From Acidobacteriota bacterium (GTDB lineage: Bacteria > Acidobacteriota > Blastocatellia > Chloracidobacteriales > JADJPF01): a DNA stretch of 64,000 nt. Shown here one piece after another: positions 1-64,000 of the stretch. The stretch is from the NCBI GenBank assembly GCA_016213785.1, contig JACQZQ010000008.1, forward strand, positions 1-64,000, read 5' to 3'. A program made the translations under genes and the position numbers. Positions within the stretch are counted from its first letter, which is position 1, and each line of letters opens with the position of its first letter. The notes below the pieces were generated by a model. The model had not been told where the DNA came from. It saw nothing but the letters and a program-made list of their open reading frames with translations, and ran no database searches.

Positions 1-107
1 CTCTTAATGGCTTTGATGTTCACCCTAAATACTTAGCAATTATTCATAAAGCCGATGGCTATGCTTATTCTTATACTAAAGGAGACGGCGCTCCTCTCGG
101 CCATTAA
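1..107 (+). CDS. 3' end of an unidentified protein (partial)
   Basis: An open frame entering from the left edge, in phase from base 3, gives about 34 residues ending in ...GDGAPLGH before TAA at 105-107. The 5' part lies outside the window, so no family can be assigned. The stop codon falls in the centre of a 20-bp perfect palindrome at 96-115. The short tail carries no recognisable motif; that it is a real gene end rests only on the open frame and its abutment to the next gene. Confidence 0.35.
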   Translation, partial: LNGFDVHPKYLAIIHKADGYAYSYTKGDGAPLGH

Positions 108-115
108 TGGCCGAG
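96..115. repeat. 20-bp perfect palindrome at a gene junction
   Basis: Bases 96-115 read the same on both strands (core GGCCATTAATGGCC). Flanking GGCGC (87-91) and GCGCC (121-125) could extend a hairpin with a small internal bulge. The patch is clearly more GC-rich than its surroundings. It contains the stop codon of the upstream frame and an ATG at 107. It could be a terminator without a T-run, a processing hairpin or a REP-like element; no second copy was noticed in the window. Confidence 0.6.
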
Positions 116-136
116 TCCCCGCGCCTAAAAAGACGG

Positions 137-706
137 ATGGAAAAAAGAGAGATTATACCAGAAAAAATATTTACTATTTCAGATGTTTTATCAGCAGAAG
201 AATGTCAGCAATTTATTATGAAAAGCGAAGATAGGGGTTATGATGAAGCGCCTATTACAACGGCAGGTGGTTTTGTAATGAGAAAAGATGTCCGCAATAA
301 TACTAGAGCTATGTTTGATGATAATCCAGTTGTTCAAATGCTTTGGAGCAGAGTAAAAGCTTTTATTCCTGAAGTTATTGAAGGTTGGCAAGCTGTTGGG
401 CTAAATGAGCGGCTTAGGTATTATAAATATGATATAGACCAGTATTTTGCTTGGCATTATGATGGGTGTTTTTCTAGAAATGAAACTGAGCGAAGTTTTC
501 TAACTTTTATGATTTACTTAAATGATAAATTTGAAGGAGGGGAGACAAATTTTAGTCTTAAGTATCCTTATGAGCTTGTTAGTGTAGAGCCTAAGAAAGG
601 AATGGCACTAATTTTTGAGCATCGTTTGCTACACGAAGGTGCTAGTGTAACTAGAGGAAGAAAATATGTTTTGCGCTCAGATATAATGTATAAATTAAAG
701 CCCTAA
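137..706 (+). CDS. 2OG-Fe(II) oxygenase, prolyl 4-hydroxylase type
   Basis: Predicted non-haem iron dioxygenase that couples 2-oxoglutarate decarboxylation to hydroxylation of a substrate; the substrate cannot be read from sequence. The double-stranded beta-helix metal triad is visible as H107-x-D109 (in WHYDG) and H166 (in LLHEG). A basic residue that would bind 2-oxoglutarate follows at R175/K176 (GRKYVLRSD). The spacing matches the P4H alpha-subunit catalytic domain (P4Hc) family. I chose ATG 137 because it follows a purine-rich stretch; an in-frame ATG at 107 would add ten residues but lies in the middle of a palindrome with no ribosome site. Protein targets or small peptides are both possible substrates. 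Confidence 0.75.
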   Translation: MEKREIIPEKIFTISDVLSAEECQQFIMKSEDRGYDEAPITTAGGFVMRKDVRNNTRAMFDDNPVVQMLWSRVKAFIPEVIEGWQAVGLNERLRYYKYDIDQYFAWHYDGCFSRNETERSFLTFMIYLNDKFEGGETNFSLKYPYELVSVEPKKGMALIFEHRLLHEGASVTRGRKYVLRSDIMYKLKP

Positions 707-749
707 AAAAATAATAGTCTTGCTATTTATGATAGGACTATTATTTTTT
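706..749. terminator. Bidirectional hairpin terminator after the oxygenase gene
   Basis: A 14-bp perfect stem pairs 706-719 with 736-749, with A-rich and T-rich outer ends on the two sides, directly after the oxygenase stop codon. The A/T-flanked layout suits rho-independent termination in both directions between convergent genes. Confidence 0.8.
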
Positions 750-775
750 GTCTCTAATAGGGTAAAGAGTTGAGA

Positions 776-810
776 GTAGAGAGGTTAATGGTTTCTATTA
801 ACCTCTCTAC
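776..810. terminator. Hairpin between convergent genes, 3' of pgm
   Basis: A 14-bp perfect stem pairs 776-789 with 797-810 around a 7-base loop. It lies five bases beyond the stop of the leftward phosphoglucomutase gene. T-rich sequence follows on the plus side. It probably ends pgm transcription and may back up the preceding terminator. Confidence 0.65.
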
Positions 811-814
811 TTTC

Positions 815-2470
815 TTAAGTAATTACTGTAGGTTCATCAACTCCACAAAATTCTTTTAGTTTTAGAATTTCTTTTGCTGCATCAATTAAGGGTTTAAGCA
901 CTTCATTAATATCGCTTTTGCCCCCATCTTGCTTATAGCGTTCAAAATAGATTCTAAGAGTTGCTCCTTCTGTTCCTGTTCCTGAAAGGCGGAAAATAAT
1001 TCTTGAACCATCAGCAAGTAGTAATCTAAGCCCTTGTTTTGTGCTAAGACTACTGTCTACAGGGTCGGTATAGCTAAAATCATCAGCCTGGTTGATAGTA
1101 GTATCAGCTAAGGGGGTTGAGGGTAAACTTGGTAATTTTTCTCTTAAATTTGCAATCATTTTATTTGCGCCATTTGAATCAATTCCTTCAAAATCATAGC
1201 GTTGATAGTAGCTACGACCAAATTTTTGCCAATGACTTTCTACTACTTCTACTACGGATTTACCTGTATGGGCTAGTATTGAAAGCCAGCAAAGTACTGC
1301 CCATAAACCATCTTTTTCTCTTACGTGATTTGACCCAGTACCAAAACTTTCTTCTCCACAAATAGTACATTTATCTGCATCCATTAGATTACCAAAGAAT
1401 TTCCATCCAGTAGGAGTTTCATAAGAGTTAACTCCAAGAGCTTTTGCTACTCTATCGGCAGCAGTACTTGTTGGCATTGAGCGGGCAATTCCTGAAAGGC
1501 CAGCGCTATAGCCAGGGATTGCGCTTTGGGCATATTCTGCAATTATAGCTAGAGAATCTCCTGGGGTAACAAAAAAGCTCTTTCCTAAAATAAGGTTTCT
1601 ATCACCATCACCATCGCTAGCTGCACCAAAATCAGGAGCATCCTCGCTATATAGAAATTTCACTAGATCTTCTGCATAAACTAGGTTTGGATCAGGATGT
1701 CCTTGAGCAAAATCTTCTTTAGGTATTCCATTTACAACTGTTGCAGAAGGAGCGCCTAAAAGTTTTTCTAAAATATGATGTGCATAAGGGCCTGTAACTG
1801 CATGCATAGCATCAAAGCGCATCTTAAAGCCTTTGGCAAACATTGATTTTAATGCTGCAAAGTCAAAAAGCTCTTCCATTATTGCGGTATAGTCTTCTAA
1901 TGGATCAAAAATTGTCACTTGGGTATTACTGATAGTAAAACTACTTTTAGTATCAAGATCTATTTCTAGGAGGTCTGTTGTTAAATAGTTAGCAAGTTTA
2001 AGAGTATGTTGGTAAATAGCTTCTGTGATGGCTTCTGGGGCTGGGCCACCATTACGGATGTTATATTTAATACCAAAGTCAGCATCTATTCCTCCTGGGT
2101 TATGACTAGCAGAAAGCACAAGTCCGCCTAAAGCACCACGACGGCGGATTACGGCTGATGCTGCTGGGGTAGAAAGAATTCCACCTTGTCCAATCATCAC
2201 TTTACCAAAACCATTAGCTACAGCTAGACGCAAAATAATTTGTATTGCTCTACGGTTATAGTAACGACCATCGCCACCTACTACTAAAGTTTCTTGGCTA
2301 AAGTCAGCAGTAAATTTTTCCCTTACAGCATTAAAAACGGATTGAACAAAATTTTCTAAATAATGTGGTTGCATAAAAACACGGGTTTTTTTACGTAACC
2401 CTGATGTACCTGGACGCTGATCACTAAAAGGATTACTTGCAATAATTTGTAAAGTTGGTGAATCCATCAC
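815..2470 (-). CDS. pgm: Phosphoglucomutase, alpha-D-glucose-phosphate specific
   Basis: Interconverts glucose 1-phosphate and glucose 6-phosphate, linking glycolysis with glycogen and cell-wall sugar synthesis. The 551-residue length and motifs match the eukaryote-like PGM1 branch of the alpha-D-phosphohexomutase superfamily. The phosphoserine loop is SASHNPGG with catalytic Ser122. The Mg-binding loop is DGDGDRN at about 286-292, the sugar-binding loop is CGEESFG at about 371-377, and the phosphate-binding loop near the C-terminus is RLSGTGTEG. All four functional loops are intact. The gene stands alone on the minus strand with a hairpin after its stop. An upstream in-frame ATG directly before the chosen one makes the exact start uncertain by one codon. 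Confidence 0.95.
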   Translation of the reverse strand: MMDSPTLQIIASNPFSDQRPGTSGLRKKTRVFMQPHYLENFVQSVFNAVREKFTADFSQETLVVGGDGRYYNRRAIQIILRLAVANGFGKVMIGQGGILSTPAASAVIRRRGALGGLVLSASHNPGGIDADFGIKYNIRNGGPAPEAITEAIYQHTLKLANYLTTDLLEIDLDTKSSFTISNTQVTIFDPLEDYTAIMEELFDFAALKSMFAKGFKMRFDAMHAVTGPYAHHILEKLLGAPSATVVNGIPKEDFAQGHPDPNLVYAEDLVKFLYSEDAPDFGAASDGDGDRNLILGKSFFVTPGDSLAIIAEYAQSAIPGYSAGLSGIARSMPTSTAADRVAKALGVNSYETPTGWKFFGNLMDADKCTICGEESFGTGSNHVREKDGLWAVLCWLSILAHTGKSVVEVVESHWQKFGRSYYQRYDFEGIDSNGANKMIANLREKLPSLPSTPLADTTINQADDFSYTDPVDSSLSTKQGLRLLLADGSRIIFRLSGTGTEGATLRIYFERYKQDGGKSDINEVLKPLIDAAKEILKLKEFCGVDEPTVIT

Positions 2471-2664
2471 TTATCCTTTCAATAAAGTTTCAATGGTTGG
2501 TTAATAGTTAATGGTTAAGTAGATTAATTGAGTTTATAAAAATTCCCAAGATAAAACTAGATAAAAGCTTAAAGACTAGTTTTATAGCTTTTCTTAGCGG
2601 TTATTATAGTTAAATTATCTTTGTAATGTTGACAAAATTTTATTGCTCCACTAGCTTAAGTGCC

Positions 2665-3873
2665 ATGATAGAAACTCATCTACAATCAAGGGTTTATCTA
2701 GATAATAGTGCTTCAACTAAAATTGCTCCAGAGGTCTTAGAAGTAATGTTACCGTATTTTACAGAGCAATTTGGTAATGCCTCTTCTATTCATAGCTTTG
2801 GACAACAGGCTAAAGGTGCTGTTGATGAAGCACGCCGTCAAGTTGCTTCTCTAATTGGTGCTGATTTTAATGAAATTATATTTCTTAGCGGCGGAACTGA
2901 GGCTGATAATCTAGCTATTCGAGGTATTGCTGAAAGCTATCGTAGTAAAGGCAATCATATTATTACATCAGAATTTGAACATCCTGCGGTTCGTAATACT
3001 TGTTTAGCTTTTGAAAAACAAGGCTTTAGAGTTACTTACTTACCAATTTATGAAAATGGTTTGGTTAGAATAGAAGATATAAAATCGGTAATTACTAATG
3101 ACACAATACTAATTTCTATAATGCATGCTAATAATGAAGTAGGGACAATTCAGCCTATTGAAGAAATAGGAGCATTAGTTAAGGAAATTCGTCTTGAGCG
3201 TAAAAATTTATTTTTTCACACAGATGCAGTACAAAGTGTTGGTAAAATTCCTATAGATGTAAAATCTTTAGGGGTTGATCTGCTTTCTTTATCAAGCCAT
3301 AAAATCCATGGGCCAAAAGGTATTGGAGCGCTTTACCTTCGTAAAGGAATACGTATTACTTCTCAACTTACAGGAGGTAGACATGAGAGAGAGCGTCGTG
3401 CAGGAACAGAAAATGTGCCTGCAATAGTTGGACTTGGACAATCAGCAGAGCTTGCTAAGGAGAATTTAGAAAAATTTCAAGAAATTAAAAGCTTAAGAGA
3501 TTATTTTGAAGCTGGGGTAGCTAAATTAATACCAGAAATTAAATTTAATGGTGATAAGGAGCATAGGCTTGCAAATATTTCTAATATAAGTTTTAGCTAT
3601 ATTGAGGGTGAAGCACTACTTATAGCACTTGACCTAAAAGGGATAGCCGTATCAACCGGATCAGCCTGTTCTTCAGGTTCAACTCAACCAAGCCCAGTGC
3701 TTGTTGCTATGGGTTTAAGTAAAGAAATGGTAAGGGGAAGTATTCGTTTTTCTTTTTCTCGCTATACTACAAAACAGGAAATAGATTATGTTTTAAGCGT
3801 TTTGCCAGAAGTTGTTGCTAGACTAAGAAATGTTTCTCCACTTTATAAACAAGCAATGGCAAAGGAAAAGTAG
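2665..3873 (+). CDS. Cysteine desulfurase, NifS/IscS family
   Basis: PLP-dependent class V aminotransferase-fold enzyme that takes sulfur from cysteine for Fe-S cluster and other thio-cofactor assembly. From the ATG at 2665 (402 residues) the protein begins close to the family's usual VYLDNSAS start. The PLP lysine is K213 in SSHKIHGPKG. The persulfide cysteine is C335 in STGSACSSGS, in the group I style loop. The frame is open to an ATG at 2626, but the extra 13 residues do not look conserved and no ribosome site precedes either start clearly. It is followed after 12 bases by an IscU/NifU-like scaffold gene, so the two form a sulfur-mobilisation pair. I cannot choose between the names nifS and iscS. 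Confidence 0.92.
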   Translation: MIETHLQSRVYLDNSASTKIAPEVLEVMLPYFTEQFGNASSIHSFGQQAKGAVDEARRQVASLIGADFNEIIFLSGGTEADNLAIRGIAESYRSKGNHIITSEFEHPAVRNTCLAFEKQGFRVTYLPIYENGLVRIEDIKSVITNDTILISIMHANNEVGTIQPIEEIGALVKEIRLERKNLFFHTDAVQSVGKIPIDVKSLGVDLLSLSSHKIHGPKGIGALYLRKGIRITSQLTGGRHERERRAGTENVPAIVGLGQSAELAKENLEKFQEIKSLRDYFEAGVAKLIPEIKFNGDKEHRLANISNISFSYIEGEALLIALDLKGIAVSTGSACSSGSTQPSPVLVAMGLSKEMVRGSIRFSFSRYTTKQEIDYVLSVLPEVVARLRNVSPLYKQAMAKEK

Positions 3874-3885
3874 CAAAAATCATCG

Positions 3886-4266
3886 ATGCAATATTCTAAA
3901 GCTATTTTAGACCATTTAGAAAACCCTCGTAATGTAGGAGAAATGATAGATGCTAATGCTATTGCAGAAGTGGTTAATAGCGCTTGTGGAGATAAAATAA
4001 AACTATTTATTAAGTTTAGAGATAAAAAAATTATTTCTGCAACAATGAAAGCTTATGGATGTGTTCCAACTCTCTCATCGGTGTCATTTTTAACAGAATG
4101 GTTAATGGGTAAAAGCTTTGAAGAGGCCTCTAATTTAGAGGTAGATGAACTGATAAACTTATTGGGAGGCTTGCCTCGTGGTAAAAAACATGCTGCTGAT
4201 TTGGCTATAGAGGCTTTACAAATAGCGTTATTAAGTTATAAACCAGATACTCAAAATAATAGTTAA
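3886..4266 (+). CDS. IscU/NifU N-terminal-like Fe-S scaffold lacking the third cysteine
   Basis: Short (126 residues) member of the NifU N-terminal/IscU family, which builds Fe-S clusters using sulfur from the desulfurase encoded just upstream. Two of the three canonical ligand cysteines are visible: C34 in SACGD, with the neighbouring Asp36, and C59 in YGCVP. The third motif, normally His-Cys, reads KKHAAD, so the cysteine is replaced by Ala103 while His102 is kept. IscU from model bacteria uses all three cysteines, so this protein may bind clusters differently, act as a carrier, or be part of a divergent clade. It sits 12 bases after the desulfurase and 22 bases before the next gene, probably in one operon. 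Confidence 0.8.
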   Translation: MQYSKAILDHLENPRNVGEMIDANAIAEVVNSACGDKIKLFIKFRDKKIISATMKAYGCVPTLSSVSFLTEWLMGKSFEEASNLEVDELINLLGGLPRGKKHAADLAIEALQIALLSYKPDTQNNS

Positions 4267-4288
4267 TATGTGTAGGAATTAAAGATAT

Positions 4289-4681
4289 ATGGAAGAAGAA
4301 CTTTTTACAAAAAAGCTATTTAGTCTTGAAGAGGCTAATGGTTTAATTCCCAAATTACGGCCTTTAATTAAAAAAGTAACTATTGAAAGCAAGGCTTTAT
4401 TTGGTTTACAAGATGAGATAAAAAAAGCTAGAGCTAAAGCTAGTCTAGGAAGTGGTTCTTATCAAGGGGTTGCTTACCTAAATCATTTAGTCTCTTTAAC
4501 TACAGCTATTAATGCGGTTGAAAAAACAGGGGTATTAGTTAAAGACTATAATACAGGCTTATGTGATTTTCCTCACTTAAAAGATGGTAGGATAATATAT
4601 TTATGTTGGAAAATGGATGAAAAAGAGATTAGGTATTGGCATGAAGTGGATGCTGGATTTGCTGGTCGCCAGCTTATTTAA
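4289..4681 (+). CDS. DUF2203 family protein
   Basis: A 130-residue soluble protein matching DUF2203. The N-terminal helical part starts [16 protein letters not shown], and the conserved C-terminal signature GLCDFPHLKDG...YLCWKMDE...YWHEVDAGFAGR is complete. The family's biochemical function is unknown. Position behind a cysteine desulfurase and a scaffold gene (22-base gap) suggests co-transcription, but a role in Fe-S assembly would be guesswork. Length and motifs look normal for the family. Confidence 0.85.
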   Translation: MEEELFTKKLFSLEEANGLIPKLRPLIKKVTIESKALFGLQDEIKKARAKASLGSGSYQGVAYLNHLVSLTTAINAVEKTGVLVKDYNTGLCDFPHLKDGRIIYLCWKMDEKEIRYWHEVDAGFAGRQLI

Positions 4682-4740
4682 GGAAAATCAACAGAGCTTA
4701 GATAATTATCTAAACTCTGCTAATTTAAGGTCTTTATTAA

Positions 4741-4768
4741 AAAGAAATAATTAGTTAATTATTTCTTT
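4741..4768. terminator. AT-rich hairpin between convergent genes
   Basis: A 12-bp perfect stem (4741-4752 with 4757-4768) around a 4-base loop sits between the DUF2203 gene and the leftward pilin gene. It is AT-rich and has only a weak T-run, so terminator activity is likely but not certain. Confidence 0.5.
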
Positions 4769-4804
4769 ATCAATATTTTTATTAAATATTTTTAATTTAT
4801 AACT

Positions 4805-5350
4805 TTAATTTAAAGGTGCGCTGTTAGCATCAGCATCATCATCAGCCATTGATGATGCTCGTAGAACACCTGTTTGGTCAATAAAGAAAGTTTTATCTCC
4901 TGATTTGGCTGTTCCAGAAGTTATTAATGGTTTTCCTGTAGCAGTATAAGTTTTTTGATCAGGTTGGTTATCTGGAACAATGGTAAATACAAAGCCGCTC
5001 TTAGGTCTTGGTTGTGGTGGGGCTAATCCTCCTTTTGATGTTGAAGTAGGAGTAGGATTGCACGCTGCTGCAACAGCAGAATCCATATATTCTTCAACAA
5101 AAAGTTCATCTTCACTACCAAAAGCACCATTTCCTACACCTGCTGAATAGCTAGCTTGGCATTGGTGAATAGTTCTTAATGCTGATAAGGCTGAAGTATT
5201 ATTAGCATTACGACGTGCACTAAATATATATAAGACAGCAAGAGAAGCCAAAATGCCTATTATTACAATTACAATTAGTAATTCAACGAGGCTAAACCCT
5301 TTATTAGCAGAATATAATTTTTTGCCAAGTAAATTTTTAGTTTTATTCAT
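4805..5350 (-). CDS. Type IV pilin-like protein with class III signal
   Basis: Exported filament subunit, either a major or minor type IV pilin or a type II secretion pseudopilin. From ATG 5350 there is an 18-residue basic leader ending in Gly, then the prepilin peptidase site G|FSLVELLIVIVIIGIL with Phe+1 and the invariant Glu+5, and a hydrophobic helix that packs in the filament core. The rest is a globular domain rich in Ser, Ala and Asn with two or three cysteines. I chose 5350 over the longer start at 5383 because GGGAG lies just before it and the leader length is normal. No other pilus genes are nearby. Confidence 0.85.
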   Translation of the reverse strand: MNKTKNLLGKKLYSANKGFSLVELLIVIVIIGILASLAVLYIFSARRNANNTSALSALRTIHQCQASYSAGVGNGAFGSEDELFVEEYMDSAVAAACNPTPTSTSKGGLAPPQPRPKSGFVFTIVPDNQPDQKTYTATGKPLITSGTAKSGDKTFFIDQTGVLRASSMADDDADANSAPLN

Positions 5351-5643
5351 AACTCCCATCCTGAATACTAGTTTACTAGTCAAAGTGTTAGATTTTTAAA
5401 CAAACTGGTTAAATTATCTTTTAATTTGTTGATAAATAAAGCTACTATTTGGTTAATAAAAAATAGCTTGTTAACTCTTTGAGCAAACTATATACCAAAA
5501 CGTGTAATTTTTATCCAAGAGAAAAACTGTTAATAAAACCTTAATGATTTCTTAACTTAATGTTAATGAAAAAAAACGCTTAAGCTAAAATCTTAAAATT
5601 TTTCCATTTTTTGTCATTTATTTATTTTTCTTAGTAACAAAAT

Positions 5644-7659
5644 ATGTCATTTATCCCTATTATTAAAAAACTTCAAAAAAACTTACTCAACAAAAAAATA
5701 ATTTTATTAGGTATCAGCTTAGTAGCTTTATTTTTCATTGGTTTAGCTTATTTATATATAGAAAAAATAAATTTAACTATATCCAATCAAGCTGCAAAAG
5801 AAGTTACTGCTACTAGGATAGAGTCTAGCGTAAAAGTATTAGCTCCAATAACATCAGGAGGAATAAGGTTATCAGTAGATTCTTTAGAGTCTCGTGCTAT
5901 CTGTGAATATAATGATAATTACTATGTTGCTACAGCAGGTGGGCTTTTAGAATTAGATAAAGAAGGCAAACTACTTAATCATTACACAATTTTAGATGGG
6001 CTTCCTAGCATAAATATACTTTGCTTAAGTGTTTTTCGTTCGCAACTCTATATTGGAACTGCTGATAATGGCTTAGTGGCTTTTAATGGTAAAGATTTTA
6101 CTCATTATAAAATAGAAAAGCCTAGTATTAAACAAATCAATACTTTGCTAGCAACAAATGAAAATTTACTTGTAGGAAGTTTTGATGGGGGGCTATTAAG
6201 TTTTGATGGGACAAAATTTACCCGTCGCGATCAAGCTATAAAAGCTATTTCGCAAATTACTGCGCTACTAGAACATGAAAATAGGCTTTATGTAGGGACT
6301 TATTCATCAGGTTTATATGTTTGGCAGGAAAGTCAATGGTTAGAGATAAGAAAAGAACAAGGACTTCCTTCTAATCGAGTAACTGCTTTAATTGCCGATA
6401 GCCGAGGGACAATTATTTCTACTGATTTTGGAGTTGTTCTACGCGCTACAAATGGAGAGTTAGAACAAGTTTCTACTAAAGCTAATATAAGTTCTTTAGT
6501 CTATTTTAAGGAAAATCTTTTTGGGGGGCTTCTTACAGGAGGTTTAGTAGGGCTTTTAAGTAAAACTGCTAGTACAAATAATATTTCTATTAAAGAAATA
6601 GGTGAAAGTAAATTAAGTAAATTAAGCAGCTTATCTAGTAATTCAGAAGGGTTGTGGAAAAAAAATACAATCCTTTGGGTAAGTAAAGATAACGTAATGT
6701 TTGCACTTACACGTCAAGGGATTTTCCGTGAGCAAAATAGTCAAACAGGTTTGGAGTTTGAGCCTTTTGGAGCTAGTTCTTCTTTGTCGCCTTTAAGGGC
6801 TTCTCATATTAGTTCTATGGCTTTTGATGAGCGTGGTCGCTTATGGATAGGCTATTTTGATCAAGGTATTGATATTTTTGATACCATTAATATGCAATTA
6901 ATTACTCATCTAGAGGATCAAATTATAAGGGAGATTAATTTTATTTCCTTAGATAAAAGTTCTTCTAGAATATTAGTGGCAACCTCATCAGGGCTAGCTA
7001 TTTTTGATAATCAGCTACAATATAGAGTTTTAAGTGAACAGGATGGGCTTAATTCTAACTTAGTTGCTCATGTGTCGATTTTAACTAACCCATCTACAAA
7101 TGACTTAGAGCTAGCAATTGCCACGGGACGAGGCTTAACTTTTGTAAAAGGTAATAGCTTTCGTAGCCCTATATCTTTACCTAATAATTATCTTTACAGC
7201 ACTGCAATAAATAATGATCAGTTATATGTTGGTAGTTTAGGAGGGCTTATAGAAATGGATGGATTAAGGGTAAAACGTAGTTTTACTATTTCTAATTCTA
7301 AGCTTTCTCATAATTGGATAAATGCTTTACTTACAATAAATGGAACTCTTTATATAGGAACAAACGGTGGCGGAGTGGATGCATTGACCCCTACAGGAGA
7401 GTTAATAAACTTTTCCCCTCAAATAGGTAAATTTGATGTTAATCCAAATGCGATGTATTCAGATGATGATTATTTATACGTAGGCAGTTTAGATCAAGGT
7501 GTTTTTTTGCTTGATTTAAAAAGTAAAATTTGGCGAAAGTACGCTCAAATATTGCCATCAACAAATGTAACAGCAATTCTTAGTAATAAAGAATATGTTT
7601 ATTTTGCGACTACAAATGGGCTTATAAGGATTGATCGGAAAATAGTTTTAGGTAATTAG
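5644..7659 (+). CDS. Membrane-anchored beta-propeller protein (two-component propeller repeats)
   Basis: A 671-residue protein with one transmembrane helix at about residues 18-38 followed by a long periplasmic region built of repeated blades. Each blade contains the Reg_prop pattern of the kind LYIGTADNGLVAFNG, seen at least eight times. Such repeats form the sensory propellers of hybrid two-component systems. Here, however, no kinase, GGDEF or HTH domain follows, and the frame ends within the propeller. It could bind a polymer or act as a partner of a separate signalling protein. It is preceded by an AT-rich spacer of nearly 300 bases and meets a convergent gene six bases after its stop. 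Confidence 0.7.
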   Translation: MSFIPIIKKLQKNLLNKKIILLGISLVALFFIGLAYLYIEKINLTISNQAAKEVTATRIESSVKVLAPITSGGIRLSVDSLESRAICEYNDNYYVATAGGLLELDKEGKLLNHYTILDGLPSINILCLSVFRSQLYIGTADNGLVAFNGKDFTHYKIEKPSIKQINTLLATNENLLVGSFDGGLLSFDGTKFTRRDQAIKAISQITALLEHENRLYVGTYSSGLYVWQESQWLEIRKEQGLPSNRVTALIADSRGTIISTDFGVVLRATNGELEQVSTKANISSLVYFKENLFGGLLTGGLVGLLSKTASTNNISIKEIGESKLSKLSSLSSNSEGLWKKNTILWVSKDNVMFALTRQGIFREQNSQTGLEFEPFGASSSLSPLRASHISSMAFDERGRLWIGYFDQGIDIFDTINMQLITHLEDQIIREINFISLDKSSSRILVATSSGLAIFDNQLQYRVLSEQDGLNSNLVAHVSILTNPSTNDLELAIATGRGLTFVKGNSFRSPISLPNNYLYSTAINNDQLYVGSLGGLIEMDGLRVKRSFTISNSKLSHNWINALLTINGTLYIGTNGGGVDALTPTGELINFSPQIGKFDVNPNAMYSDDDYLYVGSLDQGVFLLDLKSKIWRKYAQILPSTNVTAILSNKEYVYFATTNGLIRIDRKIVLGN

Positions 7660-7665
7660 AAAAAA

Positions 7666-8340
7666 CTATAAAAGAAAATTTGGGTCATCTTCATAAGCTG
7701 AGCCTATATGACATAAATGGTTAAGAGTTTCTGCAAATAAATGATAAATAGATTTAAGCTGTTCTAAATCTTTAATTTCGCCTAAGACTTGAAATTTAAG
7801 TTGATCAACTCCTTCAGGGAAAGCTGAAGAGAAAAAACCTCCATCATCTAAAACTTCAAAATGTATATTAGGGATTTCTTTAATTAGTTGACGGACTCGT
7901 AAGTTTCTAAATAATGACTTAACTTTTTCTTCATAGTTGCCTTGAATTATATAATTTTCATCAAACTTAGGATCCATAACTACATCTTTACCACTTAAGT
8001 AACTTTGTGTGCCGAACATAGGTTTAAGGTCTTCTAGATCAGGGCTTCCTACTTCTATATCTTGTGCGCCAAATAGTTTTCCTACTTTCTTAAAAAAATC
8101 AACTTCATAGATTGCAAACCTAAAACCGTCTTTATTTATATAAGGTGCTCTCATTCTGGTAAACCAGATTTTTGCATCTGGGCTGTAGAGATCTAAAACA
8201 ATTGTCCAGTTATTTACTTTTGCCTCAACTCTGCTACGCTTAAAAATTCCACCTTCAACAAATTTAGCTCCGATTTCTTCGCTAAATTGTTGCCAAATCT
8301 CGTCTCTACTTGGCCCAAATATATTTTTTAAGACTCCCAT
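7666..8340 (-). CDS. Hypothetical protein, possibly DUF3137-like
   Basis: A 224-residue soluble protein with no signal peptide or membrane segment. It starts MGVLKNIFGPSRDEIW and contains a stretch near residues 125-150 (MDPKFDENYIIQ...VKSLFRN) that faintly recalls DUF3137 proteins. I do not recognise the family with confidence. The start is supported by an A/G-rich stretch upstream (AGGAGGC before the ATG on the minus strand). It converges on the propeller gene with a 6-base gap. No function is proposed. Confidence 0.55.
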   Translation of the reverse strand: MGVLKNIFGPSRDEIWQQFSEEIGAKFVEGGIFKRSRVEAKVNNWTIVLDLYSPDAKIWFTRMRAPYINKDGFRFAIYEVDFFKKVGKLFGAQDIEVGSPDLEDLKPMFGTQSYLSGKDVVMDPKFDENYIIQGNYEEKVKSLFRNLRVRQLIKEIPNIHFEVLDDGGFFSSAFPEGVDQLKFQVLGEIKDLEQLKSIYHLFAETLNHLCHIGSAYEDDPNFLL

Positions 8341-8575
8341 TATGCCTCCTATATTAAATATTAACTAATACTTAATTAAATATTAATTAATACCTATATA
8401 GTTCTTTTTACTTTTGCGATTAAGTGCTATTATTGATACGTTTTTATAAAAATCCAAGACTTTGTTCTTGCACCTAAAACTATAGCTATATTATTTTAAT
8501 TGTGCAAAAGCAAATCTTGTCAAATAAACTAACCAATACATAATTTATTGCAAGGTTGAGAGTTTGGAGGTCTTT

Positions 8576-8872
8576 ATGGCACTTAAAGGACAACTACCTG
8601 ATCTATCTGTTTCAGACCTTATTATGATTCACTGTTTTGGACGCGCCCGTGCTTGTGTCAAATTAACTAATAGTAATACTAATGCAGAAATATATTTTGA
8701 TAATGGAAACATTATAGATGCCCGTTTTGAAACTACTAGCGGGTTAGATGCTCTCTATAAAGCCCTTTCACTAACAGAAGGCAGATATCAAGTAGAGCTT
8801 AATGTTACTTCTCCACAACACACCATACAAAGAACCTGGAAAGAAATTCTTAAGGAATGGAGTCCTTGCTAA
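8576..8872 (+). CDS. DUF4388 (PATAN) domain protein
   Basis: A 98-residue single-domain protein. GxL...SVSDLI near the start and the signature EIYFDNGNIIDARFETTSGLDALYKAL are typical of DUF4388/PATAN, found in gliding and pilus-regulating response regulators such as the cyanobacterial PatA group. It probably mediates protein-protein contacts in signalling. The start at 8576 is chosen because GGAGG lies at 8566-8570 with a five-base spacer; a TTG twelve bases upstream is in frame but overlaps the Shine-Dalgarno sequence. A related domain is fused to a receiver domain in the gene at 33443. Confidence 0.8.
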   Translation: MALKGQLPDLSVSDLIMIHCFGRARACVKLTNSNTNAEIYFDNGNIIDARFETTSGLDALYKALSLTEGRYQVELNVTSPQHTIQRTWKEILKEWSPC

Positions 8873-8949
8873 TTACAGTTGAGCTATTTAGAATCAAAAT
8901 AAAATCAAAAATTACTAAAAATAATTCCTCACCAAATACTAAATATTAG

Positions 8950-10299
8950 ATGTCTTTACTTGAACTACTTATTAATCAACCACAAGCTATTAGTGTTTCT
9001 GAACTAAATGCACAGATCAAAGATCTTTTAGAGAGAGAGTTTTATGATATTTTGGTAACAGGAGAAATATCAAACTTTAAGGCTCATAGTTCAGGACACT
9101 GGTATTTCACCTTAAAAGATGAGTTCTCTCAAATACGATGTGCTCTATTTCGCCAACAAAATCTTTATATTCGACCAAAACCTACAGATGGGCTAAAGGT
9201 GCGTTTAAGGGCAAGAGTTTCTCTTTATGAAAGCCGAGGAGATTATCAACTAGTTGTAAGTAGCCTTGAGTATATTGGTAAAGGTGACTTACAAAAAGCT
9301 TTTGAAGCACTTCAAGCTAAACTCTTGGCTGAAGGGCTATTTGATACAGTACATAAAAAACCTTTACCTAAATACCCTCTTTTAATAGGAATTGTAACTA
9401 GCCATACAGGTGCAGCAATACAAGATATCCTACAAGTCCTCTATAGACGCAATAAGTCTATTAATGTGGTAGTTTATTCATCAAAAGTTCAAGGAGATGG
9501 TGCAGCAGAAGAAATAGCTGAAGGGATAAATTATTTTAATACTCGCCAAGATATTGATGTATTAATTGTTGGTCGTGGAGGTGGCTCAATAGAAGATCTT
9601 TGGCCTTTTAATGAAGAAATTGTAGCTAGAGCTATTTTTGCTTCTCGTATTCCTGTTATTTCTGCTGTAGGGCATGAAATTGACTTTACCATTGCTGATT
9701 TTGTTGCAGATCATCGCGCTCCTACCCCCTCTGTAGCAGCAGAAATTGTTGCTGCTCGCCAAGATGAGCTTATTGGCCTTGTTAATTACTATCAAGAGAC
9801 CTTAACACAATCTATTGAGTATTTTCTCTTAAGAGAGAAAAATTCTTTGGCTAATCTTCGTAGTAAGCCAGGTTTTGAATATCTACCAAAACAAATAAGC
9901 CAAAGTAAAGAAAAACTTATAAACCTAACTCATAGGCTTGAAACAGCTTTTCAAACCCAATTAAAAAAGCAAAATGAACAGCTTGCACTCCTTTGCTTAC
10001 GCCTAGCAACACGTGAATTAAGAAGTACAGTCCTAGAATCAAAAAATGAAGTCCAAAAAATGGAAATGCACCTCCAACAAAGCTTTAATAAAAACCTTCA
10101 ACAAATGACAGATAAATTCCTTTATCTAGTTACTAAATTAGAATCTCTTAGCCCATTAGCTGTACTTTCAAGAGGTTATGCTCTGGTTTGGACATCAGAT
10201 AATAATTTAGTAAAACGTCCAACACAGGTTGCACCTGGTGATAAGGTTCGTGTACAACTATCTGAAGGGGAGATAATTTGTATTAGAGATTTAGAGTAA
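8950..10299 (+). CDS. xseA: Exodeoxyribonuclease VII large subunit
   Basis: Catalytic subunit of exonuclease VII, which degrades single-stranded DNA in both directions to oligonucleotides and acts in repair. The 449 residues show an N-terminal OB-fold (about 20-110), then the catalytic region with GRGGGSIEDLWPFNEE at 208-223 and GHEIDFTIADFVADHRAPTP at 241-260. A long helical region and a C-terminal segment (SRGYALVW) follow, all as in typical XseA. The usual partner xseB (small subunit) does not follow; the next gene, 18 bases on, is a methyltransferase. The small subunit must be encoded elsewhere or be absent. Confidence 0.95.
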   Translation: MSLLELLINQPQAISVSELNAQIKDLLEREFYDILVTGEISNFKAHSSGHWYFTLKDEFSQIRCALFRQQNLYIRPKPTDGLKVRLRARVSLYESRGDYQLVVSSLEYIGKGDLQKAFEALQAKLLAEGLFDTVHKKPLPKYPLLIGIVTSHTGAAIQDILQVLYRRNKSINVVVYSSKVQGDGAAEEIAEGINYFNTRQDIDVLIVGRGGGSIEDLWPFNEEIVARAIFASRIPVISAVGHEIDFTIADFVADHRAPTPSVAAEIVAARQDELIGLVNYYQETLTQSIEYFLLREKNSLANLRSKPGFEYLPKQISQSKEKLINLTHRLETAFQTQLKKQNEQLALLCLRLATRELRSTVLESKNEVQKMEMHLQQSFNKNLQQMTDKFLYLVTKLESLSPLAVLSRGYALVWTSDNNLVKRPTQVAPGDKVRVQLSEGEIICIRDLE

Positions 10300-10317
10300 A
10301 ACTTTAGAGGAAAATAT

Positions 10318-11337
10318 ATGACCATTGGTAAACAACGCCAAAAGAGTGTTACACCAGAAAATATTATGCGCATCATTTGGGCTGGCACAGAAACTATTTC
10401 TCTTAGTACCGCAGTTCATTTTGATCTTTTTACCCATATTGCTAATGGGAAAAATACTGCTCGTGAACTAGCTAGAACAACTAAATGTTCTGCTAATTCA
10501 ATAGAGCGTTTGCTAAATGTGTTAGTTGCAATGCAATTACTTAATAAAGATAATAAAATCTACTCCTTAACCCCTGAATCAGACGCATTCTTAGTACGTG
10601 ATAAAGGCTACTACTTGGGTGGTATGGTAAAGCATGGTCAAGATGTGTTGGAAGGATGGAAAAATTTACCTAAGAGTATAGAAACGGGAAAATCTTCATT
10701 TCAATTTGACTCTCAAAAACAAGGAGAAGCATTTTTTGGCGATTTAGTTAAAGCTCTATTTCCTCCAAATTTTGCTGTTTCCTCAGCAGCAGCAAGCCTT
10801 TTCAAGAAAAAGAAAAAAGAGCTTAATAAAATTCTTGATGTTGCTGCTGGTGCTGCTGCTTGGAGTCTAGGTTTTGCTAAACAATATCCTGAAGCAAACG
10901 TAACAGCCCTAGATTTTCCAGGTGTACTTAATGTTGCTCGCCAATATATAGAACAATTAGGTGCTCAATCTCAATATGATTATCTTTCAGGGGATCTTAA
11001 TACTATTTCTTTTGGCAAAAATACTTATGATCTAATTATTTTAGGTCATATTTGTCATAGCGAAGGAGAACGCCGAGCACGTAAATTAATAAAGAAATCT
11101 GCTCAAGCCCTTAAAGAAGGGGGGATTCTTTTAATAGCTGAAGTCTTTCCTAACGAAGATCTTAGCGCACCTCTTTCTGCCTTGCTCTTTTCTCTAAATA
11201 TGCTTGTCTTTACCAGTGAAGGAGATGTATTTCCTATTTCTCAATACCAAAAATGGCTAGAAGAGGCTGGTCTAAAAGACTTTGAGGTTTTAGATAAACT
11301 ACCATCACCTTTTCCTTTACTCTTAGCAACAAAGTAA
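10318..11337 (+). CDS. SAM-dependent methyltransferase with N-terminal winged helix
   Basis: A 339-residue protein with the layout of the acetylserotonin/plant-type O-methyltransferase family. A winged-helix dimerisation domain (about 15-95) precedes a Rossmann methyltransferase domain (about 130-335). The SAM motif I reads ILDVAAGAAAW at 172-182, slightly degenerate in its glycines, followed by the acidic ribose ligand in TALDFP. Motif IV is DLIILGHICH. The substrate is unknown. The start follows GAGG with a suitable spacer, and xseA lies just upstream, so it may be co-transcribed with it. Confidence 0.8.
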   Translation: MTIGKQRQKSVTPENIMRIIWAGTETISLSTAVHFDLFTHIANGKNTARELARTTKCSANSIERLLNVLVAMQLLNKDNKIYSLTPESDAFLVRDKGYYLGGMVKHGQDVLEGWKNLPKSIETGKSSFQFDSQKQGEAFFGDLVKALFPPNFAVSSAAASLFKKKKKELNKILDVAAGAAAWSLGFAKQYPEANVTALDFPGVLNVARQYIEQLGAQSQYDYLSGDLNTISFGKNTYDLIILGHICHSEGERRARKLIKKSAQALKEGGILLIAEVFPNEDLSAPLSALLFSLNMLVFTSEGDVFPISQYQKWLEEAGLKDFEVLDKLPSPFPLLLATK

Positions 11338-11377
11338 AGAAAATTTCTCTTAAGTTTTGAAGTTTTAAGGAGACTTT

Positions 11378-12175
11378 ATGAAAAAATTCTTTGCTCTACT
11401 CTTTTTATCTTTAAGCTTAAACTCTGTTATTTTTGCTCAAGAACCTACTAAAACAGATATAGAAAAACCGTCTGATAAAACTGAAAATAGAGTGGAAAAT
11501 AAAGTTGATCCTATAAAACAAGCTAAAGACCTTATGTTACTAGCACGAAAAGCTAAAAGCGAAAAATCTCTTGCTGAAATTAAAGATATTAAAATTACTA
11601 GCGAAGTAACATTAATTTTTCCTCAAGATAAATTTCAGTTAATAAATGAAACTACAGTCAAATTTCCTGATAAGACTTTAACGGTTATTAGTGGGCCTTT
11701 TGGAGAGATTAAGAATTCTTATAATGGCACTATTGCTTGGGCCACAACCCCAGGTGGTACACAAGAAATAGTGGGAGATAATGCATTAGAATTTGAAAAT
11801 GCTTTAGCTGGCGATCCTATTTCTATTCTTAGAAATTTTGACCAAGAAAATTATAAAGTTGAATTTCTTGGAGAGGGTTCTTTTGAAGGGCAAACTACTA
11901 ATAACATTAAGTTTACTACCAATAAAGGCCATGAGATAAATCTCTACCTTGATAGTAAAACTAATATGATTGTAGGTAGGGCTTTTCAGTCTAAAGCCGC
12001 AGGTGTTACTTATATGAATGAAGAGATTTATTCTAATTTCCAAAAGTTTGATGCCGTTGAAATTCCTATGAAAAGGATATTTAAGCGTAATAGTCAACTC
12101 TTTGCAGAAGTTGAGGTAAAGGAAGTTAAAATAAATTCTGGCGTAGATGATAAGATTTTTGTTAAACCTCAATAA
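11378..12175 (+). CDS. Exported protein, possible LolA-like fold
   Basis: A 265-residue secreted protein with a clear Sec signal (MKKFFALLFLSLSLNSVIFAQ, cleavage after about residue 20). A charged linker follows, then a domain of alternating strands (about 60-265). The phrases TLTVISGPFGEIKNSYNGTIAW and INLYLDSKTNMIVG resemble the domain that accompanies exported M16-like peptidases and outer-membrane lipoprotein-sorting (LolA-fold) proteins. This assignment is tentative. A good ribosome site (AAGGAG) precedes the ATG. It lies between the methyltransferase and an SDR gene, all rightward with gaps of 12-40 bases. Confidence 0.55.
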   Translation: MKKFFALLFLSLSLNSVIFAQEPTKTDIEKPSDKTENRVENKVDPIKQAKDLMLLARKAKSEKSLAEIKDIKITSEVTLIFPQDKFQLINETTVKFPDKTLTVISGPFGEIKNSYNGTIAWATTPGGTQEIVGDNALEFENALAGDPISILRNFDQENYKVEFLGEGSFEGQTTNNIKFTTNKGHEINLYLDSKTNMIVGRAFQSKAAGVTYMNEEIYSNFQKFDAVEIPMKRIFKRNSQLFAEVEVKEVKINSGVDDKIFVKPQ

Positions 12176-12187
12176 TCAACATTAGCT

Positions 12188-12928
12188 ATGGAAATATCAA
12201 ATACTGTAATAGTAATAACAGGTGGTGCCCGTATTGGGCAAGAAGTTGCTTTGTCTTTAGCTAGAGATGGAGCCAAAGGCTTTTTTCTAACCTATTTAAC
12301 CTCTCAAACTATAATGGAAGAGCTTGCTTGCCAACTAAGAGGTTTAGGTGCAAAAGTTATTGTAAAAAAAGTAAATACTACAATAGAAACAGAAGTAGAG
12401 CAGGCTGTAAAAGTCATTCTAAAAGAGTTTGGTAGAATTGATGTTTTAATTAATATGGCTTCTACCTATATTGTGCGTAAAAAAGAAACCCTTAAATTAC
12501 AAGATTGGATTGATGATTACAGCAATAATGCTACTAACACCTTTCTTTTTATGAATAAAATAGCTCCAATAATGCGCAAACAAGGCCAAGGTCGTATTAT
12601 TAATTTTGTAGATTGGACAGCAGCAAGTCGGCGTACTGAATACCAAGGCTATAGCGCTTATTATGCAGCTAAACAAGCTGTAATAGGCTTAACCGAAGCC
12701 TTTGCCCTAGAATATGCTCCAGAGATTTTAATTAATAGTATTGCTCCAGGCCCAATTATTCCTCCCCCAGATTTATCTGCTGAACTTATTACTCAAACTG
12801 CTACTAAAACTCCTCTAAAGCGTTGGGGAGGTGGTGCAGAAATTGCTAAGGCAGTAAAATTTTTTATTCGTACCAACTTTGTTACAGGTGAATGCTTACG
12901 CGTAGATGGAGGTAGACATTTAGTTTAA
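12188..12928 (+). CDS. Short-chain dehydrogenase, pteridine-reductase-like
   Basis: A 246-residue NAD(P)H-dependent SDR. The cofactor loop is TGGARIG at 11-17. The catalytic Tyr-x3-Lys is Y158-K162 (AYYAAK). Where classical SDRs have Ser, this protein has INFVDW with Asp142. That Asp is the feature of pteridine reductases (PTR1) and FolM-type dihydromonapterin reductases. NMAS at 89-92 replaces the usual NNAG, again as in that group. It may therefore reduce a pterin, although a FabG-like role on another carbonyl cannot be excluded. It starts 12 bases after the exported-protein gene. Confidence 0.75.
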   Translation: MEISNTVIVITGGARIGQEVALSLARDGAKGFFLTYLTSQTIMEELACQLRGLGAKVIVKKVNTTIETEVEQAVKVILKEFGRIDVLINMASTYIVRKKETLKLQDWIDDYSNNATNTFLFMNKIAPIMRKQGQGRIINFVDWTAASRRTEYQGYSAYYAAKQAVIGLTEAFALEYAPEILINSIAPGPIIPPPDLSAELITQTATKTPLKRWGGGAEIAKAVKFFIRTNFVTGECLRVDGGRHLV

Positions 12929-13070
12929 CCAAAGACTACCCCTCTTATTAAATCTTATTGAAGAAGTTATTTACTTTTTCCTCATCAGCAAATTTTCCTT
13001 TATCATCTTCTATAATTGCTTTTTGATTTTGTCTAATTGCCACCCATTTAATTATATTAGGTAAGAACCA

Positions 13071-14300
13071 TTAACCTTCAGGGTTATTTTTAGAAATAAA
13101 AGCTACTCTAATTAATGATTTTCCTTGAGCCTGAGCGCTTATTTTACGAACTTGTACATAGATTTTATATAAAGGTTCATCTAGGTCATAGAGCCTATAC
13201 TCTCTCGGCATAGGTAAGGAAATATGTAGAAGGTCATCAATATCAACTTGATGGCCTAAGAGAAAAGAAGCATCCATTTTTCCAAGCTGAAGAGTTTGTG
13301 AGTTTTCAACAAAATTACCAGATATAGTATTAATGCCTTGAATTTCAACAGGGTAACGAGTGCCTACTTCCCGAGACATTGTGTTTTTACCTAATAATTC
13401 AATACGTTTTTTAGGTAATTGTTCATCGTCTACATAAGGGTCAAAGGTGCTTATATGTTTTACTTCTGTAGTTAGGTTCATATTTTTTTCTCTTCTACTT
13501 GCAAGCCCATTACCCTCAAATCTAGCTAAAACAACAGTTATATTATCTTCACCACCCCGTTGTTTAGCTAGTGTAACCATATTAGTAGCTGCAACTTCAG
13601 GGGAGTAATTAATAGCATACATAACTAGTTCTTGAGCAGAGAGTTTATTTGATAAACCATCACTACATAAAAGTAGATAATCACCTTCTTCTAGATTTAT
13701 AGTTGATACAGCTACTTGGAGTGATTCAGCATTTCCAATCGCTTGTAAAATTACATTGTTACGGGCGTGTTTATGTACTTCATTTGGGTCTACTACGCCT
13801 TTAGATACTAGGACTCCGGCTAGTGTTTGGTCGGTTGTTAGTTGTTTAATACGGTTGCCTCGTATGATATAGGCACGAGAATCGCCTACTGTAGCAATAT
13901 AGGCTTTATTTTCTTCTATAACCGCTGCTGTAACGGTTGCTTTCATCCATTGTTGTTTAGGGTTTTTAATGTTTTCTGACCAAACTGTGTGGTTAGCTTG
14001 TTCAACGGCTGCTGTTAAACGATCATAAGCAGATATAGTAGTACTCATTGAAATTAAAGCGTCTTTTATTGATAAAACAGATAATTCGCTAGCAAGTTCT
14101 CCAAGTTGAGAACCTCCTACACCATCAGAAACAACTAAGAGTAAGGAATTGTCTGATACTAATTTCTCCACTCTACAACTATCAGCTAAACTTTTACCTT
14201 TTCTTAAATCTGTTAATAAAAAGCTGTCTTCATTATTAGTACGAACTACGCCAGGATCGCTAATGGCAGAAATGGATGTAATTATAGATCTAGTAGTCAT
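13071..14300 (-). CDS. PP2C-family Ser/Thr phosphatase with C-terminal PilZ-like extension
   Basis: Metal-dependent protein phosphatase (PPM/PP2C) acting in the cytoplasm. Conserved metal-site motifs appear as NEDS (about 23), VSDGVGG (about 57), ATVGDSRAY (about 136), LLLCSDGLS (about 210) and GGEDNITVV (about 249). Residues beyond about 262 are not phosphatase. After a linker, residues 310-405 have RYPVEIQG, a D-A-S motif and a strand-rich pattern that recalls PilZ c-di-GMP domains, although the RxxxR and DxSxxG spacings are each off by one. I chose ATG 14300 because GGAGAG lies five bases upstream; the ATG at 14312 has no ribosome site. No kinase gene is adjacent. Confidence 0.85.
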   Translation of the reverse strand: MTTRSIITSISAISDPGVVRTNNEDSFLLTDLRKGKSLADSCRVEKLVSDNSLLLVVSDGVGGSQLGELASELSVLSIKDALISMSTTISAYDRLTAAVEQANHTVWSENIKNPKQQWMKATVTAAVIEENKAYIATVGDSRAYIIRGNRIKQLTTDQTLAGVLVSKGVVDPNEVHKHARNNVILQAIGNAESLQVAVSTINLEEGDYLLLCSDGLSNKLSAQELVMYAINYSPEVAATNMVTLAKQRGGEDNITVVLARFEGNGLASRREKNMNLTTEVKHISTFDPYVDDEQLPKKRIELLGKNTMSREVGTRYPVEIQGINTISGNFVENSQTLQLGKMDASFLLGHQVDIDDLLHISLPMPREYRLYDLDEPLYKIYVQVRKISAQAQGKSLIRVAFISKNNPEG

Positions 14301-14401
14301 GCATCTCTCCATAGGAGCAAGTTTTGCAAAATTTATGCAAGTTACTCAATTAAAAGGTTTAATTGTTAATTAAAAAATTTTATATATTAAAAAGTTAGTA
14401 T

Positions 14402-14830
14402 TTATGATCTAGCTCGAAGACTATCATAAATATTTTGTACTAGAGAAGCAAGTAGTGTCCCAGCCATATAAAGCACAAAAATCCCTAATGAGATAATAAA
14501 AACTCCTCCTAGGAAAAAAGACAAAACAGCAAAAATAAAGGCTAAAGGCAATATTTGGAATAGACCAAATAATATAGTTAAAAATATTGAGCCTACCATT
14601 GCTAAAAAACTATATGCAATAAATTTAGAGGCAAACTGTTGAAAAGACTTTACTTCATCAATTGGCCGAACATCCATTGTGGGGGGTGAATAAATAGCGC
14701 TTGCTGGTATTAATACGTTAGAACAGCGAAGGCAAGTTTCTGTGTCTGAATCAAATTGGTCTGACATATGGCATATATCACATCTTGTAGCAGGACTCTT
14801 TTTTTTAATTACAATTTGATTACTTGACAT
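14402..14830 (-). CDS. Zinc-ribbon membrane protein, function unknown
   Basis: A 142-residue protein from ATG 14830, which has GAGG about six bases upstream; the frame is open further upstream but that part looks like untranslated leader. Two CxxC pairs in CDIC...CLRC at about residues 17-36 suggest a zinc ribbon. Two closely packed hydrophobic segments follow at about 75-130. It resembles many small bacterial proteins in which a zinc ribbon precedes a membrane domain, and no specific family is recognised. It is transcribed toward, and probably upstream of, the phosphatase gene (about 100-base gap). Confidence 0.6.
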   Translation of the reverse strand: MSSNQIVIKKKSPATRCDICHMSDQFDSDTETCLRCSNVLIPASAIYSPPTMDVRPIDEVKSFQQFASKFIAYSFLAMVGSIFLTILFGLFQILPLAFIFAVLSFFLGGVFIISLGIFVLYMAGTLLASLVQNIYDSLRARS

Positions 14831-15013
14831 CTTAACCTCAGTTCCCTTTATTTTAGGGGATATTGGATTATAATTTTTTATTCTCACTACGTCGAGAATT
14901 AACAATTGCAAGAGAAGTAAAAAATAACAAAAAATAGCACAAAACAATAGATATTTGATGCTATTTTAGCTACATAAAAAACTATATTTAATAGATTTAG
15001 GGATTTTTTTATT

Positions 15014-16396
15014 ATGAAAAAAAATATAGCTATTTTTGGTGGTAGTTTTGACCCTCCTGGACTTCATCACCGCCGTATTGCTGAAGAATTAGCCAAATAT
15101 TTTGATAAAGTCATAGTTGTTCCCTGTGGGACTAGATTAGATAAAATTACTACAGTAGACCCTGTGCATAGAGCATCTATGGTAGATGCTACTTTTCGAG
15201 GTATGAAAAATGTTGAAGTAGAACTATTTGATTTAGAAAATGCAACATTTACCCGTACCCATGAACTAGATGAGAGGTTTAGAGAACAAGGTAATATTTG
15301 GCATGTTATTGGCACAGAATGGATTTATGGCGGCAGCCAAGGAAAATCAGCCATTGAAATTTCTTGGGAAAGAGGTTTAGACGTTTGGCAAGAGCTACAA
15401 TTTGTAGTTATTACCCGTCAAGGCTTTGATTATGATTCCAAAGACCTTCCTCCAAAATATAAATTACTTAATATAAAATTTGTAGGCTCAAGTGCAAAAA
15501 TTAGAGAAGAACTCTTTCGTCATCAACCAATTAATCAATTAGTTACCTCAGAAGTTGATCACTATATAAAACGCTATGGATTATATCGCGGAAGAATTCC
15601 TAATCGAATGACCAGATATAGTTTATCTGAGCCTAAATTAAAAATAGTCTTAGACGAAAGAAATCCTAAATCAGTAGAACTAGCAGAAATTTTTCATTCA
15701 TTTGAAAATAATGAAACCCCCAACTGCATTTTGGTTATTGGTGGCGACGGGACAATGCTACATGCTATTAGACAAAATTGGAGACTTAGGCTTCCTTTCT
15801 TAGGCATTAATGCAGGCCATCTAGGTTTTTTGCTTAATGACCCTAAAGAGGTTTTAGAAGAAAAGTTTCCTCCTAAAGACTTGATTTTAAGACAAATGCC
15901 GCTTCTTTATGTTGAGACAATAACAGAAGATGGGCGCTTACAAAGCGAGTTAGCTTTTAATGATACTTGGGTAGAACGTGCTACAAGTCAAACGGCTTGG
16001 CTTGAAATTAAACTTAATGGACAGGTTAAGTTACCTAAATTAATTGCTGATGGTGTTTTAGTTGCTACAGCAGCAGGATCAACTGCTTATGCTCGTGCAA
16101 TGGGAGCAATGCCCTTACTTGCTGATACTCCAGCTTTATTATTAGTAGGCTCAAATGTATTAAATCCTTTTAATTGGAAGTCTGTCCTACTTTCTTATGA
16201 TGCTGAAATAGCAATTCGTAATCTAGATCCAACAAATCAAAAACGTCCACTAAATGCTTATGTAGACGGTCTTTCACAGGGTAGGGTTAGGTCTATGTTT
16301 ATTAGAGTGAGTAGAATTGCAGCCGCAGAAGTAGCTTTTTTTCCAAATCATGATATGGCAGAAAAAATAGCCCAAATTCAATTTCCACTAAATTAA
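15014..16396 (+). CDS. Fused NadD-like adenylyltransferase and NAD kinase
   Basis: A 460-residue two-domain protein. Residues 1-190 form a nucleotidyltransferase of the NadD type: GGSFDPPG at 9-16, VGSSAKIRE at about 157-165 in place of the usual ISSTxIR, and a final HYIKRYGLYR. Residues 205-460 are an NAD kinase: GGDGTML at 243-249, NAGHLGF at 266-272, and ADGVLVATAAGSTAY at about 345-360. Together they could carry out two successive steps, making NAD (or its acid form) and phosphorylating it to NADP. The HxGH motif of the first domain reads GLHH, so activity there is not assured. Only one start fits. Confidence 0.88.
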   Translation: MKKNIAIFGGSFDPPGLHHRRIAEELAKYFDKVIVVPCGTRLDKITTVDPVHRASMVDATFRGMKNVEVELFDLENATFTRTHELDERFREQGNIWHVIGTEWIYGGSQGKSAIEISWERGLDVWQELQFVVITRQGFDYDSKDLPPKYKLLNIKFVGSSAKIREELFRHQPINQLVTSEVDHYIKRYGLYRGRIPNRMTRYSLSEPKLKIVLDERNPKSVELAEIFHSFENNETPNCILVIGGDGTMLHAIRQNWRLRLPFLGINAGHLGFLLNDPKEVLEEKFPPKDLILRQMPLLYVETITEDGRLQSELAFNDTWVERATSQTAWLEIKLNGQVKLPKLIADGVLVATAAGSTAYARAMGAMPLLADTPALLLVGSNVLNPFNWKSVLLSYDAEIAIRNLDPTNQKRPLNAYVDGLSQGRVRSMFIRVSRIAAAEVAFFPNHDMAEKIAQIQFPLN

Positions 16397-17526
16397 TTAG
16401 GTTGACGTTGAGCCGCTAGCCGTTTAGCCATATTACGTAAAACTTCTGGTACACCTTTATCTTTCATTAAAGATTTCAAGTCTTTTAATTGTAACCGGTT
16501 AATAAAAGTCATAGAAAATGTTAAAGGGGTACGAGGGTTACAGGTTAGGTTATGCATTATAGTATAATTGCTACTCCAAGCACGATTCATAGAAATTATT
16601 CTTAAAACTTCTTCACTGATTCCTTTAATTTTAGCAAATTTTTCTATTTCAGCATCGCTAGCTTTAGGGTTTTTAACTACAGCAGTAGAAACCATCTTAT
16701 TAGAATCTCTAATTAAAATTCCTCTTACAGTGCGATCGCCTTTAAGAGCCATAAAAATACGAGTTTTAGCCGATGCTTTAGCAATAATCTGATAGACAGA
16801 AAGTTGTTCGCTATTAATAAGTTCTCCATCTTCAACCATTTCTGTAAGCAGCCTACGTAGTTCTGCTTCAGGGTCAAAACCTGCTGGGTCATTATCTTCT
16901 ACTTTAATCCCCATATCTTTTTCAAATTGGGCAAGTACATTTTGGAATTCATCTTGAGAAATATCAGCCCCTATAACCTTTGCGATTTGAGCACGGGCTT
17001 TTTGTTCTTCTGCTATACGTGCAGCACCTAATTCTTTCTCAAAGAATTCTGTTTTTACTTCTCGCGCTCGACGGTCTGCTTCAGCGTTTCGATAAGGATT
17101 GGCTAAAATAGCATCTATGATAGCAGGGTATTGTATTAAGCGTTGTTGGTTAATTGTAATAGCTTCAAGCAAAGAGCTATTAGTATTATAAGCCGCAATA
17201 TGGGCTATAGCTTCATCTGAAGTGGTTTTATTTAAGATAATAGCTTCAAGCAAAGGATAAGAAGATTTTGACCAGGCGGCTAAAAAATTAAGAAGCTCTA
17301 CTTGAGAATTAGAGTTTTGGGCAATAGGTAAAAGGGAATTAGGGTCTAAATTGCTTAAAGTTGTTTCTGCTGCTAGGCGGACATCTTCTTCTGGATCTTG
17401 GCGAAGGAAAATCAAAACTTGTAGAGATTCTTCTTGTGTTAGAGGTAGCATCCCACGAGCAGCAGCTAATCGTCCTGGTTTAGGAGCATTACCAGATTTG
17501 ATTACATTGATTATTGGGTTAGACAT
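16393..17526 (-). CDS. HEAT-like repeat protein of unknown function
   Basis: A 377-residue, almost wholly helical soluble protein. The N-terminal half has HEAT-like helix pairs (for example QDPEEDVRLAAETTLSNL). The C-terminal 130 residues repeat a pattern seen in KGDRTVRGILIRDSNKM and VVKNPKASDAEIEKFA, which is reminiscent of DUF2336-like bacterial scaffold proteins. No catalytic motif is visible. Its stop codon overlaps that of the fused NadD-NadK gene (bases 16393-16396), so the two genes are tail to tail without an intergenic terminator. Function unknown. Confidence 0.6.
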   Translation of the reverse strand: MSNPIINVIKSGNAPKPGRLAAARGMLPLTQEESLQVLIFLRQDPEEDVRLAAETTLSNLDPNSLLPIAQNSNSQVELLNFLAAWSKSSYPLLEAIILNKTTSDEAIAHIAAYNTNSSLLEAITINQQRLIQYPAIIDAILANPYRNAEADRRAREVKTEFFEKELGAARIAEEQKARAQIAKVIGADISQDEFQNVLAQFEKDMGIKVEDNDPAGFDPEAELRRLLTEMVEDGELINSEQLSVYQIIAKASAKTRIFMALKGDRTVRGILIRDSNKMVSTAVVKNPKASDAEIEKFAKIKGISEEVLRIISMNRAWSSNYTIMHNLTCNPRTPLTFSMTFINRLQLKDLKSLMKDKGVPEVLRNMAKRLAAQRQPN

Positions 17527-17557
17527 AAATTAGATATCACCTTATTAAAAACTAAAG

Positions 17558-17585
17558 CAGGGATAGAGTGATATCTCTACCCCTG
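17558..17585 (-). terminator. Terminator after secA
   Basis: An 11-bp stem with one mismatch pairs 17558-17568 with 17575-17585. Read leftward from secA, the hairpin is followed by a T-rich stretch (CTTTAGTTTTTAA), as expected for rho-independent termination of secA. Confidence 0.65.
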
Positions 17586-17613
17586 TGATTGAAGTGTTTT
17601 TAGGGTTTGGGTT

Positions 17614-20370
17614 TTAAGCCCCACAACATTTTTTATACTTTTTGCCTGAACCGCAAGGGCAATCATCATTACGACCTACCTTAGGATCAGAATTAACTAT
17701 AGGTTTTTGTGCATCATCTTCTTCTGCTTCTCCTGTTATAGAAGGAGCGCTAGCTTTGGTAAAAGTAAAATTCATAGATTGAGAACGCTTACCTATAGAG
17801 GGTAAACTAAGAGATTGTGATGCTGAAGCAGGTGTTTTAGATAAGCTTGGAGCCACTGGTGTAACATTTTTCTCTTCTTTAGGTTCTTCACGAACAAATT
17901 TTAGATGAAAGAGAATTCGTATTGATTCTTCATCAATGCGCTCTATCATAGTGTCAAAAAGTCGTTTGGTAGAGCGTTTATACTCGACTAATGGGTCTTT
18001 TTGCCCATAACCAACTAACCCAATACCTTGCTTTAAGTGATCAACATTAAGTAAATGGTCTTTCCATTGTTGATCAATTACTTCTAACATTATCATTCTT
18101 TCGTAATGTCTTATAAAATCAGGGGTTGCAACATTTTCTTTTTCTAAGTATAGGTCTTTAATTATAGGCCAGACTTTAGTTTTTAGCTCATGGTTTGTTA
18201 GGTCTTCTAATTTTCTACCTTCAAATTCTAAGGTTTCAAAGCCAAAAATTTCATTCATTTTTACTTTAAGACCTTCATAATTCCAGTCTTCTAACCCTCC
18301 ATCAGCAGGAACAAGATCATCTACTGTATCTTCAAAAAAGTCTTCTGCAATATTAATAAATTCGCGGGTTTTTTGATTTTCTAGAAGTTCACGACGCAAC
18401 TTATAAACAGTTTCGCGTTGTTTATTCATTACATCATCATATTCAAGTAAGTGTTTACGAATAGAAAAGTTATGGCCTTCAACAGATTTTTGTGCTGCTT
18501 CAATTCGTTTAGTAACAATACCGCTTTCAATTGCAACACCTTTTTCCATTCCTATTCTAAGCATAAAGTCTTTAATTTTATCTCCGCCAAAGATACGCAT
18601 TAAGTCGTCTTCAAGTGAGAGATAAAAACGAGAAGAACCAGGATCTCCTTGACGACCAGCACGGCCACGCAATTGATTATCAATACGGCGGGATTCATGT
18701 CGCTCTGTACCTAAGATATGTAGCCCACCTAAACTTACTACTTCAACATGTTCTGCTTCGGTAATTTTTTTAGCTTGGACAAGTTCTTGTGCAAATTGTT
18801 CTTCAGTAGCAAGATCTGGGTTAATTTCTTTCTTTTTAAGAAGCTCTCTAGCCAGGGCTTCAGGGTTTCCACCAAGTAAAATATCTGTACCACGTCCAGC
18901 CATATTAGTTGCGATTGTAACAGCACCTTTACGACCAGCTTGAGCCACAATATCAGCCTCGCGAGCAGCATTTTCTGGCTTAGCATTTAAGACATTATGA
19001 GGGACATTAATTTTTTTAAGTTGTTTAGAAATGTTTTCAGAACTATTTACTGATACTGTACCAACAAGCACTGGTTGGCCTCTTTGATGGATTTCTTTGA
19101 TTTCATCAACTACGGCTTCCCATTTTTCTTCTGCTGTTCTAAATACAACATCAGAGAAATCTTTACGGATCATTGCTCTATGAGTAGGAATAATAACTAC
19201 ATCAAGATTATAGATTTTACCAAGCTCAGCAGCTTCGGTCTCTGCTGTACCTGTCATTCCAGAAAGCTTTTTATACATACGGAAGTAATTTTGTAGAGTG
19301 ATAGTTGCTAGAGTTTGATTTTCACGTTCAACCTTAACACCTTCTTTAGCTTCAACAGCTTGGTGTAAACCATCTGACCAACGACGACCAGGCATAACGC
19401 GTCCAGTAAACTCATCAACAATAATTACTTGACCATCTTTAACAATGTATTGTTTATCGCGTTGATAAAGGGTATGTGCTTTTAATGCTTGGCTAACACA
19501 GTGAAGCATCTCAATGTTTTCAGGATCAAATAAGTTACCAACATTAAGAAACTCTTCGGCTTTATCTACGCCAGCCTCACTAAGTGCCGCAGTATGAGCT
19601 TTTTCGTCAATTTGATAGTCTTCATCTTTAACAAGTTTAGGAATAAGCCCATTAGCAATTTTATATTTTTCAGTAGAATCTTCTGAAGCACCTGAAATAA
19701 TTAATGGTGTACGGGCTTCATCAATAAGGATTGAGTCTACTTCGTCAACAATAGCAAAGTTATGAGGGCGTTGAACACAAGTAGCTAAGTCAAATTTCAT
19801 ATTATCTCTAAGATAATCAAAGCCAAACTCATTATTAGTTCCATAAGTGATATCTGCTTTATAGGCTTCTTGACGCTGGAAGTCATCCATATCATGTTGA
19901 ATACAACCAACTTTTAATCCTAAGAAACGGTGAATTTTTCCCATCCATTCAGAGTCACGCTTAGCTAAGTAGTCGTTTACAGTAACCACATGAACACCTT
20001 TGCCTTCTAAGGCGTTTAGGTAAGATGGTAGAGTTGCTACTAGGGTTTTACCTTCACCGGTTCGCATTTCTGCAACAGCGCCGCTATGAAGGATCATTCC
20101 ACCAATAAGTTGAACATCAAAATGACGCATTTCTGTTACACGGCGGGAAGCTTCTCTTACTACAGCAAAGGCTTCTGGCAGGATTTCATCGAGGGTTGCA
20201 CCTTTTTCTAGTTTTTCCTTAAAGTAAGGAGTTTTGGCTTTTAATTCGTCATTAGAAAGAGGTTTTATTGTTGATTCAAGTTCGTTGATTTGTTCAACAA
20301 TAGGGCGAATTTGTTTTAAGCGTCGCTCATTGGCGCTGCCAAAAATTTTAGTCAAAATCTTATTTAGCAT
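17614..20370 (-). CDS. secA: Protein translocase ATPase SecA
   Basis: Cytoplasmic motor that drives preproteins through SecYEG. The 918 residues contain Walker A MRTGEGKT at 102-109, the [14 protein letters not shown] motif of the first nucleotide-binding domain, the preprotein cross-linking domain and the [12 protein letters not shown] motif of the second nucleotide-binding domain. The helical scaffold/wing region follows. The extreme C-terminus has the zinc-binding SEC-C tail [13 protein letters not shown] that contacts SecB or ribosomes. All regions are present. The gene is monocistronic with a hairpin after its stop. Confidence 0.98.
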
Positions 20371-20655
20371 AATAATTAATATTTACCGTTTCCCAAAAAA
20401 TTTACCTTCCCAGACCTTAAAGCAGGGGAAAAGCTATCTTAGCCATATTATCTAAAAAGAAAACTTAAGCTAGCAATCTATGGCTAACCACCAATTGTAG
20501 AAGATGCAAAATCTTGCGTCAAGAAAGCGTGATGTTAATAGAGTTATTATTAATTAACTAGTTGCTATTTGTTGTAAATGTGGTAGTTAGATTTACCTTT
20601 CTTTTTAGTTAAACTATAATTTGAAAAAAATTTTAACAAGTTGTAAGAGGTTTTT

Positions 20656-20859
20656 ATGAAATGTCCAATTTGTGGTCAAGAAACTACTTGGCAAAATAAT
20701 CCTACTCGCCCTTTTTGCTCAGAAAAATGCCAAACTCTAGATCTTGGTAAATGGGCTACAGGTGATTATTGTATTAGCGGAAATCCTCTATCTGAATTAG
20801 ACAAGGATTCTTCCTTAAATAATTTTAATAGAGAAGAAAACCCTGAACTAATTAATTAG
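20656..20859 (+). CDS. yacG: DNA gyrase inhibitor YacG-like zinc protein
   Basis: A 67-residue zinc-finger protein of the YacG/DUF329 family, whose E. coli member binds GyrB and inhibits gyrase. The four zinc ligands are visible as C3, C6, C21 and C25 in the family pattern CPICG...RPFCSEKC, followed by LGKWATGDY. It is preceded by AAGAGG at a good distance from the ATG. It lies between secA (divergent) and pyruvate kinase, with about 110 bases before the latter. Confidence 0.88.
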   Translation: MKCPICGQETTWQNNPTRPFCSEKCQTLDLGKWATGDYCISGNPLSELDKDSSLNNFNREENPELIN

Positions 20860-20972
20860 TTTAATTAGTCAAATGCTTTTAGACAGATTTATAACTAACT
20901 ATTTATAACTAACTATTTGCAGGCAAGTATTAAAAGACTTTTAGGGCTAAAACAAAAACTTAAGGAAAAATC

Positions 20973-22496
20973 ATGATAGAACATATAGATATTAATACTA
21001 GAAAAAATCCTACTTGTAGGTTAAATCAGCGCCGTAGAGCTAAAATAGTTGCTACCATTGGCCCTGCTTCTAGATCTTTAGAAGTAATGAGACAATTAAT
21101 TGAATCTGGGCTAGATGTAGCAAGAATAAATATGTCACATGGGTCACACGATGAGCACGCTCAAGTCATAGGCTATTTACGTGCTTTAAGTGAGGAATTA
21201 CATAGACCTATAGCAATACTACTAGATCTTTGTGGGCCAAAAATTCGCACTGGTAAACTTAAAGGTGGTAAGGCTGTAGAGTTAAAAGCAGGTAGTTTAA
21301 TTACTATTACTTCAGAGACAATTGAAGGGGATGCAGAGCGAGTTAGTGCTAGCTATCCCTATTTAACAGAAGATTTACGTATTGGTGATAAAATATTAAT
21401 TGATGATGGGCTACTTGATTTTGTAGTTGAACATAAAGGTGAAAATGAAATTACTTGTAGAGTAATTCATGGTGGAATGCTTGGACAAAATAAAGGGATC
21501 AATTTGCCAGGTATACCTCTTTCTATTCCCTCAATTACAGAAAAAGACAAGCGCGATCTAGAATTTGGCATACAACAACGAGTTGATTATGTAGCACTTT
21601 CTTTTGTTCGCTCAGCTAAAGATTGTGCCGATGCAAAAGCGCTTATTGAGAGTGTAGCAAAAACAACAAATGGTCATACTCCTCCACTTGTTGCTAAAAT
21701 TGAGAAACAAGAAGCACTTAAACAATTAGATGAAATCCTAGAGATTGCTGATGGAATTATGGTGGCACGTGGCGATCTAGGGGTAGAAACTTCTACAGAA
21801 AGTGTTCCTGTTTATCAAAAAGAAATGATACGTAAAGCAAACCGTGTAGGCAAATTAGTAATCACTGCAACGCAAATGTTGCAATCAATGGTAGATAACC
21901 CTCGTCCTACACGTGCAGAGGCTTCAGATGTTGCTAATGCAGTTTTAGATGGTACAGATGCAGTAATGCTTTCAGGCGAGACTGCCGCAGGAGCATACCC
22001 TATAGAAGCTATTAGGACTATGGATCGTATTGTTAGATATACTGAAGAAGCAATTTATAAGCAACAATTTTTTGATCAATCAGAGAAAAGAGTTAAAGAG
22101 TTTTTGGCTCTTGGTAGAGGAAGTGGTTCTTATGGACGGGCCTTAGCCGAAGCAGCAGTTTTTGCTGCTGATGAAGTAGAAGCTTCTTTAATAGTTGTTT
22201 TTACTGAAGGTGGCTTTATGGCTCAACATGTAGCTGCACTAAGACCACATGAAGAAATAGTAGCTTTTACTCATGTACTAGAAACACACCGACGTTTAGC
22301 TGCAATATGGGGTACAGAAAGCTTTTTACTTCAAACTAGTGGTATCCCTGACTTACTACCTTTAGCTGATAAAATGTTAGTAGAACTAAACTTAGCTGAA
22401 GTAGGGGAAACAGTTATTATTGTGGCTGGTAATATTTCTGGTGTCCCTCTTTCTAATATGGTTAAGCTACATCGCGTAGGTGATATTATTGGATAG
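20973..22496 (+). CDS. pyk: Pyruvate kinase
   Basis: Final glycolytic enzyme: phosphoenolpyruvate and ADP to pyruvate and ATP. The 507 residues show the N-terminal TIM-barrel start KIVATIGPAS, RINMSHGSH at about 51-59, the active-site lysine in AKIEKQEA at 241-248 and MVARGDLGVE at 263-272. Then come TRAEASDVANAVLDGTDAVMLSGETAAG-type sequence and a C-terminal allosteric domain. A 20-residue N-terminal extension precedes the usual start of the fold. AAGGAAAAATC before the ATG is a usable ribosome site. Confidence 0.97.
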   Translation: MIEHIDINTRKNPTCRLNQRRRAKIVATIGPASRSLEVMRQLIESGLDVARINMSHGSHDEHAQVIGYLRALSEELHRPIAILLDLCGPKIRTGKLKGGKAVELKAGSLITITSETIEGDAERVSASYPYLTEDLRIGDKILIDDGLLDFVVEHKGENEITCRVIHGGMLGQNKGINLPGIPLSIPSITEKDKRDLEFGIQQRVDYVALSFVRSAKDCADAKALIESVAKTTNGHTPPLVAKIEKQEALKQLDEILEIADGIMVARGDLGVETSTESVPVYQKEMIRKANRVGKLVITATQMLQSMVDNPRPTRAEASDVANAVLDGTDAVMLSGETAAGAYPIEAIRTMDRIVRYTEEAIYKQQFFDQSEKRVKEFLALGRGSGSYGRALAEAAVFAADEVEASLIVVFTEGGFMAQHVAALRPHEEIVAFTHVLETHRRLAAIWGTESFLLQTSGIPDLLPLADKMLVELNLAEVGETVIIVAGNISGVPLSNMVKLHRVGDIIG

Positions 22497-22624
22497 TTTA
22501 GTAGCTAATATAATTAAAATTTTTTTTGCAAGATCTTCTAAGCAAAAAGGTTCTAAAAGCTAGCCTGAAAATTAGCTAGACATTCATTATTATTAGACAC
22601 TTTATTAATATAGGAATTAACCAA

Positions 22625-24322
22625 ATGTTACGAAAACTTTATGCTGGGGTGCTAGTCGCACTCCTAATTTTTTTCTCTCTTTTGCCTATAAAAGCTAGCT
22701 CAATTAGCTCAATTGATGAAGATGAAGGTTATGATGCAATTAGTATTAAATACTTAAAAGCACATCTTAACTTTCTGGCAAGTAATTTATTAGAAGGAAG
22801 AGAGGCTGCCTCTAGAGGTTATGATTTAGCTGCATCTTATTCAGTTAGTTTGTTTGATCAATGGGGGCTTACTCCTATTATTGAAACAAATAATGGGAAA
22901 AGCTTTTTACAAACTTTTCCTGTTTTAGAAATAACTAGTAAAAATAATGAGACTCTACAAATAATTACTAATCAAAATGAAACTCAAATTACTCAAGATT
23001 TTTCTAATAGAATAGATTTTTTAATTAGTCGTGCTAGTAATACTACATCGCTTAGTGCACCAATAGTTTTTGCTGGTTATGGCTTGGTTGTTCCAGAAAT
23101 CAAGTATGATGATTATTTAGGAGTTGATGTAAAAAATAAAATAGTTGTAGTTATGAGCCATGCTCCTGGCGAGGGAGATGAAAAATCTTATTTTTATAAA
23201 TTAGAGAATAGAAATAGGTTTTTTAATGGTGCAGAAGTTTCTGAAAAACAGCGTAATGCTCAAGAAAGAGGTGCTTTAGCTGTTTTAATGGTAAATGACC
23301 CTTTAGGTAAACACTCGCCAATCTTTACTAATTTTGCTACAAATATGACTAGAAAACCGGCTAATAATATTAATGCTCCTACGCCACGTCGTAGAATGGT
23401 TTTAGCTGACTATCAGAACGCTTCTAGTAATATTCCAGTTATTAATATCTCTGAAGCCGTTGCGGGTGCAATATTTAAGGATGTTGACCTTAATTTATTA
23501 GACCTTCAACAAGAACTTAATTCACGCTTAAAAAGCGTGTCTCGTAATTTAATTGGTAAACAAGTAAAAATTAGTCTAGAAGTTGAACAGAAATTACTTA
23601 ATACTACTAATGTAGTAGGAACAATTGAAGGAAGCGATCCATTACTAAAAAAAGAGTATGTAGTGATTGGTGCACATCTTGATCATGATGGAACAAGAGA
23701 TGGTTATATTTGGAATGGTGCAGATGATGATGCTTCGGGGAGTTCAGCCGTTTTAGAACTGGCAAGAGCTTTTAGCTTACTTAAGGAAAAACCTAAGCGC
23801 AGTATTATATTTTGCTTATGGGGTGCAGAAGAAAAGGGTCTTCTAGGTTCAGAATACTTTGTTGAACGCTCACCTGTTCCACTAGAAAAAATATCTGCTA
23901 TGATTCAATTAGATATGATTGGTCGTGATGTAGAACCCCGTCCTAATCAACTTCAGGGCAAAGAAAAACCTCAAGACTTACGTAAATATATTTATACTGA
24001 AATAGGCACTCAAGCCCAAGAAATAGGTAGAATCCTAATGCAAGCTAATAAACTTGTTGGGCTAGAACTTAATCATGAAGTTAATGCTAAAGTTTCAGGA
24101 GGTTCTGATCATTATTCTTTTTGGAAAAAGAAAATTCCAATACTTTCAGTAGACGATGGAGTTTTTCACCCTGATTATCACCAACCAAGTGACACAGCAG
24201 AGAAAATTAACTTTGAAAAAATGGTTCTTGTTACACAATTGACTTATTTAGTTGGTCGTGAAATTGCTAATTATCCAAATAAAATAGAATGGGATGATAA
24301 AATTACTTCTGTAGATAGATAA
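22625..24322 (+). CDS. Exported M28-family metallopeptidase with PA domain
   Basis: Secreted zinc aminopeptidase. A signal peptide (about 1-25) is followed by a region with a protease-associated (PA) insert at roughly 120-270. The di-zinc catalytic domain has GAHLDHDG at about 349, NGADDDASGS, GAEEKGLLGSEYF at about 399, LDMIGRD, and the last metal ligand in FHPDYHQPSDT. These are the expected M28 ligands (H, D, E, D, H) with the catalytic Glu. Substrate specificity cannot be read. A strong terminator follows. Confidence 0.92.
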   Translation: MLRKLYAGVLVALLIFFSLLPIKASSISSIDEDEGYDAISIKYLKAHLNFLASNLLEGREAASRGYDLAASYSVSLFDQWGLTPIIETNNGKSFLQTFPVLEITSKNNETLQIITNQNETQITQDFSNRIDFLISRASNTTSLSAPIVFAGYGLVVPEIKYDDYLGVDVKNKIVVVMSHAPGEGDEKSYFYKLENRNRFFNGAEVSEKQRNAQERGALAVLMVNDPLGKHSPIFTNFATNMTRKPANNINAPTPRRRMVLADYQNASSNIPVINISEAVAGAIFKDVDLNLLDLQQELNSRLKSVSRNLIGKQVKISLEVEQKLLNTTNVVGTIEGSDPLLKKEYVVIGAHLDHDGTRDGYIWNGADDDASGSSAVLELARAFSLLKEKPKRSIIFCLWGAEEKGLLGSEYFVERSPVPLEKISAMIQLDMIGRDVEPRPNQLQGKEKPQDLRKYIYTEIGTQAQEIGRILMQANKLVGLELNHEVNAKVSGGSDHYSFWKKKIPILSVDDGVFHPDYHQPSDTAEKINFEKMVLVTQLTYLVGREIANYPNKIEWDDKITSVDR

Positions 24323-24344
24323 AGATTTTCGGCACTAAAAGAAT

Positions 24345-24374
24345 AAAAGGGATCCCCTTAGAGGATCCCTTTTT
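24345..24374. terminator. Rho-independent terminator after the M28 peptidase gene
   Basis: An 11-bp perfect stem pairs 24345-24355 with 24363-24373, centred on GGATCC arms and followed by a T-run. It lies between the peptidase gene and the convergent BACON-repeat gene and could serve both. Confidence 0.88.
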
Positions 24375-24423
24375 CTATTTGACTCTAAAGTTAGATAGAA
24401 ACAAAGAGTTATGGGAAATTTTT

Positions 24424-25626
24424 TTATTGACCGGAAGGGAAAGCTCTTTGTGTAATTTGGATAGCTTGGCCTCCAATAATTATTGAACCTGAGCGAGGGC
24501 TAGAAACTGCGTTAGGAGCAACTGTAAATTCTACTGTTCCACTGCCTGAACCGCTTCCAGAGGTGATTGTAATCCAATCTGAATTTGTGGTTGCTTCCCA
24601 AGCACATTCTAGACTTGCTGTAATATTTATAATTCCTGCACCACCATTTTCACGGTACTCAAAGAATAGAGGAGATGCCAAAGTGCAGCCTACACCAAAT
24701 TGTGTAATGGTATGAGCAATATTTGTTCCTTCAACTATTATTCTAACCGTACGAGGAGCATTTTTAGTATTTTGCGGGACAGTATAAGTAACTCTACCAA
24801 ATCCCATTCCAGTACTTCCAGAAGTGATAACTGCTGCTCCATCTGAGTAGACAACATATCGACAAGTTGGTAGACCCGCAGTTATATCAAAGCTTCCTGT
24901 GCCACCGCTTGGTAAAAATACGGCACTACTAGGTGAAAGTGTATACATAGTGCAATTACCAGCACGACGTTGTATAACTGAGTGAGTGCGGTTATTTGAG
25001 GAAGGTAGATTAACTACCTCAACCTCAATTGAGCCAGAACGGTCAAAAGTGGTTGTATTAGTATCTACTGTATAGACTACAGCACCAGACCCTTCTTCTC
25101 CTGGTGCAGGGGAAATAATATGTATCCAAGGAGTTACAGTTCTTGCTGTCCAAGGACAGGTTGCATTAACTGTAACACTATAAGTTGCTAGGCCAGAATC
25201 TACAGTCTTAGTTGTGGGGTCAAGCGATAAACAACCTTGTGGTGGAGGTGGTGAAGCAGCACCATCTTGAGTTACTGTGTAGGTTAGACCTTCAACCGTA
25301 ATTTTAGCTGAACGAGGTTCGGTGCTAGTGTTACTAGCCACTTGATAAGAGATTTGTTTATTTCCAGTACCACTAGGGTTGATAATTTGAAGCCATTCAG
25401 CATTACTACTAGCTACCCAATTACATCTAAGGCGTGATGTTGTTATATCAAAACTCCCCGGCCCTCCGCTTGCGAGGAAATGAGCTTCTAAAGGGTCTAT
25501 CGAATAAGTACAACCAACAATTTGTGTATTTAGATGGCTTAGATTATTTGCTTGTCCAGATATAATAGAGGCAGACATAATAAAAGCACAAAGAATTAGT
25601 AAAATAGGTAAAACTTTTTTTCTCAT
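24424..25626 (-). CDS. Exported protein with four BACON-type repeats
   Basis: A 400-residue exported protein. The signal peptide (about 1-25) is followed by four copies of a roughly 85-90 residue immunoglobulin-like repeat of the BACON type. Each has a cysteine near its start (CTYSIDP, CLSLDP, CTMYTLSP, CTLASP), a C-x-W or W-I core such as NAEWLQIINPSGTGN or DWITITSGSGSG, and an end of the form PRSAKITVEG...TVTQ. A Pro-rich joint (PPPPQG) separates repeats one and two. BACON domains occur in surface proteins and are thought to bind carbohydrate or mucin. No enzyme domain is attached. It is the last of five leftward genes. Confidence 0.8.
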   Translation of the reverse strand: MRKKVLPILLILCAFIMSASIISGQANNLSHLNTQIVGCTYSIDPLEAHFLASGGPGSFDITTSRLRCNWVASSNAEWLQIINPSGTGNKQISYQVASNTSTEPRSAKITVEGLTYTVTQDGAASPPPPQGCLSLDPTTKTVDSGLATYSVTVNATCPWTARTVTPWIHIISPAPGEEGSGAVVYTVDTNTTTFDRSGSIEVEVVNLPSSNNRTHSVIQRRAGNCTMYTLSPSSAVFLPSGGTGSFDITAGLPTCRYVVYSDGAAVITSGSTGMGFGRVTYTVPQNTKNAPRTVRIIVEGTNIAHTITQFGVGCTLASPLFFEYRENGGAGIINITASLECAWEATTNSDWITITSGSGSGSGTVEFTVAPNAVSSPRSGSIIIGGQAIQITQRAFPSGQ

Positions 25627-25736
25627 AATAAATATAGTCTCCTGATAAATAAGTAAATTTAGGAATTTTCTTGTTAGCGGCTGTTAACCAAAAGAGTGTT
25701 TTGGTTAACAGTTAGTTCTAGAGTCAAGTAAAGTTT

Positions 25737-26255
25737 TTATCTTGGATTTTTTACTGTGTAAGCAATATTAAGATTTTTTACACCTAGAGAAACTACATAG
25801 CCTGTGGATAAACGATGAAAGGCTTCATATGTTAAGCCACAATTGCCATCGCCTAGAGGAGTACTTGAAGTTGCTTTTAATAGCCCTACATTGTAGAGTG
25901 TAAGTGACCCAACAGGGTAATTACCAACAAGGATATTAACGTAAGGGCCAATAGAATCAGAGGCGGTTTCTGAAAAAACTGGGCAGGCTGTCGCTTTTGG
26001 CCCAGCAGGGCGAAAACGAATAGAAACCCCTGAATAAGTCACTGATTCAACAAGACCTGTTAGATTAATAAGCTTAGTTGTATTATCTCTACGAAGTACT
26101 GTTGATGTTGGATAAAGTGTAACTGTTGGTATTCTCTCAGCCCCTTGAGGTGTGGCTGCATTAACATGCTTTATTGAAGAATTTGATACTAAAGCATAGG
26201 CAAAAAGTAAAATAAGTGCTATTAGTACAATTACATGACTTTTAAGTTTTAACAT
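25737..26255 (-). CDS. Small exported protein of unknown function
   Basis: From ATG 26255 (GGAG seven bases upstream) the protein has 172 residues with an N-terminal hydrophobic signal/anchor at about 6-26. The mature part is strand-rich and has two cysteines (in ACPVF and GNCGL) that could form a disulfide. I do not recognise the family. It lies between the BACON-repeat gene (about 110 bases) and a long AT-rich gap, on the same strand as the anti-sigma, sigma and CHAT genes. Confidence 0.55.
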   Translation of the reverse strand: MLKLKSHVIVLIALILLFAYALVSNSSIKHVNAATPQGAERIPTVTLYPTSTVLRRDNTTKLINLTGLVESVTYSGVSIRFRPAGPKATACPVFSETASDSIGPYVNILVGNYPVGSLTLYNVGLLKATSSTPLGDGNCGLTYEAFHRLSTGYVVSLGVKNLNIAYTVKNPR

Positions 26256-26632
26256 TTTTTTCTCCATAAATTTAAGATTTAAAATTTAATAGACACTTGT
26301 AAACTACTTAGGTAAATTGACTAAAATATATAAAAACACTTTTCCTATAACAATAGTGAGTTTAGGTGTTTAGGTATTTAGGTGTTTAGGTGTTTAGGTG
26401 TTTTGAAAATTACTTTTAAGAGAAAGTAATTAGTTAATAGTAATTTCCTATAGTTATGTAAAACATAGAGTTTAATTAAGATTTTACAAATGTTTATTTG
26501 GTTTAAGATAAATATAAGGTCTATCTACTAATTACTAATGATAGTATTTAGAAAGTATATGGGCAAAAATAGTGAAATTATTGGAAGTTTTGGCAGAAGG
26601 ATGAGAAGAGATAAACTTAAGGAAATAAAAGT
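26256..26632. other. AT-rich intergenic gap with no gene seen
   Basis: This stretch separates the small exported-protein gene from the anti-sigma-like gene. Apart from the octamer array at 26361-26400 it is plain AT-rich sequence without a convincing open frame, hairpin or tRNA. It may hold the promoter of the two downstream leftward genes. Confidence 0.5.
26361..26400. repeat. Octanucleotide tandem repeat (TTTAGGTG x5)
   Basis: Five consecutive 8-bp units at 26361-26400 read TTTAGGTG, with the second unit varying to TTTAGGTA. This is a short microsatellite in the leader region of a leftward exported-protein gene. Such arrays can change copy number by slippage and alter promoter spacing. Confidence 0.85.
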
Positions 26633-27640
26633 TTAATTTTTTCTAACAAAAAAACTATATTCTTCAATAGTAGTAATGGATCCATCTTTGGCTACACTAT
26701 TAAGCTCTAATGTATAGCTATTTTCATTAAGAGAATTTGAAGGAATTTCAATAATTAAAAAAACATTAACTTTTTTAGAATTTTTGTCTAAGTTATTTTC
26801 TTGCCAAACAAGAATTTGATCATTTTTTCCACTAGCTTTTAATGCTAATTGTGTTGGTTTAAGTGAAGTTTTTGGTAGCTTTAATTTAAACTGAACATTT
26901 CCACTTAGTTTTTGAAATAGTTTAATTTTTTGTTCTTCACCTCCTTCATCTCTAGTTAATGTAGCTGTATCACCTTCTAAAACAAAGGAAAGTATTGGGC
27001 TATTCAAGTTATTATTTTGAGCAATTTGTTCTTGGGGATTAGACTGTTTTTCTTTATCTAAGCTTTCTTTAAGCTGCAAAATTTGTGTTTCTTGAGAATT
27101 AATTTTCTGTTCTTGAGAATTCATTGTTTCTTTTTGAGTAGTAAGTTCTAATGTTTTTTGGTTGATTTCTGCTAAAAGTTCTTGTTGTTTTTCAAATAGT
27201 TGTTTTAGACGCTCTTGTTCAAAATATCTCCAAGTTAAGACTAAAAAGGTAATAGCAATAGAACTTACAAAAGCAAAACGCCAAACAAGACTAAATGATG
27301 TAAATGCTTCTTTTAATGATTGCCACCAAGAAAGAGTTGGAGTTGATAAAGTATTTTTTGTAACTACTTCTTTGGTTTCTTTAGTTCTAGAAATATGAAT
27401 GGATAGGGCTTTAGCCACTTCTACACGGTGGCGTATACTAGGAGTAGCTTTAAGGTAATTTTCAAATTTTTCTCTTTGATCTATAGGGAGTTGATTTTCT
27501 ATATAAGCATCTATTAAGTCATTTTGTGTAGCTTCAAACTCTAGAAATTTTTCATCATCAGAAAAATATTCTTCCTCCAAAAGAATTTCTTCCTCTTTGG
27601 AGAGATCGCCAAGAAAATATGAAGTTAATCTATCTTTCAT
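26633..27640 (-). CDS. Single-pass anti-sigma-like membrane protein
   Basis: A 335-residue protein from ATG 27640, which has AAAGG eight bases upstream. Residues 1-115 form a cytoplasmic acidic helical domain (DRLTSYFLGDLSKEEEILLE...) like the putative sigma-binding domain of zinc-less anti-sigma factors. One transmembrane helix lies at about 118-139. A coiled coil follows at about 141-200 (EKQQELLAEINQKTLELTTQ...). The last 120 residues are probably a strand-rich exported domain. The gene is directly downstream of an ECF sigma gene (about 220 bases), the expected place for its regulator. The anti-sigma role is inferred from context and topology. Confidence 0.65.
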   Translation of the reverse strand: MKDRLTSYFLGDLSKEEEILLEEEYFSDDEKFLEFEATQNDLIDAYIENQLPIDQREKFENYLKATPSIRHRVEVAKALSIHISRTKETKEVVTKNTLSTPTLSWWQSLKEAFTSFSLVWRFAFVSSIAITFLVLTWRYFEQERLKQLFEKQQELLAEINQKTLELTTQKETMNSQEQKINSQETQILQLKESLDKEKQSNPQEQIAQNNNLNSPILSFVLEGDTATLTRDEGGEEQKIKLFQKLSGNVQFKLKLPKTSLKPTQLALKASGKNDQILVWQENNLDKNSKKVNVFLIIEIPSNSLNENSYTLELNSVAKDGSITTIEEYSFFVRKN

Positions 27641-27864
27641 GGTGTTACCTTTAATCAAAAAAGTTAAAGTTTTTAAGCATAACCTTTCTTAAATTAACAA
27701 ATACTAAAAAATAAAGACATCATTGGAAATTATCTTAATAGGTTTATAAAAATTATAGTCAATAGCAAAATATTATTTCCAATAATGCCTGTACGCTCAA
27801 ATTTAAGTGTAAAAATCAAAAAAGTGTATGATTTATAAAACTTGTTTATTTGCAAAACTTGTAT

Positions 27865-28485
27865 TCATTCCTGGTTCAAGCAATTGTTAATACACCTCTC
27901 TAATTTAGCGCGAATTCGAGTAACTCTATTTCTTAGCGTAGTTATATCTATTCCTAGTTTTTGGCTTAATATCAAGCGTTTATCTATTTTTGTTCTTTGA
28001 GTTTCTTGATGATACTGAATAAACATCTCATAGCTTTCACTAGGGAGTTGTTGTAGACAAGAAGCTAAGCACTTTAACATAGCTTCTTGTCTTAATTCTT
28101 TGTCTTGTTCGTTTTCAGAATTTTTTGGGTCAATGCTAGGGTGTTTATTTGGTAGAAGTTCATCTAGCGACTCAAATTTTTCTTCTTTGCCACGCCAATA
28201 TTCCATTAGAACAAGGCGTGCAACTCCTCTAGCATATGCATAAGGCTCTTGGGTTTCAATTTTAGTATTAGATGCTAATTTTTGTCCTATACGTAAGAAA
28301 ACCATATCAGCACAATCTTCAGCTTCTAAACATCCTTGGATTTGAAAATAGCGAATAATTTTTTTTCTTAGTTCTAGGTAGGTTTTGTCTGCTTTTTCTA
28401 CGTCAGGATTTAGCCAGTTGAGTAGTAGCCTGAAAGAGTCAGGATTTAAGCTAGTTTCTAGAATTCTTGAAAATAAATCTGCCAA
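27865..28485 (-). CDS. ECF-type RNA polymerase sigma factor
   Basis: A 206-residue protein with the two helical DNA-binding regions of ECF sigma factors. A region 2-like part at about 40-105 includes DCADMVFLRIG and AYARGVARLVLMEYW. A region 4-like HTH at about 145-200 includes LQQLPSESYEMFIQYH and IDITTLRNRVTRIRAKL. The region 4 phrasing differs from classical E. coli RpoE but is common in sigma factors of bacterial groups with many ECFs. It lies between a TPR-CHAT gene upstream and a membrane anti-sigma-like gene downstream on the same strand. The start follows a purine-rich AAGGAAATTTTC. Confidence 0.8.
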   Translation of the reverse strand: MADLFSRILETSLNPDSFRLLLNWLNPDVEKADKTYLELRKKIIRYFQIQGCLEAEDCADMVFLRIGQKLASNTKIETQEPYAYARGVARLVLMEYWRGKEEKFESLDELLPNKHPSIDPKNSENEQDKELRQEAMLKCLASCLQQLPSESYEMFIQYHQETQRTKIDKRLILSQKLGIDITTLRNRVTRIRAKLERCINNCLNQE

Positions 28486-28628
28486 GAAAATTTCCTTAAA
28501 AACTAATTAAGCATTTTAGTAAAAACTATCTATGTATCACAGAAACCTTTATTTTTATATGATAACTAGCAGAAATCACATGATTTTAATGTAATCTCTG
28601 CTAATTAAAACTAGCTTTTAATATTTAA

Positions 28629-31600
28629 TTAATTCCATTTACCTTGTAAAACAAAGGGTGCCCAAAGGTAAGGAGATTTAAAACGTTCGTCTTTACTTAA
28701 TTCAATTTGGGCTAGACGAAGTGCTTGAGAAGGGGTTTTATTTTCTTTAAGTACTTTTTTATAAAAGTTTTCCATTAATTTGGCAGTAGCACTATCATTT
28801 ACATTCCATAGACTAGATATAACTCTAGATGCTCCTGCTGTCATAAATCCTTGTGTTAATCCGACAATCCCTTCTGCTTTTAATTCTTTACCTAAGGCTG
28901 ACTGACAAGTACTTAATACAACTAAGTCGGCTTGTAATCTTAGATTATAGATTTCATATAAAGATAGGAAACCATTTTGAAGCTCACCTTTTTTATCAAA
29001 CAGGGAAAAGACTATTTTTGATAGTTCAGGGTTTTGGTTATTAATTTGCGCATGAGTAGCAAAATGTATAAAGCGAAATAAAGTTAAGTTTTCTGCTAAA
29101 AAATTAGCTTTGGTTGTTTCAAAACTTAGAAATTTTTTGAAACGGTTTTCATCTATTAAGCTAGTAATTAAATTAGCTTCTTTTAGTGAAGCTATAAGCC
29201 TAGTAAAATTTTGTTCTCTAACAACTGAGCTAATCTCTTCATTTTTTGGATTAGGAAGTTTTTTAACACTTTCTATATTAAATCTAGGATCATCTAGGGA
29301 AAATACTGGATCAGCAATAACTAATATTTTTTTATCTAAAATTTGTTGTTTAGGGTTTTGTTTTAAGAAAGTAATAATGCTAACAGAAGGTAAGTTAACT
29401 ATTTCATTGGTTTGGAGTAGTGGGACTAATTGATTATTTTTCTTAGAGTTTATTTTAGGAATAGAGTTAAGGGGTAATGCTCCAAAAGGAATATAATGTA
29501 AACTCTCATCAGGCACAATAACTAAACGTTTTTCTTTGAATTGTTCAGGGTTTGGCAATAATACTTGGCTTAATTCTTTAGCTTTTTGCCAATAAACCCT
29601 ATCATCATCATCATTAATTTGTTTGAGAGAAAATCTTTGGGCTGTTTTGACAAGGTTTTCAGAAGTTTTAGGTTTTCCTTTAGTTGAGAGTAATTGATAT
29701 ACTTCTTGGGCAAGATTATTTATTTTTTTACGGCTAGGAAGTACATAACTTACCATATTTGTTTGACTTATAACCCAAAGATAGCTTTCAGTTTCTCCTA
29801 AAAAGTATTCTAGAATTAGGCTTTCTGGGTCAAGAATTTGTTTTTGAATTGCTTCTAGTCCTAAAGGCTTGGCTTCAGGTAGTGCTATAAAACTAGGGTT
29901 TTGTTGTTTAATTTCTACTAAAACCTCTCTTAACTCTCTAAGTGTTTTTTCTTGCTCTTTTTTTACTGTTTTTGCGTCTTCTGAGTCTTCTAGTTTATTG
30001 TTTGCTAGCTTAATCAAAGAAAACTGTTGCTCTTGAAGTTTTCTTCTTAAATTTTGCTCTTTATCGACTAATTCTTTACTTACTCCATATTTAATATCTA
30101 TGTGTGATTGTGCTAAGAGTTCTAAAAGATTTCTTGCACGTGCTTGTTCACTTACTTCAAATGCTTTTACATCATAGCCTGCTGTAGGGTTTTTTAGATG
30201 CTGTTTCATTAATAAAGAAATATAGAGAGCATAACTATTTTGTACAATTTCTGCATAGTTTTGGCGAAATTCAGGGTTAAGTATGTTTTTTCGTGTAAAA
30301 GTAATTAATTCAATTGCTTGCTCTATATTTTTTTGGGCTTCTATAAAATCACCTATCTCAAATTGAACTTCAGCTAATAGCCTTAAGGTATTTGCTAGAG
30401 GAAGATTTCTATTATCAGATCTTAAAAGAGGCAGGGCTTTATTTAAGTAAACTAAAGCTTTAAGGTTATTATATGTAGCAAAATTTTTATGGTAAACTTC
30501 ACCAAGTAGCATTAATGTATAGCCTTCTTCAGATTTGGCTCCAAGTTTTTGAAAAACCTCTAACGCGCTTTGATAATTTTCTAGCGTTTGTTCAATTTTT
30601 TCTTGCTTAGCATATAAAACACCAAGATTTCTTAGTGCACTGGCTTTTGTTGAAAAATCCTCATTATTTAAGTCAATGGCTTGCTTATATAAATTTTCTG
30701 CCTCTGACAACTTATTTAAATAATAGTGTGCTGAGCCTAGGTTATTTAAGACTACAGCCTGTGAATTTAAGTTTCCTGTCTGTTGATGAATTATAAGTGC
30801 TTCTTCATATAGTTTTATTGCTTGGTCAAGATCCTCAAAAAACATATATACATTAGCTAGGTTATTGATTGATTTAGCTATTTGATCCTCTAGGTTTAAT
30901 TTACTTGATATATCATAGGCTTTCTTATAATTATCAAATGCTTCTTGGTAATTAGTTTTATCGCCAGCAACTTGCCCTATGTTATTATAACTAGCAGCTT
31001 CCATAGCACCTTTTGCAATTGGGTCAGACATAGTAGGCGTAATAGCTAGAACTTTATTGTAGTAATTTATAGCTTCTTGGCTTTTTCCTAATAAATAGTA
31101 CATCCGTCCTATTTCATTTAGTGTTTCAGCTTCAAGAGCTTTATTTTCTGAAGCTTGGCAATGTAGTAAAGCTTTTTCAAAGGTTTCTAAAGCTTTTAAT
31201 ATATTTTTTTGATTTTGATATAAATCGCGCCCCATTTCCATGGTCTTCTCAGCCAAAAATCTTTCAGTCACTAACACTTTATCTTTTGAAGAAGCCATCC
31301 TTAATTCTTTTAACTTAATTGTATAATTTCCTTCTTTAGGGCTATTGTTTATAAGTTCGATTTTATAACTGCCTGATACCTTAATTATTGCTTCTAGCAC
31401 TTCTGTACCTTGTTGACCAAAGGGGTTATCTGTCATAACTACCAGCTTATCATTAGCGTCTAGTAGTTTTACCTCAAGGTCAGCACCTTTTTGTTCTACT
31501 AGCACTTTTATATATTGTCCTTCTACTAAGTCAACTTTATAGAAGTGGGTTTTATTAGCATCTATTTGTTGATTTAACTCTTTACTAACTTCTAAATTAT

Positions 31601-31763
31601 CACTTACAACAGGCGTTTGTTGATAAAAGGTGTATTTAATAGTGCTAGCTTTAGGGTATTTGCTAAACTCCGTGATTAGCAAAATGGTTAAGATAATTAT
31701 TAAAAACTTTGCACATGTTTTGTAAGAAAATAGTCTAGAAAAATAATGTAAGGTTTTATACAT
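28629..31763 (-). CDS. Exported TPR-CHAT caspase-like protein
   Basis: A 1044-residue protein with four parts. An N-terminal signal or anchor helix lies at about 18-36. A beta-sandwich of the pre-peptidase C-terminal (PPC) type follows at about 60-155. A long array of tetratricopeptide repeats spans about 185-500 (for example EAINYYNKVLAI). After a helical linker, a CHAT protease-like domain occupies about 730-1044. The clan CD caspase-like dyad is visible: His904 in FATHA and Cys953 in LSTCQSALG. The domain ends PYLWAPFVLQGKW as in other CHAT proteins. The CHAT part is therefore predicted active and outside the cytoplasm. It stands first in a leftward group with an ECF sigma factor and an anti-sigma-like protein. 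Confidence 0.88.
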   Translation of the reverse strand: MYKTLHYFSRLFSYKTCAKFLIIILTILLITEFSKYPKASTIKYTFYQQTPVVSDNLEVSKELNQQIDANKTHFYKVDLVEGQYIKVLVEQKGADLEVKLLDANDKLVVMTDNPFGQQGTEVLEAIIKVSGSYKIELINNSPKEGNYTIKLKELRMASSKDKVLVTERFLAEKTMEMGRDLYQNQKNILKALETFEKALLHCQASENKALEAETLNEIGRMYYLLGKSQEAINYYNKVLAITPTMSDPIAKGAMEAASYNNIGQVAGDKTNYQEAFDNYKKAYDISSKLNLEDQIAKSINNLANVYMFFEDLDQAIKLYEEALIIHQQTGNLNSQAVVLNNLGSAHYYLNKLSEAENLYKQAIDLNNEDFSTKASALRNLGVLYAKQEKIEQTLENYQSALEVFQKLGAKSEEGYTLMLLGEVYHKNFATYNNLKALVYLNKALPLLRSDNRNLPLANTLRLLAEVQFEIGDFIEAQKNIEQAIELITFTRKNILNPEFRQNYAEIVQNSYALYISLLMKQHLKNPTAGYDVKAFEVSEQARARNLLELLAQSHIDIKYGVSKELVDKEQNLRRKLQEQQFSLIKLANNKLEDSEDAKTVKKEQEKTLRELREVLVEIKQQNPSFIALPEAKPLGLEAIQKQILDPESLILEYFLGETESYLWVISQTNMVSYVLPSRKKINNLAQEVYQLLSTKGKPKTSENLVKTAQRFSLKQINDDDDRVYWQKAKELSQVLLPNPEQFKEKRLVIVPDESLHYIPFGALPLNSIPKINSKKNNQLVPLLQTNEIVNLPSVSIITFLKQNPKQQILDKKILVIADPVFSLDDPRFNIESVKKLPNPKNEEISSVVREQNFTRLIASLKEANLITSLIDENRFKKFLSFETTKANFLAENLTLFRFIHFATHAQINNQNPELSKIVFSLFDKKGELQNGFLSLYEIYNLRLQADLVVLSTCQSALGKELKAEGIVGLTQGFMTAGASRVISSLWNVNDSATAKLMENFYKKVLKENKTPSQALRLAQIELSKDERFKSPYLWAPFVLQGKWN

Positions 31764-31970
31764 AAAATTATTCCTTGAAAAACTAGTAAGTGTTTTGTCA
31801 CAAAAGATTTAATCTGTAGCTTAATGTTAATCAAAATACAGGATTGTTTTCAACTAAGTGATTATTTATCTTTTAGATTTTATAAGCTATTAGAAACTTA
31901 ATAAAAGTCATATAATTCTAAAAATATTCCAAAACGTATTATATAACTTATTATATAAAGTAGAAAAACT

Positions 31971-32204
31971 ATGTATGATTACCGGTTTGTAAGGATAAAA
32001 ACCAAACAGGGGTTTGGAGAAGTTAAACCAGAAAAAGATTACCAAGAAATAGTAGAAGAGTATGCTTCGCTAGGTTGGAGGCTGGTTCAAATTTTTGCTC
32101 CTCCTCTTTCTGGCCCAGGCATTGCCCCTTATTTAGAACTGATATTTGAAAAAGAGCGTAGCTTGACTGAACCTAGCTACCTATTTCAACAACCTAAGGA
32201 ATAA
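31971..32204 (+). CDS. DUF4177 domain protein
   Basis: A 77-residue protein matching DUF4177 in its core YDYRFVRIKT...EEYASLGWRLVQIFAPP and the final EKER. The family is of unknown function and often occurs as small stand-alone proteins. It ends four bases before the rlmN start, and its last codons contain the AAGGA ribosome site of rlmN, so the two are almost certainly co-transcribed. Confidence 0.75.
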   Translation: MYDYRFVRIKTKQGFGEVKPEKDYQEIVEEYASLGWRLVQIFAPPLSGPGIAPYLELIFEKERSLTEPSYLFQQPKE

Positions 32205-32208
32205 ATTT

Positions 32209-33327
32209 ATGTTTCCTAATGAAACATCAGAAATGAAACAATTAATTAAATTAAAGGCTGAGAAAGAATTGCCCTTTCAGCCTAAAGAACTTCTAGGAAT
32301 GGATTTAGCTGCAATGCGGGAGTTTTTTAAGGAAATTAAAGAACAGCCTTTTCGCGCAACTCAACTTTATCGCTCTATCTATAGGCATCGCCAGACTAAA
32401 TTAGAAGAAATAACAGAGTTTTCTAAAGATTTACGTACAAAACTTTCATCTTTATCTGTTGTAATGAAGCAAGAAATTGATAGGAAATTTAATTCTCAGG
32501 ATGGCACACGCCGTTATTTATTTAAGCTTGTAGATGGGCGTGAGATAGAAAGTGTTTGGATCCCAGAACCAGACCGTGCAACTATCTGTATCTCGTCTCA
32601 AGTAGGCTGTCCTCTTGCTTGTGAGTTTTGTTTAACAGCACAATTAAAACTTAAGCGTAATCTTTCTGTAGGGGAAATTGTTGGACAAATAACTACAGTA
32701 CTTTCAGATGTTTATGGAGTAAAACAAACTCCTGACCGCCAAATTAATATTGTTATGATGGGAATGGGTGAACCACTTCTTAATTATGATAATGTGTTAG
32801 CAGCAATTCGCTTAATGAATGATGAAGAAGGTATGGCTATTAGTATACGCCATATTACCCTTTCAACAGCCGGAATTGTGCCTAAAATTTATGATTTAGG
32901 TAAAGAGGAAATTCGTCCAAGACTTGCAATTTCTTTAACAGGTGCTACAGATGAGTTACGTAATAGACTGATGCCTATTAATAAACGTTATCCACTAAAA
33001 GAATTACTTAAAGCTTGTCAAGAATTTCCTCTAAAACCGAGAGAAAGAATTACTTTTGAGTATGTGATGTTAAAAGATGTTACTGATAGCGATTTAGACG
33101 CAAAAAGACTAGTAAAATTACTTCAAGGCTTAAAAGCAAAAGTAAATTTAATCCCTCATAATCCTGCGGAGGAATTACCTTTTGAAAGCTCATCAACAGA
33201 TAGAGTTTTAGCTTTTCAGAAGATTTTAATTGATAGTGGGTTATCGGCCTTTATTCGTCGGCCTCGGGGACAGGATATTTTTGCTGCTTGTGGACAACTT
33301 GCTGCAAAAAGTAGCACAGGTATGTAA
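32209..33327 (+). CDS. rlmN: 23S rRNA (adenine2503-C2)-methyltransferase RlmN
   Basis: Radical SAM enzyme that methylates carbon 2 of A2503 in 23S rRNA (and A37 of some tRNAs), supporting translational accuracy. The 4Fe-4S cysteines are C134, C138 and C141 in CPLACEFC. The second catalytic cysteine, which carries the methyl, is C361 in FAACGQL at the C-terminus. GMGEPLLNYD is the SAM-binding GGE-like loop. Residue 141 is followed by LTAQLKLKRNLS; family members usually have ATG-G here, a mild divergence. The start ATG has AAGGA nine bases upstream. Cfr-like activity is unlikely given overall similarity to RlmN. Confidence 0.93.
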   Translation: MFPNETSEMKQLIKLKAEKELPFQPKELLGMDLAAMREFFKEIKEQPFRATQLYRSIYRHRQTKLEEITEFSKDLRTKLSSLSVVMKQEIDRKFNSQDGTRRYLFKLVDGREIESVWIPEPDRATICISSQVGCPLACEFCLTAQLKLKRNLSVGEIVGQITTVLSDVYGVKQTPDRQINIVMMGMGEPLLNYDNVLAAIRLMNDEEGMAISIRHITLSTAGIVPKIYDLGKEEIRPRLAISLTGATDELRNRLMPINKRYPLKELLKACQEFPLKPRERITFEYVMLKDVTDSDLDAKRLVKLLQGLKAKVNLIPHNPAEELPFESSSTDRVLAFQKILIDSGLSAFIRRPRGQDIFAACGQLAAKSSTGM

Positions 33328-33442
33328 GGGTTTTTACTTGCAAAACAAATTTTTTATTCTTAATAATATCTAATTGTTAACCTTCAACAAATTTATCTGC
33401 ATTTAATACAAATTAAATTTGATAATAATTTAAGAGGATAAA

Positions 33443-34156
33443 ATGGAAAAAATATTAAGTATTTTAGTGGTAGATGATGATCTTATAATAGGAAAAACTA
33501 TCACTAAAATGTTAAATAACAAATCCTTTATCTCTAATTCTTTAGAGGTAGTAAAATTTGCTGTTGAAATAGCTGAAATAGGGACAATAGCAATAAAGAT
33601 GTTAGAAGAAAAAGATTTTGATATTGTTATTTGTGATATTGAAATGCCAGGGATAGATGGAATTAAATTATGTCAAATTACAAGAAAGATGGAAAAATAT
33701 AAAACGACCCCTTTTATCTTTATAAGTTCCTATAAAGATATAGAAGTACGTTTAGAGGCTTTAAGCGTAGGTGGAAATGACTATATCAGCAAGCCTTTTA
33801 GTGTTGAGGAATTACTTATTCGTATAAAAAAACTAATTAGTTCTAAAAATGACACAAGTTTAAGCAAAGATTTTTACACTCCTTTAGCACAAACTTCATT
33901 GAAGCAAAAGATAGAATTAATTGTAAAGTATCAATTAAGTGGAACACTAAAAATGTGTTTTAAGGATTTTTCTGATGCAAAGATTGAGTTTTTTGAAGGA
34001 AAGATAGTAGAAGCTAGATGGGCTGAATTAGAAGCAGAAGAAGCTGTTAGAAATATATTATCACGTAGTGTTATTACTTATTCGTTTGATGGTAAAAGTG
34101 TTTCTGATAAAGGAATAATTAATTCAAGTATAATAAAATTAATTAAAGAAACCTAA
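33443..34156 (+). CDS. Response regulator with C-terminal DUF4388-like domain
   Basis: A 237-residue signalling protein. The receiver domain (about 3-135) has the acidic pair D11/D12, the phospho-acceptor D65 in ICDIEMPG, S95/S96 on the switch strand and K117 in SKPF, so phosphorylation should work. Residues 148-230 resemble DUF4388/PATAN (KIEFFEGKIVEARWAELEAEEAVRNIL), as in the stand-alone protein at 8576. There is no DNA-binding domain, so the output is probably a protein contact, as for PatA-like regulators of pili. No histidine kinase gene is adjacent. AGAGGATAAA precedes the ATG. Confidence 0.85.
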   Translation: MEKILSILVVDDDLIIGKTITKMLNNKSFISNSLEVVKFAVEIAEIGTIAIKMLEEKDFDIVICDIEMPGIDGIKLCQITRKMEKYKTTPFIFISSYKDIEVRLEALSVGGNDYISKPFSVEELLIRIKKLISSKNDTSLSKDFYTPLAQTSLKQKIELIVKYQLSGTLKMCFKDFSDAKIEFFEGKIVEARWAELEAEEAVRNILSRSVITYSFDGKSVSDKGIINSSIIKLIKET

Positions 34157-34240
34157 GAGATTTATTTAGTAAAAAACTTAAATATGTTTTGATAATAATA
34201 AAAAGCGGCTAAGTTAGTTGGAAAGAATTTTGAAAAAGTC

Positions 34241-34268
34241 CCCAGAGGTTTCACGTGAAACCTCTGGG
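34241..34268. terminator. 28-bp perfect palindrome: leftward terminator with a parS-like core
   Basis: Bases 34241-34268 are perfectly self-complementary. Read leftward from the gene ending at 34277, the hairpin is followed by GACTTTTTC, so it fits a rho-independent terminator eight bases after the stop. Its central 14 bases, GTTTCACGTGAAAC, are identical to the core of the bacterial chromosomal parS (ParB) consensus. The arms GTTTCAY also resemble the operators 1.3-1.9 kb to the right. I treat the terminator role as most likely. Confidence 0.7.
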
Positions 34269-34276
34269 TTGATGAA

Positions 34277-34759
34277 TTAGTTCTTCATCAGCCATTCAGC
34301 AAATATGCGGGCTTCCTCATACTTGCCGCACCAACGAGCACGATTTCGACCTGTTAAGGCCAAAACTTGAGCATGATGCTGACCAGCACGGTCGCCAAGT
34401 CTCCCAAAATAGCGAAAAAGATTATCAATCCTATCTACAGATTCTCGTGCTGATGCTACATCCTTAAAACTAAGTATATTTTTAAAAAAGCGGCTATAAA
34501 TATTTTGGTCTGTTACAGGAGTAGTATAAAGATCTGTATAGCCGCTAATTAAACCTGCTGCTTGAAGCACACTAGCTACATAGCTAGGTTTAGTTTTTGC
34601 CATTTGAGCAACTACTAGCATATCAGTATGACCCTGTTTATAAAGACTAATAATATAATTTTTTTTGGTTTCCTGTTTTTGCTTTTGTTCTTCTTGAGAA
34701 ACTGGCAAATCATCAAATAAAGATGGAGCTAGGTTATTTTGTGATGAGCGTGTTTGCAT
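34277..34759 (-). CDS. Small HTH-like protein downstream of the Rad52-like gene
   Basis: A 160-residue soluble protein that I do not recognise. A polar N-terminus rich in Gln and Lys is followed by a helical segment at about 32-72 (IISLYKQGHTDMLVVAQMAKTKPSYVASVLQAAG) that looks like a resolvase- or MarR-style helix-turn-helix. A second helical region at about 85-160 contains FGRLGDRAGQHHAQVLALTGRNRARWC. It begins 52 bases after the Rad52-like gene on the same strand and is followed by a terminator, so both are likely one transcript under the same operators. A role in the same DNA-repair response is inferred from that arrangement only. Confidence 0.6.
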   Translation of the reverse strand: MQTRSSQNNLAPSLFDDLPVSQEEQKQKQETKKNYIISLYKQGHTDMLVVAQMAKTKPSYVASVLQAAGLISGYTDLYTTPVTDQNIYSRFFKNILSFKDVASARESVDRIDNLFRYFGRLGDRAGQHHAQVLALTGRNRARWCGKYEEARIFAEWLMKN

Positions 34760-34811
34760 ATACCCTCCATAATTTTACTTCTTGCTTTTTATCTCAAACT
34801 AAACCAATAGG

Positions 34812-36059
34812 TTAAGCAGAAATAGATTGTTTAACATTCTTTAAGTGGTCAATAAATGTAGAAGCTGCACGTCTACTAAGTTCTGCAACTTTACAATTAA
34901 ACAATTCTTGGCAAAGTGTTTCTGCATCAACTCCGTTAGCATTAGCAATAGCACGAATTGCTGCATGTTGTTTAGTTGTAGCCATTTCAGCTATGTTTTT
35001 TGCTACTGGATCGCGTGGAAAACGAAGTGGTTGACCATTTGCAGTTAAGTCTTCATCAGTGTGTTTATAGAGATCTCTAGCTATACCAAATTTTACTGCT
35101 GCTCGTTTTAATGCGTCGTGCTCAGCCTTTTTAATTCCAATTTCATCATAAGCTGAACCAGTTCCTACTCCTTCACGAGTTACACCCATAATAGTTATTG
35201 ATGCAGTGATAGCTACTAATTCACCAATTTGACGAACCTCTTTAACTGCATGTGACCAGCGGGGATAAATACGATCCAGCATATCTGCTACAGTATGCCA
35301 CTCAATATAATCAATCTCGTGATCTACTCCAGCTTTATCTGTCCACCCAAATCTTTGACGGATGAGTTCTCTTGAAATTGGGGCTGAGAGTTCTTTTAAG
35401 ATATTAACAAAATTATCTTGGCTAGTTTTATCCATAGTTTTATCCATAGTTTCCTCCATAATTATTAAATCTGGTGTTAATACTGGAGTAATAACTTCTT
35501 CAGTTACTTTATTTGTATTTTGTTTCATTAATTTATCCTCAGATAAAGTTTCTTGTTTCATAGGTGAAATATTTGTTGATTTAGATCTTTGTTTGACAGG
35601 TGAAACAGTACTTATTTCATTAATTTGTTTCATAGATGAAACAACGTTTATTTCGTCATTTTGTTTCATAGATGAAACGATTAAATTCTCATTTTCTTTA
35701 TTTTGTTCAAAACTTTTTTCTATAATATTTTGAGCTAAGGGTTCTTGAGCTATATTTATAGTTTCTGTTACTTCTTCTATTTGTTGTGATTGCGAGTTTT
35801 CAGATAAAGGTTCTAAGAAATATTTTACTGCTAAAATATGTTCGCAACGAAAGCGAGCGTCTTCTTGAAAGTTTTTTTCAAAATCAGTACAAGAACAGCG
35901 TACACGCCCTTTTTCATCACGCCAAACTCGTAAATTATCATTATGATTGCTAGGTGATTTTACATTAAATCCATGTTCATCTCTTACTATTAACCCCATT
36001 TCAGCGATTAATTTAGCTCGTTTGGTACGTACATTTAAATTTTTAATGGCTGTATTCAT
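34812..36059 (-). CDS. SWIM zinc finger-Rad52/DdrA-like protein
   Basis: A 415-residue protein in three parts. Residues 1-85 hold a SWIM-type zinc motif, C55-x-C57...C72-x-H74. Residues 120-180 form a repeated linker of 12-residue units containing SSMKQ or SPMKQ. Residues 215-340 match the Rad52/22 single-strand annealing domain, with GSAYDEIGIKKAEHDALKRAAVKFG. A helical tail follows. In Deinococcus the Rad52-like DdrA protects DNA ends after damage, which is a plausible parallel. AAGGAG lies eight bases before the ATG. It is divergent from an XRE/IrrE-like pair, and its promoter is overlapped by 16-bp palindromes. The fusion with a SWIM finger is noteworthy. Confidence 0.8.
   Translation of the reverse strand: MNTAIKNLNVRTKRAKLIAEMGLIVRDEHGFNVKSPSNHNDNLRVWRDEKGRVRCSCTDFEKNFQEDARFRCEHILAVKYFLEPLSENSQSQQIEEVTETINIAQEPLAQNIIEKSFEQNKENENLIVSSMKQNDEINVVSSMKQINEISTVSPVKQRSKSTNISPMKQETLSEDKLMKQNTNKVTEEVITPVLTPDLIIMEETMDKTMDKTSQDNFVNILKELSAPISRELIRQRFGWTDKAGVDHEIDYIEWHTVADMLDRIYPRWSHAVKEVRQIGELVAITASITIMGVTREGVGTGSAYDEIGIKKAEHDALKRAAVKFGIARDLYKHTDEDLTANGQPLRFPRDPVAKNIAEMATTKQHAAIRAIANANGVDAETLCQELFNCKVAELSRRAASTFIDHLKNVKQSISA
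35522..35678. repeat. In-gene 36-bp tandem array of the operator-like palindrome
   Basis: Inside the rad52-like coding sequence, four 16-bp copies related to GTTTCATAGATGAAAC start at 35555, 35591, 35627 and 35663, exactly 36 bp apart. Two are identical to the intergenic type, one has one changed arm (GTTTCATAGGTGAAAT) and one is more diverged (GTTTGACAGGTGAAAC). A half copy (GTTTCAT) starts at 35522, 33 bp before. The 20-bp segments between them differ. Because 36 is a multiple of three, the array encodes 12-residue linker repeats. The same motif occurs four times in the promoter region 400 bp away. Confidence 0.9.
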
Positions 36060-36094
36060 TTTTCTTACTCCTTAATTTGTTAATTAATCACTTT

Positions 36095-36198
36095 GTTTCA
36101 TCTATGAAACATACTATCACAATAGTAATTTTGTTTCAAGTATGAAACGTTTCATCTATGAAACATTTTTACGAGGAAAAATGTTTCATAGATGAAAC
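36095..36198. promoter_or_regulatory. Four 16-bp palindromic operators between divergent genes
   Basis: Copies at 36095-36110, 36133-36148, 36149-36164 and 36183-36198 share GTTTCA(T/A)-N2-ATGAAAC. Three have perfect 7-bp arms, and the second is GTTTCAAGTATGAAAC. The second and third abut with no gap. The set covers the -35 box and start site of the leftward rad52-like promoter, and the last copy lies just upstream of a possible rightward promoter for the XRE gene. The XRE protein is the obvious candidate to bind, giving autoregulation; this is inferred. Confidence 0.88.
36111..36139 (-). promoter_or_regulatory. Promoter of the rad52-like operon
   Basis: On the minus strand, TTGAAA (36134-36139) and TAGTAT (36111-36116) are separated by 17 bp, a good sigma-70-type promoter. 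The -35 box lies inside operator copy 36133-36148. The expected start site, about seven bases past the -10, lies inside copy 36095-36110. This is the usual geometry of a repressed promoter. Confidence 0.75.
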
Positions 36199-36201
36199 GT
36201 T

Positions 36202-36230
36202 TTGATTGTAAGATAATGCTTAAGTATGTT
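36202..36230 (+). promoter_or_regulatory. Possible promoter of the XRE-IrrE-like operon
   Basis: TTGATT (36202-36207) and TATGTT (36225-36230) are spaced by 17 bp, 46 bases before the XRE start codon. The last operator copy ends four bases upstream of the -35 element. The match is moderate; GATAAT at 36212-36217 is an alternative -10. Confidence 0.4.
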
Positions 36231-36276
36231 AAGCTGCAAAAGCGAAAAATATGTTTTTTCTATTGGTTGGTGATTT

Positions 36277-36750
36277 ATGACAGAAAGCCTACTAAATGTA
36301 GTAGAACTAGCAGAATATGTTAAAAAAAAGCGAGAAGATGAGAGCTTAAGTATTCGTCAAGTATCTGAAATTACACAAATTAGCCCATCTACTTTATCTA
36401 GAATAGAAAACGGTATTTGTATTCCAGATAGTGATACTTTAGCTAAATTAACAGCTTGGTTAGGTATTCCAGTTGATAATTTAATGAGAGGAGAACTAAT
36501 CCCTCAAATCCCAACACAAAATAAACCTGAAGGTGTTTTTTATAAATCTACTCCTGATGCAGTTGAAGCACATTTAAGAGCAGACCCAAACCTAAATGCA
36601 GAAACAGCAAAAGCTCTAGCCGAACTATTTCGAGTTGCTTATACTCAATTTGCAATCTCTGATTTTCCAGTAGATTTAGCGGAATCAAGTAAACCTACTA
36701 AAAAAACCGTTACTAAAAGACAACCTTATGTTAGTCGGTCAAGAAAATAA
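36277..36750 (+). CDS. XRE-family repressor, DdrO-like by context
   Basis: A 157-residue protein with an N-terminal Cro/C1-type helix-turn-helix at about 10-70 (LSIRQVSEITQISPSTLSRIENGICIPDSDTLAKL). A helical C-terminal domain at about 90-130 could dimerise, and a basic tail follows. In Deinococcus the XRE repressor DdrO holds DNA-repair genes off until cleaved by the IrrE protease; here an ImmA/IrrE-family gene overlaps this gene by 23 bases. Four palindromes lie upstream and probably bind it. The protein is somewhat longer than DdrO. The homology of the C-terminal halves cannot be settled by eye. Confidence 0.82.
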   Translation: MTESLLNVVELAEYVKKKREDESLSIRQVSEITQISPSTLSRIENGICIPDSDTLAKLTAWLGIPVDNLMRGELIPQIPTQNKPEGVFYKSTPDAVEAHLRADPNLNAETAKALAELFRVAYTQFAISDFPVDLAESSKPTKKTVTKRQPYVSRSRK

Positions 36751-37354
36751 ATATATTTCAGAAACAGAATTACTACCACCAACGATTAAACGTAAAATCT
36801 TTGAGAAAATAGGTCTTCAAATTAGACAAATAGCTGCTACCCCACTAGATAAAGCATTAAATCCTTGGCAGCTAGCACCATTAGTTAAACTAAAAGTAGT
36901 TGATATTAGTTATTTATCTGAACTCTCAATAGAAACTCGTAATACACTTCTTAAAGGAAATTCTAAGGATTGGTCAGGAGCTACTACTATGCCCCTTCCT
37001 AATGGATGGAGGCTAGTCTTTATTAACCCTAAACATAGCCCTGAACGCCAAAGAGCAACTTTAATGGAAGAAATTTCTCATACTGTCTTAGGTCATACTC
37101 CTAGCCTAATAACACCTAATAATACATTAAATAATCAAACTCAGTTTCGTGATTTTAATAAAGCTCAGGAAGAAGCAGCTTATGGTGTAGGCTCAGCCGC
37201 ATTAATTCCTTACTATATGCTTCGCCTCTCAGTCGAAAGAGGGATTTCCGCTGATAGAATTGCTAAAAAATTTGCTGTTAGTGAAGATTTAGCTATTTTT
37301 CGTATAAAAGTTTGTCATCTTTGGGATAGCTATAAAAATTACATAAGAGACTAA
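36728..37354 (+). CDS. ImmA/IrrE-family protein with altered zinc motif
   Basis: A 208-residue protein with the DUF955 (ImmA/IrrE) layout. The metallopeptidase helix reads EEISHTVLGH at 114-123, where the family norm is HEXXH: the first ligand His is replaced by Glu114, while catalytic-position Glu115 and His118 remain. Glu148/149 in QEEAAYGVGSAALIP matches the third-ligand segment. It may use Glu as a ligand, be a natural variant clade, or have lost protease activity and act as a sensor. Its start lies inside the XRE gene (23-base overlap), which implies translational coupling and a functional pair. The family normally cleaves its partner XRE repressor. Confidence 0.82.
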   Translation: MLVGQENKYISETELLPPTIKRKIFEKIGLQIRQIAATPLDKALNPWQLAPLVKLKVVDISYLSELSIETRNTLLKGNSKDWSGATTMPLPNGWRLVFINPKHSPERQRATLMEEISHTVLGHTPSLITPNNTLNNQTQFRDFNKAQEEAAYGVGSAALIPYYMLRLSVERGISADRIAKKFAVSEDLAIFRIKVCHLWDSYKNYIRD

Positions 37355-37437
37355 CTGTAACGCATACTAACTTATAGACTTTTGCCGTTTCTTGTATTAG
37401 CATATTTACTAGAATAATTTAATAAAAAGGGTAAAAA

Positions 37438-40416
37438 ATGTTAGTATTACGTGTCTTATTATTAGTGATTTTTCTAGGCTTTCCTTTAATAGCTTTTGGA
37501 CAAATTGATTCAACATCAGGAGAAATTGTAGGACTAGTAAAAGATACTCAAGGTAATGTTATAGGTGGCTCAACTATTACTATTATACAAGAAAATACTA
37601 ATTTAACCCGTGATGCTATGTCTGATAACTTAGGGAAATTTAATTTCTTAAAACTTCCTCCAAGTGTTTATAAAATTAATATTTCTGCTGATGGGTTTAA
37701 TGATGTTGAGGATCAAGTTTTACTTAGCGTAGGTAAAACCGCTTTATTAGAAATAGTTTTAAGCCCTGCTGGGTCTAAAGATATTATAGAAATTATAGCT
37801 AGTGAAAACTTAAATCGGCTTGAAGGTAGTACTAATATTGATAGAAAGCGAATTCTATCACTTCCTATAAGTCAACGCAATTTTCTACAATTTGCTTTAA
37901 CTGCTCCAGGTTTTGTTTCTGATCAACAAATTGCACGATCTATTACAATTTCTTCAGGGTTTTCTATTAGTGGTCAATCTGGGCGCTCTAATAATGTTAC
38001 TGTAGATGGTTTAGATAATAATGATCGGTTTTTAGGTTCTATAAAAAATATTTTTGGACAAGATAATATACAGGAATTTCAAGTAGTTGCAGATAGTTTT
38101 TCTGCTGAGTTTGGACGTGCTTTAGGTGGGATTACTAATGTTATAAGCCGTAGCGGAAGCAATCAATTTATTAGCGATATATTTTCTATTTATAGTAATA
38201 ATAGAGCTAATGCACGTGATCCGTTTATTTTAGTAAAACAACCCTTTTCTAGATATCAATTTGGAGTTAGTTTAAGTGGTGCATTAAAAAAAGATAAGAG
38301 TTTCTTTTTTCTTTCTTTTGAAAGATTATCTTTAGATAAAAAGAAATTTATAACTATTAACCAATCAATTCTTGATTCTTTAAATAGGCAAAATTTTCCT
38401 AACCGAGGTGGAAGTGTTTCTGCTTCAGAGGCTGCAACCTATTTATCAGGCCGTTTAGATAATAACTTTACTCCTAATTCTAGTCTTTGGCTTCGCTATA
38501 ACTTTGGAGGGACTTTTAAGGGCGATGGGGAAAATTTTGGTTTTAATGAACTAGAGACTTATGGGGGTGCAAGTAGAATAAAAGATAATGCTATTGCAAC
38601 AAGTTATACTTATATTAATCCAACCCATAATTTTGTTAATGAAGCTAGATTTCTTTATAGCTACAGAGATCAAGCTACTTTGCCTCCTGATGATACAGTT
38701 CAATTAAGAATTAGTACTGGGAGTAGTAATGAAAATGATGAAGCAACATATGGGACTTTTTCACGTCTGCCACAGCTTTATACACAAAGTACTTATCAAT
38801 TTGTTGACAATTTTTCTTTTATCAAGGGCCGAAACCAAGTTAAATTTGGTGTAGATTTTGAATATGTTAATGTGCCCTCTAGTAAAACAGAAATCCCCTT
38901 TTTTAATAGTGGAGTAGCAATATTCTCACCACTAGATTTAAGTGCTATTAGTGGACTGCCTAACTTGCCTAACTTAAGTGGATTAGAGGCTTTTGATCCT
39001 ACTCTACGTAACACTGCACAGACTAATACCTTAAAATTCTTTTCTGGAATACTTCCAGGGGTAATTCCTAATTTTCCTAAAGGCATAGCTCTAGACAAAA
39101 TCCCTATTCCGCTTATTTATATTCAATCTTTTGTTGACCCTAAAGTAGGAGTAACAGGAAAATTTTTGTCTCTTTTTGCTCAAAATGAATTAAAAGCCAA
39201 AGACAACGTGTTAATTAAATTTGGCTTAAGGTATGATCTTAACCGTTTAGCTAAAGTTCCAAGCAATAATGGGAATTTTAGCCCTAGAGTAGCTTTTTCC
39301 TATAGACCAATACAAAACTTAAGTTTTCGTGCAGGTTATGGTTTATTTTTTGGCCTACCTTTAATTTCACCAGCCCTAGATGTAGAGTTAAGTAAAAAGG
39401 CTGAAGTAGCAATTTTAACTTTTCCTTTTTCTGTTCTACCCTTTACATTAGCAGAAAAAAGATTCCCAAAAAGCGATCATGCTCCCAAAGGAATTCCTAT
39501 AACTCCTCAACTTGCAGCCACTTTTCAACATCAAACAAATTTACGTAATAGTTACTCACAGCAAATTGTATTTGGGTTAGACTACTATATAAATAAAAAT
39601 ATAAATGTTTCAGCAAACTACACTTATGTTAAAGGTATTAAACTACTTAGCCTAAGAAATATAAATCCTGTTATAAGGCCAATTGCAGGAGACGCTTTAG
39701 GTAGTCAAATTACAGACCGTATTTTTCCAGATCGTGGAGCAGTTTTTGAATTTGGATCAAGTTTTGATAGCTACTATAATGGGCTTACCTTATCTTTTGA
39801 GCGGCGTTTTACAGAAAATTTTGGGTTTTTAGCAAACTATATTTTTTCAAAAACAATAGATATTTCAACAAATGTTGTTTCTATAACAAGTGATCAGCTA
39901 TCTGACCCACTAAATCCTAGGGCTGATCAGGGTTTAGCTAGTTTTGATCAAAGACATAGACTCTATTTATCTGCTTTAATGGCTTTGCCTAATAAGACTT
40001 TACTAAAAGGAATTTCGCTTTCAACCATACTAAGGATAAATTCAGGTCTGCCGTTTAACCTAATTGCAAATGAAGACCTTAATATGAACGGAGATTTTTT
40101 TGAGCCAAGCGATAGACCAAATAAAATAGGGCGTAACCTAGGTATTCAACCAAGTTTTGCTGCCTTAGATTTACGATTAACAAAGTCTTTTACATTAAAA
40201 GAAAGACATAAACTTGAGTTTTTTATTGAAGGTTTTAATGTCTTAAATCGTGCTAATATAGGGACTTTAATAAATCAAGTTGCTTCTAAAGACTTGCAAG
40301 GAAATTTTATTCTCCCACGCCAAAAAAATGGTAGATTTATACTTGAAAATGTTGGTGTAATGTTTTCATCTAATCAAAGATTATTACAGTTTGGTTTTAG
40401 ACATACTATTAAATAA
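37438..40416 (+). CDS. Oar-like TonB-dependent outer-membrane receptor
   Basis: A 992-residue outer-membrane protein. The signal peptide (about 1-22) is followed by a carboxypeptidase regulatory-like domain (about 28-105: GEIVGLVKDTQGNVIGGSTITI). Then come a plug-like domain with SGQSGRSNNVTVDGLDNND at about 180 and a long beta-barrel ending LQFGFRHTIK. This is the Oar/CarO-type architecture abundant in Acidobacteriota. The typical N-terminal TonB box is not obvious. The substrate could be a peptide, siderophore or sugar. It is monocistronic, with a hairpin about 50 bases after its stop. Confidence 0.85.
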   Translation: MLVLRVLLLVIFLGFPLIAFGQIDSTSGEIVGLVKDTQGNVIGGSTITIIQENTNLTRDAMSDNLGKFNFLKLPPSVYKINISADGFNDVEDQVLLSVGKTALLEIVLSPAGSKDIIEIIASENLNRLEGSTNIDRKRILSLPISQRNFLQFALTAPGFVSDQQIARSITISSGFSISGQSGRSNNVTVDGLDNNDRFLGSIKNIFGQDNIQEFQVVADSFSAEFGRALGGITNVISRSGSNQFISDIFSIYSNNRANARDPFILVKQPFSRYQFGVSLSGALKKDKSFFFLSFERLSLDKKKFITINQSILDSLNRQNFPNRGGSVSASEAATYLSGRLDNNFTPNSSLWLRYNFGGTFKGDGENFGFNELETYGGASRIKDNAIATSYTYINPTHNFVNEARFLYSYRDQATLPPDDTVQLRISTGSSNENDEATYGTFSRLPQLYTQSTYQFVDNFSFIKGRNQVKFGVDFEYVNVPSSKTEIPFFNSGVAIFSPLDLSAISGLPNLPNLSGLEAFDPTLRNTAQTNTLKFFSGILPGVIPNFPKGIALDKIPIPLIYIQSFVDPKVGVTGKFLSLFAQNELKAKDNVLIKFGLRYDLNRLAKVPSNNGNFSPRVAFSYRPIQNLSFRAGYGLFFGLPLISPALDVELSKKAEVAILTFPFSVLPFTLAEKRFPKSDHAPKGIPITPQLAATFQHQTNLRNSYSQQIVFGLDYYINKNINVSANYTYVKGIKLLSLRNINPVIRPIAGDALGSQITDRIFPDRGAVFEFGSSFDSYYNGLTLSFERRFTENFGFLANYIFSKTIDISTNVVSITSDQLSDPLNPRADQGLASFDQRHRLYLSALMALPNKTLLKGISLSTILRINSGLPFNLIANEDLNMNGDFFEPSDRPNKIGRNLGIQPSFAALDLRLTKSFTLKERHKLEFFIEGFNVLNRANIGTLINQVASKDLQGNFILPRQKNGRFILENVGVMFSSNQRLLQFGFRHTIK

Positions 40417-40454
40417 AAACTAAAACATTTAGATTAAAAGGTATTTGTAGGTTT

Positions 40455-40497
40455 AAAAAATAATAGCCCGCCTAACACTACCGAATTGCTAGGCGGG
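40455..40497 (-). terminator. Leftward rho-independent terminator
   Basis: CCCGCCTA (40467-40474) pairs with TAGGCGGG (40490-40497). Read on the minus strand, the stem is followed by CTATTATTTTTT. The T-run exists only in that direction, so it ends a leftward transcript, most simply that of the small frame at 40586-40657. It may also slow rightward transcription from the Oar-like gene. Confidence 0.75.
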
Positions 40498-40585
40498 AAC
40501 CAAAACCGAAGAGGAGGAAAATTACTTGTAAAAAGCTCAATATTTAAGAAAACCCAAAGCTAATCTATTGATTTTTTGAACCTTA

Positions 40586-40657
40586 TTAAATATTAACCTT
40601 CCCCCCTAATAACGCGAGTAGAAAAGCAAAGTTCCAGTTTTTCCAAAACTTTTGCAT
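40586..40657 (-). CDS. Possible 23-residue small protein
   Basis: A short minus-strand frame starts ATG at 40657 with AGGTGA five bases upstream and stops at 40586. It encodes a 23-residue peptide with Trp-rich basic start (MQKFWKNWNF), a hydrophobic middle (AFLLALLGG) and a polar end (KVNI). A rho-independent terminator follows 90 bases on in the same direction. The combination of ribosome site, frame and terminator supports a real small gene, but there is no homology evidence. It could be a small membrane protein, a leader peptide or a peptide precursor with a GG site. Confidence 0.45.
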   Translation of the reverse strand: MQKFWKNWNFAFLLALLGGKVNI

Positions 40658-40997
40658 AACTTCACCTGATTTTATTTTTAATTCTCTATAAAGATTTAAA
40701 TTAATTAAGGATAATTTTTTTCTTTATAAACTAATCTTAAAATGTTAAAACCTTTTATAGAAAAAATAGCTCTATAAAATTTATTTCTATTTAGTAAGTT
40801 TCCTTTACTATTATTTATAATATTTGAGTAAGAACTTAAGTTAGACCAAGTTAGCCAAACTATAGCTAACACTCGGTATTTAGACGAGTTATTAGAAGTA
40901 GTGACTTGACAGCCTTTAATTAAGAGTGTTAGTGTTAAGCGTTTTTATCAAAATTTATTGAAATTTATTATAATCAACCTTATTTGGCTGTTGCGTT

Positions 40998-42086
40998 ATG
41001 CCAAACAAAAAAACACAAGAGTTTGTTTTTGATCAACGTAGTCGAGATATTTTACTCTCGGTTATTAGACTCTACATTGATACAGGTGAACCAGTAGGCT
41101 CAAGAACTCTTTCAAAACATTCAAAAGAGAAACTTAGTGCTGCTACTATTCGCAACATTATGGCAGATCTCGAAGATGCTGGTTATCTAACACATCCACA
41201 TACTTCGGCTGGCCGTGTTCCTTCAGATAAAGGCTATAGGTTTTATGTAGATAGTATTTTAAGACAGGTTAAAATTTCAAAATCTGATGAGTCTGTTATA
41301 AAAATCTCCCTCTTAGATTCTGAAATTAATAGCGCTACTCGTTTTATGGAGCGTACCTCACATGTGCTATCACAAATGTCAAATAATGTTGGTATAGTAG
41401 TTTCTCCTAGTATTACACAAGACTTTCTTCAACATATTGAATTTATTAAGTTAACAGATGGGCGAATACTTGTTATCATAGTGTCTCGAACTGGACTGGT
41501 TCGCGATCGGGTTATTCGTATTGAAGGAGATTTTTCTCAACACGAACTAGATAAAACCGCTAGATATGTGACAGATAATTTTAAGGGTCTAAGTATGTTC
41601 GCTATTAGAGCCGAAATACTTAGACGAATGTCTGAAGAAAAAGCACTCTATGACAGATTGTTACAAAATGCAATTTTGCTATGTAATCAAAAAATAACAG
41701 ATGAAGTGCAAGGTGAAGTTTATGTTGATGGCACTTCAACCATTTTAAGTAAACCTGATTTTACAGATACCGATACAGAAAGACTTAGGGCTTTATTCAA
41801 GATGTATGAAGAAAAAGGTAAACTGCTAAAAATTATTAATGAATGTTTGGCAGAGTCCGCTAATACAGGAGTTGGTATTCGTATTGGCTCAGAAAATAAT
41901 ACTCCTAGCTTACGTAATTGTACAATTATAACATCTCCATATATATATAATGGGAACGTTATTGGAGGAGTTGGAGTAGTTGGGCCTACTCGTATGGAAT
42001 ATGCTCGAATGATCACTGTAGTTAATTATATTGCTCGATTATTTGAGAAAGTTTTTAGCGAAGATATTCAGCTTGCTTCTCGCTAA
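40998..42086 (+). CDS. hrcA: Heat-inducible transcription repressor HrcA
   Basis: Represses groE and dnaK operons by binding CIRCE elements. The 362 residues show the N-terminal winged helix (about 8-85) with RDILLSVIRLYIDTGEPVGSR and LSAATIRNIMADLEDAGYL. Next is HTSAGRVPSDKGYRFYVD, then the GAF-like and dimerisation domains, ending VGGVGVVGPTRMEYARMI. All family signatures are present. It heads the cluster hrcA-grpE-dnaK-dnaJ-hslO. I found only diverged, oddly spaced CIRCE-like half sites upstream. Confidence 0.96.
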   Translation: MPNKKTQEFVFDQRSRDILLSVIRLYIDTGEPVGSRTLSKHSKEKLSAATIRNIMADLEDAGYLTHPHTSAGRVPSDKGYRFYVDSILRQVKISKSDESVIKISLLDSEINSATRFMERTSHVLSQMSNNVGIVVSPSITQDFLQHIEFIKLTDGRILVIIVSRTGLVRDRVIRIEGDFSQHELDKTARYVTDNFKGLSMFAIRAEILRRMSEEKALYDRLLQNAILLCNQKITDEVQGEVYVDGTSTILSKPDFTDTDTERLRALFKMYEEKGKLLKIINECLAESANTGVGIRIGSENNTPSLRNCTIITSPYIYNGNVIGGVGVVGPTRMEYARMITVVNYIARLFEKVFSEDIQLASR

Positions 42087-42162
42087 CTTGTCTATTGTAT
42101 GTTAAAAGTCAAAATAACTTATTCTAAAATAAACCCTTAAACCTATAGGATTTTATCTTAAG

Positions 42163-42873
42163 ATGACCATAGAAAACACTCAATCATCCAATACGGCTAA
42201 TGCTGCAACAACAAAATCTCAAACTACTCCAGAGGTAGAAACTACCTCAAGCCCTAAAATTACAGAAGAACAGCCGCAATTAGAAGATTTAGCTGAAGAT
42301 GCAATAATTTCAGATGCTTCTGAAACAGACCCAAGCCCTGAAGAAAACACTACTACTTCTTTGATGAGCGAAAGCGAAGCTGCACAGCTTTTAATAGAAC
42401 TTTCAGATGCACAAGAACGCGCTGCAAAATTTTCTGAAGAAAAAAAACTGATCTATGAACAATTAATGCGCCGCCAAGCAGAGTTTGAAAACTTCCGTAA
42501 GCGGGTTGAAAGAGAACGTACAGAAGTAAATTTACAAGCAAAAGCTAATGTTGTAATAGAACTTCTACCAGTCTTAGATAATTTAGAACGTGCTTTAGAA
42601 TCTGCTCCAAAAGGCGATGAAGTTCTTTTTGAAAACATTTTAACAGGTGTAAAACTAATTCATAGACAATTTTTAGATGTTTTAATTGGACTTGGACTCT
42701 CTCCTATTAAAGCTATGGGAGAAGCCTTTGATCCTCATATCCATGAGGCTGTTACTACAGAAGCAAATAATGAATTACCAGAAAATACTGTTATTGCAGA
42801 GTTACAAAAAGGCTATAAGCTAGGTGAAAAACTACTTCGTCCAGCAATGGTAAAAGTTTCTGTACGGGGGTAA
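42163..42873 (+). CDS. grpE: Nucleotide exchange factor GrpE
   Basis: Exchanges ADP for ATP on DnaK. The 236 residues have an acidic disordered N-terminus (about 1-65), a long coiled coil (about 66-135) including RRQAEFENFRKRVERE, and the C-terminal four-helix and beta domains with AFDPHIHEAVTTE and ENTVIAELQKGYKLGEKLLRPAMVKV. Length is slightly above average because of the N-terminus. It sits 76 bases after hrcA and probably shares its transcript. Confidence 0.96.
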   Translation: MTIENTQSSNTANAATTKSQTTPEVETTSSPKITEEQPQLEDLAEDAIISDASETDPSPEENTTTSLMSESEAAQLLIELSDAQERAAKFSEEKKLIYEQLMRRQAEFENFRKRVERERTEVNLQAKANVVIELLPVLDNLERALESAPKGDEVLFENILTGVKLIHRQFLDVLIGLGLSPIKAMGEAFDPHIHEAVTTEANNELPENTVIAELQKGYKLGEKLLRPAMVKVSVRG

Positions 42874-42992
42874 TATTCTAAAGCCTAGAGCTATATTTTA
42901 AGTAAATAAGCTATATTTCATAGTTAGAAAGTTTGCTAGATTAACTTACCGATTATAAAATATTAAATAAACACTTAATTCTTTTAAAAACT

Positions 42993-43001
42993 TGTTATAA
43001 T
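42993..43001 (+). promoter_or_regulatory. Extended -10 promoter element before dnaK
   Basis: TGTTATAAT at 42993-43001 is a perfect extended -10 (TGn-TATAAT), 66 bases before the dnaK start. The -35 region (around 42973) has no good TTGACA, as is normal for extended -10 promoters. It would give dnaK its own transcript besides read-through from hrcA-grpE. No CIRCE palindrome is visible around it. Confidence 0.6.
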
Positions 43002-43066
43002 AGCGTAAGGCTTTGGCTTTAGAAGTCAGTAGTTTTAGAATATTACAATATTTTAGGATATTTTTT

Positions 43067-44902
43067 ATGGGCAAAGTTATAGGAATTGATTTAGGGACAA
43101 CAAATTGTTGTGTGGCTGTAATGGAGGGAGGCGTAACCCAAATTATACCCAACAAAGAAGGGGGACGTACTACACCTTCTGTAGTAGGCTTTACTGATAA
43201 AGGAGAAAGATTAGTAGGCCAAATAGCTAAACGCCAAGCTATTACTAATGCAGCTAATACGGTTTTTGCAGTAAAACGCTTAATAGGTCGTAAATATAAC
43301 TCTCCAGAAGTTCAACGTGCAAAAGAATCATCTCCTTATGAAATCACAGAGTCTGCTAACGGGGATGCTAGGGTTAGAATTCAAACCAGGGATTATTCAC
43401 CACCAGAAGTATCAGCAATTATATTACAAAGATTAAAATCAGCAGCAGAAGACTTTCTTGGTGATGAAGTTGATGAAGCAATTATAACTGTACCAGCCTA
43501 TTTTGATGACTTCCAACGCCAAGCTACTAAAGATGCCGGTAAAATTGCTGGTCTTAATGTCCAACGTATAATTAATGAACCTACTGCTGCTGCTCTAGCT
43601 TATGGGCTTGGTAAAAGAGCTTCAGAAAAAGTTGCAGTATATGACCTAGGTGGAGGAACATTTGATATTTCAATACTAGAAATGAATGATGGAGTGTTTG
43701 AAGTTCTATCAACTTGCGGGGATTCATTTTTAGGTGGTGAGGATTTTGACCAACGTATTATTGATTGGCTTATTGATGAATTTAGAAATGAAACTAATAT
43801 TGATCTTCGTCAAGATCGCTTAGCCCTTCAACGCCTTAAAGAAGCCGCTGAACGCGCTAAATGTGAGCTTTCTAACACAATGGAAGCTACTATTAACCTC
43901 CCCTTTATCTCTGCTGATACTTCTGGCCCAAAACACTTAAATAAAGCTTTAAGTAGAAATAGATTTGAAGATTTAGTAGCAGATTTAGTAGAAAGAACTG
44001 TTGAGCCTTGTCAAAAAGCTCTTTGGGATGCAAGACTTAAACAAGGTGATATTGATAAAGTTCTTTTAGTTGGCGGTCAAACTCGCTCTCCTATCGTTCA
44101 AAGGCGTGTAGAACAGCTTTTTGGCCGAGCACCATCAGCAGAAATTAACCCAGATGAAGTAGTTGCAATGGGCGCGTCTATTCAAGGTGGTGTGTTACTT
44201 GGCGAAGTTAAAGACTTAGTTCTTTTAGACGTTATCCCTCTCTCTTTAGGTATTGAAACTAGAGGAGGGGTGTTTACTAAGATTATTGATCGCAATGCTA
44301 CTTTACCTATAAAGAAGAGTTTAGTGTTTACTACTGTAGCAGATAATCAATCAACTGTAGAAGTCCATGTTTTGCAAGGTGAGCGTGAAATAGCTACACA
44401 TAACCGATCACTTGCAAAGTTTGAGTTAGTTGGAATTGCTCCTGCTCCTCGCGGTGTGCCACAAATTGAAGTTAGTTTTGAGATAAATGTAGATGGGATT
44501 GTAGAAGTTTCTGCTCGTGATAAAATGACAGGACTTGAGCAGGCTATGAAAATTTCTCCATCATCAGGGCTTTCTCCAGATGAAATATATAGATTAATTG
44601 AAGAAGCTAAGGCTAATGAAGAGGCAGATAAACAACAAAAAGAAATTTTGCTGCTAAAAAATCGCCTAGAAGGGCTTCTACAAAACACCCAGCGCTCATT
44701 TAGTGAATTTGGTTGGATGCTTTCTGTTAACGAACAAGAATCTGTTCGTAATACTTTAATGGTTGCTAAAGAAGCTATGGCAAGCGATGATATAGGGATG
44801 ATAAAACAAAATTTAGCAGAATTAGAAAAGATAGGGAGAATTATTACAGATGCTATGTTTTCTGGTGCTGCCGGTGGGCTAGGGCCTGGCGGCGGGATGT
44901 AG
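43067..44902 (+). CDS. dnaK: Molecular chaperone DnaK
   Basis: Hsp70 chaperone. From ATG 43067 (AGGATA upstream) the protein has 611 residues and begins [18 protein letters not shown], the classic phosphate-1 loop. [11 protein letters not shown] and [11 protein letters not shown] are the other actin-fold loops. The substrate-binding domain has the [14 protein letters not shown] start, and the lid ends in a Gly-rich GLGPGGGM tail. The frame stays open upstream to 43013, but that part lacks similarity and ribosome site. It is somewhat shorter than E. coli DnaK, mostly in the lid and tail. dnaJ follows after about 60 bases. Confidence 0.97.
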
Positions 44903-44963
44903 CAAGTATTTTAACTTTGTAGTAAAACTTAACCCTATTTGGAGTAATTTAGATTTAATTATT

Positions 44964-46094
44964 ATGAGTAGTAATAACAAAAGAGACTATTATGAAGTGT
45001 TAGGTGTTTCTAAAGATGCAAGTGAAGCAGAAATTAAAAGCGCCTATCGTAAGCAAGCAATTAAATATCACCCAGATAAAAATCCTGGAGATAAAGAGGC
45101 AGAAGAAAAATTTAAAGAAGCTGCCGAAGCCTATGGAGTCTTAAGTGATAAAAATCAACGTGCTCGTTATGATCGCTATGGTCATTCAGGCGTAGGGACT
45201 TCTGCTGCATCTGCTGGAGCTGGTGGCTTTGGTGGTGCAGGCTTTCCTGGATTTGAAGATATTCTTGGAGATTTGTTTGGGTTTAATGATATTTTTGGCC
45301 GAGGTGGTCGATCTCGCCAAGTTCAAAGAGGTGCAGACCTTCGATATGACTTAGAAATAAGCCTAGAAGACGCTGCTCAAGGTGTAAAAACAAAAATAAC
45401 TGTACCCCGTTTAGAAAACTGTACAGGCTGTCAAGGAAGTGGTGCTGCTCCAGGAACTTCTCCTATTAACTGCCCCACTTGTAATGGTGCTGGTCAAGTT
45501 CGCTATCAACAAGGGTTTTTTAGCGTTAGCAGGACTTGCTCTTATTGTCGTGGGACAGGAAAAACTATTAAAGATCCTTGTCAAGACTGTCATGGTGAAG
45601 GCCGTATTTCTAAAGAAAAAACTTTAGAAATTAAAATTCCTCCCGGAGTTGATACTGGCGCACGGTTGCGTGTTCAAGGTGAAGGCGAGGCAGGAATTGG
45701 AGGCGGGCCAGCAGGAGATCTTTATGTAGTAATAGTAATTAAAGAGCATCCTATTTTTCAACGTCAAGATAATGATTTGCAATGCACTGTTTCGGTAACT
45801 TTTTCTCAGGCTGCTTTAGGGGCTGAAGTAGCAGTCCCAACACTTGATGGAGAAGAAACACTTAAAATTGGCGAAGGAACACAAAATGGAAAAGTGTTTC
45901 GACTTAAAAATAAAGGAATGCCTGCTTTAGGTGGTCGTGGACGAGGAGATTTATTTGTTGCTATTAATGTAGTTACGCCAACTAATCTAAACCGCGAACA
46001 ACGTCGCTTATTGGAAGAATTAGCTAAATTTGATGTTAAAGCTCCTGTTCAAGAAAAAGGGCTTTTTGACAAAGTTAAAGATATATTTAGCTAA
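44964..46094 (+). CDS. dnaJ: Chaperone DnaJ
   Basis: Hsp40 cochaperone that stimulates DnaK ATPase. The 376 residues contain the J domain (about 6-72) with HPD in YHPDKNPG, a Gly/Phe-rich stretch (about 75-115), and four CxxCxGxG zinc repeats: [24 protein letters not shown] and CQDCHGEG. The two C-terminal beta-domains follow. It is a complete type I DnaJ. The ATG at 44964 starts a normal N-terminus. A strong terminator follows the gene. Confidence 0.97.
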
Positions 46095-46123
46095 TAAAAA
46101 ATGTTTTTAGCAAGCTATAAGTA

Positions 46124-46166
46124 AATAATGCCAAACAAGCCTTATTTAAGATTGTTTGGCATTATT
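46124..46166 (+). terminator. Terminator after dnaJ
   Basis: A 15-bp perfect stem pairs 46124-46138 with 46152-46166 around a 13-base loop, about 30 bases after the dnaJ stop. It separates the hrcA-dnaJ operon from hslO, which would therefore need its own promoter or partial read-through. Confidence 0.8.
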
Positions 46167-46200
46167 TGTATTTTAATAAACTAGGTGAAAGGATTAAGAT

Positions 46201-47106
46201 TTGTCTAAAGACCTGCTTATTCGCGCAATTCTAGCAGACTCAACTATTCGTTGTATGGCTGCTGTAACCACATCATTAGTAGATCAAGCCTGTAAACGAC
46301 ATAACACCCTACCAACATCTTCTGCTGCTTTAGGACGGGTACTTACAGGAACATTAATGATGGGGAGTTTACTTAAAGATCTGGAAAGGATAACTATTAA
46401 ATTTGATTGTAGAGGCCCAATAGGAAATATTACTGGAGAAGCAGACGCTCATGGTAATGTAAGAGGTTATGTAAAAAACCCTCAAGTAGACTTGCCTATA
46501 AATGAAAAAGGTAAGCTAGATGTTGGTGGTGCTGTTGGTACTGGAACCCTTTATGTAATTAGAGATGTAGGTTATGAAATAGGACTTTCGCGTGAACCTT
46601 ATTATGGTTCAGTCCCAATTGTTTCAGGGGAAATTGCAATGGATTTAGCCTACTATTTTACTAAATCTGAGCAAATACCATCAGATGTTAGCTTAGGTGT
46701 ATTTGTTAGCCCAGAAGGAGAAGTTATAGCTGCTGGCGGCTTTATTATTCAAGTTATGCCTGGTGCTGATGAAAAACTAATAGATAAAATTGCTAGTAAT
46801 GTAGCTAAAATTCCTCCTAGTACTACGATGATCCGCGAAGGATTTACTCCTGAAGATATGTTACGTAAGGCATTAGGGGAGATAGATTTTGAAATTTTAG
46901 AAAGAAAAGAAGTACAGTTTCGTTGTAATTGTTCTTATGAAAGGGCTTTAAGCTTAGTTGCTGCTTTAGGTAAAATAGAAGTAGTCGATATGTTAGAAAA
47001 AGATAAAGGAGCTAAACTTACTTGCCATTTTTGTAGTGAAACTTATTTAGTTAGTGCCGGAGAATTAGAGAAAATACTTGATGATTTTCAAACGCAAGAG
47101 GGTTAA
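46201..47106 (+). CDS. hslO: Redox-regulated chaperone Hsp33
   Basis: Holdase chaperone activated by oxidative unfolding. The 301 residues show the Hsp33 N-terminal domain (IRAILADSTIRCMAAVTT; GRVLTGTLMMGSLLKD). The C-terminal redox zinc centre has CNC in FRCNCSYER and CHFC in LTCHFCSETY. All four cysteines are present, so redox control should be intact. Translation seems to begin at TTG 46201, with AAAGGA eight bases upstream; no ATG nearby fits. It follows the dnaK-dnaJ cluster and belongs to the same proteostasis neighbourhood. Confidence 0.94.
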   Translation: MSKDLLIRAILADSTIRCMAAVTTSLVDQACKRHNTLPTSSAALGRVLTGTLMMGSLLKDLERITIKFDCRGPIGNITGEADAHGNVRGYVKNPQVDLPINEKGKLDVGGAVGTGTLYVIRDVGYEIGLSREPYYGSVPIVSGEIAMDLAYYFTKSEQIPSDVSLGVFVSPEGEVIAAGGFIIQVMPGADEKLIDKIASNVAKIPPSTTMIREGFTPEDMLRKALGEIDFEILERKEVQFRCNCSYERALSLVAALGKIEVVDMLEKDKGAKLTCHFCSETYLVSAGELEKILDDFQTQEG

Positions 47107-47206
47107 ACTTACACAAAACATTTTGTCTTGCCCCTAAGATAATAAGTAACATAAATTTATATATTTGCTAAAATAAATATAGTTTTGAAAAGTTGTTAGG
47201 ATTTTA

Positions 47207-47230
47207 TTAAGTTTATTTTAATAAACTTAA
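47207..47230. repeat. AT-rich 11-bp inverted repeat
   Basis: TTAAGTTTATT (47207-47217) and AATAAACTTAA (47220-47230) form a perfect hairpin with a two-base loop, about 100 bases after hslO and 67 before the next start. It may be a weak terminator for hslO or an operator for the next gene. Confidence 0.5.
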
Positions 47231-47296
47231 TATTAAATCTACAGAATTTTGCTAGGTGAAAATAATAATAAATTAGGTTTTAATGGGTTAAGAGAT

Positions 47297-48490
47297 ATGT
47301 CAACACCGAAAAATCGTAGAGGATTTACTGAAGAATGGTTTATCATTCAAAAGAAAACCATCAATAAAATTCTTTTATCAATTCTTGCAGTATTTTTATT
47401 AGCAACAGGTGGCTATGCTTTTAAGGTTTATATTTTGCCTAAGATTATTCCTCCTCCTCTCCCTGCACCAGAAAAAGCTGCTAGATTTGCCAATATAGAA
47501 GGTAATGTTAGTGTTAAGAGAAAAGGTGTTGCAAATTTTGAAACCGCAAGCCTAAATATGGCATTAAACGAAGGTGACACTATACAAACAGGCTCAGGCG
47601 CTAGAGCCGTAATTGTATATGAAGATGCGACTAGATACACATTAAAACCAGAATCAACTTTAATTATTAGAGAAAGTGCTAGACAACAAAAACGAGTTGT
47701 AAATGATTTAGAAGGTGGAGGTGTTAACGTATCTACTAATAAAGATAGTGATAAACATATTATTAAATCGGGAGATGTTAAAGTAGGTGTAAGTGAAAGT
47801 ACTGATTCTACAATTAATAATCAAGGTAATAAGACTACTGTAGTTGTAACTGGAGGATTGGCAACCTTATTTTTTGGCGATGGAAAAGAACAAAATGTTG
47901 CTCAAGATCAAGTGGCTGAAATTGAAAAAACAGATGTTAAACTATCTGAATTACCACCCCCACCAAAACTATCACAGCCTGAGAGTGCAAAAGAACTTGT
48001 TATAGATAAAAGTAAGTTAGAAGTAGAATTTGTCTGGGCACCAATTGCTAATGCTCAAGGCTATATTTTAGAAGTTTCTTCTACAGTAGCTTTTGCTGAT
48101 CAGGCTATAAAGCTTCGCGCTAGTGATATTAAAGAAAATAGATATAAATGGATTAAACCTCGTCAAGGCCCTGTTTTTTGGCGAGTTCGAGCTATTACAA
48201 AAAATCAAATTGAAACCAAATGGAGTGAACCTTATTCTGTAAGAATTAATATAAAAGGTGAGCCTATTCCTATTGAACTTACTAAACGAAAAGAGGTTGC
48301 ACCTTCACTTTGGGAATTAGAAGGAAATACTGCTCCTGGAGCAAGACTAAGAATTAATAATCAACAGGTAACAGTAGACTCAAATGGTCACTTTAAAAAA
48401 GACTTACCTCTACCTGCTAACCAAAAACAAATTGTTTTAGAAGCTTTTGACCCAGCTGGTAATATTGGACGGCTAGTAGTAAACCTTTGA
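47297..48490 (+). CDS. FecR-domain membrane-anchored protein
   Basis: From ATG 47297 (AAGAGA just upstream) a 397-residue protein. A short cytoplasmic N-terminus is followed by one transmembrane helix at about 23-45 and a Pro-rich joint. A FecR-type domain occupies about 55-175 (ARFANIEGNVSVKRKG...LNEGDTIQTGSGARAVI), with FN3-like and Ig-like segments to the end. FecR domains in such proteins often sense or bind cell-envelope components; no sigma factor partner is nearby. The frame is open from a TTG at 47249, which I consider less likely. It precedes a diguanylate cyclase gene by about 70 bases. Confidence 0.78.
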   Translation: MSTPKNRRGFTEEWFIIQKKTINKILLSILAVFLLATGGYAFKVYILPKIIPPPLPAPEKAARFANIEGNVSVKRKGVANFETASLNMALNEGDTIQTGSGARAVIVYEDATRYTLKPESTLIIRESARQQKRVVNDLEGGGVNVSTNKDSDKHIIKSGDVKVGVSESTDSTINNQGNKTTVVVTGGLATLFFGDGKEQNVAQDQVAEIEKTDVKLSELPPPPKLSQPESAKELVIDKSKLEVEFVWAPIANAQGYILEVSSTVAFADQAIKLRASDIKENRYKWIKPRQGPVFWRVRAITKNQIETKWSEPYSVRINIKGEPIPIELTKRKEVAPSLWELEGNTAPGARLRINNQQVTVDSNGHFKKDLPLPANQKQIVLEAFDPAGNIGRLVVNL

Positions 48491-48559
48491 TTTTAACTTA
48501 GTTAAAAATAATTAAAATAATTAAAATAATTAATAACTTGGGTGTAGATTACGTAAAAA

Positions 48560-49906
48560 ATGCAGTTTATTTTTGTTTATAAAACACAACCATTACCTAA
48601 ATGGGTAAATTTACTAGATAAACTAGGAAATGGCGAGGCAGAAATTATTGAGTGTGAAGAAATTCAAGATTTTGGTGCTGGCTATAATCCTAGTGCTGTG
48701 TTTTGTGAGCTTTATCCAGACTGTGAAAATATAGTAAAAATTCTTAAGGGATATTTTCCTAGCACTCCCTTTTTTTCTTTTACAGCAAAAACAAAATTAA
48801 AAGAAAAATCCTTTCAACTAGGCTTTGCCTCTAATTTAGATGAAGATATTACTCTTAAGGAATTAGCCTTACATCTTTTTTATGGGAATCAGATAAATAA
48901 AATAGAAGATAACTATTTATCTCAAAGAAAAGTTTTAGCTAATGAATTAACAAAACTTCATCTCTCGTTAGATAAACAACAGGTAATAAAATCTTTTATA
49001 AAAACTCTACCACAAATACTAAATCTAGATTCTCTAGCTATTTTTCTTATTTCAGAAGACGGTAAGTTTTTAGAACTAGCAAATAACCTTAATGTAAAAG
49101 AGCCTATCACTTTAGTAAAGCTAGCAGGTGCTAATAGTTTATTAGCCAAAGTAGTAAAATATAATAGAGCTTTATTACTTAATGAAAATAATATGGATTT
49201 TAACCAAGAAGAACATTTTCAAAAAAATAAGTTTAGCTCAGTGATATATTTACCTTTATCTACGCAATCACGAGTTTTAGGAGTTTTAGAAATAGCACAA
49301 ACTAATAAAATATTTACTCAAATGGATTTAAGTTATGCAGAAGAAATAGCTAATAATTTGGCTATAGCTCTTTCTAATGCTGTTAATTTTGCTCAAGTTG
49401 AACGCTTAGGGCGAATAGATGATTTAACTAAACTTTATAACCCACGTTATCTTTATCAAATGCTAGAAACAGAGGTAAAACGTGCTCGTCGCTATAAAAC
49501 TCCACTTTCTGTTATCTTCTTGGATTTAGATGGGTTTAAGGCTGTTAATGATAATAATGGACATCTTTGTGGGAGCGCGGTTTTAGTAGAGGTGGCAAAT
49601 CTGATAATCAGACTTGTGCGTGATACAGATATTGTGGCACGATATGGGGGAGATGAGTTTGTTATTGTGCTGCCGGGGACACCTGCCGAGCAAGCTGTAA
49701 TAATTGCAGAACGGATTAGACAGAGTATTGGGACTCATGGTTTTAAAAATAATGGCGATTATAAAGAGATTTACTTAACGGCTTCTTTTGGAGTTGCCTG
49801 TTATCCTGAACATGCGTCTTTGCCATTAGATTTAATTCGTTGTGCTGATAAAGCTATGTACTTAGCAAAGGAATACAATAAAAACCAAGTTGTACTGGCT
49901 AGTTAG
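48560..49906 (+). CDS. GAF-GGDEF diguanylate cyclase
   Basis: A 448-residue cytoplasmic protein that should make cyclic di-GMP. Residues 1-120 are of unknown type, perhaps a degenerate receiver fold. A GAF domain lies at about 140-275, and the cyclase domain at about 285-448. The active-site loop is intact as GGDEF at 363-367. The product-inhibition I-site RDTD sits five residues before it, so feedback control is expected. No EAL domain is present. The ligand of the GAF domain is unknown. Confidence 0.92.
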   Translation: MQFIFVYKTQPLPKWVNLLDKLGNGEAEIIECEEIQDFGAGYNPSAVFCELYPDCENIVKILKGYFPSTPFFSFTAKTKLKEKSFQLGFASNLDEDITLKELALHLFYGNQINKIEDNYLSQRKVLANELTKLHLSLDKQQVIKSFIKTLPQILNLDSLAIFLISEDGKFLELANNLNVKEPITLVKLAGANSLLAKVVKYNRALLLNENNMDFNQEEHFQKNKFSSVIYLPLSTQSRVLGVLEIAQTNKIFTQMDLSYAEEIANNLAIALSNAVNFAQVERLGRIDDLTKLYNPRYLYQMLETEVKRARRYKTPLSVIFLDLDGFKAVNDNNGHLCGSAVLVEVANLIIRLVRDTDIVARYGGDEFVIVLPGTPAEQAVIIAERIRQSIGTHGFKNNGDYKEIYLTASFGVACYPEHASLPLDLIRCADKAMYLAKEYNKNQVVLAS

Positions 49907-50035
49907 CATTAAGACAATTGCTACCTTAAAAACCGCAGTGAACCACATAACAGCGCCTGCAAACTTTTTCGTTGATAAAAAGCCAAATAACTAACAAAAA
50001 ATGCTTAGTTACTAAATGCCTAGAGGTATAAATAA

Positions 50036-51100
<1,065 letters not shown>

Positions 51101-51165
51101 TTCTTAAAAGACAGAAAATAAACATTATTTTCTAAAAAGTATTAACTAATTATTTTTAATTTATT

Positions 51166-52023
51166 ATGTCTGTTGTTGAACCTGGTGGTAAAAACCGTAC
51201 TCCTTTAGTGCTAGTAATTCTCTTAGTAGCTCAACTCCTTTCTATGTCTTGGTATGGTCGTACTAAGGATGGAAGACCTAATTTATTATTAAGTTGGGTT
51301 TTAACGGCTGTATATCCAGTACAAAAGGCTGGTGGGGGTGTAGGCTCTGTTGTTTCAGGTCTTTGGAATGGCTATATAGACCTAAGAGGAGCAAAAGAAG
51401 AAAATACAAAACTTCGAGAGCAAAACGATCAACTAAAACAAGATTTATTTAAGTTAAAAGAAGAATTAGCTGCTAGTAAACGTGTTACTGCTACTTTAGA
51501 ACTACAGCAAACCTTGCCTTATAGATCTGTTGCTGCTCAAGTAATTGCTCGTTCTGGTAATGAGTTTTTTAATAAAATAATTATTGATAAAGGTCGTTTA
51601 GCGGGTATAAAACTCCATCAAGCAGTAATTACTCCAGCAGGTGTTGTTGGAAGAGTAATAGGGCTTGGCCCTGTTGCTGCTCAAGTACAACTACTTACAG
51701 ATAGCTATGCAGGAGTTGGTGCTCAACTCTCAGAATCTCGTGCTTATGGTGAAGTAAAAGGTGTTGGGAAAGCTTTTTGTGAAATGCGTAATGTCTCTGG
51801 GCTAGAACCTGTTAAAGAAGGTGAAGCAATTATTACTACTGGATTAGATGGTATTTATCCAAAAGGTTTACTTATTGGTTATGTTCAAGAAGTAGGGCTT
51901 GGGAGTGGTGCTAAAAGCCATCGTATAGTTGTTAAACCCGCAGCACAACTAGACGCACTTCAACAAGTTTTAGTCTTAGAGCTTTCTGAACAAGACCTTA
52001 AAATTGATGAAACGGTAAAATAA
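51166..52023 (+). CDS. mreC: Rod-shape determining protein MreC
   Basis: Bitopic elongasome protein that activates PBP2/RodA from the periplasm. It has 285 residues: a transmembrane helix near 14-30, a coiled coil at about 68-110 (AKEENTKLREQNDQLKQDLF), and the MreC beta-domain with VIARSGNEFFNKIIIDKGRLAG and GLDGIYPKGLLIGYV. It lies between mreB and mreD and is complete. Confidence 0.95.
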   Translation: MSVVEPGGKNRTPLVLVILLVAQLLSMSWYGRTKDGRPNLLLSWVLTAVYPVQKAGGGVGSVVSGLWNGYIDLRGAKEENTKLREQNDQLKQDLFKLKEELAASKRVTATLELQQTLPYRSVAAQVIARSGNEFFNKIIIDKGRLAGIKLHQAVITPAGVVGRVIGLGPVAAQVQLLTDSYAGVGAQLSESRAYGEVKGVGKAFCEMRNVSGLEPVKEGEAIITTGLDGIYPKGLLIGYVQEVGLGSGAKSHRIVVKPAAQLDALQQVLVLELSEQDLKIDETVK

Positions 52024-52057
52024 TAAAACCTTTTAGGTTTTTTAGAGTTTTAACACT

Positions 52058-52576
52058 GTGCAAATTATTAAGATAATACTAGCAATTATTTTATTTGTCG
52101 CCTTGCAAGGCTTATTGTCTAACTATATAGAAGAGTTTAAGAGACTAGATCTACCACTTATCTTAATAGTTTATCTTTCACTTAAACGTAACCCTATGCA
52201 AGGAACCTTAGTAGGTGCAACAACAGGATATTTGTATGATTTGATTGCAGGGGTTGGTTTATTAGGCGCTAGTAGTTTTACTAAAACTATAATTGGCTTT
52301 ACTACTGCTACTATTAATGTCCGTTTTGCTATCGATAATAAGTTAACAAGACTTATTGTAATGGTAATAGCTTCTATTGTGAATGTGATGCTATTTATTG
52401 GGCTACATTATGTTTTTAATTCTTTACCTGAAGGATTAAACTTAAGGGAAATTATAAAGCTAACAGTTTGGCAAGCAGCAGGTAATCTTATTATAAGTTT
52501 TCTTCTTTTCCCTGTTTTTGATAAAATTTTTGCACACAACCCTTACTCCGTTTCTACTGGAGCAGGGAATTGGTAA
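52058..52576 (+). CDS. mreD: Rod-shape determining protein MreD
   Basis: A 172-residue multipass inner-membrane protein of the elongasome. Four or five hydrophobic helices are visible, with the family phrases LPLILIVYLSLKRNP, GTLVGATTGYLYDLIAG and GLLGASSFTKTIIGF. Translation apparently starts at GTG 52058. The GTG follows a short A/T-rich leader without a strong ribosome site, so coupling to mreC (34-base gap) is possible. Confidence 0.9.
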   Translation: MQIIKIILAIILFVALQGLLSNYIEEFKRLDLPLILIVYLSLKRNPMQGTLVGATTGYLYDLIAGVGLLGASSFTKTIIGFTTATINVRFAIDNKLTRLIVMVIASIVNVMLFIGLHYVFNSLPEGLNLREIIKLTVWQAAGNLIISFLLFPVFDKIFAHNPYSVSTGAGNW

Positions 52577-52636
52577 TAAAGCCTCTAATGACTTACCTAA
52601 ATATATTTGTTGAGCTATGGAGTGAAAAAGTTTTAT

Positions 52637-54712
52637 ATGTCAAAAAAGAAGGTTTTTGACGATCCAGCACAACAGCTTTTCAAACCTAGGGGACGTATTC
52701 TTTTCTTTAAGTATTTTGTGCTGTTGTTTTTTGTGGTTTTGGGCGTAAGGTTTTGGTATCTACAAGTAGTAAATCATGAACATTATCTTAAAGCTGCTGA
52801 AAATAATAGAATTAGAGAAATTCCTATTCCTGCTCCTAGAGGCACAATTCTAGACTCTGAAGGCAAAATTCTTGTTGATAGTACTCCTACCTATAGCATT
52901 ATTCTTTATCAAGAAGATATGACCAGTCTAGAAGATACCTTAAATGTATTAACTAGTCGGCTTGGCTTAGATAGAAACGCTTTACTAAAAATAATGAATG
53001 CGCCAGGAGCAAAAAACCGTCCTTTGGTTATTAAAACAAATGCCTCATTTAGTGATAGAGCTTGGATTGAAGCTCATGAATTTGAACATCCTGAACTAAA
53101 AATAGAACTCCAACCACAACGCCGCTATCCTTTAGGAGAAGTCTTAGCTCATGTTGTTGGTTATGTAGGAGAGATAGGTGAAGAGCAACTAAGAAATCCT
53201 ACTTATGATTACTGTCGCCCAGGAGATATAATTGGTCAGGCTGGTTTAGAGCAATCTTATAATAAAATTTTGATGGGAAAAGAAGGCTATAGACGAGTAC
53301 TTGTAGATAGTCGAGGTAGAGTATTACAACAGTTGGAAGAGATTGCTCCGATTCCAGGGCAAGATATTATTACTACAATAGATTTAGATATTCAAAATGT
53401 TGCAGAACAACAGCTTAGCGAAAGCGGTTTTTATGGAACGGTTGTGGTTAATGACCCTAGAGATGGCGCAATTCTTGCCCTAGTTTCTCATCCATCCTAT
53501 GACCCTAATCTTTTTGCTGCTGGTATAAAACCAGCAGATTTTAATAAACTAGTTAATAACCCTAAACGGCCACTACGTAATCGTGCTATACAGGATCGTC
53601 ATCCTGCTGGTTCTACTTGGAAGATTCTTATGGCTGTTGCAGGACTTGAAGAAAAAGCTATAACCGATAAACAAGCTTTGCCTTGTGGCGGAGGTCTTTC
53701 TACAGGAGGAAGATTTGTACATTGTCATGGTAGCCATGGAGCGCCAGATATAAGGCGTGCAATAGAAATTTCCTGTAATGGGTTCTTTTTCCGCGAAGGA
53801 ATTAAATTAGGTATTGATAATTTAGAAAAATGGGAAGCTCTTTTAGGTACAGGGGTAAAAACAGGTATAGACTTGCCTAATGAAATTAAAGGTATTGTTC
53901 CAAGCCGTCAATGGAAGCGAAAAGAGTATCCTAAAGATCCTAGATGGAAAGAAGCTGATATGGTTTATGCTTCAATTGGTCAATCTGGAGTCTCTACTAC
54001 ACCAATTCAAATTATGCATGCCGTAACAGGAATAGGAAATGGGGGTAAATATTATACCCCGCATATTTTTAAAGAAGCTAAAGCAACAGAAAAAAGCGAT
54101 GCTATTGTTTACGAGCCAAAACTTCGTGATGCAGGTATTAGCCAAGAAACTTGGAATGTTGTTTCAGAAGGAATGTGGAGGGTTGTAAATGGTTCTGGAA
54201 CAGGTCGTAGGGCTGCTATACCTGGTTTTGAAGTTTCTGGAAAAACTGGTACTGCTCAGGTTGTTGGTATTCAAAGCGGTGCATCAGGAGATCAAAAAGA
54301 ACATGCTTGGTTTGTTGGTTATGCCCCTAAAGGTGCTCCTGAAATAGGAGGAGTCGCTTTAGTTGAACACGCAGGTCATGGAGGAACAGAGTCTGCTCCT
54401 ATAATGAAAGCTTGCTTTGAAGAGTATTTGCGTAAGAAAAAAGGTTTACCAAAAGAAGAGCTTGCCCAAAATGTTACTACTGATGCAAAAAAAGCAAATA
54501 ATTCTGTTATTTCTAATTCTTCTACTGTAGTAGCAAAACCTAATACTACAAGAGAGCTAAAGCCGAGTGAAAATAATAAACCTACAACTAATGCACCTGC
54601 TAAACCAGCTACTAATAAACCTGTTGTAAAACCAGCAGCTTTAGTTCAACCAAGTAAACCTAGTAATAAGCCTCAAACTTTAAGTCAAACAGGTTTAGGA
54701 GGTACAAGATAA
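52637..54712 (+). CDS. mrdA: Penicillin-binding protein 2 (elongasome transpeptidase)
   Basis: Cross-links lateral-wall peptidoglycan together with RodA. From ATG 52637 the protein has 691 residues: a cytoplasmic start, a transmembrane helix at about 20-45, the PBP dimerisation/pedestal domain, then the transpeptidase domain. The active-site Ser lies in GSTWK (S326-x-x-K329), followed by SCN at about 379-381 and KTG at about 536-538. The last 75 residues are a low-complexity tail rich in Asn, Lys, Pro and Thr. The longer frame from a TTG at 52607 is less likely. It ends one base before rodA. Confidence 0.95.
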   Translation: MSKKKVFDDPAQQLFKPRGRILFFKYFVLLFFVVLGVRFWYLQVVNHEHYLKAAENNRIREIPIPAPRGTILDSEGKILVDSTPTYSIILYQEDMTSLEDTLNVLTSRLGLDRNALLKIMNAPGAKNRPLVIKTNASFSDRAWIEAHEFEHPELKIELQPQRRYPLGEVLAHVVGYVGEIGEEQLRNPTYDYCRPGDIIGQAGLEQSYNKILMGKEGYRRVLVDSRGRVLQQLEEIAPIPGQDIITTIDLDIQNVAEQQLSESGFYGTVVVNDPRDGAILALVSHPSYDPNLFAAGIKPADFNKLVNNPKRPLRNRAIQDRHPAGSTWKILMAVAGLEEKAITDKQALPCGGGLSTGGRFVHCHGSHGAPDIRRAIEISCNGFFFREGIKLGIDNLEKWEALLGTGVKTGIDLPNEIKGIVPSRQWKRKEYPKDPRWKEADMVYASIGQSGVSTTPIQIMHAVTGIGNGGKYYTPHIFKEAKATEKSDAIVYEPKLRDAGISQETWNVVSEGMWRVVNGSGTGRRAAIPGFEVSGKTGTAQVVGIQSGASGDQKEHAWFVGYAPKGAPEIGGVALVEHAGHGGTESAPIMKACFEEYLRKKKGLPKEELAQNVTTDAKKANNSVISNSSTVVAKPNTTRELKPSENNKPTTNAPAKPATNKPVVKPAALVQPSKPSNKPQTLSQTGLGGTR

Positions 54713-54713
54713 T

Positions 54714-55856
54714 ATGGCGGGAATCCTCTTAAAAGAAACTATTAGATGGCGTGATTTTGATGGCTTACTTCTACTAGCTGCTCTTTCTTTAATTACTTTA
54801 GGGACAGTTGAGATTTATAGCTCAACTCCTTCTACAGGAATTATTTATAAAGATTTTTGGTTTAAGCAGCTTATTGCCCTTGGTGTTGGGTTATTTGCTT
54901 TTGTTACTATTATTTTGACAGATTATAGAAAAATCTATAATTTTATCCCTTATATTTATGTAGGGTCACTTTTACTATTAGTAGCTGTTTTAATTTTTGG
55001 TCATGAGGTAAAAGGGCAAAAAAACTGGATTAATTTTGGCCCAATGTCTCTACAACCATCGGAACTGGCAAAAATAGCAGTTATCCTTACTTTATCAAAA
55101 TATCTTTCCCCTTTGCGTAAAGGAAATTTACCTTGGAAAGATGTTGCTATAGCCTGTTTAATTACTGCTGTTCCAATGGGATTAATTATGCTTCAGCCTG
55201 ATACTGGATCAGCTTTAACCTTTATTCCTGTACTTGCACTACTGCTTTTTATGAGTGGTTTTAACTTAAAGTTAATAATAATTGCTGCTGTTACAGCAAT
55301 TATTGTTACTCCAGTAACATATTTTCAAGTATTAAAACCACATATACTAAAGCCTTATCAAATTATGAGAATAGAGGCTGTTATTAATCCAGATCTTTTT
55401 GAGCAACCAGAATTTCGCCGTGAATATGGTTATCAAACACTTCAGTCTGTTATTGCTGTAGGCTCAGGAGGATTAACAGGAACTGGTGTTACTAAAGGGA
55501 CTCAGAGCAGACTTGGTTTTTTACCAGAACATCATACAGATTTTATTGCATCTGTTTTAGCAGAAGAGATGGGATTTGTTGGCAGTATTTCTGTACTTCT
55601 GCTATATTTGTTTATAATTACGCGCTCTATTGGAATTGCTGAACGTGCAAGAGATCGTTTTGGCATGTTGGTAATATTAGGGTTTGCAGGTCTGGTTTTT
55701 TTCCATGTAATTATTAATATTGGGATGGTTATAGGGCTTTTGCCCATAATAGGAATTACTCTCCCATTAATGAGCTATGGTGGCTCCTCAGTTTTAAGTA
55801 TGATGATTCTAATTGGCTTAGTTATTAATATTAATTTGAGACGTTTTGCTAATTAA
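54714..55856 (+). CDS. rodA: Peptidoglycan glycosyltransferase RodA (SEDS)
   Basis: SEDS-family polymerase that makes lateral-wall glycan strands with PBP2. The 380-residue protein has about ten transmembrane helices and the SEDS signatures VEIYSSTP, GHEVKGQKNWINFGPMSLQPSE, LQPDTGSA and, near the end, GITLPLMSYGGSSVLS. The large extracellular loop contains AVGSGGLTGTGVTKGTQ and LPEHHTDFI. It starts one base after mrdA, giving tight coupling. Confidence 0.97.
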   Translation: MAGILLKETIRWRDFDGLLLLAALSLITLGTVEIYSSTPSTGIIYKDFWFKQLIALGVGLFAFVTIILTDYRKIYNFIPYIYVGSLLLLVAVLIFGHEVKGQKNWINFGPMSLQPSELAKIAVILTLSKYLSPLRKGNLPWKDVAIACLITAVPMGLIMLQPDTGSALTFIPVLALLLFMSGFNLKLIIIAAVTAIIVTPVTYFQVLKPHILKPYQIMRIEAVINPDLFEQPEFRREYGYQTLQSVIAVGSGGLTGTGVTKGTQSRLGFLPEHHTDFIASVLAEEMGFVGSISVLLLYLFIITRSIGIAERARDRFGMLVILGFAGLVFFHVIINIGMVIGLLPIIGITLPLMSYGGSSVLSMMILIGLVININLRRFAN

Positions 55857-56160
55857 GAATCTCTTTTCAATGCAGTAATTTAAAGCTTTTAGCGCTGATA
55901 TATTTATTGGCTAAAGACACAAAATTTAACAGGTCTAAGCAGCGCTACCTGTTTACATAAAATTGTTTAGATTTACGTAAACTTGCTATTTTGCGCAAAA
56001 AGTAATTGGCAACCTCCAACTTAATTGGCTAGACAAACTAAGTCTACCAGAAAAATGTTTTAGAGCTTTTACCTAAATTTTTAGTAAGCTCTTGACTAAG
56101 TATAGGTTTAGACAAATAACCTGTTTGATTTTGGGTACTTTAGTCTGAAAGGTCCCCAAA
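55857..56160. other. Intergenic gap after rodA
   Basis: About 300 bases with no open frame or tRNA seen. A weak hairpin (AACAGGT at 55928-55934 with ACCTGTT at 55947-55953) could be the rodA terminator, but it has no T-run. The rest is AT-rich and may hold the promoter of the radical SAM gene. Confidence 0.45.
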
Positions 56161-59043
56161 ATGGAAAATCTTTCTTCTTATCGAGCAACTTTAGATAAAA
56201 TCTTACCTACCGTAGAAAAACCTATTCGTTATGTTGGTGGTGAGTGGAATGCTGTCCTAAAAGATAAAGAACAATTAAAAGCTCATATTGCTCTTTGTTT
56301 TCCTGATACTTATGAAATTGGAATGTCCCACCTAGGGCTTAAAATTTTATACTCAGTCCTTAATAAAAAGCCTAGTATTTATGCAGAACGTGTCTATACA
56401 CCTTGGCTAGACATGGAAAAAGCCTTAAATAATGCTAACCTTCCACTCGCATCTATTGAAAGTTTTACCCCATTAAATGAATTTGATATTGTAGGGTTTT
56501 CCTTACAATATGAAATGACCTACACTAATATTCTTACTATGTTAGACTTAGGTGGTATTCCTTTACGTTCTGAAGATAGGAAAGCTAAAGACCCTTTAGT
56601 TATCGGTGGAGGCCCTTGTGTTTTTAGCCCTGAGCCAATAGCAGATTTCTTTGATTTTCTACTTATTGGTGAAGGAGAAGAACTACTTGTTGAATTTATC
56701 GATGCTTATACAAAATTAAAAGAGCAAAACCTATCTCGTCTAGAACTAATTACAAAACTAGCTGAGATAAAAGGTGTTTACGCTCCTATACTTTGCCAAT
56801 CAGTTAACTCTCCTCACTATGCTTTGCAAACAATTCAGCCTAAAGCAGATGTTCAAATGCCTTTTCCAATACTTCGCCGCTATGTTGAAGAAATAAATAA
56901 ATATCCTTTTCCAAGCGATTCCCCTGTACCATTCACCGATGTAGTGCACGATAGAATAGCTGTAGAAATTGCTAGAGGCTGTGTTGATGGGTGTCGTTTT
57001 TGTCAAGCAGGCACTATTTACCGCCCTGTAAGAGAACGTACTCCAGAATCTATTGTTGAGACTATTACAGGAGGTCTTCGTGATGGTGGTTATGATGAGG
57101 CTAGTTTAACTTCTTTATCTACAGCAGATTACACTTGTTTGACTCCTGTACTTAAAGAGCTTAATAAAACCCTAGATCCTCAAAGAGTTTCTCTTTCAGT
57201 CTCCTCTCTTCGTGCTTCTGGTATTACAGAAGACCTCTCACATGAAATTGCTAAAGTACGTAATACAGGTTTTACCATTGCTCCTGAAGCAGGCACACAA
57301 AGAATGAGAGATGTTATAAATAAAAATGTTACAGAAGAAGATGTACTACGTAGCTGTCGAATAGCTTTTTCTTATGGCTGGAGTCAAATTAAGCTCTACT
57401 TTATGATTGGCCTCCCAACAGAAACAGAAGAAGATGTAAGAGGAATTGCTGAATTAGGAAATAAAGTGAAGCAATTAGGTAAAAGTATGGGCGTAAATGT
57501 TAAAGTAACCGTTTCTGCTTCATGCTTTGTTCCTAAACCACAAACCCCTTTCCAATGGTGTAGAATGAATTCGTTGGAAGAGCTATATAAAAAACAAGAT
57601 CTACTTAGAGAGGTTTGTCATCGCTACCGTCTTAACTTTAAGACTCATAATGCTAAGCTTTCACAGCTTGAATGCATTATGGCAAGAGGCGATCGCCGTA
57701 TAGGTCGTGTTATTGAACAGGCCTGGAGAATGGGCGCACGCTTTGATGGATGGGATGAACATTTTAATTATGATCTTTGGATGAAAGCTTTTCAAATGGA
57801 AGGACTTGATCCTAGTGAAACTCTAGGGGATTTGCCTGTTAGAGCTAGTGATGGTAGTTATGTTCAACTACCTTGGGATCATATAGATTCTTTAGTAGAG
57901 AAGAAGTTTCTTGCAATTGAATATGAAAAAGGAGTAAACGCAAAAATTGCTCCTCCTTGCGGTTTTCCTATTCGTATAATTGAAGGTCGTCCTACAGCAA
58001 TACCCCCATCTTTTGAGGAATTTGAAACTTTAGAGCGTAAACCACTACTTTGCTTTAACTGTGGTTTAGCTTGTGATCTATCTGCAATGCGTAAGGATTT
58101 GATTAAAGCAAAAGAGCTTAATCAAGAATATCGTAGCGCTAAAAAAGGTAGTAATATTGATAGCTTAGAGGAAGCAGAATTTGATCAATCTCTACTTGAA
58201 GTTGTACGTAGTGATGTGCCTGTCAACCCTCAACCACGCTTACACCAACTAAAATTAAATAGGGCTAAGTTTGCAACAGAAAAACAATACCGCTACCGAG
58301 GTGTTTATACAAAATTAGAATCTGTTCAGTATTTATCCCATTTGGATTTAGCTAAAGCTCTACCCCGAGGGTTTAAGCGTGCTGGAATACAACTCTCCTA
58401 TAGCCAAGGTTTTCATCCTATGCCTTTACTCTCTTATGGCCCTGCTTTAGGCGTTGGGATGATTGGTGAAGGAGAAGTATTAGATTTTATTTCTCCAGAA
58501 GTTTTAAATGAAAAAGATTTCTTAGAAAAAATTAATAGAGTTATGCCAGAAGGACTAAAGTTTATTTCTTTATTACCATTAGAAGAAAATGCTATCTCAC
58601 TTGCTAAACTTATTAATTGTGCTGAGTACAAAATTAGCACTTCAGCACCAGAAATCCAAAAAGCGTTATTAGAAGCCTTAGAGAGAGAACCACAATTAAA
58701 GTCTTTCTCAATAAATGCTTTACATGAAAAATTAATTTCTAACCTACTTTTGAGCGAAGAATTTGTAGTTTCTCGTAGTCGTAGAAATCGCTCACAAAGT
58801 GTTGATATTCGTAAATTTGTTAAGTCTGTTTGTTTTGAACAAACAGAAAAAGGCGATTTCTTAGTAATGGTACTAGAGATAAGTAATCAGGGTGGTGCTA
58901 AACCTATAGAAATTGCAACTGCAATATATGGAATTGAACAGGCTGATCAAGCTACATTGCAAAGTCGTGTTCGACGCAGCCGCCTTTATGGGGAATTTAA
59001 CGGGAAAGAATATTCTTTACTAAAGGCTAATAATCTTACCTAA
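56161..59043 (+). CDS. Radical SAM (TIGR03960-like) protein fused to DUF2344
   Basis: A 960-residue protein. An N-terminal B12-binding-like Rossmann region (about 40-190) precedes a radical SAM barrel (about 265-490) with the 4Fe-4S cysteines C274, C278 and C281 in CVDGCRFC. A DUF2344 domain follows from about residue 710 (YRGVYTKLESVQYLSHLD...YSQGFHPMPLLSYGPALGVG). In many bacteria the two parts are separate adjacent genes beside ribonuclease E/G, and the same neighbour follows here. The reaction is not established; a role in RNA or ribosome-related modification is often guessed from the neighbour. The AAAGGT before the ATG supports the start. Confidence 0.88.
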   Translation: MENLSSYRATLDKILPTVEKPIRYVGGEWNAVLKDKEQLKAHIALCFPDTYEIGMSHLGLKILYSVLNKKPSIYAERVYTPWLDMEKALNNANLPLASIESFTPLNEFDIVGFSLQYEMTYTNILTMLDLGGIPLRSEDRKAKDPLVIGGGPCVFSPEPIADFFDFLLIGEGEELLVEFIDAYTKLKEQNLSRLELITKLAEIKGVYAPILCQSVNSPHYALQTIQPKADVQMPFPILRRYVEEINKYPFPSDSPVPFTDVVHDRIAVEIARGCVDGCRFCQAGTIYRPVRERTPESIVETITGGLRDGGYDEASLTSLSTADYTCLTPVLKELNKTLDPQRVSLSVSSLRASGITEDLSHEIAKVRNTGFTIAPEAGTQRMRDVINKNVTEEDVLRSCRIAFSYGWSQIKLYFMIGLPTETEEDVRGIAELGNKVKQLGKSMGVNVKVTVSASCFVPKPQTPFQWCRMNSLEELYKKQDLLREVCHRYRLNFKTHNAKLSQLECIMARGDRRIGRVIEQAWRMGARFDGWDEHFNYDLWMKAFQMEGLDPSETLGDLPVRASDGSYVQLPWDHIDSLVEKKFLAIEYEKGVNAKIAPPCGFPIRIIEGRPTAIPPSFEEFETLERKPLLCFNCGLACDLSAMRKDLIKAKELNQEYRSAKKGSNIDSLEEAEFDQSLLEVVRSDVPVNPQPRLHQLKLNRAKFATEKQYRYRGVYTKLESVQYLSHLDLAKALPRGFKRAGIQLSYSQGFHPMPLLSYGPALGVGMIGEGEVLDFISPEVLNEKDFLEKINRVMPEGLKFISLLPLEENAISLAKLINCAEYKISTSAPEIQKALLEALEREPQLKSFSINALHEKLISNLLLSEEFVVSRSRRNRSQSVDIRKFVKSVCFEQTEKGDFLVMVLEISNQGGAKPIEIATAIYGIEQADQATLQSRVRRSRLYGEFNGKEYSLLKANNLT

Positions 59044-59197
59044 TGTTTTGGTTTTAATAAAAATGGCTTTTACAACAACTAAGGTTTAAAAATATCTAGT
59101 TAAATATTTTATATGTAAGAGCTTAGCACCTTTTTTAGGCTAAAAATTTGGCTGTAATTTAATGTAGCTATGACATCTAGAAAAGAGGAATGACTAA

Positions 59198-62100
59198 ATG
59201 GCAAAAGAGATGATAATTAGTTCCAGCGCACATGAAAAAAAGATTGCTATCATTGAAGATGGCGTTGTTACAGAATATTTTGTGGAGCGAGAGGACGAAA
59301 CACAAGGACTAGCAGGAAGTCTTTATAAAGGTCGTGTTATGAAAGTTTTACCCGGTATGCAATCAGCTTTTGTTGATATCGGGCTAGATAGAGATGCTTT
59401 TCTCTATGTCTCGGATTTTCTTGAAGAAGAAGGATTTGATGAACTAGATTCTTTTGATGAAGCTAAAATGCCTAAAGAACCTATTTCTAAAACTAGTTAT
59501 GTTAGCAGTAATGTTGTTTCTCAACCAATTACTACATTTTCTAAACCTGTAGCGACTCTTTTAGAAAATGTAGAATTAGCAGAACCAGCAACAGAACAAC
59601 AAAGAGAATTAGGGACAGAATTAGATAGTGGGCTAGAAACAGAAGAAGAAATGTCTATTATTCCTCTAGAAGATAATGGAGGAATTTTAGAGACTAGTAC
59701 TCTAGAAAATATCCAAAATGATTTAGAAGCTACTAAAGAAGAAAGTAAAACTAGTGATGAAACTATAAAACTATCATCTATTGCTTTAGAAATAGATGAT
59801 ATAGATGAATCTGTTTCAGAAAGTTCTTTTGAGATGGAAGATACTCTTACTCCAGAAGATTCTGTTAAATCTGAATCTTTTCAGCCAGAAAAAGTCTTAG
59901 AGTCAAACCAAACTTTTTCTAATTTAGAAACCGCAGCAGAGCCTCTTGCCCCTCAAGTTATTATCCCCCCTCCATCACATGACTTTATTAGAATTAGTGA
60001 TGAACCAGAAGAAGCTGTTGAAGCTATCGTAGATTCTCCTAAGAAAACGGAAGATCTAGAACTTAAAGAAACTCTAGAACTTAAAGAAACTCTAGAAACT
60101 CAAGAGGTTTCAGACTCCATCCTAGTTGTTGAAGCAATAATCCCAGAAACTTTAGAACAGCCCTCAGACTTAATTTCTGTCTCAGAAGTTGTTTTAGAAT
60201 CTTCAACTGAAGAAGACACAATACAAAATAAGCGCCGTCGTGGTGGCCGTAAAGAACCCGCTAAAAAGAAAGCTCCTGCTAGAAAACGCGGTAAAAAAAC
60301 TGTAGAAGAAACTGTAGAAGAAACTGATTTTTCCCCAGAATCCATAACCTCTCCACAATATGAACGTGTCATTGATGATGAAACCCCAGAACTAGGTGAA
60401 TTACTTAAGGATGCAATAATACAAAATAAAATTGTTGAACAGTTAAGAAGAGAAGAACAAAATCCTATTCTTCTATCAGAAAAAGTAATTGAACCAGATG
60501 TTTTGGTTGGCTCACTTCAACCACACTTTCATGCCAAATCTAGTTTGGAAAGAATTGTTGATGAAGAATTATCTACATTAGGAAGACAACAAACAAACTC
60601 TCTGCCAGTAGAAATATCAAATTCAATAGAAGAAATTAAACCAGAACCTAGATCTGATGATGAATTATCTGATGATCTTGCTAAAGACGGTGGAGAAAGA
60701 GATGATCGTGATTGGCAATCTCAAGGGAAAGGGAAATCAGACCAAAGATCCCATTTTTCATCTAGGCGTAATAACCGTAGACGTAGAAGAGGTGGCCCGC
60801 CAGCACCTCGTCCCCAAACTCCTCAAGTTAATGTTAGTGAACCTGTAACAAATGGTGATAAAACAGAAGCCCCCTTAAAAGACTCAAAAGACTTAAAAGA
60901 CTTAAAAGACCCAAGAGATCCAAGAGATCCAAGAGATCCAAGAGACTTAAGAGACCCAAGAGATCTAAGAGATTTAAGAGAGGCTTCAAATATTGGAAGA
61001 TATTACCCTCAAACAATTACAGATTTATTACATGAGGGGCAAGAAATCTTAGTACAGATTGCTAAAGAACCTATTGCTCTAAAAGGTGCTCGAATTACTT
61101 CTCATATTGCCTTACCAGGAAGATATCTTGTTTATATGCCTACTGTCCATCATATTGGGGTATCACGAAAAATAAACTCTGATGCTGAACGCTTACGCTT
61201 AAAGAAGATTATGCTCTCTATTAGAGATAGAGAAAAACCACCTGGAGGTTTTATTGTTCGTACGGCCTGCGAAGGACATACAGAAGAAGAACTCTATGAC
61301 GATATGATGTATCTTGTTCGTACTTGGCATGACATAAGAAAGAAGGCGGAAAAAGTAAAAGCACCGGCTTTAATAGCTAGAGAACTAGACTTAATTCAAC
61401 GCACTCTCAGAGACTTACTTACTGATGATACTGTTGCTATTCGTGTTGATAATGAACAAGAGTATACAAGAGTTGTAGATTTTGTTAGCCGCTTCCAACC
61501 TAAATTAGTAAAGAAAGTTAAGCTCTACACTTGGAAGAAACCTATTTTTGAGGAATATGGGGTTCAACAAGAAATAGATAAAGCATTAAAACCCAGAGTT
61601 TGGCTGCCTTCAGGGGGATATATTGTAATTAATCAAACAGAAGCTTTAGTTGCTATTGATGTAAATACTGGTAAATATGTAGGCAGATCTAATAGACTTG
61701 AAGATACAATAACTAAGATTAACATTGAAGCTGCTAAAGAAATTGTTCGCCAGATTCGTTTGCGTGATTTAGGTGGAATTATTGTTCTAGACCTAATTGA
61801 TATGGAAGAGCGTAGAAATCGAATTAAAGTTATGCAGGTACTTGAACAGGAATTAAGAACTGATCGATCTCCTTCCAAAGTGCTACAATTTAATGATTTT
61901 GGCTTAGTAGCAATAACACGTAAAAGGGTCAGACAGAGCTTAGAGCGTACTTTGTGTAACCCTTGTCCAAATTGTGAGGGTAGTGGTTTAGTTAAATCTC
62001 CTCAGACAATTTGTTATGAGATATTAGCTGAAGCCCGGCGTTTTGCCGCAGAAACAGATTTACTAACCGCTTCAGAAGTTATCTTAAGAGTTCATCCTGA

Positions 62101-62230
62101 AGTAGCTAATGCTCTAAGGACTGAAGAAAAGAAAGTTTTTGGTGAGATAGAAGCTTATTTAGGATGTGGTGTAACTTTGCGCGGAGATATTTCTGTACAT
62201 CAAGAACGTTATGATTTTGCTATTATTTAG
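59198..62230 (+). CDS. Ribonuclease E/G with a very large insertion in the S1 region
   Basis: Endoribonuclease for rRNA maturation and mRNA decay. The 1010 residues start with half of an S1 RNA-binding domain (1-74: GSLYKGRVMKVLPGMQSAFVDIG), then an insertion of about 520 residues, and resume with the second half at about 598. The insertion is acidic at first, then has basic patches (RRRGGRKEPAKKKAPARKRG; RRNNRRRRRGG) and ends in twelve LKD/PRD/LRD units. The catalytic domain is normal, with metal-binding Asp in AIDVNTGKY and IVLDLIDME, and a zinc-link CPNC. The rng or rne name cannot be chosen by eye. Confidence 0.93.
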   Translation: MAKEMIISSSAHEKKIAIIEDGVVTEYFVEREDETQGLAGSLYKGRVMKVLPGMQSAFVDIGLDRDAFLYVSDFLEEEGFDELDSFDEAKMPKEPISKTSYVSSNVVSQPITTFSKPVATLLENVELAEPATEQQRELGTELDSGLETEEEMSIIPLEDNGGILETSTLENIQNDLEATKEESKTSDETIKLSSIALEIDDIDESVSESSFEMEDTLTPEDSVKSESFQPEKVLESNQTFSNLETAAEPLAPQVIIPPPSHDFIRISDEPEEAVEAIVDSPKKTEDLELKETLELKETLETQEVSDSILVVEAIIPETLEQPSDLISVSEVVLESSTEEDTIQNKRRRGGRKEPAKKKAPARKRGKKTVEETVEETDFSPESITSPQYERVIDDETPELGELLKDAIIQNKIVEQLRREEQNPILLSEKVIEPDVLVGSLQPHFHAKSSLERIVDEELSTLGRQQTNSLPVEISNSIEEIKPEPRSDDELSDDLAKDGGERDDRDWQSQGKGKSDQRSHFSSRRNNRRRRRGGPPAPRPQTPQVNVSEPVTNGDKTEAPLKDSKDLKDLKDPRDPRDPRDPRDLRDPRDLRDLREASNIGRYYPQTITDLLHEGQEILVQIAKEPIALKGARITSHIALPGRYLVYMPTVHHIGVSRKINSDAERLRLKKIMLSIRDREKPPGGFIVRTACEGHTEEELYDDMMYLVRTWHDIRKKAEKVKAPALIARELDLIQRTLRDLLTDDTVAIRVDNEQEYTRVVDFVSRFQPKLVKKVKLYTWKKPIFEEYGVQQEIDKALKPRVWLPSGGYIVINQTEALVAIDVNTGKYVGRSNRLEDTITKINIEAAKEIVRQIRLRDLGGIIVLDLIDMEERRNRIKVMQVLEQELRTDRSPSKVLQFNDFGLVAITRKRVRQSLERTLCNPCPNCEGSGLVKSPQTICYEILAEARRFAAETDLLTASEVILRVHPEVANALRTEEKKVFGEIEAYLGCGVTLRGDISVHQERYDFAII
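60875..60982 (+). repeat. Twelve 9-bp units encoding (L/P)(K/R)D
   Basis: Within the ribonuclease E/G gene, twelve consecutive 9-bp units at 60875-60982 encode LKD, SKD, PRD and LRD triplets. The array is in frame, so unit gains or losses would only change the length of the linker. It forms the end of the large insertion, just before the S1 domain resumes. The alternating charges resemble RD-type disordered segments. Confidence 0.9.
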
Positions 62231-62260
62231 CATATAAGAAATATAGTTTAAGTGTTAACA

Positions 62261-62285
62261 AATAGCCGCTCTAGCGGCTATTTTA
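62261..62285. terminator. Terminator between the ribonuclease and Rpn genes
   Basis: A 10-bp perfect stem (AATAGCCGCT at 62261-62270 with AGCGGCTATT at 62273-62282), extended by T on the plus side, lies 30 bases after the ribonuclease stop. It probably terminates rightward transcription and perhaps leftward transcription of the Rpn gene. Confidence 0.85.
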
Positions 62286-62310
62286 CTTTGTTTTCTCTCG
62301 ATCCTTATTT

Positions 62311-63159
62311 TTAATTATTATCCTTAAAGATCTCATCTAGCGTGCTACTATGAAAAATACGTAATGACCAAAGCTGCAAGGTTGCTGGATCTGCTGTAAA
62401 TAGCTTGTTGAGTATTGATTGAGGTAACTTACCAAATTTGTATTCAAGTTGTTGTTGTAAGAGAATAGCTTGACCTTCTTGACGACCTTCTTGACGACCT
62501 TCTTCGTGGCCTTCTTGACGACCTTGTTTAAAAATATCAAAAAGAAACTCATTTTCACGAATATCAAAAGTTAAAGGCATAGATTTAATTTCCTCCAAAG
62601 TAATAACTTTCCAACCACGAAGTCCAGTTAAAATTAATAGTTGAGTTAGAGCTTTAGTTCTATCTGTTTTAGATAATAGCATAACTTTGCTCAGTATCTG
62701 ACGGATAGTTTGTCTTATACTAGTGACATTACATAATACCGCTAAAATATTATCTGAGACTAAATCGCTATTTAAAAGTAAATTAGCATCAAATTGTCTA
62801 ATATCAATTAGATTATATGTAAAGTCTAGAGTACTTAAAGAGATTTTAGGGTTAATAGTGGGTTCTTTATTTCCAACATAAAGAACAATTTGGATAGGGG
62901 CTTGTTGATATTGACGATAAATTAAGAGAAAGTACTCTAACATTCTCCAAATCATTTTTTCATCATTACTGCTTTGTAACTCTAAGTGATATATTTTCCC
63001 ATTAGTTAGGCGAAGTATTAAATCTGCGCGTTTAGCTGATACTGCTGGAAATTCTACTGGAAGTAGTTCTGCTATTTTAGCTTCTTTGCCAATTAATAAT
63101 TCTAAGAGCTTTTCTGGGAGATTTTGGAAAAGCTCTTTTAGGGTAGTGTCATATTTCAT
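62311..63159 (-). CDS. Rpn-family nuclease (PD-(D/E)XK, transposase-31-like)
   Basis: A 282-residue member of the Rpn/transposase_31 (PDDEXK) family. The nuclease core shows RADLILRLTNGKIYHLELQSS at about 44-64 (Asp...Glu-x-Gln). After it come a helical region and, at about 219-231, repeats of the type GRQEGHEEGRQEG that are frequent in this family, followed by an LQQQLEYKFGKLP tail. E. coli Rpn proteins increase RecA-independent recombination and cut DNA in vitro. Such genes spread by transfer, but no insertion-sequence ends or inverted repeats are visible here. AGAAATGG before the ATG is a weak ribosome site. Confidence 0.85.
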   Translation of the reverse strand: MKYDTTLKELFQNLPEKLLELLIGKEAKIAELLPVEFPAVSAKRADLILRLTNGKIYHLELQSSNDEKMIWRMLEYFLLIYRQYQQAPIQIVLYVGNKEPTINPKISLSTLDFTYNLIDIRQFDANLLLNSDLVSDNILAVLCNVTSIRQTIRQILSKVMLLSKTDRTKALTQLLILTGLRGWKVITLEEIKSMPLTFDIRENEFLFDIFKQGRQEGHEEGRQEGRQEGQAILLQQQLEYKFGKLPQSILNKLFTADPATLQLWSLRIFHSSTLDEIFKDNN

Positions 63160-63259
63160 AGATTAATTCCATTTCTAAGGGTTCTTTCTATGAATAGACT
63201 AGTTTTTTTCTTATTTTGGTCATTAAATCAACTATTAATAAAACAATTTTAGAACATAA

Positions 63260-64000
63260 TTATTTTATTAATACATCAGTCCCAACTGTGACTAATAAAA
63301 TTATGCTTAGTGTTGCATTAGTAGTAAAAAAAGCTGTATCTAAACGCGATAGGTTATTTGCTGAAACCAAACTATGTTGGCGAATTAAGAGAATAGCTGA
63401 AAGTATAACTCCTATTGCGCCTAGCCATTTTAGGTTTGCTACAAAAAAGAAAGCTACTAATAATGCAAACATTGCTATATGAAAAAATCTTGCAACCCAC
63501 AGTGCTCGATCAATACCTAATCTTTGTGGAATTGAATAAAGTTTAGATTCTTTGTCAAATTCATAATCTTGGCAAGCATAAACAATGTCAAAACCTGCTG
63601 TCCAAAGCATTACTATGGCAGAGAGTAGTATTGGAATGGGGTGAAACTCGCCTGCTATTGCAATCCAAGCGCCTGTTGGGGCAATTGCTAAACACCAGCC
63701 TAAGACTAAATGAGAAAAAGATGTAAATCTTTTTGTATAGGAATAAAAAAGTACTGACCCTAAAGCAATAGGTGAAAGCAGTAAAGTAAGTTGATTAAGT
63801 TGTGCTGAAGAAAATAAAAATAAAGCACTAGAAATTATAGTAAATATTAGAACATAACGTGTAGAAAGTAGCCCTGCTGGGATTGCTCGTGTTTTAGTTC
63901 TAGGGTTTGCAGCATCAAATTTTCTATCCACAAGGCGGTTAAATGCCATTGCAGCAGACCGAGCGCCTACCATACACATACTAATCCAAAAAAGTTTTTC
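63260..64000 (-). CDS. UbiA-family prenyltransferase (5' end outside the window)
   Basis: Membrane prenyltransferase that attaches a polyprenyl chain to an aromatic acceptor, probably 4-hydroxybenzoate or a related quinone precursor. About 246 residues are visible, and the frame stays open past the right edge (EKLFWIS before the first Met), so the start is missing. The first Asp-rich motif reads [15 protein letters not shown]; the second is in [12 protein letters not shown]. At least six hydrophobic helices follow. Whether it serves ubiquinone or menaquinone biosynthesis cannot be told. Confidence 0.88.

Follow-up and report, generated by a model that had tools for sequence, protein, structure and literature searches.

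The closest described counterpart of the locus reported here is DdvS/DdvA of Myxococcus xanthus. DdvA is an experimentally studied transmembrane anti-sigma factor (PMC4374960). In this system, an ECF sigma factor is paired with a transmembrane anti-sigma factor that bears TPRs and a C-terminal CHAT domain, and the CHAT domain of DdvA keeps both the His and the Cys (aligned motifs LATHG and LAACE). Since the trigger of DdvA was called unknown in 2015 (PMC4374960), the role of CHAT in DdvA-like anti-sigma factors appears to be open. A CHAT protease also acts in the type III-E CASP/Craspase system (Cas7-11, Csx29, Csx30 and CASP-sigma), in which Csx29 cleaves a sigma-factor inhibitor (PMC10028731). 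The presence of CHAT near ECF sigma factors has already been published for ECF54 of Actinobacteria: genes of CHAT and other proteases lie nearby, control of the ECF factor by proteolysis is proposed, and the group is described as having no anti-sigma factor (PMC8999054). In CalpL/CalpT/CalpS of type III CRISPR, an ECF sigma factor is bound by an anti-sigma factor that is cleaved by a cytosolic Lon-SAVED protease, and the signal is cyclic tetra-adenylate (PMC11417357).

Herein, we analysed a window of 64,000 nucleotides from an Acidobacteriota genome (contig JACQZQ010000008.1). It carries genes for a TPR-CHAT protein, an ECF-type sigma factor and a membrane anti-sigma factor. Our best reading is that the locus is related to DdvS/DdvA but split and free of CRISPR, with an exported TPR-CHAT protein that controls the anti-sigma factor.

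Components of the locus

The open reading frames and positions of the three-gene set in the initial annotation were correct, and all three genes are on the same strand (Table 1).

Table 1. Features of the sigma/anti-sigma/CHAT locus, in window coordinates
Feature	Position	Strand	Remarks
TPR-CHAT protein	28629..31763	-	1044 aa; PF12770 and TPR matches, fold matches
Codon of catalytic His904 of CHAT	29052..29054	-	kept in 79/79 sigma-linked CHATs
Codon of catalytic Cys953 of CHAT	28905..28907	-	kept in 79/79 sigma-linked CHATs
ECF-type sigma factor	27865..28485	-	206 aa; divergent ECF group, profile matches
Membrane anti-sigma factor	26633..27643	-	336 aa from ATG 27643
Cytosolic anti-sigma domain (ASN, ~85 aa)	27389..27643	-	zf-HC2 type without zinc cysteines
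Small exported protein	25737..26267	-	176 aa; downstream of anti-sigma gene, same strand
Exported protein, four BACON domains	24424..25626	-	downstream of anti-sigma gene, same strand

The profile search matched the CHAT domain to PF12770 at 200 bits and detected many TPRs. The TPR-CHAT protein consists of an N-terminal hydrophobic export signal or anchor (residues ~16-34), a beta domain (~53-156), a TPR solenoid (~159-550) and the CHAT domain (~720-1044). The export signal and the His904/Cys953 dyad had both been claimed before; the hydrophobic stretch was found, and both residues fell on the conserved dyad columns of the CHAT alignment. An N-terminal hydrophobic stretch was also present in 49 of the 55 long stand-alone linked CHATs, most of them resembling classic Sec signals. 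Sequence prediction thus places CHAT outside the cytoplasm, on the side of the membrane that had been assumed for it, and the anti-sigma domain in the cytosol.

The sigma gene encodes a divergent ECF factor. Its Pfam matches were sub-threshold; the NCBIfam sigma70-ECF model matched at E = 1.9e-8, and SigZ and Sig-70_gvs1 matched at E ~4e-10 to 7e-10. Searched against the sequences of the PDB, the sigma gene itself had no match, and its profile had a single weak ECF match. Relatives of this sigma factor were present in 32 of the 58 nearest genomes, and the group has a conserved C-terminal stretch, KI.NR..LA..LGI..NALRIR..RIR..LE.C.

The anti-sigma factor comprises an N-terminal anti-sigma domain, an amphipathic WW segment, a transmembrane helix (TM), a coiled coil and an Ig-like beta domain; the TTG start listed for its reading frame adds 5 aa before ATG 27643. 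AlphaFold predicted a helical N-terminal domain, a single helix (119-201) in which the TM runs on into the coiled coil, and a beta-sandwich at 218-335 (pLDDT 87). The single membrane helix described earlier was therefore retained, whereas the exported part, described as a coiled coil alone, is predicted to include an Ig-like domain as well. Ig domains dominated the fold matches of the whole protein. The positive-inside signal flanking the TM was weak.

PF13490 zf-HC2 is a family typical of anti-sigma factors. It matched 27 of the 28 N-terminal domains of the anti-sigma family with E up to 1 (best 5.5e-8), and the match of the window protein was sub-threshold (E 0.001). In a PDB search, the anti-sigma domain gave only a weak match to 3hug_B (E 0.22), which we take to be the anti-sigma factor RslA. 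An N-terminal anti-sigma domain, a single TM and an adjoining ECF gene mark the protein, by its sequence, as a membrane anti-sigma factor, and sigma binding is predicted. No conserved cut-site motif was visible in the exported part. A motif common to the upstream regions of the CHAT and sigma genes (TAGTTTTTNAAGGA) was not above chance within the window.

The fold matches of the window CHAT were Csx29/Craspase, DdvA and separase. Csx29 was the top Foldseek match (E 2e-14). The initial annotation had drawn its comparison with type III-E alone; the much closer DdvA (PDB 8rot/8rw5), matched by both fold and sequence searches, had been overlooked. The locus shares with type III-E a TPR-CHAT protease, a sigma inhibitor and an ECF-like sigma factor, but sequence similarity is weak, and Cas7-11 and a guide RNA are lacking at the locus. 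We rejected membership in type III-E CASP, given that no Cas7-11 (gRAMP) was found among the ORFs neighbouring the locus and that CHAT is predicted to be exported and the anti-sigma factor to be transmembrane, whereas the type III-E components are cytosolic. The locus had been described as being without CRISPR genes. This holds for the locus but not for the genome: two of its contigs, C40 and C103, carry type III RAMP genes, and every CHAT gene lies on other contigs.

ECF54 likewise has CHAT in its gene neighbourhood, but a membrane anti-sigma factor is the regular partner of the window sigma group. An anti-sigma-type gene adjoins the sigma gene in the window, and membership in ECF54 was rejected. 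The locus also resembles RseA/DegS/RseP and RsiW in having a membrane anti-sigma factor and a periplasmic protease that presumably makes the first cut, with a CHAT cysteine protease in place of DegS or PrsW. HtrA-like genes were found at the locus in a few relatives.

Linkage and fusion among relatives

The three-gene set recurs phylum-wide in Acidobacteriota. Routine separation of CHAT from the sigma pair, which would have spoken against the proposal, was not observed, as ~70% of the sigma pairs keep a CHAT. Within the class, 53 of 76 pairs of sigma and anti-sigma genes had a CHAT gene within 3 kb on the same strand (27 upstream, 13 downstream, 1 on both sides and 12 fused), and 20 had no CHAT nearby; outside the class, CHAT was linked to 11 of 19 pairs. 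By comparison, when the remaining sigma70-family genes in the genome of the window were examined, 4 of 45 had a CHAT within 3 kb (Fisher p ~1e-11, calculated with 54 in place of 53 and for pairs that are not phylogenetically independent). The upstream, downstream and fused states interchange on the sigma tree, indicating that the linkage outlasts rearrangement. In addition, the distances of sigma factors and CHATs were correlated (0.45), and the correlation fell to 0.23 when partners were swapped within genomes (p<0.001). Adjacent CHATs therefore covary with their own sigma factor beyond within-genome reshuffling. The converse linkage fails: the 32 genomes contain at least 458 CHATs, of which ~12% are sigma-linked, and most lie apart from this sigma group.

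Eighteen loci of the same sigma group carry CHAT fused to the anti-sigma factor in the order ASN-TM-TPR-CHAT, which is also the domain order of DdvA. The fused form is thus already known. In the window, the anti-sigma domain, TM, TPR and CHAT all occur, but they are divided between two polypeptides: the exported CHAT protein and an anti-sigma factor with a coil-Ig ectodomain of its own. Well-supported branches in both trees force at least three changes involving fusion. The fused proteins do not have the exported coil-Ig region. Cleavage in trans cannot be the whole story there, and self-cleavage or another mode would be needed. A leaderless protein of ~280 aa is encoded downstream of 17 of the 18 fusions, which does not fit easily with a CHAT that is wholly extracytoplasmic. 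By sequence, the first 200 residues of the fused proteins had no match in the PDB.

Possible roles of the exported CHAT

Given that the three parts recur across the phylum and are sometimes fused as in DdvA, the sigma factor, the anti-sigma factor and the exported caspase-like CHAT very probably form one signalling switch. Control of the anti-sigma factor by TPR-CHAT is probably proteolytic. In the model that we prefer, the N-terminal cytosolic domain of the anti-sigma factor would hold the ECF sigma factor at the membrane, and TPR-CHAT, at the outer face of that membrane, would sense a signal through its TPR solenoid. The activated His/Cys site would then make the site-1 cut in the coiled-coil/Ig part, and further proteolysis would free the sigma factor, which may induce exported and surface proteins. 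Relatives have this TPR-CHAT unit joined to the anti-sigma domain, which is also the arrangement in DdvA. We infer the sensing by TPR, the cut and its site, the proteolysis that follows and the regulon, and give this switch model, with CHAT as the site-1 protease and sigma release, a probability of about 0.5. In its favour, the neighbours of CHAT-less pairs include two caspases (same genus), HtrA, S41, trypsin-like and astacin proteases, although these cases of other exported proteases are few and could be due to chance. The weak positive-inside signal, the lack of a conserved cut-site motif, the form of the fusions and their leaderless downstream protein, the 20 pairs with no CHAT nearby and the many CHATs outside this kind of sigma locus speak against the model.

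The locus would then be a non-CRISPR parallel, outside the cytosol, to Craspase-Csx30-CASP-sigma. Only tentatively do we propose the further reading that exported TPR-CHAT is a dedicated first cutter of the anti-sigma ectodomain, CRISPR-free, phylum-wide and with interchangeable split and fused forms. If true, envelope switches of this kind would have a relative, captured by CRISPR, in the cytosolic Csx29/Csx30/CASP-sigma relay. The natural split versions part the sensor-protease from the inhibitor, which makes models of action in cis and in trans testable in a three-gene system.

A doubtful alternative is that TPR-CHAT serves as a sensory ectodomain, in which ligand binding shifts the conformation or oligomeric state of the anti-sigma factor and the protease acts on another envelope protein or on itself. 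The fusions place TPR-CHAT where a sensor ectodomain belongs, with the coil-Ig region absent, and the DdvA structure in the fold search is dimeric. The leaderless partner downstream of the fusions and the pairs in which CHAT is missing or replaced also suit this alternative. However, loss of His or Cys should then be tolerated, yet the dyad was intact in every linked CHAT (0/79 lost); it was lost in three unlinked CHAT paralogs of the window's genome.

It is unlikely that CHAT is instead an output, a sigma-controlled exported protease directed against the envelope, rivals or phage-infected cells and encoded in the operon of its regulators. ECF operons commonly include target genes, exported genes lie downstream in the window and at several relatives, and CHAT is a widespread and much expanded family in these genomes. 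Against this, CHAT belongs to the regulator itself at least in the 18 fused proteins and DdvA, where it is joined to an anti-sigma domain. Mere chance neighbourhood in a genome with 17 CHAT matches and ~46 sigma70-family genes was rejected as extremely improbable, because throughout the phylum CHAT is linked to the sigma pair, fused to the anti-sigma factor or found to covary with the sigma factor. The small exported protein and the BACON-domain protein downstream of the anti-sigma gene are possible operon or regulon members of the sigma locus.

Gene order and protein identities

The three core genes are separated by gaps of 143 and ~220 bases, and their co-transcription is therefore plausible.

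Features of the sigma locus in the window and degenerate-dyad paralogs in the same genome (L labels denote fetched loci, with positions inside the locus after the colon)
Feature	Position	Strand	Order or remark
TPR-CHAT gene	31763 to 28629	minus	first in row
Sigma gene	28485 to 27865	minus	after TPR-CHAT
Anti-sigma gene	27643 to 26633	minus	after sigma
Exported protein, 176 aa		minus	downstream of anti-sigma
Exported protein with BACON domains, 400 aa		minus	downstream of 176-aa protein gene
Exported TPR-CHAT paralog, degenerate dyad	L017:6671-10132		own genome
Exported TPR-CHAT paralog, degenerate dyad	L022:3759-7010		own genome
Exported TPR-CHAT paralog, degenerate dyad	L026:3954-7181		own genome

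The window CHAT protein matched PF12770 at 200 bits along with TPR repeats (Pfam), and the dyad named in the initial annotation, His904 and Cys953, is present. Its predicted model (pLDDT 81) comprises an N-terminal helix, a beta domain, a TPR solenoid and the CHAT fold. The top PDB fold match was Csx29 (8eey_B, E 2e-14), followed by DdvA (8rot, 8rw5) and human separase, and a second structure aligner gave Z ~23-26 for the Craspase TPR-CHAT chains. Because the rmsd of the long-chain alignments was large, these model-based comparisons speak for a shared order of domains and not for a tight structural overlay.

The sigma factor fell under the Pfam cut-offs and is clearly ECF-like by NCBIfam and by the conserved pattern of its relatives. 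In the anti-sigma, the N-terminal domain is helical (predicted model), and zf-HC2 was matched in 27 of 28 family members, with the zinc-binding cysteines absent. The single membrane helix was found as annotated and runs on as a coiled coil, but the C-terminal domain is Ig-like, and the exported part is thus not a coiled coil alone.

At 34277-36059 of the window, a gene that by eye resembles a SWIM zinc finger and Rad52-like protein lies with a small neighbour gene; both also occur near the CHAT locus of a same-genus genome (L087:166-1907).

Linkage of CHAT to the sigma pair

The 6.4-Mb genome holds one copy each of this kind of sigma and anti-sigma and 17 CHAT matches. Of the 58 nearest genomes, 32 encode the sigma and 28 the anti-sigma, often as several paralogous adjacent pairs. 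Of 396 genomes sampled across the phylum, 74 were matched by the profile of the anti-sigma N-terminal domain; these include members of families outside the class Blastocatellia, and the weakest matches cover the domain only partially. Named relatives by sigma profile were all Acidobacteriota (e.g. Blastocatellia, Chloracidobacterium sp. UBA7656, Pyrinomonadaceae).

We scored 80 sigma-centred neighbourhoods with profiles made from the matches. Of 76 pairs, that of the window included, 27 had CHAT upstream, 13 had it downstream and 1 on both sides; in 12 more it was fused, and in 3 it lay nearby on the opposite strand. The remaining 20 had none, a few of them lying at the end of a contig. Among 19 pairs from outside the class, 11 had a same-strand CHAT and 2 more an opposite-strand one. 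As a reference, a CHAT lies within 3 kb of 4 of the 45 other sigma70-family genes in the own genome. Conservation of the three-gene set, the check proposed initially, thus extends to most pairs. The 32 sigma-bearing genomes contain at least 458 CHATs (summed per genome, the count being capped in some genomes), and only ~12% of these are linked to this sigma group; a sigma pair is therefore much more likely to have a CHAT beside it than a CHAT is to have the pair. Routine separation of CHAT from the pair had been named as evidence against the proposed cleavage switch: most pairs keep a CHAT, but most CHATs stand apart from the sigma group. In an unrestricted ranking of window CHAT homologues, linked and unlinked genes were intermixed.

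Over 56 split loci, the distance correlation was 0.45 between sigma and CHAT and 0.56 between sigma and the anti-sigma domain. When partners were swapped among same-genome paralogs only, the sigma-CHAT mean fell to 0.23 and the observed value was reached in 0 of 2000 trials, indicating that CHAT travels with its own pair.

Several other arrangements were observed. A second pair of the family in the same genus, with sigma divergent from anti-sigma (L088:5273-10914), is flanked by two exported caspase-domain (C14) genes in place of CHAT. In genus g16, pairs without CHAT (L115, L117, L124) have a membrane HtrA-type protease gene and a small peptidoglycan-binding-like gene upstream of sigma. The own genome carries two more CHAT/sigma/TM-protein clusters with other ECF types, on contig C105 (L016:2739-7727) and at the start of contig C8 (L028:1-1918), one an intact anti-sigma-like/ECF/CHAT row and the other broken off at the contig end.

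Fusions and known relatives

Directly downstream of the sigma gene, 18 proteins of ~1000-1250 aa (6 of them selected for their length) combine the anti-sigma domain, one TM, TPR and CHAT. Two further loci that seem split (L152, L214) look like fusions with a broken reading frame. According to the trees, fusion was gained or lost at least three times on well-supported branches. In the sigma tree, the window sigma clusters with L087, from the same genus, and L089, from another family (SH-aLRT support 95); each of the three has its CHAT immediately upstream of sigma.

The literature on CHAT with an anti-sigma or ECF sigma at first yielded only type III-E CRISPR work (PMC10028731). ECF54 loci also carry CHAT proteins, with control by proteolysis without an anti-sigma considered possible (review, PMC8999054). 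The likeness to DdvA emerged from the fold search. Like the fusions, DdvA has an anti-sigma domain, a TM, TPR and a C-terminal CHAT with His/Cys. With the fusion profile, the PDB sequence of DdvA (titled 'CHAT domain-containing protein') was matched at 5.5e-21, the strongest segment spanning the latter half of the anti-sigma domain, the TM and the first TPRs; the CHAT profile matched the DdvA C-terminus at 2e-7, and both His and Cys are conserved there. The fusion architecture is thus already known. Inactivation of DdvA activates DdvS, and the trigger was termed unknown in 2015 (PMC4374960). The literature searched held no description of the split, exported form or of its interchange with fusions across Acidobacteriota.

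The own genome has two type III CRISPR RAMP gene clusters (C40:4874-10078, C103:51138-57396), in which some genes carry double RAMP domains within a single frame; neither contig carries a CHAT.

Topology, dyad conservation and the proposed role of CHAT

Of 55 long linked CHATs that stand alone, 49 have an N-terminal hydrophobic stretch, in most cases a typical Sec signal; several of the others have a doubtful start codon or are frame-broken. In the window CHAT this stretch has no classic cleavage site and may be retained as an anchor. Around the anti-sigma TM the charges differ in the expected direction, but only slightly. Given a cytosolic anti-sigma domain and one TM, the fused CHAT is predicted to be outside.

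We favour, at a probability of about 0.5, a reading in which the exported TPR-CHAT would act as a site-1 protease cutting the anti-sigma. Both catalytic residues are kept in 79 of 79 linked CHATs, and this unbroken dyad is the strongest argument for catalysis; in three unlinked own-genome CHATs, Tyr replaces His and two also lack the Cys, making these paralogs probable pseudoenzymes. What speaks most strongly against trans cleavage being universal is that the fusions have no coil-Ig ectodomain. That TPR-CHAT is a sensor only, with which an intact dyad in every linked copy sits poorly, seems less likely. That CHAT is the output is less probable still.

A family of ~260-345 aa proteins, with neither a Pfam match nor a signal peptide, is encoded after 17 of the 18 fusions (e.g. 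L121:4557-5537) and also near TM-anchored CHATs without sigma (own genome, L020:9056-10009 and L023:7263-8141); it may be a candidate substrate or sensor. Finally, a CHAT gene with one in-frame stop (L018:5825-9013) has ParA-like and replication-type neighbours and is possibly on a mobile element.
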